The notes under the pieces are model-generated. The model saw only the letters and a list, made by a program, of their open reading frames with translations. It had not been told where the DNA came from and searched no databases. From NCBI RefSeq assembly GCF_032714495.1, contig NZ_JAWDKB010000008.1, forward strand, positions 1 through 50,752: a DNA stretch of 50,752 nt, written 5' to 3'. The translations under genes were made by a program, and so were the position numbers. Numbering within the stretch: the stretch's first letter is position 1; every line of letters begins with the position of its first letter. The DNA comes from Methanorbis rubei (GTDB lineage: Archaea; Halobacteriota; Methanomicrobia; Methanomicrobiales; Methanocorpusculaceae). This document shows, in pieces, positions 1-50,752 of the stretch.

Positions 1-11
1 CCCCCCCTCCC

Positions 12-47
12 GAGCACTTTCACACCACGCGCCCCTCCCTTCATATA
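12..47 (+). promoter_or_regulatory. Promoter with the same upstream motif as radA
   Basis: Positions 12-31 read GAGCACTTTCACACCACGCG. The same 20 bp with one mismatch occurs at 8209-8228 in front of radA. Both copies are followed about 10 bp later by a TATA-like box (CATATA at 42-47 here). The shared motif and spacing suggest a common activator or repressor site. No convincing gene follows within 400 bp, so its target here is unknown. Confidence 0.5.
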
Positions 48-545
48 CTCTCCCCGCAAATCACATCAGTACCAGCTCTCCTTTCGCACCAACCCAGTGC
101 CCAACGAAGAACAACCCTCAGCAGCAACCCACAAAAGCTCCGGTCGCATAACCCCGCCCAGGGAAACACAACCGCGAACAAGCCTCACGATCATGACCGA
201 ACAGATCCTCTGAGCCCGGATGTCATCATGGATTCCCAGCTGAGGACAACCGGAACAAAACTATCCGGTGCAACCAGGGAAACGGGACACAAACTCCCGA
301 TCAAACTCATCAAACCAAACCAAAAACCACTCCAAAACAGCCTACGCCATTTGAAAAAAATCGCAGATGCAGGAACTTCTCAAAAGTACCGCAGAAAGCA
401 GGACATACCCACACAAACCGCACAAAAACACCAAAAACCAAACAAAACGTGTCAGAAAAACCACTCGTTAAACCAAAGTAGAACCTATTGAATACTGGGG
501 AAGCGGCACCCCACAAAACACACAGCCGCAGACATAGATAACATC
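48..545. other. A+C-rich stretch without a convincing gene
   Basis: The given strand is strongly enriched in A and C and poor in G and T over several hundred bases. Open frames exist (for example 228-491), but their lysine-, glutamine- and threonine-rich products simply mirror the composition. I see no RNA gene, repeat or domain. It could be decayed mobile-element sequence or a strand-biased untranslated transcript from the promoter at 12-47. Confidence 0.4.
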
Positions 546-758
546 ATGACACATCAGAGAACAAGAATCCGAAAAAACCTCGGTCAGCTCATGCAGGAAA
601 CCTCCCGCCAGAACTACACCGTCAACATCCATGTCCTCACAACCGAAGAAATGGCAGCAGAAATCGTCAACACCATCCGCACAACCGGCATGACACGAAG
701 CGACACCATCCGCCATATCCTCAAAACAGGACTCGACCAGATCAAAAAGGCACCATGA
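546..758 (+). CDS. Small ribbon-helix-helix (CopG/Arc-like) protein
   Basis: The 70-residue product has a basic N-terminus and then the classic RHH order. A beta strand (YTVNIHVL, about residues 24-31) is followed by helix A (TTEEMAAEIVNTIR) and helix B starting TRSDTIRHILK. Such proteins bind DNA as dimers and usually repress their own operon in plasmids, viruses and toxin-antitoxin loci. No toxin-like frame follows directly. The gene stands alone about 380 bp upstream of the five-gene cassette, whose first protein is also RHH-like, so the two may belong to one mobile element. The family assignment rests on secondary-structure pattern only. Codon use follows the A+C-rich strand. Confidence 0.6.
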   Translation: MTHQRTRIRKNLGQLMQETSRQNYTVNIHVLTTEEMAAEIVNTIRTTGMTRSDTIRHILKTGLDQIKKAP

Positions 759-1142
759 CAACAAAAAACAGCGTCTGCCCCATTCCCCGAGTCAAAGCAG
801 GAAACAGAACAGACACTCACTTATTTGTCGTCACCACCTAATCACCGTATCGGACAACAACCGACACGGCCACTCACCCTTTTTGAACCATCAAAATGAT
901 GCTAGATACCAGATACCATCTCTCACATCTCAATCCAAAAACACACAACTAAAAAAAATCCCGCACACTCACAAAACACACAACAGTGCTCCGTAAGTAC
1001 TCTCGTGTTATATCTTTCTTTCTAAAAATATATAAATGTGAGTATTATCTGGATAGAAAAAAACCACCATCACCATCTCACCAAACAGTTGTGAGAAGTG
1101 GCATCAAGCATCAAGCATCAAATCTCCACCATCGAGACCATC
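759..1142. promoter_or_regulatory. Spacer with promoter for the HNH cassette
   Basis: No gene is visible in this spacer. An AT-rich block at 1024-1038 contains AAATATATAAATG, a strong archaeal TATA box, which would start transcription near 1060. The 80-nt leader holds three perfect tandem copies of the heptamer GCATCAA (1101-1121) just before the first start codon at 1143. The heptamers could be an operator or a slippage-prone tract. Confidence 0.5.
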
Positions 1143-1577
1143 ATGCGAAAACACATCTACCTGATACTCACCAAAGAAGAAAACGACCTTCTTGACGACA
1201 TCGTTCGCAGTGCAGGATTCAGCACCCGCACCGAATACATCGCCGCCGCCGTAAAAACCACACTCTACGGACTCAACACCGGAGAATGGATCGAAAAAAT
1301 CCGCAAACTCGCAACCGACAAAAATCGGGCCGAAACAGTATTCTTCGCACTCCTCACCGAACTCGCCTTCCCTGCAATCGCCATGAAAGGCAGCAAAATC
1401 GCCCTTGAAGCACTCATCGAAGAACTCAAAAGCGAAATGTACAACAGAACCGGCATCGTCCCTGAAACCAGCGAACTCGAACTACTCGCAGGCGAGTACG
1501 AAACCCTCTACCGACCTGAACTCCTCGCATACCGAACCGAAACCCGCACACGCACCTATCTGGAGGAAAACCCATGA
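1143..1577 (+). CDS. RHH-type DNA-binding protein, first gene of mobile cassette
   Basis: The 144-residue protein opens with an RHH-like unit: strand HIYLILT, helix EENDLLDDIVRSAG, then STRTEYIAAAVKTTL. A longer, mostly helical C-terminal part has no recognised domain. I start it at the ATG at 1143 because the RHH strand then begins at residue 4, as is usual. The frame opens 45 bp earlier but covers the GCATCAA heptamer repeats. Its stop overlaps the next start by four bases (ATGA at 1574), so the two are translationally coupled. The likely role is autoregulator or DNA-binding partner of the HNH protein. No close relative is recognised. Confidence 0.65.
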   Translation: MRKHIYLILTKEENDLLDDIVRSAGFSTRTEYIAAAVKTTLYGLNTGEWIEKIRKLATDKNRAETVFFALLTELAFPAIAMKGSKIALEALIEELKSEMYNRTGIVPETSELELLAGEYETLYRPELLAYRTETRTRTYLEENP

Positions 1578-2119
1578 CCACCGCCCTCTCCCTCATCTCT
1601 CCTCCCCCAACCCGCTACTCCCCGCCCCCGCTCATCCACGCAGGCGACTACGCAGCATGGTACAAACACGCAACCGGTGAATGGATCTACGACTTCGTGA
1701 ACGGCCAGATCACCAACCGCCGCACCGGACGCCTCGTCCCCTTCCGCGTAAAACCGAACGGTTACCTCGAAGCAGACGTCATCGTCAAAGGCGTCCGCAT
1801 CCATGTCAGAAAACATCGTGCAATCTGGCTTGCGGCGCACGGCATCCTCGCAATCCCGGTCGATTACGCACTTGAAGTTGACCACATCAACCACAACCGC
1901 TTTGACTGCCGGCTCGAAAACCTCAGACTTGTTCGGCCCGAAGAAAACCGAAAGAATCGAATCCGCTTCTTCGATGATCCCGCAGTTCGCGAAATCCGCA
2001 GACGTCACCGCGAAGAGTCTGCCTCCTTCACCGAACTTGCCCGCGAGTTCGGCGTCTGTGCAAGCACCATCAGCCGCATCGTCAAACGCCAGACCTACAA
2101 GGGGGTCTCTGATGACTGA
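1574..2119 (+). CDS. HNH endonuclease with C-terminal helix-turn-helix
   Basis: This 181-residue protein has an HNH core of the phage/homing-endonuclease kind. It shows HRAIWLAAHG, then LEVDHINHNRFDCRLENLRLV (about residues 95-115) with the Asp-His pair and the Asn residues that hold the metal. This is followed by a basic segment and a helix-turn-helix near the end (FTELAREFGVCASTISRIVKR). The N-terminal part (WYKHATGEWIYDFVNGQI) resembles the NUMOD-like lead-in of such enzymes. It would cut or nick DNA at a site chosen by the HTH. Overlaps with both neighbours place it in one transcript. HNH proteins of this type are typical of archaeal and bacterial virus genomes. The domain call is strong; the biological role is inferred. 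Confidence 0.85.
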   Translation: MTTALSLISPPPTRYSPPPLIHAGDYAAWYKHATGEWIYDFVNGQITNRRTGRLVPFRVKPNGYLEADVIVKGVRIHVRKHRAIWLAAHGILAIPVDYALEVDHINHNRFDCRLENLRLVRPEENRKNRIRFFDDPAVREIRRRHREESASFTELAREFGVCASTISRIVKRQTYKGVSDD

Positions 2120-2360
2120 CTATCGCGAGACTATCTACACCTGTCCCTCCTGCGGGACCGCCGTCAAAATTCCTGAGTTCGGTGATGAACTGCCGGCGAC
2201 CGAGCCGATTCTGCTCTGTCCCCGTTGCGGCTGCTTTGCGTACCGCACCAGTTCTGAAGAGCAGTATGTTCTGCAAAGCTTCTGCCGATGCAGAAGAGAG
2301 GCAAACACTATCATTACCAGCCGAAATGTGGAGAAAGCGGCAGGAGACAACAGACGATGA
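2112..2360 (+). CDS. Small zinc-ribbon protein
   Basis: The 82-residue product carries CPSCG (residues 10-14) and CPRCG (about 37-41), a two-CxxC zinc ribbon, followed by a basic tail with a further CRCRRE. The start at 2112 overlaps the stop of the HNH gene, and its own stop overlaps the next start (ATGA, 2357). The role is unknown. Zinc ribbons of this size occur in virus-encoded transcription or packaging helpers. No catalytic motif is seen. Confidence 0.7.
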   Translation: MTDYRETIYTCPSCGTAVKIPEFGDELPATEPILLCPRCGCFAYRTSSEEQYVLQSFCRCRREANTIITSRNVEKAAGDNRR

Positions 2361-2860
2361 AGCTCGCAAGCGAACTTCTCGACTGTGTCGCGAAAGCCTA
2401 CCCCTGTCCAGAAGTTGAAGCAGATGCCTATGCGGCAGCTTACTGGCATCAGGAGATCGAGTATCTTCTGACCGCGGCCACAGAACTACTCAACGCCCGT
2501 CATCAGGAGATTCTTCAGATCATCGAGGACGAGCATCTGGTGTCCGATGCTTTCAGCATCCAGACTCCGGCAGTTCCGATTCGATTCGTAGACGGAGCTG
2601 CCCTTCGTGCGGCTCTTCCCGCGGTCTACGATGCAGTCGTCCGCATTCGTGCAACCGATGCTGAGCGGTTTGTGGGACGAAGAAAGCTGTATGAGCTTTC
2701 CCGCGAAGTTGCGGGCGCTGAGCGGCTTCGCTCCGCGGAGTTTGTGAATCTCGGCGATCTGTTCCGCGAGCTTCCGGTAAATGAGGCGGAAAACTTTGTT
2801 CGGGTTAGGTATAAACCCGGTAAAACCACCGTCATCCGCATTTCCGAGGAGGAAGAATGA
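2357..2860 (+). CDS. Hypothetical protein of HNH cassette
   Basis: I do not recognise this 167-residue protein. It is predicted mostly alpha-helical and acidic, with an Ala-, Glu- and Tyr-rich N-terminal half (about residues 1-60) and an Arg-rich stretch around 95-125. It ends in a short beta-like segment (VRVRYKPGKTTVIRI) and an acidic tail. It shows no signal peptide, membrane segment or catalytic signature. The ATG at 2357 overlaps the previous stop, and its stop overlaps the next start, so it is an integral member of the five-gene cassette. A longer reading frame upstream is just a shadow of the zinc-ribbon gene. Confidence 0.6.
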   Translation: MKLASELLDCVAKAYPCPEVEADAYAAAYWHQEIEYLLTAATELLNARHQEILQIIEDEHLVSDAFSIQTPAVPIRFVDGAALRAALPAVYDAVVRIRATDAERFVGRRKLYELSREVAGAERLRSAEFVNLGDLFRELPVNEAENFVRVRYKPGKTTVIRISEEEE

Positions 2861-3054
2861 TCTGGCATCAGTATCCCGAGCTGGTTGACCGCCGCATTCT
2901 CTGGGGCTATGTGCAGGAAGGTCTCTCCGTGCGGGAGATTTCTGTGCGGGTCGGCTGTTCCCGCAGCTCGGTCGAGAGTGCTCTCAAAGCGCACGGCATC
3001 AGGCGTCCGGTTGTCTCCGTGCCCGAGGAGATGCGGGAGAAGCTTCGGCTGTGA
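2857..3054 (+). CDS. Small helix-turn-helix protein
   Basis: The 65-residue protein is almost entirely one HTH: GYVQEGLSVREISVRVGCSRSSVESALKAHGI (residues 17-48), like resolvase C-termini or small terminase subunits. It closes the overlapping cassette. A T-rich tail (3057-3074) follows and could end the transcript. Its likely job is site recognition on DNA together with the HNH enzyme. This is inferred from context. Confidence 0.65.
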   Translation: MIWHQYPELVDRRILWGYVQEGLSVREISVRVGCSRSSVESALKAHGIRRPVVSVPEEMREKLRL

Positions 3055-3113
3055 AATTTTATTTTATTTTTTTGAGAAATAGTATAAGGGAGCGGGGGTT
3101 TCGTATGTGGCTT

Positions 3114-3494
3114 CGCTTGGAGTAACCACGGAATGCACGGAAATTTCACGGAGTTTCACGGAAATCGCATGCCTGCGGCCTGCTCACCGCTTCGCGGGAA
3201 TGCACGGAGAACGCCTGCGGCGCCGGATTCGCATGCCTTCGGCCTGCTCACCGCTTTGCGGGAATGCACGGAAGAATTAAGAGTATGAGTATGTGTTGTC
3301 TGCTATTGTTTAGAGATGCCAATCTCCTTATTTCTTCCGTGCATTCCCGCAAAGCGGTGAGCAGGCCGAAGGCATGCGAATCCGGCGCCGCAGGCGTTCT
3401 CCGTGCATTCCCGCGAAGCGGTGAGCAGGCCGCAGGCATGCGATTTCCGTGAAGCTCCGTGAAATTTCCGTGCATTCCGTGGTTACTCCAAGCG
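3114..3494. repeat. Family B palindrome B1: 163-bp near-perfect inverted repeat
   Basis: The left arm 3114-3276 and right arm 3332-3494 are each 163 bp and differ at one position by eye (GAGTTTCACGG against GAGCTTCACGG). The loop is 55 bp. The arms consist of CACGGA words plus two copies of module C per arm (3167-3200, 3231-3264; mirrored at 3344-3377, 3408-3441). The flank at 3075 (GAAATAGTATAAGGGAGC) matches the family B left flank. The element separates the HNH cassette from the lysine genes. Confidence 0.9.
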
Positions 3495-3540
3495 AGGCCA
3501 AGGATAGTTTCCCGAAGCAAACACCACCCTTTCCGTGACT

Positions 3541-3573
3541 CTTAACTATGTCAAACGCTAACATACTTACATA
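3541..3573 (+). promoter_or_regulatory. Probable dapL promoter
   Basis: CTTAACTATGTC at about 3541-3552 is a plausible TATA box some 25 bp before the ATG at 3574. There is no good ribosome binding site, so the mRNA is probably leaderless or nearly so. Confidence 0.35.
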
Positions 3574-4731
<1,158 letters not shown>

Positions 4732-4732
4732 A

Positions 4733-6034
4733 ATGAAACTCCCGGAATCCCTCGCAATCAAAAGCGGCCACCTCTACTGCGGCGACGTTGACACTGTTCA
4801 ACTCGCCGAAAAGTTCGGGACCCCGCTCTATATCACCAACGAACGCCATGTGATCAAAAACTACCGCCGCTTTGAAGCAGCCCTCAAAAAATACGTCGAC
4901 AACGTCCAGCTGCTCTACGCCGCAAAAGCAAACGAAAATCCGGTCCTCATCCAGACCCTCGCACGCGAAGGTGCGGGTGCTGACGTCTTCTCGCTCGGCG
5001 AACTGCGTGCAGCCCTTGAAGGCGGCATGCCGGCCGACAAACTGCTCTTCAACGGCAGTTCAAAAACCCAAGCAGACCTCCGTGCCGCAGTAGAACACGG
5101 CATCAAAATCTCGGTCGATTCTGTCGACGAACTCCGCCAGCTTGACGCAATCACGCAGGAACTGAAAAAACCGGTCAAGATCGGATTCCGTATCAACCCG
5201 GAGATCAACGTCCCGACCCATCCAAAAATTGCAACCGGCATCAAAAACAGCAAATTCGGCATTCCTGCTGAAATGATTCTTGACGCATATAAGGAAGCCC
5301 TCGCCTGCAAGTACATCACTCCGGTCGGCATGCACTGCCATATCGGATCCCAGATCCTTGAGATCGAGCCGTTCGCAATCGCCTGCGGCGTCATGATGAA
5401 GGTGGCAAAAGAGGTAACCAAACTCGGCGTGAAGCTGGAGTTCGTCGACTTCGGCGGAGGACTCGGCATTCCCTATCACCGCGGAGAAAACCCTGACAAG
5501 GCTCCAACTCCGGAAGAGTATGCAGCAGCCGTTATGCCGGTGTTTGTTGCGGCCTGCAAAGAAGCAGGAATCTCTCCTGCGTTCTGGGTCGAGCCCGGAC
5601 GCTGGATGGTGGGCGAGTCGACCGTTCTTCTGACCAAGGTCAACTCGGTCAAACGCGTTCACAAGACCTTCATCAACGTGGACGCAGGATTCAATCTCCT
5701 CATCCGTCCGGCGATGTATGACTCCTGGCATGAGGTCATTGTTGCAAACAAAGCCGACGCTCCCGCAAAAATTACGGCAACCGTTACCGGCCCGATCTGT
5801 GAGACCGGCGATATTCTTGCAGCAGACCGGAATCTCCCGGAAACCGTGACCGGCGATATCGTCGCGGTTCTCGATGCAGGAGCATATGGCTATGCGATGT
5901 CTTCGCAGTACAACAGTCGTCCGCGGTGTCCTGAGGTTCTCGTGAACGGCGATAAGGCTGAACTGATGCGTCGTGCCGAAACCTATGAGGACATGACGGC
6001 AACGGTTGTTTACCCGTCCTGGCACAGGAAATAA
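4733..6034 (+). CDS. lysA: Diaminopimelate decarboxylase
   Basis: This 433-residue fold-type III PLP enzyme makes L-lysine from meso-diaminopimelate. The N-terminal barrel has LLYAAKANENP with the PLP lysine at residue 65, HCHIGSQ near 200, and the phosphate-binding FGGGLGIPY near 243. The C-terminal part has VEPGRWMVG, CETGD and AGAYGYAMSSQYN, the cofactor and substrate residues of LysA. The gene begins one base after the dapL stop, so the two form an operon. The product's LL to meso conversion needs DapF, which is not in this window. Confidence 0.95.
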   Translation: MKLPESLAIKSGHLYCGDVDTVQLAEKFGTPLYITNERHVIKNYRRFEAALKKYVDNVQLLYAAKANENPVLIQTLAREGAGADVFSLGELRAALEGGMPADKLLFNGSSKTQADLRAAVEHGIKISVDSVDELRQLDAITQELKKPVKIGFRINPEINVPTHPKIATGIKNSKFGIPAEMILDAYKEALACKYITPVGMHCHIGSQILEIEPFAIACGVMMKVAKEVTKLGVKLEFVDFGGGLGIPYHRGENPDKAPTPEEYAAAVMPVFVAACKEAGISPAFWVEPGRWMVGESTVLLTKVNSVKRVHKTFINVDAGFNLLIRPAMYDSWHEVIVANKADAPAKITATVTGPICETGDILAADRNLPETVTGDIVAVLDAGAYGYAMSSQYNSRPRCPEVLVNGDKAELMRRAETYEDMTATVVYPSWHRK

Positions 6035-6036
6035 TC

Positions 6037-7332
6037 ATGCATTACGCACTTGTCTCCGACCTGCTGACCAAAGAAGCGTTTGATGAGCGGGTGGAGAACA
6101 AGTGCGAGCAGCTTTGCGGCGCAGTTGACGAAGTCTGCGCCGCTATGCTGGTGGTGGAGGAGCTTGGTCGAAGCCATATTCGAATCGGTGCGATCAAAAG
6201 CACCACGACCGCACTCGTGTCTTTTTTTGGAAAAATTCTGGAGGTAACTCCTCCCCGCGAGTTTTCCCGCGAGGGAGGGGGAGGGAGAGAGGGCGAGGAG
6301 GCTGAGCCGGGACTCGTCGCCTCGATGATTCTCGGCGATCCGACGGGAACCGTGAAGATGACGCTCTGGGATGCGCAGGCCGCGGCAGTCTCTGAGCTTG
6401 AGGTAGGCTCAGTTGTTGAGGTGATTGCAAAACCTCGTTCCGGATACCGGAACGAGGTGACGTGCGCAGCTCTTAGGCCCAGTCAGGTTCGAATCGTTGA
6501 GACGAAGCGGCCGCCGAAGTCTGAGGCGATGACGGTCCCGCTCGCAGCAAAAATTCTTTTTATCGCACCGGTTCGCGAGATTCCCCGACGTGATGGTTCG
6601 ATGTCTGAGCTTCTGGAGATAATTGTCGGCGATTCATCCGGCACGGCACGGATTATCACCTGGTCGCCCGAACTTTTCGAGGAACTCGAAGAGGGAATGT
6701 CCGTGAGTTTTGCGGGTCTTACCAGAAAAGAGGAGGAGGATGTGGTTGAGTACGTGGCAGGCGACAATGTGGTGATAACGCCGCATGCCGACATATCTGT
6801 CCTCTCCTGCGATGCAGGAGATGTCGTCGAAGGCCAGACCTCTGTTGTCACGGGCGTTGCACTTTCTGCTTCGCAGGTCAGGACGTTTGTTACCAGACGC
6901 GGGAACGAATCCCGCGTGAAAAATATTCGGCTCGGCAGCGAGAAAGGCACATCCTTTGTCAATGTTGCCTGCTGGAACGAGGCTGCGGACGCCGCAGTCG
7001 TTGCCGGAGATCTGCTGGAGGTCATCAATGCTCAGGCGAAGCTGAACAAATACGGCGAGATTGAGCTGTCGATCGGGCGCGGTTCGGTTCTGCGGGGACG
7101 CGAGGGCACGGGAGTTTTTGGAACCGCCGCAGGCATGATAATCCCGCGAGCGGAAGGACTGACGATTGATGACGGTACATGCGCCCGGATTCTTTCCGGT
7201 GATACCAAACTTCCTCCGGCAGCGATGGCGAGAGTTTCCGGGTTGTGCACAAACTCCCGCATCTTGGTTGAGGAGGCAGAGGTCGAGGAGCTTTCGCCAG
7301 CCGCTCTTCGCGAGCGGCTTTTGCGGCTCTGA
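6037..7332 (+). CDS. rpa: Single-stranded DNA-binding protein RPA (three OB folds)
   Basis: The 431-residue protein contains three OB-fold units with the same core. These are GDPTGTVKMTLWD (about residue 98), GDSSGTARIITW (about 196) and GSEKGTSFVNVACW (about 298), each followed by the usual beta strands. This is the layout of euryarchaeal replication factor A, which coats single-stranded DNA in replication, repair and recombination. An acidic Gly/Glu insertion (residues 78-92) precedes the first fold and is encoded by a purine run. It lies two bases behind lysA and may be co-transcribed. The radA gene further on suits a replication/recombination role. No zinc finger is obvious, unlike some archaeal RPA41 forms. 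Confidence 0.88.
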   Translation: MHYALVSDLLTKEAFDERVENKCEQLCGAVDEVCAAMLVVEELGRSHIRIGAIKSTTTALVSFFGKILEVTPPREFSREGGGGREGEEAEPGLVASMILGDPTGTVKMTLWDAQAAAVSELEVGSVVEVIAKPRSGYRNEVTCAALRPSQVRIVETKRPPKSEAMTVPLAAKILFIAPVREIPRRDGSMSELLEIIVGDSSGTARIITWSPELFEELEEGMSVSFAGLTRKEEEDVVEYVAGDNVVITPHADISVLSCDAGDVVEGQTSVVTGVALSASQVRTFVTRRGNESRVKNIRLGSEKGTSFVNVACWNEAADAAVVAGDLLEVINAQAKLNKYGEIELSIGRGSVLRGREGTGVFGTAAGMIIPRAEGLTIDDGTCARILSGDTKLPPAAMARVSGLCTNSRILVEEAEVEELSPAALRERLLRL

Positions 7333-7345
7333 TTTTTCAGAGTCC
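7325..7345. terminator. Bidirectional terminator-like hairpin
   Basis: GGCTCTGA pairs with TCAGAGTCC across a TTTT loop with one bulge, followed by a T-rich run (TACTTTTTCTTTTA). It sits where the RPA gene and the small minus-strand gene end. Confidence 0.55.
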
Positions 7346-7522
7346 TACTTTTTCTTTTATCCGTCTTTTGGCATATGCGGCGAATGCGTCGCGGCATTCG
7401 GGTGAGGAGAGGAAGTCGTAGGCTACCTGTTCGATGACCGGCCCAATGACCGGATTTTTTGCGAGATCTCCTGCTGCGCTGAGCAGTGCGGATTTGAAGG
7501 ATGCGTCGTTGGTTTCTGGCAT
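7337..7522 (-). CDS. Small helical hypothetical protein
   Basis: The 61-residue product has the amphipathic pattern of a short helical protein: SFKSALLSAAGDLAKNPVIGPVIEQVAYDFL, then ECRDAFAAYAKRRIKEKVGL. It has no signal peptide and no known motif. It converges with the RPA gene and ends five bases from it, sharing the terminator hairpin. The composition looks like a real, highly expressed small protein rather than a shadow frame. The function is unknown. Weak support comes from a possible TATA-like CTCATATGC upstream on its strand. Confidence 0.55.
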   Translation of the reverse strand: MPETNDASFKSALLSAAGDLAKNPVIGPVIEQVAYDFLSSPECRDAFAAYAKRRIKEKVGL

Positions 7523-7594
7523 AGTTTAGGGTGTGATGAGATTGCATATGAGGGTATGGATGGTGACTATTTGCGTGCTTGGTCGTGCTTTGTT

Positions 7595-8143
7595 GCTCCG
7601 CCCACGGAAAATCGGAATACGCGGAAAAACATCACGGAGCAGACGTGAACATCACGGAAGAAAAATTATTTTGGAATAGGACTTACGCGATATGAAATAC
7701 CATAAGAAAAAGGGATTCTCCGTCCTTGATTTTATTTGGGGTAACCACGGAACACACTGAACACACGGAATTCCACGGAAAAAAAACACAGAATACCGCT
7801 TCGCTTACGGAAAACACGGAAAGCCTAAGTGTACGGGTATCGTGTATCTGTCACCGCTTTGAGATGCCAACTTTCTTAGGCTTTCCGTGTTTTCCGTAAG
7901 CGAAGCGGTATTCTGTGTTTTTTTTTCCGTGGAATTCCGTGTGTTCAGTGTGTTCCGTGGTTACTCCAAGTGAGACCACCTACAGAAAAATTCCAAACAA
8001 TGAAACTCATCACCGCGTAACTTCTATTGGAATTTTTGTTATGTCCTTGTCTGCTCTATGATCTTTTTTTGTGAAATTTCCGTGCTGTTCACGTCTGCTC
8101 CGTGATGTTTTTTTCGTGTGTTCCGCTTTTCCGTGGGCGGAGC
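7595..8143. repeat. Family A palindrome A1 with family B element nested inside
   Basis: The left end GCTCCGCCCACGGAAAA (7595) and right end TTTTCCGTGGGCGGAGC (to 8143) are perfect inverted repeats. Inward of these, CACGGAGCAGACGTGAAC (left) faces GTTCACGTCTGCTCCGTG (right). Element B2 occupies the loop. No gene is present in the spacer 7523-8303 apart from the radA promoter. Confidence 0.9.
7671..8035. repeat. Family B palindrome B2
   Basis: Terminal inverted repeats GGAATAGGACTTACGCG (left) and CGCGTAACTTCTATTGG (right) enclose a long hairpin. The arms are about 7737-7829 and 7875-7969, with the family's loop at 7830-7874 (GTACGGGTATCGTGTAT ... GAGATGCCAACTTT). The arms read as spaced CACGGA words and a CAGAATACCGCTTCGCTTACGG block mirrored on the other side. 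Confidence 0.88.
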
Positions 8144-8208
8144 TGACCAATCCCAAACTGTATTCACCAATAAACGAATGTATGATCAAAGCTGATGAAG
8201 ACAAAAAG

Positions 8209-8303
8209 GAGCACTTTCACCCCACGCGGTCTGGGGTTTATATGCCGGTCTGTCGATGTTAATAGTATATCTCAACAACATCAAAGAAAGGAGAAAAGAA
8301 GAT
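8209..8303 (+). promoter_or_regulatory. radA promoter and leader
   Basis: The 20-bp motif at 8209-8228 (GAGCACTTTCACCCCACGCG) matches positions 12-31 of the window. A small inverted repeat CCCCA...TGGGG (8220-8236) overlaps it. TTATATG follows at 8237-8243 as TATA box. A ribosome binding site, AAAGGAG (8287-8293), precedes the ATG at 8304. Confidence 0.6.
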
Positions 8304-9296
8304 ATGACAGCAACTGATATTGAGGACATCCCGGGCGTTGGACCGGCAACTGCCGACCGCCTTCGTGAAGCAGGCTACATCACTGTTGAAAGCATTGCAA
8401 CCGCAGCACCCGTCGACCTCTCCGAGGCAGCAGAGATCGGTGAGTCAACGGCAAAAAAGATCATCAAAGCCGCACGCGAGATCGCAGATATCGGCGGGTT
8501 CAAAACCGGAACTGATGTTCTTGCACGCCGTCAGGAGATTCTCAAACTCAGTACATTTGTTCCTGAGGTGGACGAGCTTTTAGGCGGCGGCATTGAGACG
8601 CAGGCGATCACCGAGTTCTATGGTGAGTTTGGTTCCGGAAAGTCGCAGATCGTTCACCAGCTTGCGGTGAACTGCCAGCTTCCCCGCGAGGTCGGCGGTC
8701 TTGGCGGCAGCTGTCTGTATATCGATACGGAAAATACCTTCCGTCCTGAGCGTATCGAACAGATGGTTGCGGGCCTCGAGTTTGAAAAACCGGTCCCCGA
8801 AGGTTATGAGATTCCGAGCGTGGAAGATTTCCTCGCAAACATCCATGTCGCCCGTGCTCACAGTTCGGACCATCAGATGCTCCTGATCGACTCGGCCCGC
8901 GATCTTTCCAATGAGCTGAAGGACAGCGATATGCCGGTAAAGCTGGTAATTGTCGACTCTCTGACCGGTCTGTTCCGTGCAGAGTATGCAGGCCGCGGAA
9001 CCCTTGCAGGCCGCCAGCAGAAGCTGAACCGTCACCTGCACGACCTCTTCAAGCTGGTGGACGACTTAAACGCAGTCGCTGTTGTGACAAATCAGGTCAT
9101 GTCAAATCCGGGCGTCTTCTTCGGTGACCCGACCAAACCAATCGGTGGAAACATCGTTGGCCACTCGGCGACGTTCAGACTGTATCTGCGCAAAAGCAAG
9201 GCAGGAAAACGTATCGCAAGACTTGTGGACAGCCCGAATCTTCCTGAAGGCGAGGCCACGTTTATGGTCGAAACCGCAGGTATCAAATCCTGCTGA
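8304..9296 (+). CDS. radA: DNA repair and recombination protein RadA
   Basis: This 330-residue archaeal RecA/Rad51 recombinase has an N-terminal helix-hairpin-helix domain ([16 protein letters not shown], residues 5-20). An ATPase core follows with Walker [10 protein letters not shown] (about 106-114), Walker B LVIVDS (about 214) and the L1/L2 region including [20 protein letters not shown]. It polymerises on single-stranded DNA and drives homologous strand exchange. I start at 8304 rather than in-frame codons upstream because of the ribosome binding site and the usual N-terminus. The promoter carries a motif shared with the start of the window, hinting at co-regulation. Full length for the family. 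Confidence 0.97.
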
Positions 9297-9312
9297 CCCA
9301 AATATATTTTTC

Positions 9313-9996
9313 ATGCCCAAAGCCTTCATCACCGACATCGATGGAACTCTCACTGATGACCGTCGTCGTCTTTCCACTCGTGCGGTTGAAGAGATCCGCA
9401 GAGTTGTGGATGCAGGCATTCCGGTAGTTCTCGCATCCGGCAACACCCTCTGTTTTATCGATGCTCTTTCCAAAATGATCGGAACCGAAGGCGACGTGAT
9501 CGCAGAAAACGGCGGAGTCTACCGTCACGGCTATACTGGCGACCGCCACTCGGCCGGAGACCGCGAACTTTGTTTTGCCGCATATCAGAAAATCATCGAC
9601 ACATTCCAGCCGAAAGGCGAGGAACTTCGTCTCTACAGCAATGACTACCGGTACTCTGACGTCGCATTTGCCCGCGACGCTGACGTTGACGAAATAAAAA
9701 AACTACTTGCAGATATGCCGGTACAGGTAGTTGACACCGGTTTTGCCATTCATCTCCAGTCGGAAGGACTCTCGAAAGGTGCGGCTCTTGAAAAACTCGC
9801 AGAACTCATGGGACTTGTGCCCGCAGACTTTCTTGCCGCAGGAGACTCGATCAACGATGTCTCCATGCTGAAAGCGGCAGGCATCGCCGTTACCCCGGCA
9901 AATGCCGGACCTGAAGCACGGGCTGCCGCAGACTTTGTTATGAGTAAACCGTTCGGCGAAGGAACAGCTGACGCTCTTGCCAGGTACTTCCCCTGA
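9313..9996 (+). CDS. pgp: Archaeal phosphoglycolate phosphatase (HAD family)
   Basis: The 227-residue protein is a HAD hydrolase with a C2-type cap. Motif I is FITDIDGTLTDD (residues 5-16, with the nucleophile Asp and the acid/base Asp). Motif II is VLASGN, motif III the lysine of GLSKGAAL, and motif IV AAGDSINDVSML. This set and length match the archaeal phosphoglycolate phosphatase group (TA0175-like), which removes phosphate from 2-phosphoglycolate, a product of DNA-end repair and oxygenase side reactions. Sugar-phosphate substrates are possible too. It follows radA by 16 bp and may share its transcript. The start at 9313 places motif I at the usual distance. Confidence 0.85.
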   Translation: MPKAFITDIDGTLTDDRRRLSTRAVEEIRRVVDAGIPVVLASGNTLCFIDALSKMIGTEGDVIAENGGVYRHGYTGDRHSAGDRELCFAAYQKIIDTFQPKGEELRLYSNDYRYSDVAFARDADVDEIKKLLADMPVQVVDTGFAIHLQSEGLSKGAALEKLAELMGLVPADFLAAGDSINDVSMLKAAGIAVTPANAGPEARAAADFVMSKPFGEGTADALARYFP

Positions 9997-10058
9997 AAAA
10001 ATCATGAAGAGATTCTCCAGCCAAAATTTGGAGAAAATACTATTGTAAAATCGCTGCT

Positions 10059-10310
10059 TTATCGCAGCATGTAACGGTCAACGACAATATAGTCAGTGAT
10101 GTCTTTTACCGCCTCGAACGGCAGAGTAATCGCATCGCCGTCGAGTTTGTATCCTGATGTGTCAAACATCTGGTCAGGGCGCACCAAAAGATTCAGCAGC
10201 TGCCCGGTCGCACTGTCAAAAGAAATGTTCTTGATCTGACCGATAATTTTTCCATCAGTGCTCATCACTCTCTTTTTTCGGATAGAATGGGTAAACTGCT
10301 CGCTCTTCAT
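10059..10310 (-). CDS. PRC-barrel domain protein
   Basis: This 83-residue protein is a single PRC-barrel domain. KKRVMSTDGKIIGQIKNISFD is the hallmark opening, followed by GQLLNLLVRPDQ and ITLPFEAVKDITDYIVV. In archaea such stand-alone domains are small cytosolic proteins, some linked to RNA processing or cell division (CdpB-like); the exact role here is open. Family A element A2 lies upstream of its start, so its promoter must sit inside or next to that repeat. Confidence 0.8.
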   Translation of the reverse strand: MKSEQFTHSIRKKRVMSTDGKIIGQIKNISFDSATGQLLNLLVRPDQMFDTSGYKLDGDAITLPFEAVKDITDYIVVDRYMLR

Positions 10311-10385
10311 TGTAATCAGTAGTTTTGTATTGAGGACGAAAGTATTTATCAGTTTTGAATGTACTGGCTTCGCATCTTTTGTTCT

Positions 10386-10809
10386 GCTCCGCCCACGATT
10401 CGCATGCCTTCGGCCTGCTCACTGCTTCGCAGGAACACACAGAGCTTCACGGAAATGAATTATTGTATATCATAAAATATTTTATTGGTTTTGTTTCGGA
10501 AATTTTTCTGAATAGGAGTTACGCGAAATGAAATAGCATAAGAAGAAAGGGTTTCTCTGTCTTCGGTTTTCCGTGGTTACTCCAAGCGAGGCCACATACA
10601 AAAAATTCGATCTCCTTATTTTTCTGTGCATTCCGTGGTTATTCCGAGCGAGACCACCTACAGAAAATCCCAAACAATGAAGTTCATCACCGCGTAACTC
10701 CTATCTGGAAAAATTATCGCAGAAATATTTTCATGACATAAAAAAATAAAAAAAAATACTTTTGAATTTCGTGCAGTTCACGTCTGCTCCGTGTTTTCCG
10801 TGGGCGGAA
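10386..10809. repeat. Family A palindrome A2 with nested, degenerate B3
   Basis: The left end GCTCCGCCCACG (10386) is followed by module C (10402-10435). The right end is GTTCACGTCTGCTCCGTG then CCGTGGGCGG (to about 10809). B3 (10510-10708) has ends GAATAGGAGTTACGCG and CGCGTAACTCCTATC but contains two copies of the right arm (CCGTGGTTACTCCAAGCGAG and a variant) and no left arm. The spacer holds no gene. Confidence 0.85.
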
Positions 10810-10822
10810 CGACGAAATAATT

Positions 10823-11701
10823 TCACAGTGTCGGAAACACCCGAATAATATCCGAGTGCGTGAGAATACCGATCGGCTTCTCCTCATCCATCACAATAAC
10901 CCGTCCGATATCCTGCTCCTTAAACCTGCGGATGACCTCATACAGCCGCATATCGCCCGGGATGGTTACCACATTACGCACCATAATCTCGCCCACGGAT
11001 TCTTCCATCGCAAGCCCGCGGTCGATTGCCGCAACAATATCGGTCTGCGTAACAATTCCCAGCAGCTGGCCGTTTTCAATGACCGGAGCGCCGTGAATCC
11101 TTCGCTGTAAAAGCGTCTTCATCGCATACGCGATCGTCATATCGGTCTCAAGAGCGATCAAGGGGCTTGTCATATACTCTCTGATCGCAAGTTTTGGAAG
11201 AGAGGTCATCTCTGAAGTTGAGATCAAAAGAGCGCTGTTGATCTCATCCTTCCCAAAGACCTCTCCTTTGATCAGAAGCTTGTTGACCGGTGTTGGGCCG
11301 ATCGTAATTTTGTCACCAACCTCAAACACTCTGACATTGCCGATGACCTTGATCAGCGCATGACAGAGGTCAGCATGCGTGAGCGTGGTAAAATCGATCT
11401 CATTCACCCGCACGCCCTCCGTGACCTCTCCATTGCGTAAAATCGCGACCTCGCTCTCCGAGTCGTCAGCGGTTACATGCAGCTCGGTGTAGGCGCGTGC
11501 GGTTGGATGATACCCTCCTTTGGGTCCGGGAACGCCGTCCACCAGACCCAGCGCTTTGAGAGCCTGCATCTGATTGCGCACCGTTCCGGGATTACGCTTG
11601 ATGATATCGGCTATTTCTTCTCCTTTTATCGGATGCGAATATTGATGATAAAGCGAGATAAGAGTAATAAGGATATCTTTTTGGATCAGTGACAAATCCA
11701 T
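10823..11701 (-). CDS. HTH and CBS-pair transcriptional regulator
   Basis: The 292-residue protein has an N-terminal winged helix (ILITLISLYHQYSHPIKGEEIADIIKRNPGTVRNQMQAL, residues 10-48). A middle domain of about 100 residues includes GEVTEGVRVNEIDF, and two C-terminal CBS motifs follow (from MTSPLIALETDMTIAYAMKTL and from MVRNVVTIPGDMRLYEVIRRF). CBS pairs usually sense adenosyl nucleotides, so this looks like an archaeal regulator that couples energy state to transcription. Its target is unknown. It is divergent from the NOG1-like GTPase gene with only 52 bp between, so both promoters overlap and autoregulation with control of the neighbour is plausible. Confidence 0.8.
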   Translation of the reverse strand: MDLSLIQKDILITLISLYHQYSHPIKGEEIADIIKRNPGTVRNQMQALKALGLVDGVPGPKGGYHPTARAYTELHVTADDSESEVAILRNGEVTEGVRVNEIDFTTLTHADLCHALIKVIGNVRVFEVGDKITIGPTPVNKLLIKGEVFGKDEINSALLISTSEMTSLPKLAIREYMTSPLIALETDMTIAYAMKTLLQRRIHGAPVIENGQLLGIVTQTDIVAAIDRGLAMEESVGEIMVRNVVTIPGDMRLYEVIRRFKEQDIGRVIVMDEEKPIGILTHSDIIRVFPTL

Positions 11702-11753
11702 ACTGATTGTTCAGAGCGCCACCCTAATAAAGAAATCGAGTGATTCAACGAAA

Positions 11754-12779
11754 ATGTATTTTGATAATATCCCCACCGTCCCCACCGCCGAGGAGCTTCT
11801 GGACCGCAGCTTCCGTCGTGCTGCAAAAAAGATGCAGGAGAAAAGCGGCAGTAAAAGCCGGGCAGACGAGGAGTTCGTTCGTGCCATTACCCAGGCAACG
11901 CATGATAAACTGGTCAGTATCATTCAGAGCTTTCCAGAGTTTGAGCAGCTGCCGCCATTTTATCGTGACCTGTGCGATATTCTGTTCGGCATGGATAATC
12001 TCAGGAAAGCTCTCGGCATGGTCGGCTGGGCTGCGAAGAATGTGCGTGATGTAGGAAAGAGCATCTCCCGCGGGATGCGGCGTGCGGATTCGCTGACGGA
12101 ACGCAGGCGTGCGGTCGCGCGAATTGCATCCATTGTGCACCGCTCGGATGAGGCTCTCCGCTACCTGAATGATGTAAGAAATGTGCTTCGGAAATTGCCG
12201 GTTATCAGTGCGGATGAGTTTACGATTGTGGTTGCAGGCTATCCGAATGTGGGCAAGTCGTCGTTCATTCGTCTGGTCTCAACTGCGGAGCCTGAGATTG
12301 CGTCGTATCCGTTTACAACGAAAGGAGTCATTGTCGGCCACCGGAATGCGGAGCGAAGAAGGCGTATTCAGTTCATCGATACGCCGGGTCTTCTTGACCG
12401 GACCGATGAGGAGCGCAATGTGATTGAGAAGCAGGCGCTGAATGCTCTGGTGTATGTTGCGGATCTGGTGCTGTTTGTGATTGATGCGAGCGAGCACTGC
12501 GGTTACTCGGTTGAGGCACAGGAAAAACTTCATGATGAGATTGCAGGTATTGTGTCGGTCCCGATGATTACGGTTGTCAACAAGTCTGATCTCAAGAAGA
12601 CGGAAGGCCGCTTTAATATGTCAACGGTGTCGGGCGAGGGAGTGGAAGAGGTTCTTGCCGAGCTTCTCCGCTTGCGCGGCGAGCTGATGCATGATGAGAT
12701 TGTTGATATCCGCAGTGAGCTGCCGATGCCTGAGATGAAGCGTCGCGGCGGCCGCTCCGAGATGAAGACTGATTACTAA
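11754..12779 (+). CDS. NOG1-family GTPase
   Basis: This 341-residue protein has a helical N-terminal domain of about 150 residues and a GTPase domain. The GTPase motifs are G1 GYPNVGKSS (162-170), the G2 region TTKGVIVGH, G3 DTPGLLDR (about 209) and G4 NKSD (about 276). The N-terminal motif PTAEELLDRSFRRAAK is typical of NOG1. Eukaryotic NOG1 acts in 60S ribosome assembly; the archaeal form is presumed to act on the large subunit too. The eukaryotic C-terminal extension is absent, as expected in archaea. A T-rich tail follows the stop (12780-12798). Confidence 0.88.
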   Translation: MYFDNIPTVPTAEELLDRSFRRAAKKMQEKSGSKSRADEEFVRAITQATHDKLVSIIQSFPEFEQLPPFYRDLCDILFGMDNLRKALGMVGWAAKNVRDVGKSISRGMRRADSLTERRRAVARIASIVHRSDEALRYLNDVRNVLRKLPVISADEFTIVVAGYPNVGKSSFIRLVSTAEPEIASYPFTTKGVIVGHRNAERRRRIQFIDTPGLLDRTDEERNVIEKQALNALVYVADLVLFVIDASEHCGYSVEAQEKLHDEIAGIVSVPMITVVNKSDLKKTEGRFNMSTVSGEGVEEVLAELLRLRGELMHDEIVDIRSELPMPEMKRRGGRSEMKTDY

Positions 12780-12871
12780 TTTTTTTTTATTTTTTTGAAT
12801 CTGACTCGCACGATGCAATTTTTATCTGTGTGGTTACTCGAAGTAAAACAACACAAAAAAAGAAAAATAAA

Positions 12872-14149
12872 TCAGAGATATTCCAGATTCTGCATATATG
12901 GGCGCAGGACTTTTGGAATCTCGACTCTGCCGTTTTCGGTCTGATAGTTTTCCAGAATACAGCGAAGGGCACGCGACGTTGCAATCGCCGTTGAGTTCAG
13001 GGTATGCAGATACTGCTTGGACTCAAAGTCATGCGCATCGCGGACGCGGATGTTTAAGCGGCATGCCTGATATGCAGTACAGTTCGAGCAGGAGACAACT
13101 TCACGGTACTCGTTGTCTCTCGGCATCCATGCCTCGATATCGTACTTCTTTGCAGCAACAATACCGATATCTCCGGTACAGATGTTGACCACATGATACG
13201 GAAGTCCGAGCTTGGTGAACAGCTCTTCAGAGTTTGCGAGAAGTTCTTCCTGCATCTCCCAGGAGTTCTCCGGCATGCAGTAGATGAACTGTTCGACCTT
13301 GGTAAACTGGTGGACGCGGAAAAGACCGCGTGAGTCAAGACCGTGCGCTCCGATCTCGCGGCGGAAACATGGAGAGATGCCGACCATCTTCAAAGGCAGA
13401 TCTTTTTCCTCAAAGATCTCATCCTGATACATGGCAGCCATCGGGTGTTCGGCGGTTGCGATCAGATACTCGTCGTCGCCGTCAATCTTATACATCACTT
13501 TCTCAAAGTCTGCGAGATCGGTTACATCCTCGTAGGATTTGCGGTTCAGCATGTACGGCGGAATGATCGGAGTATAGCCTTTGGCGATAAGCAGGTCAAG
13601 CGCAAACCGCTGCAGGGCAAGGTCGAGCATGGCGAGGTTGCCTTTCAGGAAGTAAAATCCTGCGCCTGAAGTTTTAGTGGCACGTTCAAAGTCAGCCCAG
13701 TTGTTGCGGACGGCAAGCTCTCCATGGTTGACGAGTTCGAACTCGAACTTTTTCGGAGTGCCGACAGTTCGAATCACGACATTTTCCGTGTCGTCTTTGC
13801 CGTACGGAACTGATTCGTGCAGAATGTTCGGCAGCCGCATCAGGTAGTAGCGAACCTGTTCGGTTGCTTTTTCCATGATGTCGTCGTTGTCTTTGATTCT
13901 CTGCGGCAGCGCTTTTGCTTCGGCAAACAGCGGGGCCGGATCCTCTCCGGACTTTTTGGCCGCGTTGATCTCTTTGGCAATCGTGTTTCTGCGTGCCCGC
14001 AGTTCATTATTTTTTACGGTGAGTTCGCGGAACAGTTTGTCCTGTTCAAGAACGGTATCGACCCATGCAAGTTTCTCGGTGTCGTGGCGTTTTTCCAAGT
14101 CCGCACGAACAACCTCCGGATGCGCCCGGACAAATTTGATATCCAGCAT
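12872..14149 (-). CDS. serS: Seryl-tRNA synthetase, common (bacterial/eukaryal-like) type
   Basis: This class II synthetase charges tRNA-Ser. The N-terminal coiled-coil arm (KNNELRARRNTIAKEINAAKK...) binds the long variable arm. Motif 2 is FRREIGAHGLDSRGLFRVHQF, and motif 3 includes GRVEIPKVLRPY with the catalytic arginine. It is the common SerS type, not the divergent methanogenic one. I choose the MLDIKF start (425 residues), the normal family N-terminus. The frame remains open to 14203 but runs into repeat A3 there. ATG codons at 14158 and 14161 are alternatives, and a TATA-like AAATATAC about 30 bp upstream suggests a leaderless message. Confidence 0.92.
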   Translation of the reverse strand: MLDIKFVRAHPEVVRADLEKRHDTEKLAWVDTVLEQDKLFRELTVKNNELRARRNTIAKEINAAKKSGEDPAPLFAEAKALPQRIKDNDDIMEKATEQVRYYLMRLPNILHESVPYGKDDTENVVIRTVGTPKKFEFELVNHGELAVRNNWADFERATKTSGAGFYFLKGNLAMLDLALQRFALDLLIAKGYTPIIPPYMLNRKSYEDVTDLADFEKVMYKIDGDDEYLIATAEHPMAAMYQDEIFEEKDLPLKMVGISPCFRREIGAHGLDSRGLFRVHQFTKVEQFIYCMPENSWEMQEELLANSEELFTKLGLPYHVVNICTGDIGIVAAKKYDIEAWMPRDNEYREVVSCSNCTAYQACRLNIRVRDAHDFESKQYLHTLNSTAIATSRALRCILENYQTENGRVEIPKVLRPYMQNLEYL

Positions 14150-14203
14150 ACTTGGCATCATTATATGCGGTTGAAGATGAAGAGGATTTGTATATTTACT
14201 CAT

Positions 14204-14443
14204 GAGCCGCCCACGGAAAAACGGAGAGTGCGGATTTTTACGGAAATAAAAACATCACTGAGAGGCGTGAACATCACGGAACTTACAATTTTAAAACGAT
14301 ATTTGGTATGAAAATTAAATCTCAATCTACTTTCATCGGAGAACTTGATACGAAGTATCAGAAATATTTCCGTGCTGTTCACGTCTGCTCCGTGACGTTT
14401 TTCCGTGAGATTTCCGTGTGTTCTGATTTTCCGTGGGCGGAGC
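14204..14443. repeat. Family A palindrome A3 (no nested B)
   Basis: The left end is AGCCGCCCACGGAAAA and the right end TTTTCCGTGGGCGGAGC (to 14443). The right arm carries GTTCACGTCTGCTCCGTG. The loop has a perfect small hairpin TGATAC-GAA-GTATCA (14346-14360) and is homologous to the loop of A5. It lies between the divergent serS and alaS genes. Confidence 0.85.
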
Positions 14444-14536
14444 AAAATCAAAGACACACAACATTTCCGAAGCGAATTATTATCTCACCTCCAGACCAAC
14501 CTATAGTGGTTATTAACCTCAATTAGTGGTTTCTTC

Positions 14537-17275
14537 ATGCTTGAGAATGAATATCAGCTTGACTATTTCAAGCGGGAAGGATTTGTCCGCAAAATCTGTA
14601 AAAAATGCGGAATGCCGTTCTGGACACGGGACCCCGAGCGTGAGATCTGTGGCGACGCTCCGTGCGAACCCTACCAGTTCATAGGCAACCCTCTGTTCAA
14701 AAGACACACCGTCGAAGAAATGCGTGAGGCATACCTCTCCTACTTCGAGAAAAACGGCCATACTCGCGTCGGCAGATACCCAGTAGCCGCACGATGGCGT
14801 GATGACATCTACTTAACTATCGCATCCATCGCCGACTTCCAGCCGTACGTGACGAGCGGAGTCTGCCCTCCTCCGGCAAACCCCTTAACCATCTCCCAGC
14901 CGTGTATCCGGTTAAACGACCTCGACAACGTCGGACGGTCAGGCCGCCACTTCACCTGCTTTGAGATGATGGCACATCACGCGTTTAACACCGACGAAAA
15001 TACCATCTACTGGAAAGACCACTGCGTAGAACTGTGCAGCGGCTTCATCGAATCAATCGGCGGTGACTTAAACAATCTCACCTTCAAGGAAAACCCCTGG
15101 TTCGGCGGAGGAAATGCAGGAGCAAGCGTTGAAGTCCTCATGGGCGGACTCGAGGTTGCAACGCTCGTCTTCATGAACCTGTCCCGCAAAAACTCCGGCA
15201 AACCACAGGTCATGATTGACGGCAAAGACTACTATGAGATGCCGCTTCGAATCGTAGATACCGGATACGGTCTGGAACGGTTCGCCTGGGCATCGCAGGG
15301 AACGCCGACAGCATACGACGCAGTCTTCCCGGAGATGATTCCGCGACTGCTGAACTCTGCCGGCATGGAAGACACGCTCGACAACCCGGAAGTCGCCCGC
15401 ATTCTCGGCATGAACGCAAAGTTCGCCGGACTCATGGACATTCGCGGAGAAAAGATCCGCGATCTCCGACAGAAGGTTGCTGACGCGACTGGTGTTTCCC
15501 TTACAAAGCTCGAAGAGATCATCATCCCCATGGAGAACATCTATGCTCTCTGTGACCACACCCGCTGCCTTGCCTACATGCTCGGCGACTTAATCGTTCC
15601 ATCCAATGTTCGCGAAGGCTATCTTGCACGGCTCGTGTTGCGCCGCAGCATCAGAATGATGCAGGAAGCAGGCGTGGACGAGGACTTGGGCGATCTCATT
15701 ATCGCACAGATGGAAAAGATCGGTCTCTCCCAGTTTGAACAGGAGCCGTCAATCGTTCGCGAGATCATCAGCCGCGAGGTTGAGAAGTACGATGCAACGA
15801 TTGAGCGAGGAACCCGCACGGTTCAGCGCATCGGCCAGAACTATGTCAAGAAGAGCCAACCGGTTCCGCTTGACGAGCTTATCACGCTGTATGACTCGCA
15901 CGGCATTCCAGTTGAGCTGATGAAGAAGATTCTGACCGAAACTGGTGCAGAGTTTGAGATTCCTGACGACTTCGACTCCCAGATTGCAGATATGCACTCG
16001 GAAAACGAGGGAGAAAAACCCGAGTCCCCGCTTGCAAAGTATGCAGAACGGATCGCGGTTCTTCCGGCAACCCGCAAGAGCTACTATGAACGGCCGAGCG
16101 ATATGGAGTTTGAGGCAACGATCATTGATGTCATCGATGAGTATGTGATTCTGGATCACACGCTGTTCTACCCCGAAGGCGGAGGTCAGCCGTCTGATAC
16201 CGGTACGTTCGTCAGCACAGACGCGATGGTTCGGGTTGATGAGGTGCTGAAGTCAGACGATGTGATTCTGCACAAAGTGCGGACACAGGGTCTGAAACGC
16301 GGCGACCGGATTAAGGGCGTCGTTGACGAGGAGCGACGCTGGGCACTGATGCGTCACCACTCAGGAACCCACGTTATCCTGCGTGCGGCAAAGGAGATTC
16401 TCGGCCCCCATGTTCATCAGGCTGGATCGCAGCTTTCAACCGATGCGGCACGGTTAGATATCAGGCATTATACGCATATCACGCCTGAGCAGCTGAAGCA
16501 GATCGAGATTGTGGCAAACCGTCTGGTGATGGAGAATTTGCTGGTTATGATCAAGGTGGAGCCGCGAACGAAAGCTGAGCAGAAGTTCGGGTTTGCTTTG
16601 TATCAGGGCGGTGTTCCGCCAGGAAAAGAGCTGCGTGTGGTTCAGATGGGTGCTGAGGTTCAGGCATGTGCGGGAACGCACTGTCAGAGCACAGGTGAGA
16701 TCGGCCCGATAAAACTTCTGCGGCTTGAGCATATTCAGGATGGTGTTGAGCGTATTGAGTTTGCGGCAGGGTTTGCAGCACTTGATGCGATGCAGCATCT
16801 TCAGACGCTTCTTGCAGCGTCTGCTGATACGCTGTCGGTGCAGACTGAAAATCTGCCGAGTTCGGTTGAGCGGTTCTTCTCTGAGTGGAAGGATCAGCGA
16901 AAGGAGATCGAGCGTCTGCGTGCGAAGATTGCTGAGCTTGAGTTGTCACGTCTTGAGGGTGTGACAGTTTCAGGCGTTGAGGTGGTGGTGAAGCAGGTGG
17001 ATGTTTCAAGAAAAGAGCTGGTAACAGTTGCGGGCGCGGTTGCAGGCCGCGGCGGCGTTGCGGTTTTGATCACAACAGCTGACGGTGTTGGGGTTGTGGC
17101 GTCATCTGGTGTTCCTGAGAAGGTGAATGCCGGTAAGCTGGTCTCTGAGGTCTGTGCTGTTCTTGGCGGCAAGGGCGGCGGAAAGGAGAGCCTCGCACAG
17201 GGTGCGGGCGTGGACGCTTTAGCAGTTCCGGCAGCATTGACGAAAGCGGAAGAGCTGGTTTCTGCCTGGCTCTGA
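14537..17275 (+). CDS. alaS: Alanyl-tRNA synthetase, archaeal type
   Basis: This 912-residue synthetase attaches alanine to tRNA-Ala and edits Ser/Gly errors. The archaeal N-terminal extension is present with CKKCGMPFWTRDPERE and CGDAPCEPY. The class II core follows (GRHFTCFEMMAHHAFN, WKDHCVELCSGFIE, GYGLERFAWASQG). The editing domain has RHHSGTHVILRA (near residue 606) and the zinc site CAGTHCQSTGEIGPIK. A C-terminal coiled coil and a Gly-rich DHHA1-like C-Ala domain complete it. TAGTGGTT is repeated twice in the 35 bp before the start. A rho-independent-like hairpin follows the gene. Confidence 0.97.
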   Translation: MLENEYQLDYFKREGFVRKICKKCGMPFWTRDPEREICGDAPCEPYQFIGNPLFKRHTVEEMREAYLSYFEKNGHTRVGRYPVAARWRDDIYLTIASIADFQPYVTSGVCPPPANPLTISQPCIRLNDLDNVGRSGRHFTCFEMMAHHAFNTDENTIYWKDHCVELCSGFIESIGGDLNNLTFKENPWFGGGNAGASVEVLMGGLEVATLVFMNLSRKNSGKPQVMIDGKDYYEMPLRIVDTGYGLERFAWASQGTPTAYDAVFPEMIPRLLNSAGMEDTLDNPEVARILGMNAKFAGLMDIRGEKIRDLRQKVADATGVSLTKLEEIIIPMENIYALCDHTRCLAYMLGDLIVPSNVREGYLARLVLRRSIRMMQEAGVDEDLGDLIIAQMEKIGLSQFEQEPSIVREIISREVEKYDATIERGTRTVQRIGQNYVKKSQPVPLDELITLYDSHGIPVELMKKILTETGAEFEIPDDFDSQIADMHSENEGEKPESPLAKYAERIAVLPATRKSYYERPSDMEFEATIIDVIDEYVILDHTLFYPEGGGQPSDTGTFVSTDAMVRVDEVLKSDDVILHKVRTQGLKRGDRIKGVVDEERRWALMRHHSGTHVILRAAKEILGPHVHQAGSQLSTDAARLDIRHYTHITPEQLKQIEIVANRLVMENLLVMIKVEPRTKAEQKFGFALYQGGVPPGKELRVVQMGAEVQACAGTHCQSTGEIGPIKLLRLEHIQDGVERIEFAAGFAALDAMQHLQTLLAASADTLSVQTENLPSSVERFFSEWKDQRKEIERLRAKIAELELSRLEGVTVSGVEVVVKQVDVSRKELVTVAGAVAGRGGVAVLITTADGVGVVASSGVPEKVNAGKLVSEVCAVLGGKGGGKESLAQGAGVDALAVPAALTKAEELVSAWL

Positions 17276-17286
17276 GTATTTTTTTG

Positions 17287-17314
17287 TGAGGGGTTTTCCC
17301 CTCAGATTTTTTTT
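17287..17314 (+). terminator. Terminator of alaS
   Basis: TGAGGGG pairs with CCCCTCA over a TTTT loop (17287-17304) and is followed by a T run (17307-17314), shortly after the alaS stop. Confidence 0.7.
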
Positions 17315-17340
17315 AGTAGAAATTACGCGATGTTATTTTT

Positions 17341-17576
17341 GAAACGCGAATTACGCGAATAAAAAAATCGCCAATGGCGATTTTTTAAAAAATAAATTGT
17401 CTGTGTGTCTCATAACGGATGCATCTGTATGAAAATAAATTATTTTTGTAAATCTCAAAAATTGCCATTGGCGATTTTTTATTCGCGTTATTCCGCGAAG
17501 CTGCGAAGCAGTGAGCACGACGGAACGGCGTGCAAAGCGGTGAGCAGGCCGCAGGCATGCGATTCGCGTTTTAAAA
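17341..17576. repeat. Family D palindrome D1
   Basis: The outer ends are GAAACGCGAATTACGCGAAT and ATTCGCGTTTTAAA. Each arm contains the palindrome AATCGCCAATGGCGATT or its near match (17362-17386; right copy around 17461-17480, AATTGCCATTGGCGATT). The right arm additionally holds module C (to 17560), interrupted by a 17-bp block CACGACGGAACGGCGTG (17516-17532). It sits between convergent alaS and cbiE. Confidence 0.85.
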
Positions 17577-17591
17577 TCTCATACAAAAAAA

Positions 17592-18170
17592 TCAGTACCC
17601 GACAACCACGCAGAACAATCTGCTCCGCACGTCCGGCGGCTGAACAACTGTCCCTTCAGCAACGCGCTCGTACGAATACCCAAGATCCTCACAGACCGCA
17701 ATCCGCATATCAGCAGACACCGCAGTTAGAGCCTTGGCAAGTTCGGCAACCGAAAAGTCCGGGTCCGCGATCACAAACACCGAGTGGCCTGCCGCAGCAT
17801 CGGCTACCGCACGAGAAATCGCTGACGCATGATCCTTTCCATGGGCATTCACTACCGCAACATTCGTCCATGATGCCTTCAATCGTGCAAATGCCACCTG
17901 CATCGAAGAAATTCCAGGAATTACTTCGCCTGGCAGATACCCGAGTCCTGCCATGAGCGGATCACCGGTCGACAAAACGACCGCGTCGTCTGGAAGCGTG
18001 CGGAGAGCCTTGTAGTCGGTTATCTCAATCAGTTCCGCATCAACTGCTGCGTAAGGTTTTGCCAGTTCAATCGCCCGGTCGGACCCATAGATCAACTTCG
18101 CCGCACGAATTTTTGCAATCCCCTCTTCTGTCAGCATGCCAGTTCCTGCTCCAACTCCGACAATAATCAT
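17592..18170 (-). CDS. cbiE: Cobalt-precorrin-7 C5-methyltransferase
   Basis: The 192-residue protein is an SAM-dependent tetrapyrrole methylase. Its opening is IIVGVGAGTGMLTEEG, followed by VLSTGDPLMAGLGYL and PGISSMQVAFARL. This pattern and length fit CbiE, the C5-methylation subunit (the CbiT partner decarboxylates and methylates C15). It is the last gene of the operon; its start overlaps the cbiD stop by four bases. It converges with alaS across repeat D1. Confidence 0.88.
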   Translation of the reverse strand: MIIVGVGAGTGMLTEEGIAKIRAAKLIYGSDRAIELAKPYAAVDAELIEITDYKALRTLPDDAVVLSTGDPLMAGLGYLPGEVIPGISSMQVAFARLKASWTNVAVVNAHGKDHASAISRAVADAAAGHSVFVIADPDFSVAELAKALTAVSADMRIAVCEDLGYSYERVAEGTVVQPPDVRSRLFCVVVGY

Positions 18171-19186
18171 GATTCCTCCTCCGAATCGATCAGGACCGCG
18201 CCAGAGCGATCGATAATCACAATTCGCAGATTTGAATATCGGCGTTTTGCATCCGCCACCTCAGCAGCAAGCGCTGCAGGTCCTTGTTGAGACGCCATCA
18301 GTTCCTCAACCGTTGCAAATCCCCGCGAGGTCGCAGTTTCCGGATGAAAGAATCTTAAAATCAGGCCAGGCAGTCCGCAGATGACAACGTTCCGGCAACT
18401 CGCTGCTGCGGCAAGCGCTTCACTGATCTTTGAACCCGCAAGCACCACCTCGTAGTCCGGAAACAGCAGGCGGGAAAACCGCAGACCGGTTCGTCCGGTC
18501 GTAATCACTACATCTTTCGCCGCCGAGATCCGCTCGGCAAGCGTCTCGGTCAGATGATCATCCCAGGGTTCCACAAAACCTGTTGTCCCGACAACTGAGA
18601 TACCGTCAAGCACGCCGACTTTCGGATTCAGCGTCAGGGCACCGATACGTCGTCCGTCTGGAATCGTCAGCAGGACTTCTGCTGCCGCAATGCCTGCCGC
18701 ACGGCATGCAGATTCGATCGCCGACAAAATCTCATCACGTGCCTGAGGACTGATTGCAGGTTCGCCTTCTGCATAGCGGGGAGTTGCGCGGCTGAACCTG
18801 CCGATTCCCTCTCCCGCGATGAGCGTCGTTGCATCAGCAGGCTTTGCTTCTGCACAGATCAGAATACCTGCCGTGATATCATCTGGATAATCGCCGGCAA
18901 ACTTTCGTGCCTCGCCGCGTCCGTTGCGTCCCTTTGCCGGAACGTTTGCCATAATATTGCAGGGAAGAGTAATCTCCGCCTCGGCGATATCTTCTCCATG
19001 AAGTGACGCGACCGCAGCAAACGCTGCTGCGGCCGCGGTCGTTCCGGTCGTAAACCCGCGGCGGAGCACAGTTCCATTCGCCGTCAGAACCCCAACGCCG
19101 CTCTCGGCAAGTTCGAGGGCCGCGGGCTCGTCACATTGTGCAACCCAAGCCTCAGGATAGGGAAAACCGCTTACCGGATCGATCAT
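18167..19186 (-). CDS. cbiD: Cobalt-precorrin-5B C1-methyltransferase
   Basis: The 339-residue CbiD methylates C1 of the corrin ring in the anaerobic pathway. The opening RRGFTTGTTAAAAAFAA (about residues 42-58) is the family hallmark. Further conserved segments are NPKVGVLDGISVVGTTGFVEPW and DVVITTGRTGLRFSRLLFP. It overlaps cbiC upstream and cbiE downstream by four bases each, so translation is coupled. Confidence 0.93.
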   Translation of the reverse strand: MIDPVSGFPYPEAWVAQCDEPAALELAESGVGVLTANGTVLRRGFTTGTTAAAAAFAAVASLHGEDIAEAEITLPCNIMANVPAKGRNGRGEARKFAGDYPDDITAGILICAEAKPADATTLIAGEGIGRFSRATPRYAEGEPAISPQARDEILSAIESACRAAGIAAAEVLLTIPDGRRIGALTLNPKVGVLDGISVVGTTGFVEPWDDHLTETLAERISAAKDVVITTGRTGLRFSRLLFPDYEVVLAGSKISEALAAAASCRNVVICGLPGLILRFFHPETATSRGFATVEELMASQQGPAALAAEVADAKRRYSNLRIVIIDRSGAVLIDSEEES

Positions 19187-19845
19187 TTCTGCTGTTCTGC
19201 AAACATCGTAATAATTTCATTCAGCGACGCAACCGCGATCGGCGTTCCTCCGCGAGTGCCAACGTTTGAAACTGACGGCACGTTTTTCGTGCGGAGAATC
19301 TCCTTTGACTCTGCCGCATTCACAAACCCGACCGGTGTTCCCACAATCAGTGCCGGACATATGCCCTCATCCACAAACGAACAGACCGTCAGAAGAGCGC
19401 TCGGTGCATTTCCAATAACCACGATCGATCCGGCGAGTCGTTCTTTCAGAGCGACAAAACCTGCCGAGCTGCGGGTGATGCCAAGTCTTTCCGAGATATC
19501 TGCGCCGTAATCCAGCGCACACTCCACACTGCATGAGTGGCCGCGCTTCTGAATGCCGGTCAGAACCATTCTGATATCGGTGAAGATCGGAGCGCCTGAT
19601 TTGATCGCCGCAAGACCTGCGGTGATTGGATCATTCTCGAACCGCAGGAGGTCCGCCATTGCCCAGTCGCCGACAGCAATCGAACATCTCTGACGAATGC
19701 GGTCTTCTGGCGTTGCATTGCCAACCATCTCACGCGCCAGACTTCTGCTGCGCGAAGAGATCGAAAATCCCTCCGGCGTATCAGCGCCGATATCAGTATA
19801 CGTACTTTCGGTGGTAACCGCGGGGTGTAATAATTCCTTTGACAT
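19183..19845 (-). CDS. cbiC: Cobalt-precorrin-8 methylmutase
   Basis: CbiC moves the methyl group from C11 to C12 to give cobyrinate. The 220-residue protein shows the family core: FSISSRSRSLAREMVG, DPITAGLAAIKSGAPIFTDIRMVLTGI, VIGNAPSALL and PALIVGTPVGFVNAAESKE. The catalytic His normally found near the start of the second strand (IHATGD in most) is not obvious: SIAVGDWAMADLL stands in that place. The start at 19845 lies 53 bp inside cbiH. The only later ATG would remove conserved residues, so the overlap seems real. Confidence 0.88.
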   Translation of the reverse strand: MSKELLHPAVTTESTYTDIGADTPEGFSISSRSRSLAREMVGNATPEDRIRQRCSIAVGDWAMADLLRFENDPITAGLAAIKSGAPIFTDIRMVLTGIQKRGHSCSVECALDYGADISERLGITRSSAGFVALKERLAGSIVVIGNAPSALLTVCSFVDEGICPALIVGTPVGFVNAAESKEILRTKNVPSVSNVGTRGGTPIAVASLNEIITMFAEQQK

Positions 19846-20554
19846 CTCCGTTATCCTCCCAGAATCTGGTTTCTTCGCCGCCGATGATTAAAATCGAGTG
19901 CATGTCAACCAGTTCATCATTTTCTCCAAGCGATGCAAGTGTCACGCAGAACGCCTCTTCGCCGTCACGGAACACATTCTTCACCACACCAACAGGCGTC
20001 TCGGGCGAGCGGTACTGCATGGCAATATTGATCGCTTTCCCAAGGTTCAGCGGCCGTCCCCTGCTCTTTGGATTGTAAAGTGCGACCGGCACGCCCATCT
20101 GGAACGCAAGGTTCAGCCGCTTTTCAATCATCTCCCAGGGTGTTAACAGATCCGACAGGCTGAGGGTTACATAGTCTCCGGAAAGCGGTGAGCCGAGACG
20201 TGAAGCAGCCGCAGTAGCCGCGGTTACTCCCGGAATCACCTCAACGTCAGTGTTCGGGAACTCGTGCTCAACAACTTCGAGCACAATGCTTGCCATACCG
20301 TAGACGCCGGCATCGCCGCCGGTAATCATTGCCACATTATGGTCTGCTGCGAGGCGTGCGGCTTCTTTTGCACGGTCAACCTCTTTTCCCATCGAGCTTC
20401 TGATGACCTGTTTATTCCTTATGAGCGGTTCAAGCATCTCGAGGTAAAACGCGTTGCCGATGATCACATCGGCTGTGGCGATTGCCTTGATTGCGGCCGG
20501 AGTCAGTTGTTGCAGACTTCCGGGTCCTGAGCTTACGATCCAGAGAGTTCCCAT
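19793..20554 (-). CDS. cbiH: Cobalt-precorrin-3 C17-methyltransferase
   Basis: This 253-residue SAM methylase performs C17 methylation and ring contraction. Visible features are LWIVSSGPGSLQQLTPAA at the N-terminus, ITGGDAGVYGMAS, VIPGVTAATAAASRLGSPL and VALYNPKSRGRP, all typical of CbiH/CobJ. It follows cbiG with a five-base gap. Confidence 0.93.
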   Translation of the reverse strand: MGTLWIVSSGPGSLQQLTPAAIKAIATADVIIGNAFYLEMLEPLIRNKQVIRSSMGKEVDRAKEAARLAADHNVAMITGGDAGVYGMASIVLEVVEHEFPNTDVEVIPGVTAATAAASRLGSPLSGDYVTLSLSDLLTPWEMIEKRLNLAFQMGVPVALYNPKSRGRPLNLGKAINIAMQYRSPETPVGVVKNVFRDGEEAFCVTLASLGENDELVDMHSILIIGGEETRFWEDNGDVKGIITPRGYHRKYVY

Positions 20555-20559
20555 GATTA

Positions 20560-21429
20560 TTATTGTCCTATGGCAATGGTGACGCGGCCATAGACGGTCT
20601 TGTTCAGTATCAGAGTTCCTGACTTTGCGAGAGCCAGAGCACAGGGCTCGGCAACGCCCGCAAGTCCCAGCATCTCCGCGCGGGACGGACTCTGCGGTAC
20701 TTGTGCGTTAACTGTTTCGTCATCCAAAAAGATGAGATTGCCGGATAAGGACCTGACAGCCTCATGAAGTCCGGCCTCATGAAATTTTTTTACGGTTGTG
20801 GCAAATATCGTCACGTCCGCAAGCGATACATCCGCAGTTTTGCATGCAGAGTCGATTGCTGCGAGGATTTCTTCAGCGGTTGTGCCAAGCCGGCAGCCGA
20901 TACCAATCACGTAGGGTGAACTGTTGACGAGAACTGAAACTCCCGGATTTGCGATGACGATGTGCGGAGGATTTACCCGCACGATTGGAACTTCGCTGTC
21001 AAGGATCGCGCCGTTCACCTCACGGGTTGAGGAGCGGTTGACGACTGCGAGGTCCTCGAGCCGTGCGGTCTCTTCCACCGACGGCCTGCCGAGTGTCTCG
21101 GTCGCCGTTGAGATGACTGGTTCAATCCCAATCTCTGCAAGACGTTTTGCGCAGAGATTGCCGCCGTGATGACCGCCGAGAACCGGTATCGCGTACTTGA
21201 GGTCAGGTGTTACCACGACAACTGCCGGGTCATGCCATTTGTCGGTTAAGAGGGGAGCGCATCCTCTGACTGCAATGCCTGCTGACATGACGGCAACGAT
21301 TACGTCCACGCTGACATAGAGTTCGGCGAACACGTTTTCCCTGTACGGCACCAGCTCTGCTTCAAGATGTTTCGCGATTTTTTCTCCTGATGAAAGAAAT
21401 CGGTTCAGAACAACGACAGCTGTAGTCAT
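20560..21429 (-). CDS. cbiG: Cobalt-precorrin-5A hydrolase
   Basis: CbiG opens the delta-lactone of cobalt-precorrin-5A and releases acetaldehyde. In this 289-residue protein the N-terminal part carries VDVIVAVMSAGIAVRGCAPLL, DPAVVVVTPDLKYAIPVLGGHHGGN and AKRLAEIGIEPVISTATE. The C-terminal domain has GIGCRLGTTAEEILAAID and IFATTVKKFHEAGL. It overlaps the cbiF stop by four bases. Confidence 0.92.
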   Translation of the reverse strand: MTTAVVVLNRFLSSGEKIAKHLEAELVPYRENVFAELYVSVDVIVAVMSAGIAVRGCAPLLTDKWHDPAVVVVTPDLKYAIPVLGGHHGGNLCAKRLAEIGIEPVISTATETLGRPSVEETARLEDLAVVNRSSTREVNGAILDSEVPIVRVNPPHIVIANPGVSVLVNSSPYVIGIGCRLGTTAEEILAAIDSACKTADVSLADVTIFATTVKKFHEAGLHEAVRSLSGNLIFLDDETVNAQVPQSPSRAEMLGLAGVAEPCALALAKSGTLILNKTVYGRVTIAIGQ

Positions 21430-22139
21430 CCGTAGAGATGTGAGTTGGTGTAGGCTGCTTTGATTCCTTCGACAACGTCTCCCACAATGATGAGAGCGGA
21501 GCGTTCGATGCCTTCCTCGTGAACTTTTTCTGCAATCGTTGCAATCGTTCCGCGGACAATTTTCTGATCAGGCCAGGAGGCATGATAGACGACAGCGACC
21601 GGTGTGTCTGATGGACGCCTGAGCTTCTGCATCACCGAGTCGATGTGGCCGGTTGACAAAAAGATCACCATCGTTGTTCCGTGGGCGGAAAGTTCGGCAA
21701 GTTGGTCTGAGTCCAGCGTCTGGCCTGCCGACCGCGTGACGATCACCGACTCAGAGACTCCCCGAAGGGTGTACTCGGTCTGCAAAGCAGCTGCCGCACC
21801 AAACATTGAAGAGACGCCCGGAATAATTTCTGCATGAATGCCGTCCTCTTCAAGAGGGGCAATCTGTTCAACGATCGAGCCGTAAATTGCCGGGTCGCCT
21901 GAGTGCAGCCGCACGACAAATTTTCCGGCGCGAACATTTTCTGCGATGACTGAGGTAATCTCCTCAAGCTTCATACCCCATGAGTCGAGTTTGAGGGAGG
22001 CAGGAGACTGCGCTACCAGTTCAGGATTTACGAGAGAGCCTGCATAGATGAGAACGTCGGCTTGTTTCAGCAAATCCATTCCTTTGACCGTGATGAGGCC
22101 GGGGTCGCCACATCCTGCGCCTACAATATAGTACTTCAT
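21426..22139 (-). CDS. cbiF: Cobalt-precorrin-4 C11-methyltransferase
   Basis: This 237-residue tetrapyrrole methylase begins MKYYIVGAGCGDPGLITVKG and has VLIYAGSLVNPEL, VRLHSGDPAIYGSIVEQ and IPGVSSMFGAAAAL, all diagnostic of CbiF/CobM. I use the ATG at 22139 because the GxGxGDP loop then sits at residues 7-13. A longer in-frame extension only re-reads the cbiL gene. It overlaps cbiL by four bases. Confidence 0.95.
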   Translation of the reverse strand: MKYYIVGAGCGDPGLITVKGMDLLKQADVLIYAGSLVNPELVAQSPASLKLDSWGMKLEEITSVIAENVRAGKFVVRLHSGDPAIYGSIVEQIAPLEEDGIHAEIIPGVSSMFGAAAALQTEYTLRGVSESVIVTRSAGQTLDSDQLAELSAHGTTMVIFLSTGHIDSVMQKLRRPSDTPVAVVYHASWPDQKIVRGTIATIAEKVHEEGIERSALIIVGDVVEGIKAAYTNSHLYG

Positions 22140-22747
22140 ACCTTCCTCGCAATCATGATCGAGAAGTAGTTGGTTTTCTCCGGCAGCGTTCCGCGATGGA
22201 CGCACTCGCCTTCCATATACATCCGCTCAACCACGATGAAGTCATTGTAACCTTCAGCTTCCAGCAGGCCTGCGGCCTCCTTTGGTTTTGTTACCTTCAT
22301 CAGAATTTTTGTGGCAGGGGATGTTGGCCCGTCAGTTACGAGGAACGCACCGTTCACGGGAATTTTTGCATGCGAGGCGACTGCCGTGATGGAGCTGATG
22401 CCGGGAACTGTTTCCACTTCAAGGCCTGGGTAGGACTCTCTCACCATCTCAGCGAGCCTTGAAAACGTTGAGTAGTAGTTTGGGTCGCCAATCAGACCGA
22501 AGACCGCTTTGCCTGCTTTTGCTGCGGGCGCGATTTTTTCAGCGTTACGCTGCATGCATTCCGTGATGACCGATTCGTCGCGGGTCATGGGGAACTCAAG
22601 AGTAACGATCTGTTTGGCGTAGGGTTTGACCAGCTCGCAGGCGATGCCGCCCGGAACAAATACGGTGTCAGCTTCTTCAAGAATCCTGACTGCTTTGAGG
22701 GTCAGGAGGTCTGCGTCTCCCGGGCCAAGGCCGACCGCGGTCAGCAT
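22136..22747 (-). CDS. cbiL: Cobalt-precorrin-2 C20-methyltransferase
   Basis: The 203-residue SAM methylase acts early in the anaerobic pathway at C20. Motifs are TAVGLGPGDADLLTLKAVRIL, VFGLIGDPNYYSTFSRL and TVPGISSITAVASHAKIPV. It lies between cbiT and cbiF and overlaps both by a few bases. It is slightly short for CbiL but complete. Confidence 0.93.
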   Translation of the reverse strand: MLTAVGLGPGDADLLTLKAVRILEEADTVFVPGGIACELVKPYAKQIVTLEFPMTRDESVITECMQRNAEKIAPAAKAGKAVFGLIGDPNYYSTFSRLAEMVRESYPGLEVETVPGISSITAVASHAKIPVNGAFLVTDGPTSPATKILMKVTKPKEAAGLLEAEGYNDFIVVERMYMEGECVHRGTLPEKTNYFSIMIARKV

Positions 22748-23274
22748 TTTTTACCTCCGTGTATGATATAGATGGGATTTATCGGTTTGAACATAATGCG
22801 CTCCACAAGTTCGTAGGATCTGGAGATCTGTAAGTGAACGGCTTCCTGGAATATTCCAAGACTCTGCATGGTATGCATCGCCTCAACTACGGTCTCGATC
22901 AAAACCGCATTCACGACAATGCTCCGGCATCCTTCTGCATCGAGTCTGGTGATGATCTCGGCAATGTCGCGGCTTCCTCCGCAGAAGGCGCAGTCGATTT
23001 TTTTGCGGGGAGAGGAGAGAAACTCCATTGCTTCTCCTTCGACTGTTTCGACTGTCGTCATTCCCTCGCACGTCTCTTTGGTGCAGGTAATTGCGAGAGC
23101 TCTCCGGTCAACCGCATACACATGGCCTCTTGGCCCTGCAAGATGTGCAAGTTCTTTGGTTACCGTGCCGGTTCCGCAGCCGATGTCAGCGACGGTGTCA
23201 CCTTGCCGTACGCCGAGTTTTGCGAGTGATACTGCCATCACTTCCGGTTGTGTTGGTCCTCCGGGTAGTTCCAT
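22741..23274 (-). CDS. cbiT: Cobalt-precorrin-6B C15-methyltransferase (decarboxylating)
   Basis: CbiT is a class I, Rossmann-type methyltransferase, unlike the other enzymes of the operon. ELPGGPTQPEVMAVSLAKLGV at the start binds substrate. TVADIGCGTGTVTKELA (about residues 32-48) is the SAM loop, and CAFCGGSRDIAEII follows. It methylates C15 and decarboxylates the C12 acetate chain while CbiE acts on C5. It is the first gene of the cbi operon, with a ribosome-binding-like GGAG a few bases before its ATG. Confidence 0.93.
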   Translation of the reverse strand: MELPGGPTQPEVMAVSLAKLGVRQGDTVADIGCGTGTVTKELAHLAGPRGHVYAVDRRALAITCTKETCEGMTTVETVEGEAMEFLSSPRKKIDCAFCGGSRDIAEIITRLDAEGCRSIVVNAVLIETVVEAMHTMQSLGIFQEAVHLQISRSYELVERIMFKPINPIYIIHGGKKC

Positions 23275-23424
23275 TTCTGATCTCCGTTCTCAGATAAAAT
23301 TACATTAGCGAAATGTTGCTGAATAGTTTTTGCAGGGAGGTGATATAGTTGTATGGAGTTAGCGCGGGTTCAGGTTAACTAATTCCTACTAACCTTCATA
23401 TATGATAGGGTCATATTTTTATTT
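23275..23424. promoter_or_regulatory. Divergent promoter region of the cbi operon and chagasin gene
   Basis: On the minus strand AACTATATCACC (about 23341-23352) is a TATA box for cbiT. On the plus strand CATATATGATAG (23397-23408) serves the lipoprotein gene, giving a very short leader. GGTTA and TAACC flank 23373-23394 as a 5-bp inverted repeat 12 bp apart, a possible operator between the two promoters. No cobalamin riboswitch is evident. Confidence 0.45.
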
Positions 23425-24192
23425 ATGAGACAATCAGGCATTGTACTTCTTGTGCTGGTTGTCGTTGCCGCATGCGTTCTCGCCGCAGGATGCATTGGTA
23501 CTGACAACAGTACAGTGACGCCGACTCCAACGCCGACGCCCTCGGTAGAGCCGGTCACCGTTATCACAGTTGACAAATTTGGCACTGCCATTCCGGCAAA
23601 TGATATGATCCGGTTCATTTTGCCATCGAATCCGACTACCGGCTATCAGTGGATTACCAAGAATGTTTCCGGTCTCGTGATCAATCAGACATATGAGGCA
23701 ACTCCGGTTGCCGAAGGTATCGTTGGCTCCGGAGGAGTTGAGATCTTCACGATCACTGCAGACAAAGCAGGAACGTATGAGTTCACTGCCGAGTACAAAC
23801 GCTCGTGGGAGAATGAGACTCCGGCTGCAACCTTTATCCAGTATCTGGTTTATGTCGATGCAACCGACACTCCGGCAGACATTCCGATGCTTTCCGTTGT
23901 GTTTGTTGGCGATGTGAATCCGAAAGCAGGCGAGGTGGTCAAGGTGATTACCGAAGGTAATCCGACTACCGGCTATGAGTGGACGATCACGAATGACACG
24001 CAGCTGAAAGTGCTGAACTCAACCTTTGCCACCTCGGCAATTCCGGGCTCAACGATGGTTGGTGTTGGCGGCTTCTATGAGTGGCTTGTCACCGCAGACA
24101 AAGCAGGAACGTATGAGTTCGCTGCCGAGTACAAGCGGTCGTGGGAGGATGAGCCGGTAGGCAAGTTCTTCTTCGATATCACGTTTGTGTGA
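23425..24192 (+). CDS. Secreted lipoprotein with two chagasin-type protease inhibitor domains
   Basis: The 255-residue protein has a signal peptide with lipobox LAAGC (lipid Cys 23) and a Thr/Pro linker (TPTPTPTP). Two copies of the chagasin/I42 fold follow. Each has the three inhibitory loops: NPTTGY (residues 69 and 179), a G-rich loop (GSGGVE; GVGGFYE) and RSWE in place of the usual RPWE. Chagasins block papain-like cysteine proteases, so the likely role is protecting the cell surface from extracellular or own peptidases. The last 60 bp of each unit (23758-23817 and 24094-24153) differ at four positions by eye, so the duplication is young or homogenised. No cysteine protease gene is nearby. 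Confidence 0.85.
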   Translation: MRQSGIVLLVLVVVAACVLAAGCIGTDNSTVTPTPTPTPSVEPVTVITVDKFGTAIPANDMIRFILPSNPTTGYQWITKNVSGLVINQTYEATPVAEGIVGSGGVEIFTITADKAGTYEFTAEYKRSWENETPAATFIQYLVYVDATDTPADIPMLSVVFVGDVNPKAGEVVKVITEGNPTTGYEWTITNDTQLKVLNSTFATSAIPGSTMVGVGGFYEWLVTADKAGTYEFAAEYKRSWEDEPVGKFFFDITFV

Positions 24193-24231
24193 TTGAAAAA
24201 AATTCTTTTTTTATTTTTTGTTGTACGTTCT

Positions 24232-24682
24232 GCTCCGCCCACGGAAAAACGGATCACACGGAAATCTCGCGGAAAAAAAACATCACGGAGCAGACGTGAA
24301 CAACACGGAATTTGAAAATAAAAATGTTGTAAAATATTTCTTCACGATTTTTTTTTCAAATGGGAGTTACGCGGTATGAAATAGCATAAGGAAAAGAAAT
24401 TCTCTGCTCTTGGTCTCACTTGGAGTAACCACGGAAAACACTGAACACACGGAGCACCACGGAAAAAACACAGAATACCGCTTCGCTTACGAAAAACACG
24501 GAAAGCCTAAGAAAGTTGGCATCTCATCACCGCGTAACTCCTATTCAAAAAAAAGATCATTAATTTTTTTATGGTATCGCACTGAATCCTAAAAAAATTA
24601 TTTCCGTGCTGTTCACGTCTACTCCGTGATGTTTTTTTTTCCGTGCGTTTTTCCGTGTGATCCGTTTTTCCGTGGGCGGAGC
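24232..24682. repeat. Family A palindrome A4 with nested B4
   Basis: The ends GCTCCGCCCACGGAAAAACGG (24232) and CCGTTTTTCCGTGGGCGGAGC (to 24682) are perfect. Inside, B4 (about 24360-24545) has both terminal repeats (GGGAGTTACGCGG, CCGCGTAACTCC). It keeps only the left arm and part of the loop, which is read in the orientation opposite to B2. The loop outside B4 matches that of A7. The spacer between convergent genes holds nothing else apart from a stray GGCGGAGC at 24706. Confidence 0.88.
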
Positions 24683-24735
24683 TGTTACGAAATCATGCGA
24701 ATCGTTGGCGGAGCAGCGACGAGTGAAGCCTGTCG

Positions 24736-24948
24736 TTATTCATCATTGTAAATCTGCTGGACTCTGCCAACCTGTCCGCTCGTGAGCCGCACCTTGATTC
24801 CATGCGGATGCGTGGATGAGTTTGTCAGAATTTCTGCAACCCTTCCCCATGTTAGGGCGCCTGTCGGCTGATCTGCCTTTAACACCACTGCCACCGCAGT
24901 GCCAGCTCTGATATTTTTTCGTACACGTCCGTCAAGCATACCGTTCAT
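24736..24948 (-). CDS. YwbE-family (DUF2196) small protein
   Basis: This 70-residue protein matches the YwbE pattern: LDGRVRKNIRAGTAVAVVL, DQPTGALTWGRVAEILTNS, then HPHGIKVRLTSGQVGRVQQI. The function is unknown; the fold is a small beta barrel reminiscent of nucleic-acid-binding proteins. The start at 24948 is chosen by homology. A TATA-like CTTTTATAGC lies some 23 bp upstream, consistent with a leaderless message. The longer open frame upstream is antisense to the nuclease gene. It is divergent from that gene with 60 bp between. Confidence 0.85.
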   Translation of the reverse strand: MNGMLDGRVRKNIRAGTAVAVVLKADQPTGALTWGRVAEILTNSSTHPHGIKVRLTSGQVGRVQQIYNDE

Positions 24949-25008
24949 GTTGGAGTCTTTACCGCTATAAAAGTTCATCATCTCACAGACGAAACATGAA
25001 GAAAAGAA

Positions 25009-25479
25009 ATGGCAAATGATTTCGAGCGTACAGTAGTTACCTGCATTAACCGGTATTTTACCGAACACCGGATGAAAGGATTTGCCTACCGCCTCAAACA
25101 GGCACGCTTCAACTCCCAGTACGTTGACATCATCGTCGACTCTTTGGACCCTGCGCATTATCTCGCAATTGAGTGCAAGTCGCTGAAAGGAAAACGACTG
25201 TCGTTTTCCAGCAATTTTCATAAAGACAAAGAAGGCGTGCATCAGATCGATAACATCTCGGGTTTTCTCAAATACACCGGCCGCAAAGGATTCCTCGCGG
25301 TCGAGTTTCGCGGCAACGGCCAAAAAAACGAAGCATACCTGATGCCCTGGGACAAAGTCTGCGCATTTTATGATATGCAGGCAAGTATTCCAATCGAAGA
25401 GTTCCGCAAATGCATTCCTCTCGAGCGCACATCCTATGGATATTATCTGGAATGTTTTTCGGTTTCGCCGTCAGACTAA
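25009..25479 (+). CDS. PD-(D/E)XK nuclease, Holliday-junction-resolvase-like
   Basis: The 156-residue protein has the restriction-nuclease fold signature: Glu near residue 6 (DFERTVV), YVDIIVDS with the metal Asp, and LAIECKS as the ExK motif (about residues 52-58). HQIDNISGFLKYTGRKGFLAVEF follows as the conserved helix and strand. The arrangement resembles archaeal Hjc, which resolves four-way junctions, but the RxxxSG loop usual in Hjc is not clear here. It may therefore be a relative with another substrate. It is divergent from the YwbE gene and 31 bp upstream of the marker 9 gene. Confidence 0.6.
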   Translation: MANDFERTVVTCINRYFTEHRMKGFAYRLKQARFNSQYVDIIVDSLDPAHYLAIECKSLKGKRLSFSSNFHKDKEGVHQIDNISGFLKYTGRKGFLAVEFRGNGQKNEAYLMPWDKVCAFYDMQASIPIEEFRKCIPLERTSYGYYLECFSVSPSD

Positions 25480-25510
25480 ATATCCCTGAGCGCCAATACG
25501 TATAGAATCT

Positions 25511-26626
25511 ATGCGAGGGTCGAACAGATTTTTATCACTGAATGGAAAGCCGGTCAAAACGCCGGTTGTACTCGCATCCATGGCGGGAATCACCAATGCC
25601 GCGTACGTTCTCGAACGTGCCGCCCACGTCGGAGTCGCATTTATCGGTGGATTTTCCCTGGACGCTGCCACGCAGGAAGCGGCAAAACAGCTGGTTGCAG
25701 CCGGCCGCACCGAGTTTTCCGACAGTCTGGATGACATCGCAACAGAACTTGCAATGCTCGAAGGCTCCCATGTGGTGATCGGTCTCAACCTTCGCGGCTC
25801 AACCCCCGATGCTTTTGTTGCGGCCGCCCGCAAATTCGGCAAGGAAGTCATCTACGAAATCGACGCCCACTGCCGCCAGCAGCCCATGATCGATGCCCAC
25901 TGCGGTGAATATCTTCTCTATAACACCGATGCCCTCTGTGACATCATCCGCGCCCTTCATGCAGAAGGCGTCACCGTCTCGGTAAAAACCCGGGCCGGCG
26001 TCGTTGACGACCGGCAGCTTGCGCGAAAAGTCTGGGCTGCCGGCGCAGACATTCTGCATGTCGATCTGATGGATACCGGATACACCCGCATCCGCCAGAT
26101 CAGAAATAGCTGTCCTCTCATCCTCATTGCCAACAACAGCATCGACTCGCCTGACAAGATGATGGACATGTTCTCGCACGGTGCTGACCTCGTCTCTCTC
26201 GCGAGAGGTGCAAGCGTGCCGACTCTTCAGCTTCTTGACCGCTACATTCGCGCGACCGCCGAAGAAAGCGGCTGGTACAACTCCCCGAAACAGCTCTGCC
26301 GCGGCGGCGACCTTCGGTCGCTGACGTTCTGCTGCATGCCGGTAAAACAGTGTCCGCTCTTGTCAACCCTTGACTCGATTGGCATGACCCGACAGGATTA
26401 CCTCGCATTAAAAGAAGGGCTCGTGCAGGACTCGCCAATCTCGCAGGGAAGCCACACCTGTTTCGGCAGCCTTGCCTGGTGCTGCAAATCTTCCACGCCT
26501 TGTATGTTCCGCGATATGACACTGAAGGCTGTGCCTCTTCCGAAGAATGAGTACATGGCGCTGAAGCGGGATCTTGCGGATGGTATCATGGAGAAGATCT
26601 TCGCTGATGTCCCAACCGACTGCTGA
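25511..26626 (+). CDS. Methanogenesis marker protein 9 (Dus-like barrel with Cys-rich tail)
   Basis: The 371-residue protein begins with a TIM-barrel like that of tRNA-dihydrouridine synthases (VVLASMAGITNAAYVLE, IGLNLRGSTPDAF, VSVKTRAGVVDD, ADILHVDLMDTG). The C-terminal domain is rich in cysteine (FCCMPVKQCP, HTCFGSLAWCCKSSTPC) and is diagnostic of the marker 9 family found across methanogens. The cysteines suggest an iron-sulfur cluster. The function is not established. It overlaps the next gene by 20 bp and likely forms an operon with the CitG-like and DUF447 genes. Confidence 0.85.
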   Translation: MRGSNRFLSLNGKPVKTPVVLASMAGITNAAYVLERAAHVGVAFIGGFSLDAATQEAAKQLVAAGRTEFSDSLDDIATELAMLEGSHVVIGLNLRGSTPDAFVAAARKFGKEVIYEIDAHCRQQPMIDAHCGEYLLYNTDALCDIIRALHAEGVTVSVKTRAGVVDDRQLARKVWAAGADILHVDLMDTGYTRIRQIRNSCPLILIANNSIDSPDKMMDMFSHGADLVSLARGASVPTLQLLDRYIRATAEESGWYNSPKQLCRGGDLRSLTFCCMPVKQCPLLSTLDSIGMTRQDYLALKEGLVQDSPISQGSHTCFGSLAWCCKSSTPCMFRDMTLKAVPLPKNEYMALKRDLADGIMEKIFADVPTDC

Positions 26627-27437
26627 ACCGGTAACAATCGCTGAGCTCGCGCAGTTTGCGATGCTGCTCGAGGTCACGGCAAAGCAGAAGCCCGGCAACA
26701 TCGATCGGTGTCATGATTATGATGATACCTGCCTTACCCATTTTCTGGCGTCCGCGGTTCTGGCAGGGCCGGTGTTTTCCCGTGTCGCGGCTGGCGGCAT
26801 CTCGCTTGGGGAAGCGATGTACGATGCGGTTGCCAGAACCAATATCCATAACGGCGGCAACACGCATTTCGGCGCGTTCATTCTTCTTCTTCCGCTGATT
26901 GCAGGAAAAGGCATTGCCAGCGCGGCAGAGCTGGTGAAGATGACGTCAGTCAACGACGCTGTTCTCTTTTACCAAGCGTTTGGTCTTACGCAGGTGCGGG
27001 TCCGGTCTGAGGACCCGATGGATGTGAATGATCCCTCGTCGATTCAGCGGCTGATCGATGAGGAGATAACAATGTATCAGGTCATGGAGTATTCTGCCTC
27101 GCATGATATGGTTGCCCGCGAGTGGACGAATGGGTTTCTGCTGACCCGCAAAGCGGCTGACCTGTTGTTTGAACTTGGCGACGGAGCTGAAAACATCACG
27201 AGGATGTTTCTGTCATTGATGGCGAAGTATCCTGACACGTTTATTGCAAAAAAGTTTGACGAGGCAACTGCCGCAGCCGTGATGCAGAAGGCGGCCGCAG
27301 TTCTTGCCGGCGCACAAACTCTCGCAGACTTTGATGAGGAGTGCATCAGGAAAGGGATCAATCCCGGCTCTCTTGCTGATATATGTATTGCGGGAATTTT
27401 TATCGCACTTTTAGAGGGATGGAAATGGGACTGTTAG
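26607..27437 (+). CDS. CitG/MdcB-like triphosphoribosyl-dephospho-CoA synthase family protein
   Basis: The 276-residue protein has the family core: AKQKPGNIDRCHDYDDTCLTH (about residues 22-42), ARTNIHNGGNTHFGAFILLLPL, and the C-terminal GINPGSLADICIAGIF. In bacteria such enzymes make the 2'-(5''-triphosphoribosyl)-dephospho-CoA cofactor of citrate and malonate lyases. Methanogens lack those lyases, so the substrate is unknown; an ATP-dependent ribosyl transfer for a methanogen cofactor is possible. The ATG at 26607 overlaps the marker 9 gene by 20 bp and its stop overlaps the DUF447 gene. Confidence 0.85.
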   Translation: MSQPTAEPVTIAELAQFAMLLEVTAKQKPGNIDRCHDYDDTCLTHFLASAVLAGPVFSRVAAGGISLGEAMYDAVARTNIHNGGNTHFGAFILLLPLIAGKGIASAAELVKMTSVNDAVLFYQAFGLTQVRVRSEDPMDVNDPSSIQRLIDEEITMYQVMEYSASHDMVAREWTNGFLLTRKAADLLFELGDGAENITRMFLSLMAKYPDTFIAKKFDEATAAAVMQKAAAVLAGAQTLADFDEECIRKGINPGSLADICIAGIFIALLEGWKWDC

Positions 27438-27985
27438 GCGAAGGAATTACTGAGGTTATTGCGGTAACAAAAGATAATGCGGCCCCGATGGGAATTATTG
27501 TGAAGCCCGGAATGTCTCCGCGGATGATTCTTTTTAAGGGGTCGGCGACTGTTGAAAATATTCTCAAACACGGATGGGTTACGGCAAACTTTGTCTCTGA
27601 CTGTTATCTGTATCCGCAGTATGCATTTTCTAATGCTGCTCCTTCGGATTTTTCCGAGGTGTTTGTTGGCGGTGTTATGATGCAGCGGCTGCTGGGCGCT
27701 GATGCGTGGATGGGATTTCTGACGCGGGTTCTTCATGAGACTGAGGAGACGTATTACATCGAGCTGATGCCGGTAGCGTCCGAGTATATCCGTGAGGATC
27801 CCCGTCCGATTAACCGGGGTTTCAACAGTGTAATTGATGCAACCGTTCATGCAACGCGGTATGTCCACAGCAGAGATGATTCGCTGAAGATGCTGATCGA
27901 GTATCACTTGGGAATTATTGCCAAATGCGGTGGTCCGCGCGAGCGTGAGGCTGGCGTTTTGCTGAAAGAGATCTGCGGGCTGTAA
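27425..27985 (+). CDS. DUF447 family protein (FMN-binding split barrel)
   Basis: The 186-residue protein opens GLLGEGITEVIAVTKDNAAPMGIIVKPG. It continues HGWVTANFVSDCYLYPQYAF and ends in a helical part (NAAPSDFSEVFVGG ... FNSVIDATVHATRYVH), as in the archaeal DUF447 family with a flavin-reductase-like split barrel. The function is unknown. I choose the ATG at 27425 because GAGGG lies six bases upstream; the ATG at 27419 is too close to it. It overlaps the CitG-like gene by 13 bp. A T run follows the stop. Confidence 0.8.
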   Translation: MGLLGEGITEVIAVTKDNAAPMGIIVKPGMSPRMILFKGSATVENILKHGWVTANFVSDCYLYPQYAFSNAAPSDFSEVFVGGVMMQRLLGADAWMGFLTRVLHETEETYYIELMPVASEYIREDPRPINRGFNSVIDATVHATRYVHSRDDSLKMLIEYHLGIIAKCGGPREREAGVLLKEICGL

Positions 27986-28018
27986 TTTTTTTTTTGCGAT
28001 TTTTCAAGAATGATTTTC

Positions 28019-28222
28019 AAACACGAACCACACGAAAAAACGTGAAATATTCACCACACAAAATGGTACGAAAAACACGAAATAGGAATTTCGATGCAAT
28101 GTTTTCGATTTTTTTCACCACTGCTACTTAGTAATTGAATCCTGAATCCAAAACCTGATTTCGCGTTTTTTGAAATATTTCGTGAATTAATTATTTCGCG
28201 TTTTTTCGTGTGGTTCGTGTTT
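28019..28222. repeat. Family F palindrome with perfect 24-bp terminal inverted repeat
   Basis: Positions 28019-28042 and 28199-28222 are exact reverse complements over 24 bp, starting AAACACGAACCACACG. Inner parts continue imperfectly (CGTGAAATATTCAC against GTGAATTAATTATTTCGCG). It lies between convergent genes. It resembles A, B and D in design but differs in sequence. Confidence 0.85.
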
Positions 28223-28270
28223 CAAAAACAAATTCAAATTAAAAAAGAAAAACGGTTCGAAAACCGTCTC

Positions 28271-29497
28271 TTACTTTTTGGTCACTACGGTAATGCCTGC
28301 GTCTTTGAGTGCTGCTTTGAGCTGCACATCCTGAATCGACCCAAGCTGCGGATCAGCGATCACCACATTGTTTCCTTCAGCGCTGCGGTCCTTGACCCAT
28401 TTGACAAACAACTGCCAGTCATCTGCCGGAGAGTTGATGGACGCAACAAGGCCTGAACCTTCCTGCATTACCGGAGCGAGAATCTTCAAGCCGACACTGC
28501 CGTCACTCATATCAATTGCGCTGATATAAGGCGGAGTTCCGGCAACTGCATACTGAATCGCATTCTGCGCAAGCAGGGTCATCAGCTGCGGTCCGCCAGT
28601 TCCCTCAACGAACTTCACATCAGCAATCTTCTCACCATTGATGAAAAGCTCTGCCTCAGAAACCTTTCCTGCCTTGTCCGTGGTCGGCTTCAAGTAGGAG
28701 TTGTAGGTGTCTCTGAAGTATTGCCAGTCCTTCAGAAGGACAAACAGCGGAGCATCATGATCGCTTGGCAGGTATCCGATCGAGATCGGTGTCTTTACCG
28801 CTGCGGGCGTCGTGAGTTTGCCGCTTGCGATCTGCTGGGTTGCTGACTCGTAAGGGCCGAAGTCATAGAGCAGATCCTTGGACTGTGCCGGAGTAGTGGA
28901 CGCAAGTTTTCCTGAGATAAGGCCAAGCTCACGCTGGGCATTGATGAACTCCTCATTGCTGTCAAGCCAGGTGTTCGTCACCTTGCTTGAGAACATAATT
29001 GTCGGAATTGAAGCCTCCAGCACGTCAACAGAGTTCACGGTGATCTCACCATAGGTCATGTTCTGTTTGGAGAACAGCCAGTCTGCGGTGAGCTCTGCGG
29101 CTTTGTCAGGATAGTCGTTGATGTACTTGTTACCCAGAATCGTGAGTGCAACAAGACTTGCGGCGACATCAGGGTTCTTCAGTGCTTCTGAGTTTGCCCC
29201 GACAGCACAGCAGGTGTGTTCCACCCACATGCCTTCCGGCGGGAGGTCCTGACTATACGAAACGACTTTGCCGATATCTCCTTCCACACCGACCGCCACA
29301 AACGGCTGCCAGATCATGTATCCGTCAACTTTTCCGGTTGCAAGAAGTCCGGGCATAGTGCCTGCTCCGGTGTAGAGAAGTTCTACGGTTGGAGTTTTGT
29401 CAGTGTTGTCCGGTGTCGTTACACAACCGGCGACAAAAATCATTGCCACACACACAACAAGAAGACCTGCAGCTGCAAGCAGATGCTTTTTATTCAT
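28271..29497 (-). CDS. NMT1/SsuA-like solute-binding lipoprotein with permuted halves
   Basis: The 408-residue protein has a signal peptide with lipobox FVAGC (lipid Cys 25). The mature part begins VELLYTGAGTMPGLLATGKVDGYMIWQP, which in this transporter family is normally the second lobe. It runs to FGPYESATQQIASGKL. Only then comes TPISIGYLPSDHDAPLFVLLKDW, normally the first segment after the signal peptide. The protein ends at GSIQDVQLKAALKDAGITVV, normally mid-protein. So it is either a circular permutation or the joined remains of two tandem genes. The substrate may be sulfonate, nitrate or a similar small molecule. No permease or ATPase gene is adjacent. The start at 29497 gives the signal peptide. 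Confidence 0.8.
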   Translation of the reverse strand: MNKKHLLAAAGLLVVCVAMIFVAGCVTTPDNTDKTPTVELLYTGAGTMPGLLATGKVDGYMIWQPFVAVGVEGDIGKVVSYSQDLPPEGMWVEHTCCAVGANSEALKNPDVAASLVALTILGNKYINDYPDKAAELTADWLFSKQNMTYGEITVNSVDVLEASIPTIMFSSKVTNTWLDSNEEFINAQRELGLISGKLASTTPAQSKDLLYDFGPYESATQQIASGKLTTPAAVKTPISIGYLPSDHDAPLFVLLKDWQYFRDTYNSYLKPTTDKAGKVSEAELFINGEKIADVKFVEGTGGPQLMTLLAQNAIQYAVAGTPPYISAIDMSDGSVGLKILAPVMQEGSGLVASINSPADDWQLFVKWVKDRSAEGNNVVIADPQLGSIQDVQLKAALKDAGITVVTKK

Positions 29498-29705
29498 ACA
29501 TTCATATTGTTCGACAGATATATGTAGTTTATTATAACGTACTGTGTTGATTTGTTCTGATAAATTACTACAATACGTATTGTGATGTATAATTTTGTAT
29601 AATTTCCCCTTCCGGTTCACGGCGAAACAGATGAGTTTTTTTCGGTCAGGATGTCAATCTGTTGACTTCATGTATTCTCAAAACGAATATAATTCCGCGA
29701 TTACT
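29498..29705. promoter_or_regulatory. Divergent promoters with a 14-bp perfect palindrome
   Basis: ACAATACGTATTGT (29570-29583) is a perfect palindrome between the divergent solute-binding-protein and panE genes, a likely operator. GTTATAATAAAC on the minus strand (about 29528-29539) is a TATA box for the former. GAATATAATTCC (about 29686-29697) serves the latter. Confidence 0.55.
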
Positions 29706-30614
29706 ATGCGGATACTCATTCTCGGAGCCGGAGCGGTTGGGCTGACTGTTGCTGCCATGTTATCAGAGCATGCGGAGGTCTACGCTGTCTGCCGGAAAAG
29801 ATATGCTGACGCAATTTCGGCTGACGGGTTTGTGATGACCGGCATCTGGGGAGAAAAGACCTGCCGCTTCCCTTGCGGCGAGTCGGCTCCGGCAGGGTCA
29901 TGGGATTATATTATCATTTCAACAAAATCTGCTGCCACGAGAGAGATCTGCGAGAAGTATCATCATCTGTTTGGCGATGCTGAGATCGTGAGCCTGCAGA
30001 ATGGTATCGGCAACGAGGAGATCATCGGCGAGTACACGAGCCATGTAATTGGTGCAATGATCATTACCGGTTTTGAGTGGCGGGGAGACAATGCGGTGTT
30101 TGTCTCGGTTGATGGCGGCAAGACAATGTTTGGCAGGTTTCCGAAAGGAACTGATGATGCGGCCAGGAAACTTTCTGTTCTGTTCAATGCATCAGGCATC
30201 CGGTCTGATGTGAGTTCTGATATCAAAAGTGTGGTCTGGTCAAAGGCGTTCTACAGCTGTTCACTCAATCCGCTGGGTGCTGTGATGGAGTGTCCGTACG
30301 GAGAGTTGCGCAAAGCACCTGCATGGAATATTATTACGAATATTGTGTCAGAAGCGTTTGCGATCTCAAAGGCAGAAGGCGTTGAGCTGCCGCAGAAGAG
30401 TGCTTCTGCTTATCTGGATTTTCTGATGCAGGAAAAGATTCCGCCAACCGCGAAGCATTACAGCTCGATGTATCAGGATATTATCAGTGGAAGGCTGACT
30501 GAGGTCGATTACATGAACGGTGCTATTGTGAAGCTTGGCAGGAAGCATGGAATTGCAACGCCGGTAAATGAGATGATGGTGAATCTCACGCATTTTAAGG
30601 AGGAACTCAGATGA
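29706..30614 (+). CDS. panE: 2-dehydropantoate 2-reductase family protein
   Basis: This 302-residue Rossmann enzyme of the ApbA/PanE family reduces ketopantoate to pantoate for coenzyme A. It has the dinucleotide loop ILILGAGAVGLTVAAML (residues 3-19), SLQNGIGNEE, and VVWSKAFYSCSLNPLGAV with the catalytic Lys. The ending includes GRLTEVDYMNGAIVKLGRKHGIATPVN, the family's substrate motif. The start at 29706 puts the glycine loop at the very N-terminus. A TATA box about 20 bp upstream fits a leaderless message. It overlaps the MobA-like gene (ATGA). In archaea pantoate can be made by other means, so a related hydroxyacid substrate is possible. Confidence 0.85.
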   Translation: MRILILGAGAVGLTVAAMLSEHAEVYAVCRKRYADAISADGFVMTGIWGEKTCRFPCGESAPAGSWDYIIISTKSAATREICEKYHHLFGDAEIVSLQNGIGNEEIIGEYTSHVIGAMIITGFEWRGDNAVFVSVDGGKTMFGRFPKGTDDAARKLSVLFNASGIRSDVSSDIKSVVWSKAFYSCSLNPLGAVMECPYGELRKAPAWNIITNIVSEAFAISKAEGVELPQKSASAYLDFLMQEKIPPTAKHYSSMYQDIISGRLTEVDYMNGAIVKLGRKHGIATPVNEMMVNLTHFKEELR

Positions 30615-31243
30615 CTGAGGTGCGGCGCTCGGCGATGATTCTTGCGGGCGGCGAAGCCAAGCGGGTAAACGGACGCGAGAAGTATTTTTTCTTTTACAAG
30701 GGATGTTCGTTTATTTCGCGGCTGGTGATGACGTTTACGGGAATCACGGACGAGATTTTGATTGTTGCCAAGAGTGAGGAGCAGGCAAAGCACTTCGATG
30801 GTCTGCCGGTTCGATGCACTTGGGATAAGCTGCGAGGTCTTGGGCCGATCGGCGGGATTTCGTCAGGGATTTGGGAGGTCAAAGGGGAGTTCGTGTTTAT
30901 TGCGGCATGCGATATGCCGACGATTCACCGCTCGATTGTGACGTATCTGTTCGAGCATATCGGCGAGTACGATGCGATCATTCCTGAGTGGGAGAATACG
31001 GATATCGAGCCTTTGCATGCTGTCTACCGCGTTTCTGCACTGCGGCAGTATCTGACCCATCATGAGTCGCTGTCGCTTCGCGATATGGTGAATTCGCTGC
31101 ATACGCTGCGGGTGAGTTCTGAGGAACTACGCAGGTTTGATCCAAATCTTGAGACGTTCCAAAACATCAATACGCTTGATGAGCTGGAGGCTTTGGGTCC
31201 TGATGCTGCGTATGAAGAGAAGCATCCCGAACGTTTAGATTAA
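30611..31243 (+). CDS. mobA: MobA-like NTP transferase
   Basis: The 210-residue nucleotidyltransferase has AMILAGGEAKRVNGREKYFF (signature LAGG with Arg and Lys), GLGPIGGISSGI, and FIAACDMPTI with the metal-binding Asp. This matches molybdenum cofactor guanylyltransferase, which makes molybdopterin-guanine dinucleotide for formate dehydrogenase and formylmethanofuran dehydrogenase. Other nucleotide sugars are possible. It is coupled to panE by an ATGA overlap. Confidence 0.8.
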   Translation: MTEVRRSAMILAGGEAKRVNGREKYFFFYKGCSFISRLVMTFTGITDEILIVAKSEEQAKHFDGLPVRCTWDKLRGLGPIGGISSGIWEVKGEFVFIAACDMPTIHRSIVTYLFEHIGEYDAIIPEWENTDIEPLHAVYRVSALRQYLTHHESLSLRDMVNSLHTLRVSSEELRRFDPNLETFQNINTLDELEALGPDAAYEEKHPERLD

Positions 31244-31246
31244 ACA

Positions 31247-31508
31247 GTTCCGCCCACGATTCGCATGCCTTCGGCCTGCTCACTGCTTCGCAGGAAAAAC
31301 GGAGTTTCACGGAATCTGAAAACAACTCATTTGATATGAAAATTAAATCCCAATTCCATTTTTAATCGGGGACTTGATACGAAGTATCAGAAGTATTTCC
31401 GTGCTGTTCACTTCTGCTCCGTGATTTTTTTTTCCGTGAAACTCCGTGTGTTCCGTTTTCCCTGCGAAGCAGTGAGCAGGCCGAAGGCATGCGAATCGTG
31501 GGCTGAGC
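31247..31508. repeat. Family A palindrome A5 with module C in both arms
   Basis: The left end GTTCCGCCCACG is followed by module C (31263-31296). The mirror copy (31460-31492) precedes CGTGGGCTGAGC at the right end. GTTCACTTCTGCTCCGTG lies in the right arm; the left counterpart is deleted. The loop, with TGATAC-GAA-GTATCA (31375-31389), is homologous to that of A3. Confidence 0.85.
31263..31296. repeat. Module C, 34-bp inserted repeat (about 15 copies)
   Basis: The consensus starts GCATGCCTTCGGCCTGCTCA and ends CCGCTTCGCGGGAA. Copies are at 3167, 3231, 3344, 3408, 10402, 31263, 31460, 34084, 37200, 41232, 46455, 50362 and 50465. A partial copy ends at 17560, and a split copy ends at 36109. 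It contains two mini-hairpins, GCC-TTC-GGC and CCGC-TTC-GCGG. All copies I find are intergenic and lie inside or at the edge of palindromes A, B or D. Confidence 0.9.
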
Positions 31509-31667
31509 GGCAAATGGTGTCTGACAACAAACGAACGTATAGCCAGCATCCCTAAAAAGACTCCCATACTACCATAATTTTCTCAAAATCTTTTGAGTAG
31601 CAACTCTACCTTTAAGGGAACAGACGCAGTATCTTTCATCAGACAATACGATTCAGGGGCTCAATTC

Positions 31668-33905
31668 ATGATATCACCGTTTGAGAAAATCAACCACTTC
31701 ATCAACAAATATCCGTTTATTGTCGGCTGTATTCTCATCCTCATCGTACTCGTCAGCATCTACGGCTCAACAAGCATCACCTTAAGCACCACCATTCAGA
31801 TGCCTGACAAAAACGACCATGCCGCATACGTGTTTCAGGATTACCTCGACAACTTCGAAACCGACCCCATCATCCTGATGGTCCAGGGCGACGACGTTCG
31901 GGACGTCAACATCATGCAAAGCGTCGTCTTGCTCGAACAGCTCATGCGGCAGGAGGACGGCGTCACCAACGTCGAAAGTGTGTATGATATCGTCATCAGC
32001 TACACAGACGGCGTAGCTCCTGCCAATCAGGAGATAGCAAACGAAATCTTTGCACAAATTCCTGAAGACGTTCTCTCCTCCAGCATGCCGGATCATCAGC
32101 TGCTGCTTGTTGAAATAACCACAACCTACGGTATGTCCGATGACCAGCAGATGAAACTGCTTGATGCACTCGAAACCCTTCTGCCGCTCGTTGATCTGCC
32201 GCCTGCCGCAACCCTGACCTTTGCCGGAGACGCAGCGCTCAACAATGATATGGGATCCACGCTCACAACAGAGGTTGGAAAACTGCTTGGAGCAGCGTTT
32301 ATTCTGATGCTGACCGTGCTTATGGTTCTGTTCCACCACGCACGCTACACTCTGCTGTCCATTGTTTCCGTTCTGAACGGACTTTTAATGACATTTGGTG
32401 TCATGGGTCTCCTGAAAATCCCTCTCTCAATGGCAACCTTAGGCGCTCTGCCGATTCTTCTTGGAATCGGCGTTGACTATGCAATTCAGTTTCACTCACG
32501 ATTCGATGATGAGATACGAGAGCATCCGTTGCCGGACGCGCTCAAGACCACCATCACCAAAACCGGTTCGGCAGTATTTTTCGCCATGATTGCGAGCGCT
32601 CTCGGGTTTGTGGCGATGCAGGTCTCAACACTTCCTGACATTCGCCAGTTCGGTTTGGTCGCTATTCTCGGACTTGCCTGCTGTTATGTCTCGGCAATTC
32701 TCATCATTCCACTCACGGCAATTCTCACCGATTACAAGCCGAAGCCAATGAAGACCCCGAAGTCAGGGGAAAAACCTCCGCTCACCGTGCGCTACAATGA
32801 GTTTCTCAGAAAGACCGCTCTGAAGGTCACCAAATATGCGGTGCCGATTCTTTTGATCTTGTGCGTGATCGGCGTTGTCGGACTTTACGTAGACGAGGAG
32901 ATCCCGATCAACACCGACATTGAGACCTATGTTCCGGCAGACATGCCGGCACTCATCAACATCAATACCGTCACGAGCGCTATCGGCGACTTGGACGGAA
33001 TGCAGGTGGAGGTCACTGGCGGAAATCTGTTGAGTCCTGATGCCCTTGAGTGGATGTATGATTGGGGAAACAACGAGCTTGTCGCGCATGAATGGCGATT
33101 CATCAGCGTAACAAGCATTGCAACCATCATAGCCGATGCAAATAACGGAGTGCTGCCTGCGTCCCAGCAGGAGATTGATGAAATTTTCGCAACACTTCCT
33201 GAAGAGAAGGTGAGGCCGTATCTGAACGGGGGACAGACCGCGATTATTTCGTTTGGTATGAACGAGATCTCTCAGGACCTGGCCAGATCCCTTACCGAAC
33301 AGGTAACAAGAGATATTGCGTTCTATCAGCCGCCTGCGGATATTGAGGCGGTTGTTACGGGCGCTCATTACTCGGATCTGGAGATGATGAAGGAGATGAA
33401 GCTTGGCAAGATGCAGATGACGGTTCTCGCATTCATCATCATCTTCCTGTTCCTGACAATTCTCTACCGGAGCATGGGAAAAGCGGTTGTCCCGCTTATC
33501 CCGATTGTGATGATTATCGGCTGGAACGGAGCGGCGATGTATATTCTGGGCATTGAGTACAATGTTCTGACGGCAACGATGGGGGCGATGACGATCGGTA
33601 TAGCTGCTGAGTACTGTATCATGATGATCGAACGCATCTATGAGGAGATGGAGACAAATGATACACTGACTGCTGTGCAAAATGGTACGGGAAAGATCGG
33701 GTCGGCAATTACGGTTTCTGCCTGCACTACCATGGCGGCATTTACCGCGCTGACAGTTTCGGATTTTCCGGTCATCAGCATGTTCGGGGTTGTCACGGTG
33801 ATTGCAATGGCATTCACGCTTATCGGGGCAATTGTTGCGGTTCCTGCGGCAGCATCGATTGTTCTTCGCGGTAAAGGCAAGGGGGATGCGCAGCCGCGGC
33901 TTTGA
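31668..33905 (+). CDS. RND superfamily (MmpL/HAE-type) exporter
   Basis: The 745-residue protein has the archaeal RND layout. One membrane helix near the start (PFIVGCILILIVLVSIYG) precedes a large extracytoplasmic loop. Five helices with the family motif ALPILLGIGVDYAIQFHSRF follow. The second half repeats this with GAMTIGIAAEYCIMMIERI, for 12 predicted helices. Such pumps use ion gradients to export lipids or hydrophobic compounds. I choose the ATG at 31668; an in-frame TTG at 31593 is less likely. No adaptor gene is present. The nearest genes belong to other functions, so the substrate is unknown. Confidence 0.88.
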   Translation: MISPFEKINHFINKYPFIVGCILILIVLVSIYGSTSITLSTTIQMPDKNDHAAYVFQDYLDNFETDPIILMVQGDDVRDVNIMQSVVLLEQLMRQEDGVTNVESVYDIVISYTDGVAPANQEIANEIFAQIPEDVLSSSMPDHQLLLVEITTTYGMSDDQQMKLLDALETLLPLVDLPPAATLTFAGDAALNNDMGSTLTTEVGKLLGAAFILMLTVLMVLFHHARYTLLSIVSVLNGLLMTFGVMGLLKIPLSMATLGALPILLGIGVDYAIQFHSRFDDEIREHPLPDALKTTITKTGSAVFFAMIASALGFVAMQVSTLPDIRQFGLVAILGLACCYVSAILIIPLTAILTDYKPKPMKTPKSGEKPPLTVRYNEFLRKTALKVTKYAVPILLILCVIGVVGLYVDEEIPINTDIETYVPADMPALININTVTSAIGDLDGMQVEVTGGNLLSPDALEWMYDWGNNELVAHEWRFISVTSIATIIADANNGVLPASQQEIDEIFATLPEEKVRPYLNGGQTAIISFGMNEISQDLARSLTEQVTRDIAFYQPPADIEAVVTGAHYSDLEMMKEMKLGKMQMTVLAFIIIFLFLTILYRSMGKAVVPLIPIVMIIGWNGAAMYILGIEYNVLTATMGAMTIGIAAEYCIMMIERIYEEMETNDTLTAVQNGTGKIGSAITVSACTTMAAFTALTVSDFPVISMFGVVTVIAMAFTLIGAIVAVPAAASIVLRGKGKGDAQPRL

Positions 33906-33926
33906 AAGCGTGGTTCGCGTTTCGCA

Positions 33927-34131
33927 GCTCCGTCCACGGAAAATCGGAACACACGGAAAAACGCACGGAAAAAATCACGGAGCAGACGTGAACACCACGG
34001 AATTCTCAAACAAATTTATTTCCGTGTTGTTCACGTCTGCTCCGTGATGTTTTTTTCCGTGGAGTTCAGTGTGTTCCGATTTTCCTGCGAAGCAGTGAGC
34101 AGGCCGAAGGCATGCGAATCGTGGGCGGAGC
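33927..34131. repeat. Family A palindrome A6, module C in the right arm only
   Basis: The left end is GCTCCGTCCACGGAAAATCGG. The right arm GTTCACGTCTGCTCCGTG is followed by TTTTC, then module C (34084-34115), then CGTGGGCGGAGC. The left arm has no module, so C was added to one arm (or lost from the other) at a clean junction. Confidence 0.85.
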
Positions 34132-34210
34132 AGAACGTAAGACGGAAGTTTATCATCAGCAAAACCAAAACAAGTATGTACCCGCTTTGGGATAAATCAG
34201 GATAACCAAG

Positions 34211-34480
34211 ATGAAAACGATGGAAATTCTCTTCTCCGGAAAAGTACAGAAGGTAGGCTTTCGCGCCTGTGTGAAAAACGTGGGCCAGAACCTCGGCCTT
34301 GTCGGAGAAGTGGAGAATCTGCCGGACGGACGGGTTCGGGCACTCGTGACCGGCGAGGAGGTAATCATTGAAAAGTTCCTTGCCATGGTCTACTCCTGTC
34401 CGCGAGCGATCATCCGCGAAATTTCCGCAACCGAGTACGTCTTCACCGAGTTCTCCGACTTCTCGGTGAGACGCGAATAA
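34211..34480 (+). CDS. acyP: Acylphosphatase
   Basis: The 89-residue protein is a full acylphosphatase. GKVQKVGFRACVKNVGQNLGLVGEVENLPDGRV holds the phosphate loop with catalytic Arg18 and the Asn36 that positions water. It hydrolyses carboxyl-phosphate bonds of small acyl phosphates. It is followed eight bases later by the pyruvate-kinase-like gene, probably in one transcript. Confidence 0.93.
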   Translation: MKTMEILFSGKVQKVGFRACVKNVGQNLGLVGEVENLPDGRVRALVTGEEVIIEKFLAMVYSCPRAIIREISATEYVFTEFSDFSVRRE

Positions 34481-34488
34481 ATAGAGAG

Positions 34489-35082
34489 ATGCCTATGAAA
34501 ATTACAAAAACCATAACCTACTTCGACAGTCCGGGGCCGAAAAATACCGCAGACTGTGCGGAACTTGCCGTAGAACGCGCAAAAGATCTCGGCATCACAA
34601 AAATAGTTGCAGCGAGTTCTGGCGGCGCGACCGCACGCGAGTTTGCGAATGCCGTAAAAGGAACCGGCATTCATCTGGTGATTGTAACCCATGCGTTCGG
34701 ATTCTCCGAGCCCGGCGTCTGGGAGTTTGACGCAGAGCTGGCAAAAGAGCTGCGGGCGGCAGGACACACCGTTCTCTGCGGAACACATGCCCTCTCAGGA
34801 CTTGAGCGGGCGCTGTCCCGTTCGCCCCGCGTCGGTGGCGGATCGCGGACAGAAGCAGTTGCCGAAGCATTCCGCAGAACGATCGCGGTCGGCCTGAAGG
34901 TTGCGGTTGAGTGCGTTCTTATTGCAGCAGATCAGGGAGCAGTCGGCGTGACCGACGAGGTCATTGCGGTTGGCGGAACAGCTGAAGGCGCAGACACCGT
35001 TCTCGTGATTCGTCCGGCACACACTGCGGCATTTTTTGATCTGCAGGTGAGAGAGATCGTGGCAATGCCCAGAAACAGGTGA
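34489..35082 (+). CDS. Pyruvate kinase alpha/beta-domain-like protein
   Basis: The 197-residue protein resembles the stand-alone C-terminal domain of pyruvate kinase found in many archaea. It reads KNTADCAELAVERAKDLGITKIVAASSGGATAREFA, HLVIVTHAFGFSEPG and a Gly-rich end (DEVIAVGGTAEGADTVLVI). The catalytic barrel is absent, so it is no kinase. An allosteric or nucleotide/phosphate-binding function is possible. Start codons at 34489 and 34495 are both usable. It overlaps the next frame's GTG. Confidence 0.8.
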   Translation: MPMKITKTITYFDSPGPKNTADCAELAVERAKDLGITKIVAASSGGATAREFANAVKGTGIHLVIVTHAFGFSEPGVWEFDAELAKELRAAGHTVLCGTHALSGLERALSRSPRVGGGSRTEAVAEAFRRTIAVGLKVAVECVLIAADQGAVGVTDEVIAVGGTAEGADTVLVIRPAHTAAFFDLQVREIVAMPRNR

Positions 35083-35087
35083 AAAAA

Positions 35088-35960
35088 ATGGCAATCCAAT
35101 CGCTGGGACAGGCCTTCGGATGGCTGGTGAAAACGCCGCTGGTATGGCTGAGTGGTATTGCATCGGCAGCCATTCTGATGCTTGGCTGGTATTTGTACAC
35201 CGAAATTGGCGTGAACACGGCTATATCGGTTGTTCTCGTGCTCTCGTTTGTGCTTCCCGCACTTTTTGCGGGAACCTACGGACTCATTGCCGAGAATAGC
35301 ACCTCTCCTTCCCTGTTCGGTAAATACGCAGTCCATGGCTACTTCCGCTGTCTTCTGCCGATTCTGCTGACGATTCTCATCGCCTGGGTCATCTGGCAGT
35401 TCATCGCCTATCTGCTGATGGCGTTCGGCATGAACCTGATGGCTTCAACGCAGACCGCGATGTTCATCTTAATTCCGATCATCTTCTTCTGCTACTTTGC
35501 TGATGTCACCGCAGTTGTAAACAAACTGCGGATGTTTCAGTCGATTAAGGACAGCTTCCTCAGAGTGATGAACGGCTCGATCTTCACCGCGATATTTTAT
35601 CTGATGAATGTGATGATTCTCATCGCCTCATCCTTTGTGGCCTCGTTTATCTGGACAGTTCTTGCCGCAGACCAGCTGATGCCGCTCGTGAGTATGACGG
35701 AGAGTGAAGTTCTTGCAATGACGCCGGAAGAGATTCTCGCGCTCTTCGCTTCCCCTGAGGTAATCTTCGCAACCTTTGTCACGATTTCCTTGTGCGCACT
35801 GATACTTGTCCCGCTTTTGACGGTGTACAAAGCGGTCTACTTCAAGAAGACCTCGCCGATCCAGCTGCCAACGAGAGAGGAAGTTGCTGCGGCAACTGCA
35901 GCTGTAGCCGAGCAGGAAGGCGAGTACGATGAGAAAGGCCGCTGGTACAAATATAAATAG
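35088..35960 (+). CDS. Multi-pass membrane protein, unknown function
   Basis: The 290-residue protein has about six hydrophobic segments (near residues 15-35, 45-65, 90-120, 125-145, 180-205, 235-255) and a charged cytosolic tail ending EYDEKGRWYKYK. It resembles archaeal DUF4013/7847-type membrane proteins, but I do not assign a function. I start at the ATG at 35088, seven bases behind AGGTG; a GTG at 35079 overlaps the previous stop. It is the third gene of the acyP operon. Confidence 0.7.
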   Translation: MAIQSLGQAFGWLVKTPLVWLSGIASAAILMLGWYLYTEIGVNTAISVVLVLSFVLPALFAGTYGLIAENSTSPSLFGKYAVHGYFRCLLPILLTILIAWVIWQFIAYLLMAFGMNLMASTQTAMFILIPIIFFCYFADVTAVVNKLRMFQSIKDSFLRVMNGSIFTAIFYLMNVMILIASSFVASFIWTVLAADQLMPLVSMTESEVLAMTPEEILALFASPEVIFATFVTISLCALILVPLLTVYKAVYFKKTSPIQLPTREEVAAATAAVAEQEGEYDEKGRWYKYK

Positions 35961-35981
35961 AAATCATGCGGCGTGAACTCT

Positions 35982-36200
35982 GAAACGCGAATAGCGCGAA
36001 TAAAAAAAATCGCCAATGGCGATTTTTTATTCCACGAACCGGTGAGCAGGCCGAAACGACTCCTGAAAGGAGGAGTTGAACACGACGGAACGGCGTGTGG
36101 AAGGCATGCGATTCGTGCTATTCGCGTTTCAAAATCTCATCATATCCACTCATCACTAACCAGTTTACATTTTTATTCGCGATAATCGCGTTTCAAAATC
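35982..36200. repeat. Family D palindrome D2
   Basis: The left end is GAAACGCGAATAGCGCGAAT, followed by AATCGCCAATGGCGATTT. The right ends are ATTCGTGCTATTCGCGTTTC (to 36130) and a second ATTCGCGATAATCGCGTTTC (to 36196). Module C is present but split by about 45 bp containing a hairpin ACTCCT-GAAAGG-AGGAGT (36059-36076) and the 17-bp block CACGACGGAACGGCGTG (36081-36097) also seen in D1. Confidence 0.82.
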
Positions 36201-36220
36201 TGCCATGATAAACCATGGCA
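36201..36220. promoter_or_regulatory. 7-bp perfect inverted repeat upstream of fno
   Basis: TGCCATG and CATGGCA flank a six-base loop and are followed by a T-rich run (CTTTATTCCTTTTTC). It could end upstream transcription or be an operator of the F420H2:NADP oxidoreductase gene. Confidence 0.4.
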
Positions 36221-36275
36221 CAATCTTTATTCCTTTTTCTCTGCAATTACTATTACAACTGAGGTGAATGTTTTA

Positions 36276-36935
36276 ATGAAAATTGGTATTATTGGCGGCA
36301 CGGGAGATATCGGCAAGGGTCTTGCCCTTCGTCTCTCCGACAAGCATGAGATTATCCTTGGTTCCCGCGAAGCCTCCAAGGCATGCGAAGTAGCAGAAGA
36401 AACAATCAGCACGCTTGGCGGACGCAGCTGCAAGAGCCTCTGCCGCGGTGTTTCCAATGAAGAAGCTGTCCGCGACGCAGATATTGTGGTGATATCAGTG
36501 ATGTTCCAGCATGTTGCTCCAACCCTTGCCGGCATCAACCCGAAGTATCTGGAGAACAAGATCGTCATCTCTCCGGTAAATCCGATGGGTAAAAAGGACG
36601 GCTACTTCTTCTTCAACCCGCCAACAGAAGGCTCCGCAGCTCTTGCAATCAAAAAGATGCTGCCTGAGTCTGCAAAAATCGTCACCGGATTCAATAATAT
36701 TGCAGCACACAAATGGACGCTGCTTGATGAGGAGCTGGACTACACGGTTGCGGTCTGTGGTGACGACGCTGACGCAAAGAAAGCTGTGATGAAGCTCGTG
36801 TCCGAGGTTTCCAAACTTCATGCGGTGGACGCAGGACCTCTCGCGGTCGCAGGAATTGTTGAGAGTCTCACCCCGCTCGTGCTGAACATTGCGATGAACA
36901 ATGGCATGAAAGACGTGGGCGTCCATTTCAGCTGA
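36276..36935 (+). CDS. fno: Coenzyme F420-dependent NADP reductase
   Basis: This 219-residue enzyme moves hydride between F420H2 and NADP+, linking methanogenic electron flow to biosynthesis. The Rossmann loop IGIIGGTGDIGKGLA (residues 3-17) is followed by ILGSREASKA, whose Ser-Arg binds the NADP 2'-phosphate. VSPVNPMG and GFNNIAAHKW belong to the F420 site. The ATG at 36276 lies nine bases after GAGGTG. Full family length. Confidence 0.93.
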   Translation: MKIGIIGGTGDIGKGLALRLSDKHEIILGSREASKACEVAEETISTLGGRSCKSLCRGVSNEEAVRDADIVVISVMFQHVAPTLAGINPKYLENKIVISPVNPMGKKDGYFFFNPPTEGSAALAIKKMLPESAKIVTGFNNIAAHKWTLLDEELDYTVAVCGDDADAKKAVMKLVSEVSKLHAVDAGPLAVAGIVESLTPLVLNIAMNNGMKDVGVHFS

Positions 36936-36977
36936 ATAATTTTTTATCTTTTTTTTGTTTCACTCGCGAGGGTTTCT

Positions 36978-37257
36978 GCTCCGCCCACGGAAAAACGGGC
37001 CACACAGAAAAACGCACAGAAAAACATCACGGAGCAGACGTGAACAACACGGAATTTGAAAATAATAATGTTGCAAAAATATCTGATCGAAATTTTGAAA
37101 AACCACGAAATTTATTCGCGGTGTTGCATAATATTTAAAAAATTATTTCCGTGCTGTTCACGTCTGCTCCGTGATGTTTTTTCCGTGAAACTCCGTGTGT
37201 TCCCGCGAAGCGGTAAGCAGGCCAAAGGCATGCGTTCCGTTTTTCCGTGGGCGGAGC
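36978..37257. repeat. Family A palindrome A7, natural empty site for B
   Basis: The ends are GCTCCGCCCACGGAAAAACGG and CCGTTTTTCCGTGGGCGGAGC. The left arm has CACGGAGCAGACGTGAAC; the right arm has its complement and an added module C (37200-37233). The loop (ACGGAATTTGAAAATAATAATGTTG...) matches the parts of A4 on either side of the nested B4, so A7 shows A without B. Confidence 0.85.
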
Positions 37258-37338
37258 AACGTAACACACAACACCATTTTTCTCCTTGCGCGTTTACGCA
37301 ATAAAACCGGTAAAGCAGGTACTTCGACACCCGAATGC

Positions 37339-37360
37339 ATGCTAACATGTAGCATATAAA
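37339..37360 (+). promoter_or_regulatory. Hairpin fused to a TATA box
   Basis: ATGCTA and TAGCAT flank a five-base loop (37339-37355), and ATATAAAAAA follows directly. It looks like a TATA box overlapped by an operator. The nearest downstream start is gdhA, 190 bp away, so it is either a distal promoter or that of a small RNA. Confidence 0.35.
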
Positions 37361-37420
37361 AAACCCGCTCGAAGCCGTATTCATGATTTTGCCAATTGTC
37401 AGATATTTTTTGAATCAGGA

Positions 37421-37466
37421 CGATAATTAACGGCAAAATTATCGGAAATCCAATACCTTTTATATC
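37421..37466 (+). promoter_or_regulatory. gdhA operator and promoter
   Basis: CGATAATT (37421-37428) and AATTATCG (37437-37444) form a perfect inverted repeat with an 8-bp spacer. TTTTATATCGG follows at about 37458-37468 as TATA box. The leader to the gdhA start is about 60 nt. The spacing suits a repressor or activator site. Confidence 0.5.
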
Positions 37467-37548
37467 GGATAACGCCAACATTACAGTTGTCAGAGAGTGG
37501 TCAGGATACATGTTTATTGCGAACCACCAATGACAGGAAACAAAAACC

Positions 37549-38799
37549 ATGTCGAAGGTAAACCCGTTTGAAATGGCCCAACACCAGCTTTTGGACTGTG
37601 CAAAGATCCTCAAGCTCGACCAGGGCGTTGTCGACATCCTCATGCAGCCGCAGAGGCAGATACAGGTTTCCATCCCGGTCAAGATGGATGATGGAACGAC
37701 CCGGGTTTTCCAGGGATTCCGTGTGCAGTACAATAATGCACTCGGCCCGTACAAGGGCGGTATCCGCTATCACCCGGACGAGACCATTGACACTGTTCGT
37801 GCACTGGCTGCATGGATGACCTGGAAGGGTTCTGTTCTTGGTCTGCCGCTTGGCGGAGGCAAGGGAGGTGTTGTCTGCAACCCGAAGGAGATGTCCAAGG
37901 GTGAGCTCGAACGCTTAAGCCGCGGATATATCCGTGCTCTGTGGAAGAACATTGGTCCGGACACTGACGTTCCGGCTCCAGACGTCTACACTGACGGCCA
38001 GATCATGGCCTGGATGATGGACGAGTACTCGACCATCCACGGCAAAAACCAGTTCGGTGTTCTGACCGGCAAGCCGCTCGTCGTTGGCGGATCTCTCGGC
38101 CGCAGTGATGCAACCGCAAAAGGCGGTATGTACACGCTTCGTGAGGCAGCAAAGGAGCTGAAGATTGATCTGTCCAAGGCAAAGGTTGCAATTCTTGGTT
38201 TCGGCAATGCCGGAAGCTTTGCAGCAAGTCTGGTGCAGGAGATGTTCGGTGCAACTGTTGTTGCGGTAACCGACTCCAAAGGCGGTGTCTATGACGCAAA
38301 TGGTCTTGACATTGCATCAGTTGGCGGACACAAGAAGCAGACGAAGTCAGTTATCGGATACAAAGGTCTGCCGAAGCTGACCAATGATGAGGTCATGGCT
38401 CTGCCAGTTGATATTATCATTGCAGCAGCGCCCGAAGAGGGAGCAATCAATGATAAGGTTGCCCCAACCGTGAAGGCAAAGATCATCTGTGAGCTGGCAA
38501 ACGGCCCGACTACACCGGAAGGAGATGCAATTCTTCACAAGAACGGTGTCCACGTTATCCCTGACTTCCTGTGTAATGCAGGTGGTGTGACCGTTTCCTA
38601 CTATGAAATGGTTCAGAACATGTACATGCACTACTGGAGCCTTGACGATGTCTATGCAAAGCTGGACACGGCAATGACGGCGTCCTACCACTCAGTGCTT
38701 GCAGCATCCAAAGAATACCAGATCAACATGCGCCAGGCAGCTTATGTGGTTGCGGTAAAGCGCGTTGTTGAGGCAATGAAGATCCGCGGCTGGGTATAA
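37549..38799 (+). CDS. gdhA: Glutamate dehydrogenase
   Basis: The 416-residue hexameric-type dehydrogenase interconverts 2-oxoglutarate plus ammonium and glutamate. It has GPYKGGIRYHP and GSVLGLPLGGGKGGV with substrate and catalytic lysines, PAPDVYTDGQIMAWMMDEYS, the dinucleotide loop AILGFGNAGSFAA, and ELANGPTTPEGD and FLCNAGGVTVSYYEMVQN. With glnA (45010-46338) it makes up the ammonium-assimilation genes of the window. Upstream is a perfect palindromic operator. Confidence 0.95.
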   Translation: MSKVNPFEMAQHQLLDCAKILKLDQGVVDILMQPQRQIQVSIPVKMDDGTTRVFQGFRVQYNNALGPYKGGIRYHPDETIDTVRALAAWMTWKGSVLGLPLGGGKGGVVCNPKEMSKGELERLSRGYIRALWKNIGPDTDVPAPDVYTDGQIMAWMMDEYSTIHGKNQFGVLTGKPLVVGGSLGRSDATAKGGMYTLREAAKELKIDLSKAKVAILGFGNAGSFAASLVQEMFGATVVAVTDSKGGVYDANGLDIASVGGHKKQTKSVIGYKGLPKLTNDEVMALPVDIIIAAAPEEGAINDKVAPTVKAKIICELANGPTTPEGDAILHKNGVHVIPDFLCNAGGVTVSYYEMVQNMYMHYWSLDDVYAKLDTAMTASYHSVLAASKEYQINMRQAAYVVAVKRVVEAMKIRGWV

Positions 38800-38923
38800 C
38801 CCTGTCTTGGACCTGTTATTTTTTTCTCGCGATTGTTCTGTTTTTGAAGATTTTGATTCCGGCAAATCTGAGGTTTTTAGTACTATCTGAGTATTTATCA
38901 GAAACTGCGGCCCATTTCTGAAT

Positions 38924-39259
38924 ATGACGAAATCAGAATCATCTGAGCTCTACCTCCCGCTCCTGAAGTCGCTTGCTGATGGGAAACCGAGACGAATTGC
39001 AGCACTTCCCGACAAGACCGGAGAGACGTTTTGCGTTCTGCCGAATGATCTTGGTATTAAGGAGCAGAAAGACGGGTCCTGTGATTATCTTGAGCCGATT
39101 CTTGCGGCAAGCATGGAACTGGAAAAGGCCTGCCTTATTACGAAGTCAACGGATAATGTCTGTACGATTACCCAGCGTGGTAAGGATCTGCTGAAGGAGA
39201 ATCCGAAGCTGATTGATACTGCGGTTCTGATGCGGTATCCTGAGTACAAGAAACAGTAA
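38924..39259 (+). CDS. Small protein resembling the Mrr N-terminal winged helix
   Basis: The 111-residue protein reads LYLPLLKSLADGKPRRIAALPDKTGETFCV, then EPILAASMELEKACLITKSTDNVCTITQRGKDLLKENP. This is the order seen in the Mrr_N winged helix that precedes Mrr-type restriction nucleases, including the final ITxxGxxLL. The nuclease domain is absent and no broken remnant follows. It may be a small DNA-binding regulator. A family B fragment (B5) follows its end. Confidence 0.6.
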   Translation: MTKSESSELYLPLLKSLADGKPRRIAALPDKTGETFCVLPNDLGIKEQKDGSCDYLEPILAASMELEKACLITKSTDNVCTITQRGKDLLKENPKLIDTAVLMRYPEYKKQ

Positions 39260-39295
39260 CGATGAGAAATTTTTCAAAATATTTTTTTCCTTTTT

Positions 39296-39382
39296 GGCAT
39301 GCGAATCATGGTTACTCCAAGCGAGATCAAGGACAGAAAAATCCCAAAACAACGAAACTCATCGCCGCGTAACTCCTATTGA
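39296..39382. repeat. Family B right-end fragment B5
   Basis: GGCATGCGAATC, then ATGGTTACTCCAAGCGAGATC, and finally CGCCGCGTAACTCCTATTG are the right arm and right terminal repeat of family B. The left half is missing. It lies between convergent genes. Confidence 0.75.
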
Positions 39383-39400
39383 AAAAAAAATCTGAAAAAG

Positions 39401-40234
39401 TTATCGGCAGGAAATTTTTCCCGCAAAAATTCTTGCAGCTGCAAACGCAGGATTGTCAAACAGATCCACAGGCCCGGAAAGTTTTCCGTTTGCAACCGAA
39501 AAGCCGAGAGCGACGACTGGCACAATACCTGACGCAACATTTCCTCCGTCGCAGAGACTCACCGGCATGAGAACGCCATCCGGCGAAACTTTTGGTCTGG
39601 CAAACACACCGCAGAGTTCGCTCGTGCTCGGGTACGGGGTTTCCGCTCGCGCGAGCATGACAACGCCCGCGGCAGCTGCTGCGGGCGTGTCAGCGTCAGC
39701 TGCAACGCCAATGATTGCCGAAGTTTTTGCAGCGGTAATCAGGCGATGGAGGTCCTGTGGTGTCTGAAACATCGACGCGTCTTCTGTGCAGAACACAAAA
39801 CCGGTTTTGTCTGCGAGGGACGCAGTCGTAAACGGGTTGGCAAACTGTGCGAGGAGAACAGGGTTCCAGAACTGCGGAGTCGCAGCTCCCGCGAGGAACA
39901 GTACAAAAGCCTCACTCTCGCGTTCCGTAAATGAAAGGCCGGTTAGTACCGGCATGTCGTCACGGATCAAGAGTCTTCGTTTCTCGGAAGTCTCGGTCGC
40001 GGCTTTGACTGCCGCATCCTTCAGCGCAGCAATAACTGGGGACGCCCCTCCTTCCTGATGCACCATCACCAGAACCAGCCAGTCAGCAATATGCGTCACC
40101 AAGGAGTCGGTCAGAACAGTTCCCTCCGCCTCCTTGAGAACCTTTGATGCTTTTTGCAGAACATCAGGAAATACGGTTACCGACCCTGCAACGCCGCCAA
40201 GCGGCAGAGCACACACTGAAATTGTCGTTGCCAT
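39401..40234 (-). CDS. FBP aldolase/phosphatase homologue lacking metal and catalytic residues
   Basis: The 277-residue protein follows archaeal fructose-1,6-bisphosphate aldolase/phosphatase (class V FBPase, about 365-380 residues) along its length. Matches are VFPDVLQKASKVLKEAE, LVTHIADWLVLVMVHQEG, TERESEAFVLFLAGAATPQFWN, QFANPFTT, LMPVSLCDG and a C-terminal VVALGFSVANGKLSGPVDLFDNPAFAAAR. The functional residues are gone. KADIGG is CALPLGG, the following His is Ser, GDD is ADW, ADKTEPG is AGAATPQ, and the GAGQDLL...GMGPG loop is deleted. It starts four bases after the class I FBPase gene ends, so the two share an operon. A regulatory pseudoenzyme is likely. Confidence 0.75.
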   Translation of the reverse strand: MATTISVCALPLGGVAGSVTVFPDVLQKASKVLKEAEGTVLTDSLVTHIADWLVLVMVHQEGGASPVIAALKDAAVKAATETSEKRRLLIRDDMPVLTGLSFTERESEAFVLFLAGAATPQFWNPVLLAQFANPFTTASLADKTGFVFCTEDASMFQTPQDLHRLITAAKTSAIIGVAADADTPAAAAAGVVMLARAETPYPSTSELCGVFARPKVSPDGVLMPVSLCDGGNVASGIVPVVALGFSVANGKLSGPVDLFDNPAFAAARIFAGKISCR

Positions 40235-40237
40235 ACC

Positions 40238-41128
40238 TTACGCGCGGTGAATTTTTTCGATCGCTTCAATCATACCGCGGCTGCCGACATAGATCGGAGT
40301 TCGCTGATGCACTTTTGCGGGAGTAATCGCAAGCGTATTTGACACGCCGTTTGAGACCGCTCCGCCAGCCTGAGTTGCAATAAATCCGATTGGGTTTGCC
40401 TCAAACACCAGCCGCAGTTTTCCGTCCGGCGACTTTTCCGTTGGTGGATACGCATACACGCCGCCGTACTTCAGCACCTGATGGAAATCGGCAACAAACG
40501 ATCCCGAGTACCGGTTTTTGCCGCCGGCAGCTTCGATCTCTGCGATGTACTTCGTATGTTCCGCCAGCCACTCAGTGCGAAGCCCGCCCGAGCCGTAGAG
40601 GTTGCCTTCCGGCATCTTGACATTGTCCTCCAGCAGCTGATACACACCGTTTGTATTCAGCGCAAAAATCGCAACTCCGCGTCCGACCGTGAGCGTCAGC
40701 GTGGTCATGGGGCCGTAGAGCATATAGAACGCTGCCTTCAGATTTTTTCCTGCCTGTAAAACATCGCCGTCGTAGATGCCGACAATTGTTCCGACACACA
40801 GGTTCACCGAGATGAGGGATGAGCCGTCAAGGGGATCCATCACGACCGAGTACTTTGCTGCTGACGAGAACGTGGTGATATCGTTCTGTTCTTCTGATGC
40901 GACCGCACGCACAAGCCCGCTTCTGGCGAGCACACGGGTGATATGGGTGTCAGACCAGGTATCCATAGCGGCCTGCTGTTCCCCGGACGCATTCGTTGAC
41001 CCGGCATAGCTCTGGTTGCTGATGAAGGCCGCCCGAATGGGTGCGGCCTGCTCGGCAATCAGGATGATTATTTTGCTGAGGTCTTCATACACGCCTGAGT
41101 TTTTAAGATATTCTTGTAAGGTCGTCAT
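40238..41128 (-). CDS. fbp: Fructose-1,6-bisphosphatase, class I
   Basis: The 296-residue gluconeogenic phosphatase has ASEEQ (metal Glu), VMDPLDGSSLISVN (metal Asp residues; most relatives have SSNID), and GSFVADFHQVLKYGGVYAYPP. The substrate segment GKLRLVFEANPIGFIATQAGGAVSNG follows. It hydrolyses FBP to fructose-6-phosphate in the cytosol. Most methanogens rely on the bifunctional FBP aldolase/phosphatase. Here a class I enzyme is paired with a degenerate copy of that protein just downstream. It is divergent from the reductase gene across repeat A8. Confidence 0.92.
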   Translation of the reverse strand: MTTLQEYLKNSGVYEDLSKIIILIAEQAAPIRAAFISNQSYAGSTNASGEQQAAMDTWSDTHITRVLARSGLVRAVASEEQNDITTFSSAAKYSVVMDPLDGSSLISVNLCVGTIVGIYDGDVLQAGKNLKAAFYMLYGPMTTLTLTVGRGVAIFALNTNGVYQLLEDNVKMPEGNLYGSGGLRTEWLAEHTKYIAEIEAAGGKNRYSGSFVADFHQVLKYGGVYAYPPTEKSPDGKLRLVFEANPIGFIATQAGGAVSNGVSNTLAITPAKVHQRTPIYVGSRGMIEAIEKIHRA

Positions 41129-41207
41129 GAATATTCACTGTATATTCATTGGATGTTTTTGGTAATAAGAGGGTTCGTCAACTGCGATGCGTCTGGTATG
41201 TTTATCA

Positions 41208-41412
41208 GCTCCGCCCATGGAAAATCGGGACGCATGCCTTTGGCCTGCTTACCGCTTCGCGGGAACACACGGAGCTTCACGGAAAAACATCACGGAGTAG
41301 ACGTGAACACCACGGAAGAAAAAAATTATTGTGATATTTCCGTGTTGTTCACGTCTGATCCGTGATTTTTTCCGTGCGCCTTCTGTGTTTTCCGCTTTTC
41401 CGTGGGCGGAGC
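41208..41412. repeat. Family A palindrome A8
   Basis: The left end GCTCCGCCCATGGAAAATCGG precedes module C (41232-41265, left arm only). CACGGAGTAGACGTGAAC and GTTCACGTCTGATCCGTG face each other, and the right end is CTTTTCCGTGGGCGGAGC. About 40 bp beyond its right end are shared with A9 (GAGCTAC, ATGA, CGTTAGTTG, ATAAACGAATT). Confidence 0.85.
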
Positions 41413-41504
41413 TACAATGAGCGTTAGTTGCCATAAACGAATTCATCAGCAACACCTCCCACATCAGAAATGCTATATGCATTTTTTTTCAGATAAGTAG
41501 AGTA

Positions 41505-42638
41505 ATGTCTGATCTCCCGTCGGGTTTTGAGAGTTTTTCCGCGTCCCGGAAATCCGCATTCCTCGAAGTGCAAAAGATTGCCGAGACTCAACCAATCGTT
41601 GGAACATTCTGTACGTTTGTTCCCCGCGAACTGATTCTTGCAGCGGGAGCTGCACCAATCTCGCTCTGTTCAGGAAATGATGAGGTGATAGCAGCAGCTG
41701 AAACTGATCTGCCAGTCAACTTCTGTCCTCTGGTGAAGTCGAGCTATGGGTTTGCAAAAACCGGCAAGTGTCCGCACTTTCACTTCGCCAAACTGATTGT
41801 CGGGGAGACGACCTGCGACGGCAAGAAAAAAATGTTTGAGTACATGGGTCAGGGCAAACCGGTTCATGTGATTCATCTGCCGCAGATGACCGATGAGGAG
41901 AGCGTCGCGTTTCTGGCAAACGAGTTCCGAAAGTTTGCGAGACGGCTCGAAGAAATATTTTCCGTCACCATCACGGATGAGATGGTGGCAAAACAGATCT
42001 CTCTCGTGAATGATGAGCGGCGTGCTTTGCAGGATGTCTACCGGCTCGCGAAGTCTGACCCTCCGCTGTTGTCAGGTAAGGAACTTTTTGTGATGTTCAA
42101 CACATTCACAACTTCAATAGGCCACGAAGCAAAACTTGCTTCGGCACGGGTCCTGAAGGAACAGTACAGCTCTCGCCCGGCGGGCGCGGGCCCACGCCCA
42201 AAACGGATTCTTCTGACAGGTTCTCCGATAACAAAGGCGACGGTCAAGGTGATCGATGCGATCGAGTCTGCGGGAGGGTCGGTAGTGTATATTGAGGGCT
42301 GCGTTGGTTCAAGGCCCAACGAACTGCTGGTGGATGAGAAAAATCCTGATGTGTATGATGTGCTCGCCCGCAAGTACATCAAAATTGCCTGTTCCTGCAT
42401 GACGCCAAACGACGGACGGCTGCAAACGATCGGCGAGAAAATCGATGAGTATCATGTTGACGGGGTTGTGGATATGGGGCTTGTTGCCTGCCACACGTTT
42501 AATGCTGAGAGCACGCTGCTGCGCGAGTACGTGACGAAGACGAAGTCTACGCCGTTTATTCATGTGGAGACCGACTACTCGCAGGCTGATTTCGGCCAGT
42601 TGTCCACACGTCTGTCGGCATTTCTGGAGATGTTATGA
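41505..42638 (+). CDS. 2-hydroxyacyl-CoA dehydratase D-type / double-cubane reductase subunit
   Basis: The 377-residue protein belongs to the HgdB/FldB/BcrC family. Cysteines at 36 (TFCTFVP), 74 (NFCP), 89 (GKCP) and 104 (TTCDGKKK), and later [13 protein letters not shown] and VACHTF, can bind iron-sulfur clusters. With a single such gene next to its activase, it fits the double-cubane-cluster reductases better than the two-subunit dehydratases. These low-potential enzymes reduce small molecules after ATP-driven electron injection. The physiological substrate in methanogens is unknown. It overlaps the activase gene by four bases (ATGA). Confidence 0.82.
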
Positions 42639-43396
42639 TATACTCGCTCGGGGTTGATGCAGGATCAAGGTACACGAAGTTTGCTCTGATGAGTGGAGAC
42701 AAAATTCTTGATCTGCGTATGGCTCCTTCAGGCTGGAACACGAAGGAACTCGCTCAGGAAATCGCAGACGAGCTGTGTCAAAAGCATGGGATCTCCCGAT
42801 CTGATCTCAGAATCACGGCGACCGGTTACGGCCGCGTCGCGGTTGAGGCGGACTCGGCGGTGACGGAGATCACCTGCCATGCGCTTGGCGTGCATTATCT
42901 GAATCCTGATGTTCGGACGGTGATCGATATCGGGGGTCAGGACAGTAAGGTGATCGTCTGCGATGCGGATGGGTCGGTTGTGGATTTTATTATGAATGAC
43001 AAGTGTGCTGCCGGCACCGGAAAATTTCTTGAGATGATGCTTGAGACGCTTGGGGCAACGTTTGCGACGCTGGATGATGTGGTGAGGGATGCTGTTCCTA
43101 TCAGAATCACGAGCACGTGTGCGGTGTTTGCCGAGTCCGAGGTGATCGGACTTCGTGCGAAGGGTGCTGACCGTGCGGAAATTCTTGCAGGCGTCGTTGC
43201 CGCGACTGCTGATAAGGCGGCTGGTCTTTCTGCCCGCGTGAGGGTTGCGGATACGGTTTGTTTCTCAGGCGGTCTTGCGTCAAGCGAGGCGGTTCGTGCG
43301 GCTCTTGCTGAGCGGCTGGGTCGTGAGGTAGTGACGGCGCCAGAAGCGCAGTACGCGGGAGCGATAGGGGCTGCGGTGAAAGGCGGGATGGGATAA
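42635..43396 (+). CDS. ATP-dependent activase of the hydroxyacyl-CoA-dehydratase family
   Basis: The 253-residue protein has an ASKHA ATPase fold: [28 protein letters not shown] and [16 protein letters not shown]. Cys124 ([11 protein letters not shown]) and Cys162 ([12 protein letters not shown]) would hold the [4Fe-4S] cluster shared by the homodimer. It uses ATP hydrolysis to push one electron to a very low potential in the partner reductase encoded just upstream. This two-gene set recurs in methanogens. Confidence 0.9.
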
Positions 43397-43440
43397 TTTT
43401 CTGGGTTACACTGGTGTTGCCCATTAAATTCCTGCCTCCT

Positions 43441-43603
43441 GCCTCCCACGGAAAAACGGAGCACGCGGAAATATACACGGAAAAAACAACACGGAGCAGA
43501 CGAGAACATCACGGAAGTATAACGTTGAATGTGAGTTCCGTGCTGTTCACGTCTGCTCCGTGTTGTTTTTTTTCCGTGCGTTCCGTTTTTCCGTGGGCGG
43601 AGC
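43441..43603. repeat. Family A palindrome A9
   Basis: The left end is CCTCCCACGGAAAAACGGAGC and the right end TTTTTCCGTGGGCGGAGC. GGAGCAGACGAGAAC faces GTTCACGTCTGCTCC over a short loop. This is the simplest full copy of A, and its right flank resembles that of A8. Confidence 0.85.
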
Positions 43604-43663
43604 TACGATGAACGTTAGTTGTCAATAAACGAATTTACGAACAAAACCGATTACACTCCATCC

Positions 43664-44611
43664 TCATATCTGCCTGAGTGCAGACCCCGCATATCCCGCA
43701 ACCGCCTCGGAACGCGTGGTAAGAATGATATTCGTCCGCCTGCCGGCATCCGCTGCGAGCCGCATCAGAGCAGAGATATGATCCTCGTCAAGTGCGGTCT
43801 CAATATCATCGATCACAATCACCTCAGGCAGATCTTCAGAGACAAAAAGCACCGCATAACAAAGAAGCCTCAGTGTTCCTTCTGAGAGATACTGCACCGG
43901 AATTAACATTGGTCTCTTCTGTGACTCCCAGCGCAGAGATTTTTCCGCTCCCTCTTTGATCACGACAAATCTGATGAACTCAGGCTCGACTTCTGAAAGT
44001 GCCTGCCGGATTTTTTCAAATGCATCCGGATAATTTTCCGCGAGATAAATCAGGCATGCCTCAAGATTTTTTCCGGTCGGATAGAGCACTCTGCCGGTAT
44101 CATTTATCTCATGGCTCCTGATCGCCGAGGGAAGCAGAGACCCGATCCACCAGCGGTTCATCTCACGCATGAGCGGATACACCTCGCTCTCCTTTCCATC
44201 CATGGGGACCCCGAAGATGCTTTCCCGCTCACAGGTCTTCACCTCGGTCGTCTCAAACTGAGTGGGGTCTTTGTGATCTGCGACAATCAATTTTTCGCGT
44301 CTGAGTATGAGCCGTGAAGCATCCTTTGGATCAAGGGCGAGCGCAGCCGTGTAGGACTCTCTGCCCCGCTTCACAGACAACGTAATCTCTTTTGTCTCTT
44401 CAGGGCCGAAGTGAAAAAGTGCTCCGGTGTTCGAAAAAACTTCTGTCCAGTCAGCAAGAGACCTTCCGGCAACTGCTGCAAGTAGACGAAACGCTGTCAC
44501 AATCGATGACTTTCCGGTTCCGTTTTTTCCGAAAAATACCGTCAGACCGTCTGCTTCCACGCAGTATTTTTCAAAATGCCGCAGTCCGTGTATCTCAATT
44601 TTTTCGAGCAT
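43664..44611 (-). CDS. ABC/SMC-type ATPase, RecF-like
   Basis: The 315-residue protein begins LEKIEIHGLRHFEKY and has Walker A GKNGTGKSS (28-36). The ABC signature is YLSEGTLRLL, and Walker B is EVIVIDDIETALDEDHI with the catalytic Glu. TTRSEAV serves as the switch region. There is no long coiled coil, so it is not a full SMC or Rad50. Proteins of this AAA_21-like group occur in DNA metabolism and sometimes in defence (OLD/Abi) pairs, but no toxin or nuclease neighbour is visible. It starts 15 bases downstream of tRNA-Leu on the same strand, so it is probably expressed from the tRNA promoter. Confidence 0.8.
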   Translation of the reverse strand: MLEKIEIHGLRHFEKYCVEADGLTVFFGKNGTGKSSIVTAFRLLAAVAGRSLADWTEVFSNTGALFHFGPEETKEITLSVKRGRESYTAALALDPKDASRLILRREKLIVADHKDPTQFETTEVKTCERESIFGVPMDGKESEVYPLMREMNRWWIGSLLPSAIRSHEINDTGRVLYPTGKNLEACLIYLAENYPDAFEKIRQALSEVEPEFIRFVVIKEGAEKSLRWESQKRPMLIPVQYLSEGTLRLLCYAVLFVSEDLPEVIVIDDIETALDEDHISALMRLAADAGRRTNIILTTRSEAVAGYAGSALRQI

Positions 44612-44626
44612 GGTGATGAAATGGTA

Positions 44627-44710
44627 TGCGAGGAATGGGATTCGAACCCATGAACTCCTTGAGACAGGGTCCTAAGCCCTGCGCCGTTAACCTGGCTTGG
44701 CAACCCTCGC
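44627..44710 (-). tRNA. tRNA-Leu (anticodon UAG)
   Basis: On the minus strand the acceptor GCGAGGG pairs with TCCTCGC (one G-U). The D stem is GCC/GGC, the anticodon stem CAGGG/CCCTG with loop CTTAGGA (anticodon TAG), and the variable arm is long, as in tRNA-Leu. The T arm is ATGGG-TTCGAAT-CCCAT, with discriminator A. CCA is not encoded and no intron is present. Length is 84 nt. Confidence 0.95.
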
Positions 44711-44848
44711 GCTGCAAATATGCTCTTAATTATGTGGAACGGATGTAAGATGAACTTTCTGTAAAAGCAGGCGTTATTGTTTCCTTTCCTGCAACTGAGA
44801 TGGGGAGTGGGGTAGGGCGTTGATCATAATTTTTGGGATTTTAACTGC

Positions 44849-44988
44849 GGTCTCACTTGGAGTAACCACTGAATGCACGGAAATATCACGGAGCTTCACT
44901 GAATGCACGCAGGCGTTCTCCGTGTATTTTTACTTTCCGTGAAACTCCGTGTGCTCTGTGCATTCCGTGGTTACTCCAAGCGAGACCA
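44849..44988. repeat. Family B palindrome B6 (short form)
   Basis: GGTCTCACTTGGAGTAACCA and TGGTTACTCCAAGCGAGACC are the outer ends of a hairpin. Its arms hold CACGGA words and a GCAGGCGTTCTCCG block also seen in B1. The GAATAGGAGTTACGCG ends are absent. It lies upstream of tRNA-Leu and downstream of glnA. Confidence 0.85.
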
Positions 44989-45009
44989 CAGTACCATCAA
45001 AAAAAAGCA

Positions 45010-46338
45010 TTAGTAGTTTGCCAGATACCGCTTGATTTCCCAGTCGGTGATGGCGCGGGAGAACTCTCCCCACTCAAGTTCGCCCAGCCGGTTAATCTGA
45101 GCAACCACATGCTCGCCCAGCACGTCGCAGAGAAGTTTGTCCTCCATAAGGGCATTGTTTGCCACCTGAAGGTTCCAGGGAAGACAGCGGATGCCGGCTT
45201 CGCTGCGTTCAGCTGCGGTCATGCGGAAAATGTTTTTGTCGATACTTTCCGGCGGTTCAATTTTATTGATGACCCCATCCATTCCTGCCGCAAGCATCAC
45301 GGCGAACGTGAGATATGGGTTGCAGGTCGGATCAGGGCTGCGGAGTTCGGCACGGGTACTTCGTCCACGTGAAGAAGGGACGCGAATCAGTGTGGACCGG
45401 TTCATCGCCGACCATCCGACATAGACCGGTGCTTCGTATCCCGGGATCAGCCGTTTGTAGGAGTTGATCGTCGGGTTTGCAACTCTCGTGATGCCGTCGA
45501 TGTGTTTGAGCAGGCCTGCGATGAAGTGGCGGGCGGTATCGGAGAGCTGATGGTCGCCGTTCGGATCAAAGAATGCGTTCTCGCCGTCCTTCATCAACGA
45601 ACAGTTGACATGCATGCCGGAGCCGTTGATTCCGTAAATCGGTTTCGGCATAAACGTTGCATGCAGATTGCGTTTCAAGGCAAGCGTCTTTGCCACAAAC
45701 TTGAATGTCACCACTTTGTCTGCCATGCCGAGCGCATCGCCATAGGTGAAGTCGATCTCATGCTGGCTTGGCGCCACTTCGTGATGCGATGCCTCAATGT
45801 TGAAACCCATCTCCGAAAGCGAGATCACCAGATCGCGGCGGACATCTTCGGCCGGGTTTGCGGGAGTCTGATCAAAGTAGCCGTTGTGATCCTGTAAATT
45901 CACCGAGGCATGACCGTCCACCATGCGGAAGAGGAAGAACTCCATCTCTGGGCCTACGTTGAAAGTGTAGCCAAGCTTTGCAGCTTTTTCTATCTGTGTC
46001 CGCAGAATGCGGCGGGGGTCACCTGGAAATGGTTCGCCGTGCGTTGTGTAGACATCGCAGATAAACCGGGCTGAGCGGAACTGATCGTCAGACCATGGGA
46101 TTATCTGATAGGTGGACGGGTCCGGACGCAGCAGCATATCGGACTCCTCCAGCCGCGCAAACCCCTGAATAGATGACCCGTCAAAACTGATGCCATCGGT
46201 CAGTGCCTTCTTCATCTGTTTCGTCGGAATCGCAACGTTTTTCGGCTTGCCTTCCAGATCCGAGAACTGGAGGAGAACCGACCGTACATTATCACCCTCA
46301 AGCTTGGAGAGTATTGCGTCGATTTCGTCAGAAACCAT
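45010..46338 (-). CDS. glnA: Glutamine synthetase type I
   Basis: The 442-residue enzyme makes glutamine from glutamate, ammonium and ATP as a dodecamer. It has FDGSSIQGFA, GPEMEFFLF (metal Glu), ASHHEVAPSQHEIDF, and NGSGMHVNCSL with the catalytic His. NRSTLIRVPSSRGRSTRAELRSPDPTCNPYL near 360-390 is the active-site region. The adenylylation Tyr motif of enteric enzymes is not seen, so control is probably by other means. The start at 46338 gives the family N-terminus. The frame extends to 46584 only by reading through repeat D3. A TATA box, GATTAATATCG, lies about 20 bp upstream. Confidence 0.96.
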   Translation of the reverse strand: MVSDEIDAILSKLEGDNVRSVLLQFSDLEGKPKNVAIPTKQMKKALTDGISFDGSSIQGFARLEESDMLLRPDPSTYQIIPWSDDQFRSARFICDVYTTHGEPFPGDPRRILRTQIEKAAKLGYTFNVGPEMEFFLFRMVDGHASVNLQDHNGYFDQTPANPAEDVRRDLVISLSEMGFNIEASHHEVAPSQHEIDFTYGDALGMADKVVTFKFVAKTLALKRNLHATFMPKPIYGINGSGMHVNCSLMKDGENAFFDPNGDHQLSDTARHFIAGLLKHIDGITRVANPTINSYKRLIPGYEAPVYVGWSAMNRSTLIRVPSSRGRSTRAELRSPDPTCNPYLTFAVMLAAGMDGVINKIEPPESIDKNIFRMTAAERSEAGIRCLPWNLQVANNALMEDKLLCDVLGEHVVAQINRLGELEWGEFSRAITDWEIKRYLANY

Positions 46339-46429
46339 GTGTACATGTGGGTGGTGAAACGATATTAATCTTCGATTCATGGGGAGTTTGCTCACTTGTA
46401 ATGTCACGAAAAAATTCTGTTGATTTTTG

Positions 46430-46515
46430 AAAAAAAACGCGAATGGCGCGAATCGCATGCCTGCGGCCTGCTCACCGCTTCGCAGAATAAAAAAATCGCC
46501 AATGGCGATTTTTAA
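46430..46515. repeat. Family D element D3
   Basis: AAAACGCGAATGGCGCGAAT is followed by module C (46455-46486), AATAAAAAAATCGCCAATGGCGATTTTT and no right half. Module C sits at the junction between the outer repeat and the inner palindrome, the same place as in D1 but on the other arm. Confidence 0.8.
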
Positions 46516-46619
46516 GAACTTATGAAAATTACATATTTTTGGATCGTTTTTTTTTCGTTTGGAAAAGTATAGAGATTTTTTCATTCGTGTTTCAGATGTT
46601 CATTTTGCGTACCATGACG

Positions 46620-46840
46620 AACATTTAATAGTTCTAAAGTCTATGATTCAATCAGGCAGAGATACCCCATCTCAATGGTATCTGCCGGGGAGTGATAGCA
46701 TAACTTCGGTCAAAACCACTACAGCCACCCAAAAATCTCCACATGCGTTGTGAATTAAACCATCCTCATGCACCAAGGCGATCGATTTGGTCTGCCAGAC
46801 AGATACAATACGAGGGAGGGAACATCCCTCTAATTTTTTT
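46620..46840 (+). ncRNA. Candidate structured small RNA
   Basis: ACATTTAATAG (about 46621-46631) can serve as TATA box. About 25 bp on, a stable hairpin GGCAGAGATACC / GGTATCTGCC (46655-46686) begins. A second hairpin GAGGGA-GGGAACA-TCCCTC (46812-46830) followed by a run of T ends the segment. The roughly 185-nt stretch between has stop codons in all frames and no repeat-family sequence. A second TCTGCC near 46791 could compete for the GGCAGA of the first hairpin. Its place between polB and glnA suggests, but does not prove, a link with nitrogen regulation. Confidence 0.35.
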
Positions 46841-49257
46841 TAAAAAAACATATCCAGCGTCGTCTTCTTCGCCTTCGTTGGATCGAACTCGTCCCAGTCC
46901 CATCCGAGAGCATCGAAGATCCGTGTTAACGGAGCACGAATCGTTTTCTCCAGCATCGTCTCCCAGTCGATCTCAAACGCGTCGTCAGGAATCTGATCAG
47001 GATACTCAAAGCAGAGCACATCAGTGTTTGGATACTTCTCAGGATCGTTCGAGCGTTTGATGTAGAGCCTCTTGGGCTTGCTGCCGCGTTTGAAGTCAGT
47101 CCCAAGATACTTATTCGAGTACTGTGCTCCCCGGCCGTGAGCATCAAGCACCGCATAATCGCCAAGGGCCTTGTTGATGCCGCTTGGAATCCCGGCTTTT
47201 TCCAGAGGACACCTCCCTGCCCGATACATCCGCAGAACCTCAGGCAGATACTCCTTCACCTCCTCCTTGCCGTTGCCTTTCAGGATCATCTCCAAAACCC
47301 GCTCCTGCACCTCGCGAGTGATAGGCGCTGAATCGGACCGTTTCATCTCAAAGCCGGTAATGTCAATCTTATTGACCTCCTGCCCCTCCTTCCAGATCAA
47401 GTGGCCGGCGTACCGCTTTTTTGCCCCGCCCTGAAAAAATCTCCGGTAAATTTTCTCGAACTTGATTGAGAAAAAGTTCTGTTCCGCACCAAGCGTATCG
47501 CGGGCAAAGTCGGTGTAGCTCGCATTCAGCTCCTTCTCCAGACTCTCTGCAATCGCCATGGTTTCTTCCAGGGAAATATTTGGCAGCTGCACGAAACAGG
47601 AGTCGGTATCTCCGTAGATGACCTCGTATCCACGCGCTGTGATGATGCCTTTCGTGTGCTGAATGATTGCCCGCCCGACCGAGGTGACAGCCGACCCGAT
47701 GTCACGGTCGTAAAGCCGGAACCTTGAGAATCCCGACACCCCGTAGTAGGTGTTCATGATGACCTTCAGCACACTCTGCTGCATATCATAGAGCTTGTAC
47801 TCGGGCGAATCGTAGGGGAACGTGTTCCTGAGTTTTTTCCGGTCATCACGTTCGGTCATCAGCTCGCTGATGATGCTGCGGGTCAGACCGTCAGGACTTT
47901 TTTTGAACCTGATGCCGTTCGGCGCATGAATTTCGCCGTCCGGCGACTTTGTCTCAGGCGACGCGTTTAACGTCATCATCGCCATTGGATAGAGAGACTT
48001 CAGATCCAGCACGATCACATTCTCCTTCACTCCTTTGCTTGGCGCAAAAACGGTCGCGCCTTCAAACTCTTCGCCGGTTGAGTTCCCTTTTGAGGGAAGC
48101 ACGAATTTTCCGTGAGCTTTTCTGAGAATGTAGATGTCAATTACGTTTGAGGAGTTCAGCGCTTTGTCGAGTGGACACCCGACGTATCGCGAGACCTCCT
48201 GATAAAACTCGATGATGTCGTTTTTTCGGTTGATGCCTACGCACAACTCCACATCCTTGAAGTTGTACTCCACCATTTTGAGGGGATCATTGTTCCAGAG
48301 ATCGCCCAGCGTTCCGGCATACCTGACCTTTCGTTCGCCGAGTTCATCCTCGGCGATCGCGTCAAGCCGGTAGGACTCCTTCTGACTGCTCTGCATCTTT
48401 TTGTAGGCGGTCAGAAGATCAAAGATGACGCGGCCGCGCATGGCGTCGCGTTCGGTTGCGCCCGGCAGACGGGCGAAGGCATCGGTTTTGAATCCGAGAA
48501 CTTCGGCACGCCGGAGAATATACATCGCATCAAAGTCGGCAAAGTTCCAGCCTGAGAGGATGTCAGGATCTTTTTCGCTGATGTAGGTGATGAATGCGGT
48601 GAAGAGTTCCTTTTCGGTGTTGTAGACGCAGATTGTGTGGCTGTCACGGACAAAGCAGCCGTTCGCGAGTCCCGGCTGCTGATAGTAGTCGACACGCGTT
48701 TTCCCCTGAAGCACGAAGCTGGTGTAGTGATCGTCGTAGGAGTCGTGGCAGGTGAGGCAGATGATCGGGTCGCGTTCGGGTTCGGGAAATCCGTTGCGGT
48801 CGTCGCACTCGATATCGCACATGCAGACGCGGGGATGCGACTGCACGACTGCGGGCATGACGTCGCGGTAGCTGCAAATTTCTGCGGGAGCGGTTACTCC
48901 GCCGGTGAGGCCTGCGTCGATTAAAAAACGGGTGGCAAACGGAATGTCTGCCTCGTAGTGGTGGTAGCGGTCGCGGACCGTTCTGACGTCGGTCGGTTTC
49001 TGGGTATAGATGCGGCGAAGCGGTTCACCTTTGATGGAGACGGCTTTGTCGCTGGTTACTTCAATATTGTCCGGGTGGGGAGCGTCAGCCTCTTTTTCCC
49101 AGGCCCAGAAGTACGGGCGGAAGTCTGTTATCTGCAGATGTTTTGCTGTTCCGTCTGTTGTTCTACCGAAGATATGAACGACCGGCCCTCCGGGTGCGTT
49201 GGTGTACTCGGCCTGATTGATGGCTATGGTTATCTGGGAGTTTTCTTCCCCGGCCAT
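46840..49257 (-). CDS. polB: DNA polymerase, family B
   Basis: The 805-residue replicative polymerase has the 3'-5' exonuclease motifs CDIECDD (Exo I), SGWNFADFDAMYI (Exo II) and YNFKDVELC (Exo III). The polymerase motifs are VIVLDLKSLYPMAMM (A), VLKVIMNTYYGVSGF (B) and IYGDTDSCFVQ (C). The last residues, TTLDMFF, form a PIP box for PCNA. It lies directly behind the malate dehydrogenase gene, whose stop overlaps its start (TGATG). Full length, no intein. Confidence 0.97.
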   Translation of the reverse strand: MAGEENSQITIAINQAEYTNAPGGPVVHIFGRTTDGTAKHLQITDFRPYFWAWEKEADAPHPDNIEVTSDKAVSIKGEPLRRIYTQKPTDVRTVRDRYHHYEADIPFATRFLIDAGLTGGVTAPAEICSYRDVMPAVVQSHPRVCMCDIECDDRNGFPEPERDPIICLTCHDSYDDHYTSFVLQGKTRVDYYQQPGLANGCFVRDSHTICVYNTEKELFTAFITYISEKDPDILSGWNFADFDAMYILRRAEVLGFKTDAFARLPGATERDAMRGRVIFDLLTAYKKMQSSQKESYRLDAIAEDELGERKVRYAGTLGDLWNNDPLKMVEYNFKDVELCVGINRKNDIIEFYQEVSRYVGCPLDKALNSSNVIDIYILRKAHGKFVLPSKGNSTGEEFEGATVFAPSKGVKENVIVLDLKSLYPMAMMTLNASPETKSPDGEIHAPNGIRFKKSPDGLTRSIISELMTERDDRKKLRNTFPYDSPEYKLYDMQQSVLKVIMNTYYGVSGFSRFRLYDRDIGSAVTSVGRAIIQHTKGIITARGYEVIYGDTDSCFVQLPNISLEETMAIAESLEKELNASYTDFARDTLGAEQNFFSIKFEKIYRRFFQGGAKKRYAGHLIWKEGQEVNKIDITGFEMKRSDSAPITREVQERVLEMILKGNGKEEVKEYLPEVLRMYRAGRCPLEKAGIPSGINKALGDYAVLDAHGRGAQYSNKYLGTDFKRGSKPKRLYIKRSNDPEKYPNTDVLCFEYPDQIPDDAFEIDWETMLEKTIRAPLTRIFDALGWDWDEFDPTKAKKTTLDMFF

Positions 49258-50114
49258 CAGACTCTCCGGCAGATGTCACGCAGGAATTCTGCTGCATCCT
49301 GAAGTTTTTTCTCTTCCCATGCATCGAGTTCCCATGAGTCGTCGACTTTTGCACCATTTTTACCGAGAGTTGCCGGAAGTCCGAGGGCGCAGCCGTCAAT
49401 GCCGTAAGCGCCGTCAGCAGGAATTGAGCAGGTGATGAGCCGGCACGAGTCGGTTGTAACGTCCTTTATCATGCTGCAGATATGGTAGGCAGGGCCGAAT
49501 ACGGTGCCGGATTTTCCTTTGATGACCGGCATGGAGGAGGCACAAATGTCCTCAAGAATTTGTTCTCGGACTGACTCCGGGACTTCGACGTCGAGCCGCG
49601 AAAAGATCGGGACCTGATGATCGCCATGTTCTCCAAGAACGCGTGCGTCGCCTGTAATCCCGCAGGATGCGAGCGCGACGGCAAATCTCCGGCTGTCTAA
49701 AAGGCCGCCAAATCCCATGACCTGTTCCTGTGAGAGGCCGGTGTGTTTTGCAAAGTACCAAGTGAATGCATCCATCGGGTTGGTGATGACGATTAAGTGA
49801 CCGCCGAATCCGCCGAGCATCTCGGTTGCTTCGCGGGCGACCGGTAAGTTTGCTTCAAAGAGGTCGGCGCGCGTTTTGATGTCCGGGGTTCGTGCGGCTC
49901 CGGCAGAGAATACACAAAAGTCTGCGTCGCGGAGGCGTTTTGTGTCGGTGGAGACGGTGATGTCCATTGCGTGCATCAGGTCAAGTTTTTGGGCGGTGAG
50001 CATGGGCTCGTACATGTCGTGCAGGATTATTTCGTCGGCGAGACCGAGAGAGGCTGCAAGGAATGCAACTTCTCCGCCGATCCGTCCGGCACCAAGGCAT
50101 GCCAGTATTGTCAT
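49257..50114 (-). CDS. mdh: Malate dehydrogenase (LDH/MDH family)
   Basis: The 285-residue NAD(P)-dependent enzyme interconverts malate and oxaloacetate. It has ACLGAGRIGGEVAFLAA at the start and SAGAARTPDIKTRADLFEAN, with the two Arg residues that select the dicarboxylate. ITNPMDAFTW, and GEHGDHQVP with the catalytic His, follow. The ATG at 50114 gives the usual N-terminus. The longer open frame reads through repeat A10. It is slightly short for the family but complete. It is coupled to polB by a TGATG overlap, an odd functional pairing. Confidence 0.9.
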   Translation of the reverse strand: MTILACLGAGRIGGEVAFLAASLGLADEIILHDMYEPMLTAQKLDLMHAMDITVSTDTKRLRDADFCVFSAGAARTPDIKTRADLFEANLPVAREATEMLGGFGGHLIVITNPMDAFTWYFAKHTGLSQEQVMGFGGLLDSRRFAVALASCGITGDARVLGEHGDHQVPIFSRLDVEVPESVREQILEDICASSMPVIKGKSGTVFGPAYHICSMIKDVTTDSCRLITCSIPADGAYGIDGCALGLPATLGKNGAKVDDSWELDAWEEKKLQDAAEFLRDICRRV

Positions 50115-50201
50115 ATCCTGTAGTATTGATCTGAACAGGATATCAGTATTGGGAAACCTGTCTGTAATATTTTGGATGTCGCTTTGTCGCTTCGTTTCGT
50201 A

Positions 50202-50283
50202 GCTCCGTCCACGGAAAATCGGAAAACACGGAGCTTCACGGAAAAACAACACGGAGCAGACGTGAACAACACGGAATTTTAAA
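50202..50283. repeat. Left arm of family A palindrome A10
   Basis: GCTCCGTCCACGGAAAATCGG, then CACGGAGCAGACGTGAAC and ACACGGAATTTT lead directly into B7. The right arm of A is not found before the window ends, so it is either deleted or further on. Confidence 0.8.
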
Positions 50284-50624
50284 TAGGAGTTACGCGGTGT
50301 AAAATAGCATAAGAAAAAAGGGTTTCTCTGCCCTTGGTTTTATTTGGGGCAACCACGTATCGCATGCCTTTGGCCTGCTCACCGCTTCGCGGGAACACAC
50401 TGAACACACGGAATTCCACGGAAAAAAACACAGAATACCGCTTCGCTTACGGAAAACACGGAACGCATGCTTTCGGCCTGCTTACCGCTTCGCGGGAAAG
50501 CCTAAGGAAGTTGGAATTTCACATCGGAGACATCTACACATACCCGTACTCTTAGTCTTTCCGTGTTTTCCGTAAGCGAAGCGGTATTCTGTGTTTTTTC
50601 CGTGGAATTCCGTGTGTTCAGTGG
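50282..50624. repeat. Family B palindrome B7 with two module C insertions in one arm
   Basis: The left end is AATAGGAGTTACGCGG. The left arm carries module C at 50362-50395 and 50465-50498; the right arm (from about 50551) carries neither. The loop (50510-50555) contains CACATACCCGTACTCTTAG, the reverse complement of the B2 loop orientation. The right terminal repeat is missing. Confidence 0.85.
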
Positions 50625-50720
50625 TACACGGAATGTCAGAAAGGCGTCTCAAAAAAATCGGTAGCAACTGCCGCCATTTAACGATATCTCCGGTTGAGGG
50701 AGTAATTACAGAAGACAAGA

Positions 50721-50744
50721 AAATGTCAAAGTGCTTTGACATTT
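50721..50744. promoter_or_regulatory. Perfect 11-bp inverted repeat at the window end
   Basis: AAATGTCAAAG and CTTTGACATTT are separated by two bases. It is compact enough for a dimeric repressor site or a strong hairpin. The gene it serves lies beyond the window. Confidence 0.4.
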
Positions 50745-50752
50745 GTGTGAAA

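Follow-up and report, generated by a model that had tools for sequence, protein, structure and literature searches.

Module C of Methanorbis rubei, a probable mobile double-hairpin DNA cassette with recurrent paired changes in its stems

The closest described counterparts of the repeat considered here are the double-hairpin elements of Allomyces mitochondria and the repetitive hairpin-forming elements of sponges (PMC2800124), the GC clusters of yeast mitochondria, such as GC42 (PMC4478555), and the REP, BIME, and REPIN sequences of bacteria with their RAYT transposase (PMC2817692, PMC3116915). Template switching has loop inversion and multiple compensations as its published signatures, and it yields compensatory change by itself (PMC8794818). 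The archaeal repeat, module C, has the features by which double-hairpin elements are recognized: two adjacent hairpins, presence or absence at the same site between relatives, and compensatory stem changes.

The window, that is, the whole stretch of DNA analysed, is contig 8 (NZ_JAWDKB010000008.1; 50,752 nt) of the 1.83-Mb genome of M. rubei (G000). Flanks and copies were analysed in the genome stretches around module C in G000 and its relatives, which comprise a sister species (G012) and further relatives (G016, G024, and G032). Module C is 31-32 nt long and consists of hairpin H1 (GCATGCC-loop-GGCCTGC), a TYA linker, and hairpin H2 (CYGC-TTC-GCRG). The consensus folds into two hairpins on both strands, as DNA and as RNA, and by folding and by a covariance model (R1) alike, the unit that is repeated is the pair of neighbouring hairpins. 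Within the window there are 14 occurrences of CYGCTTCGCRG, where shuffling predicts 0.2, and 10 of the 31-mer with up to three mismatches, where 0 are expected. The copies in the window are as follows:

3167..3197, plus strand: module C, CCGC/GCGG, H1 loop TGC
3231..3261, plus strand: module C, CCGC-TTT-GCGG
3347..3377, minus strand: module C, CCGC-TTT-GCGG
3411..3441, minus strand: module C, CCGC/GCGG, H1 loop TGC
10402..10432, plus strand: module C, H1 GCATGCC-TTC-GGCCTGC, linker TCA, H2 CTGC-TTC-GCAG
17530..17560, minus strand: chimeric copy, module C continuing into a second unit, the hairpin GCACGCCGTTCCGTCGTGC-TCA-CTGCTTCG
31263..31293, plus strand: module C, left arm of an inverted pair, CTGC/GCAG
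31462..31492, minus strand: module C, right arm of the inverted pair with the 31263 copy, CTGC/GCAG
34085..34115, minus strand: module C, CTGC/GCAG
36032..36062, minus strand: chimeric copy with a substituted left hairpin, ..AACTCCTCCTTTCAGGAGTCGT-TTC-GGCCTGC
37203..37233, minus strand: module C, linker TTA, CCGC/GCGG
41232..41262, plus strand: module C, linker TTA, CCGC/GCGG
46455..46485, plus strand: module C, unpaired change, CCGC-TTC-GCAG
50362..50392, plus strand: module C, H1 loop TTT, CCGC/GCGG
50465..50495, plus strand: module C, H1 stem change, GCATGCT (GCT-TTC-GGC)

A preliminary description of this DNA had set four CTGC-TTC-GCAG copies apart from a CCGC majority. These copies, starting at 10402, 31263, 31462, and 34085, are real, and the others are mostly CCGC-TTC/TTT-GCGG; the unpaired form at 46455-46485 had been overlooked. 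The accompanying claim that the GCC-NNN-GGC hairpin varies in its loop only does not hold, given the stem change at 50465; genome-wide, H1 stems vary and the loops include TTC, TGC, TTT, TAC, TCC, GAA, AAA, and others. The second unit is joined to module C at L083, L092, and L165:1521 as well as at window position 17530. At L193:360 and L197:420, H1 alone tips a longer palindrome, CGCGAATC-GCATGCC...GGCCTGC-GATTCGCG, most clearly in L197. Nearly all matches to the pattern GCA..TGC-TYA-CYGCTTCGC in 31 family genomes have the same type of H1; the H1-like hairpins GCACGAC/GCCGTGC and GCACGGC/CCCGTGC, with a similar linker and H2, are found in G016 (L036:1457) and G032 (L157). A reading of the bottom strand as a DNA mini-hairpin (GNA-type loops, GCGAAGC core) is broken by the loops AGA and AAA in the H1-like hairpins of other species.

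Copies were counted with the 31-mer at up to three mismatches and, separately, with the covariance model. The 31-mer search of 33 family genomes gives 90 copies in G000, 77 in G012, and one or two in three further species, the remaining genomes having none; the model gives 143 matches in G000 (about 120 of them full-length and strong), 135 in G012, 18 in G024, nine in G032, five in G016, and at most a few in the rest of the genus. Module C is mainly intergenic; 27 of 204 copies lie within a mechanically called open reading frame of at least 120 aa, some of these frames being doubtful. In G000 and G012 together, 47 module-bearing intergenic regions lie between convergent genes and 20 between divergent genes, and relative to tandem genes module C is on the same strand 37 times and on the opposite strand 32 times. 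Adjacent modules face each other as inverted pairs in 20 of 29 cases.

The hairpins together form one precisely insertable 35-nt block, which the preliminary description had missed. The flanks of module C fall into five or more unrelated contexts. For 116 distinct filled contexts one empty counterpart could be singled out as best, and against it the insert measures 35 nt in 96 and 36 nt in 14. One such block lies in the window:

34085..34119, minus strand: 35-nt block exactly missing from the orthologous element of G012 (locus L222; empty site ATTTTC|CGTGGGCGGAGC)

From the empty G012 site alone, gain and loss are indistinguishable. Between L081 and L098 a single outer element differs in having or lacking module C in each of its two arms. 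The words at which insertion occurs, CG|GAA and CG|AAT, lie in larger composite palindromic repeats. In 89 of 204 copies, against 43 by shuffling, the trinucleotides to the left and right are identical, which is compatible with a 3-nt duplication only in part; in one major context, GCTCCGCCCACG-ATTC, there is no target duplication.

Among the hosts of module C are composite palindromic repeats, 200-550 nt long and with GCTCCGCCCACG at their ends, represented in the window by the following:

10386..10810, no strand: composite palindromic repeat around the 10402 copy, with GCTCCGCCCACG / CGTGGGCGGAAC as terminal inverted repeats
31247..31508, no strand: composite palindromic repeat with module C in each arm
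33927..34131, no strand: composite palindromic repeat around the 34085 copy
36978..37257, no strand: composite palindromic repeat around the 37203 copy
41208..41412, no strand: composite palindromic repeat around the 41232 copy

The composite at 10386..10810 is missing at the orthologous site in G016 and G032. At 10511-10704 of the window lies a nested 194-nt element, AATAGGAGTTACGCG...CGCGTAACTCCTAT, which is missing in G012 and has a clean 3-nt CTG duplication at its site; it is likely a separate MITE-like family. Other repeats include the hairpin AAAAATCGCCAATGGCGATTTTTT, which belongs to composites with the CGCGAAT word and recurs in the window at 17357-17390, 35999-36032, and 46485-46518, and a 65-nt repeat with 92% identity at 23753-23817 and 24089-24153. 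At one intergenic site (L002 and L104) the two sister species carry different families of composite repeat.

Because the covariance model prefers paired copies, pairing statistics were based on copies within seven mismatches of the consensus, unpaired forms included, some of them located through the model; pairs are numbered by position in the 31-mer, starting at 0. Across 66 distinct sequences, 96.5% of cells are paired, against 17-43% when the partner is slid; both sides have changed at four of the 10 pairs, and 20 cells are changed on both sides, against 4.9 +/- 1.8 after shuffling. Pair 21-29, at which CCGC/GCGG and CTGC/GCAG differ, is C-G in 122 of 177 copies, T-A in 49, and mismatched in six (C-A five times, T-C once, T-G never). 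Other paired changes affect 20-30 (seven copies), 4-12 (four copies), 0-16 (two copies), and 22-28 (one copy). TTGC/GCAA is present in four copies, several copies carry two or three paired changes together, and L175 has TCAC/GTGA plus GCATACC/GGTCTGC. Since 49 cells are single-sided or mismatched, pairing in the stems is strong yet far from absolute.

The preliminary description had called for a covariation test with a phylogeny of the copies, and had taken descent of all CTGC/GCAG copies from one copy, with unpaired changes common elsewhere, to speak against selection on structure. Unpaired changes are common, as the 49 cells attest; single descent is rejected by a tree of flanks plus linker from which both hairpins were excluded. 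On this tree pair 21-29 switched about 19-20 times, with 8-10 of the changes forced by supported branches; having few columns, the tree gives approximate switch counts, and gene conversion would inflate them. In independent contrasts for this pair, 7.7 of 8 change jointly on both sides (p 0.0078), which supports a recurrent paired change and not one subfamily's founder mutation. Origin of all CTGC/GCAG copies from one double-mutant copy finds some encouragement in context I, whose copies, with GCTCCGCCCACG-ATTC flanks, are nearly all CTGC/GCAG and tend to cluster, and in gene conversion of the 11-nt tract, which could reduce the true number of mutations. CTGC/GCAG is nevertheless found in contexts II, III, and IV as well, beside CCGC/GCGG copies with very similar flanks; the tree refutes the strictly vertical form of this explanation, and a single origin is very unlikely. 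Paired forms could alternatively spread among copies through gene conversion. Stem covariation is usually read as evidence for selection on RNA, and purifying selection on a functional RNA or regulatory structure, e.g. a processed 3' UTR hairpin, would fit the high paired fraction, the mostly intergenic copies, and the excess of convergent over divergent intergenic regions. Against such a role, which the preliminary description had entertained, a search of the window at the Rfam gathering score returns only a tRNA and no match to module C; single mismatches are G-T in 20 cases and A-C in 24, where a stranded RNA would tolerate just one kind, and this near equality, together with the random orientation to tandem genes, argues against a stranded RNA. 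Chimeric and unpaired copies are common, and sister species differ in presence or absence at orthologous sites. A role as RNA or regulatory structure is thus quite unlikely.

A hairpin-recognising enzyme, also suggested in the preliminary description, would have its model in the HUH (Y1/RAYT) transposases that serve bacterial REP/REPIN. Mobilization of this kind would suit the shortness of the hairpins, the many copies, and the way in which adjacent pairs mostly face each other as in BIMEs; the Y1 domain PF01797, however, is absent from all 25 genus genomes searched, with control genomes positive, and such an enzyme is very unlikely to move module C. No RVT_1 domain was found in G000 or G012 (genome about 96% complete), on which ground a retroelement driven by a resident reverse transcriptase was rejected. 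Each of the eight neighbouring proteins that were scanned has its match in an ordinary cellular family (RadA/Rad51, HAD, CBS, SerRS, MobA-like, MMPL, and others). Alternatively, module C could be an internal module of MITE-like composites moved by a DDE transposase, with the paired forms being co-copied subfamilies. The GCTCCGCCCACG terminal inverted repeats of the composites, the CTG duplication flanking the nested 194-nt element relative to G012, and DDE_Tnp_1 genes in both G000 (with one internal stop) and G012 lend themselves to this explanation. A search for the DDE_Tnp_1 family, however, found neither element termini nor module C near these genes in the fetched flanks, and the unrelated contexts with empty counterparts, at least five in number, indicate that module C moves or recombines independently of any single composite; the explanation is unlikely. 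Low probability also attaches to an enzyme-free hairpin parasite propagated by replication, in which template switching alone would copy the single-stranded double hairpin and join it at word arrays; if this were true, the spreading process itself would also maintain stem pairing.

We consider it probable, with some reserve, that module C is a mobile double-hairpin DNA cassette whose pairing is kept at least partly by copying from arm to arm. In five copies the loop is the exact inversion, GAA or AAA, of TTC or TTT, and in four of these the H1 mismatch is mended to GGCATGC, giving a perfect 7-bp stem, which is seen in two of the 172 other copies. A single template switch across the hairpin would produce just such an inverted loop with a mended stem, in agreement with the published signatures; hence arm-to-arm copying probably accounts for at least part of the pairing, and selection, or spread from intact copies only, may add to it. 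The preliminary description had seen selection on structure in the conserved pairing. Pairing is conserved beyond chance, but because template switching can yield compensation alone, selection is not required. Under the cassette reading, module C would enter CG|GAA and CG|AAT words of the composites as a block of about 35 nt, comprising 31-32 nt plus a possible target duplication of about 3 nt. The arms of a hairpin may then template each other during replication or repair: a mutation in one arm would pass to its partner or be undone, and the loop would at times be inverted; spread mainly from copies with intact hairpins would add to the pairing. Concerted evolution of facing modules, by copying across the large palindromes, was not seen: arms of facing pairs are no more alike (2.35 mismatches) than same-context copies elsewhere (2.06).

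A literature search, with subscription journals largely outside its coverage, returned no account of such repeats in Methanocorpusculum. Like bacterial REP, BIME, and REPIN sequences, module C consists of short hairpins between genes, numbers about 100 or more in a genome, and often lies in inverted pairs that face each other, but it differs from them in belonging to a genus in which no Y1 transposase was found (25 genomes searched). It resembles template-switched hairpins (PMC8794818) in its multiple compensations, perfected stems, and inverted loops, taken as events of one step; that work concerns mainly rRNA and microRNA hairpins, whereas module C is a repeat family. Two closely related genomes contain more than 200 of its natural copies, intermediates and inverted loops among them, alongside empty sites; with these, arm-to-arm copying and selection could be told apart by counting. 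Like GC clusters, module C is a hairpin-forming, probably mobile intergenic cassette with possible short flanking direct repeats, its palindromic units are merged and shuffled, and it has no transposase of its own; sequence, host, the target words CG|GAA and CG|AAT, and the two hairpins with a fixed TYA linker set it apart. With the Allomyces and sponge elements it shares short intergenic units of one or two hairpins with no known encoded mover, copy numbers that differ sharply between close relatives, and a few complementary stem substitutions; unlike them, it resides on an archaeal chromosome, inserted in word arrays of larger palindromic composites. The likeness to mitochondrial double-hairpin elements is one of features, and common descent is unlikely because of the taxonomic distance. 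Module C thereby extends the puzzle of the mitochondrial hairpin cassettes, the multiplication of elements without an enzyme, to an archaeal genus with cultured members.
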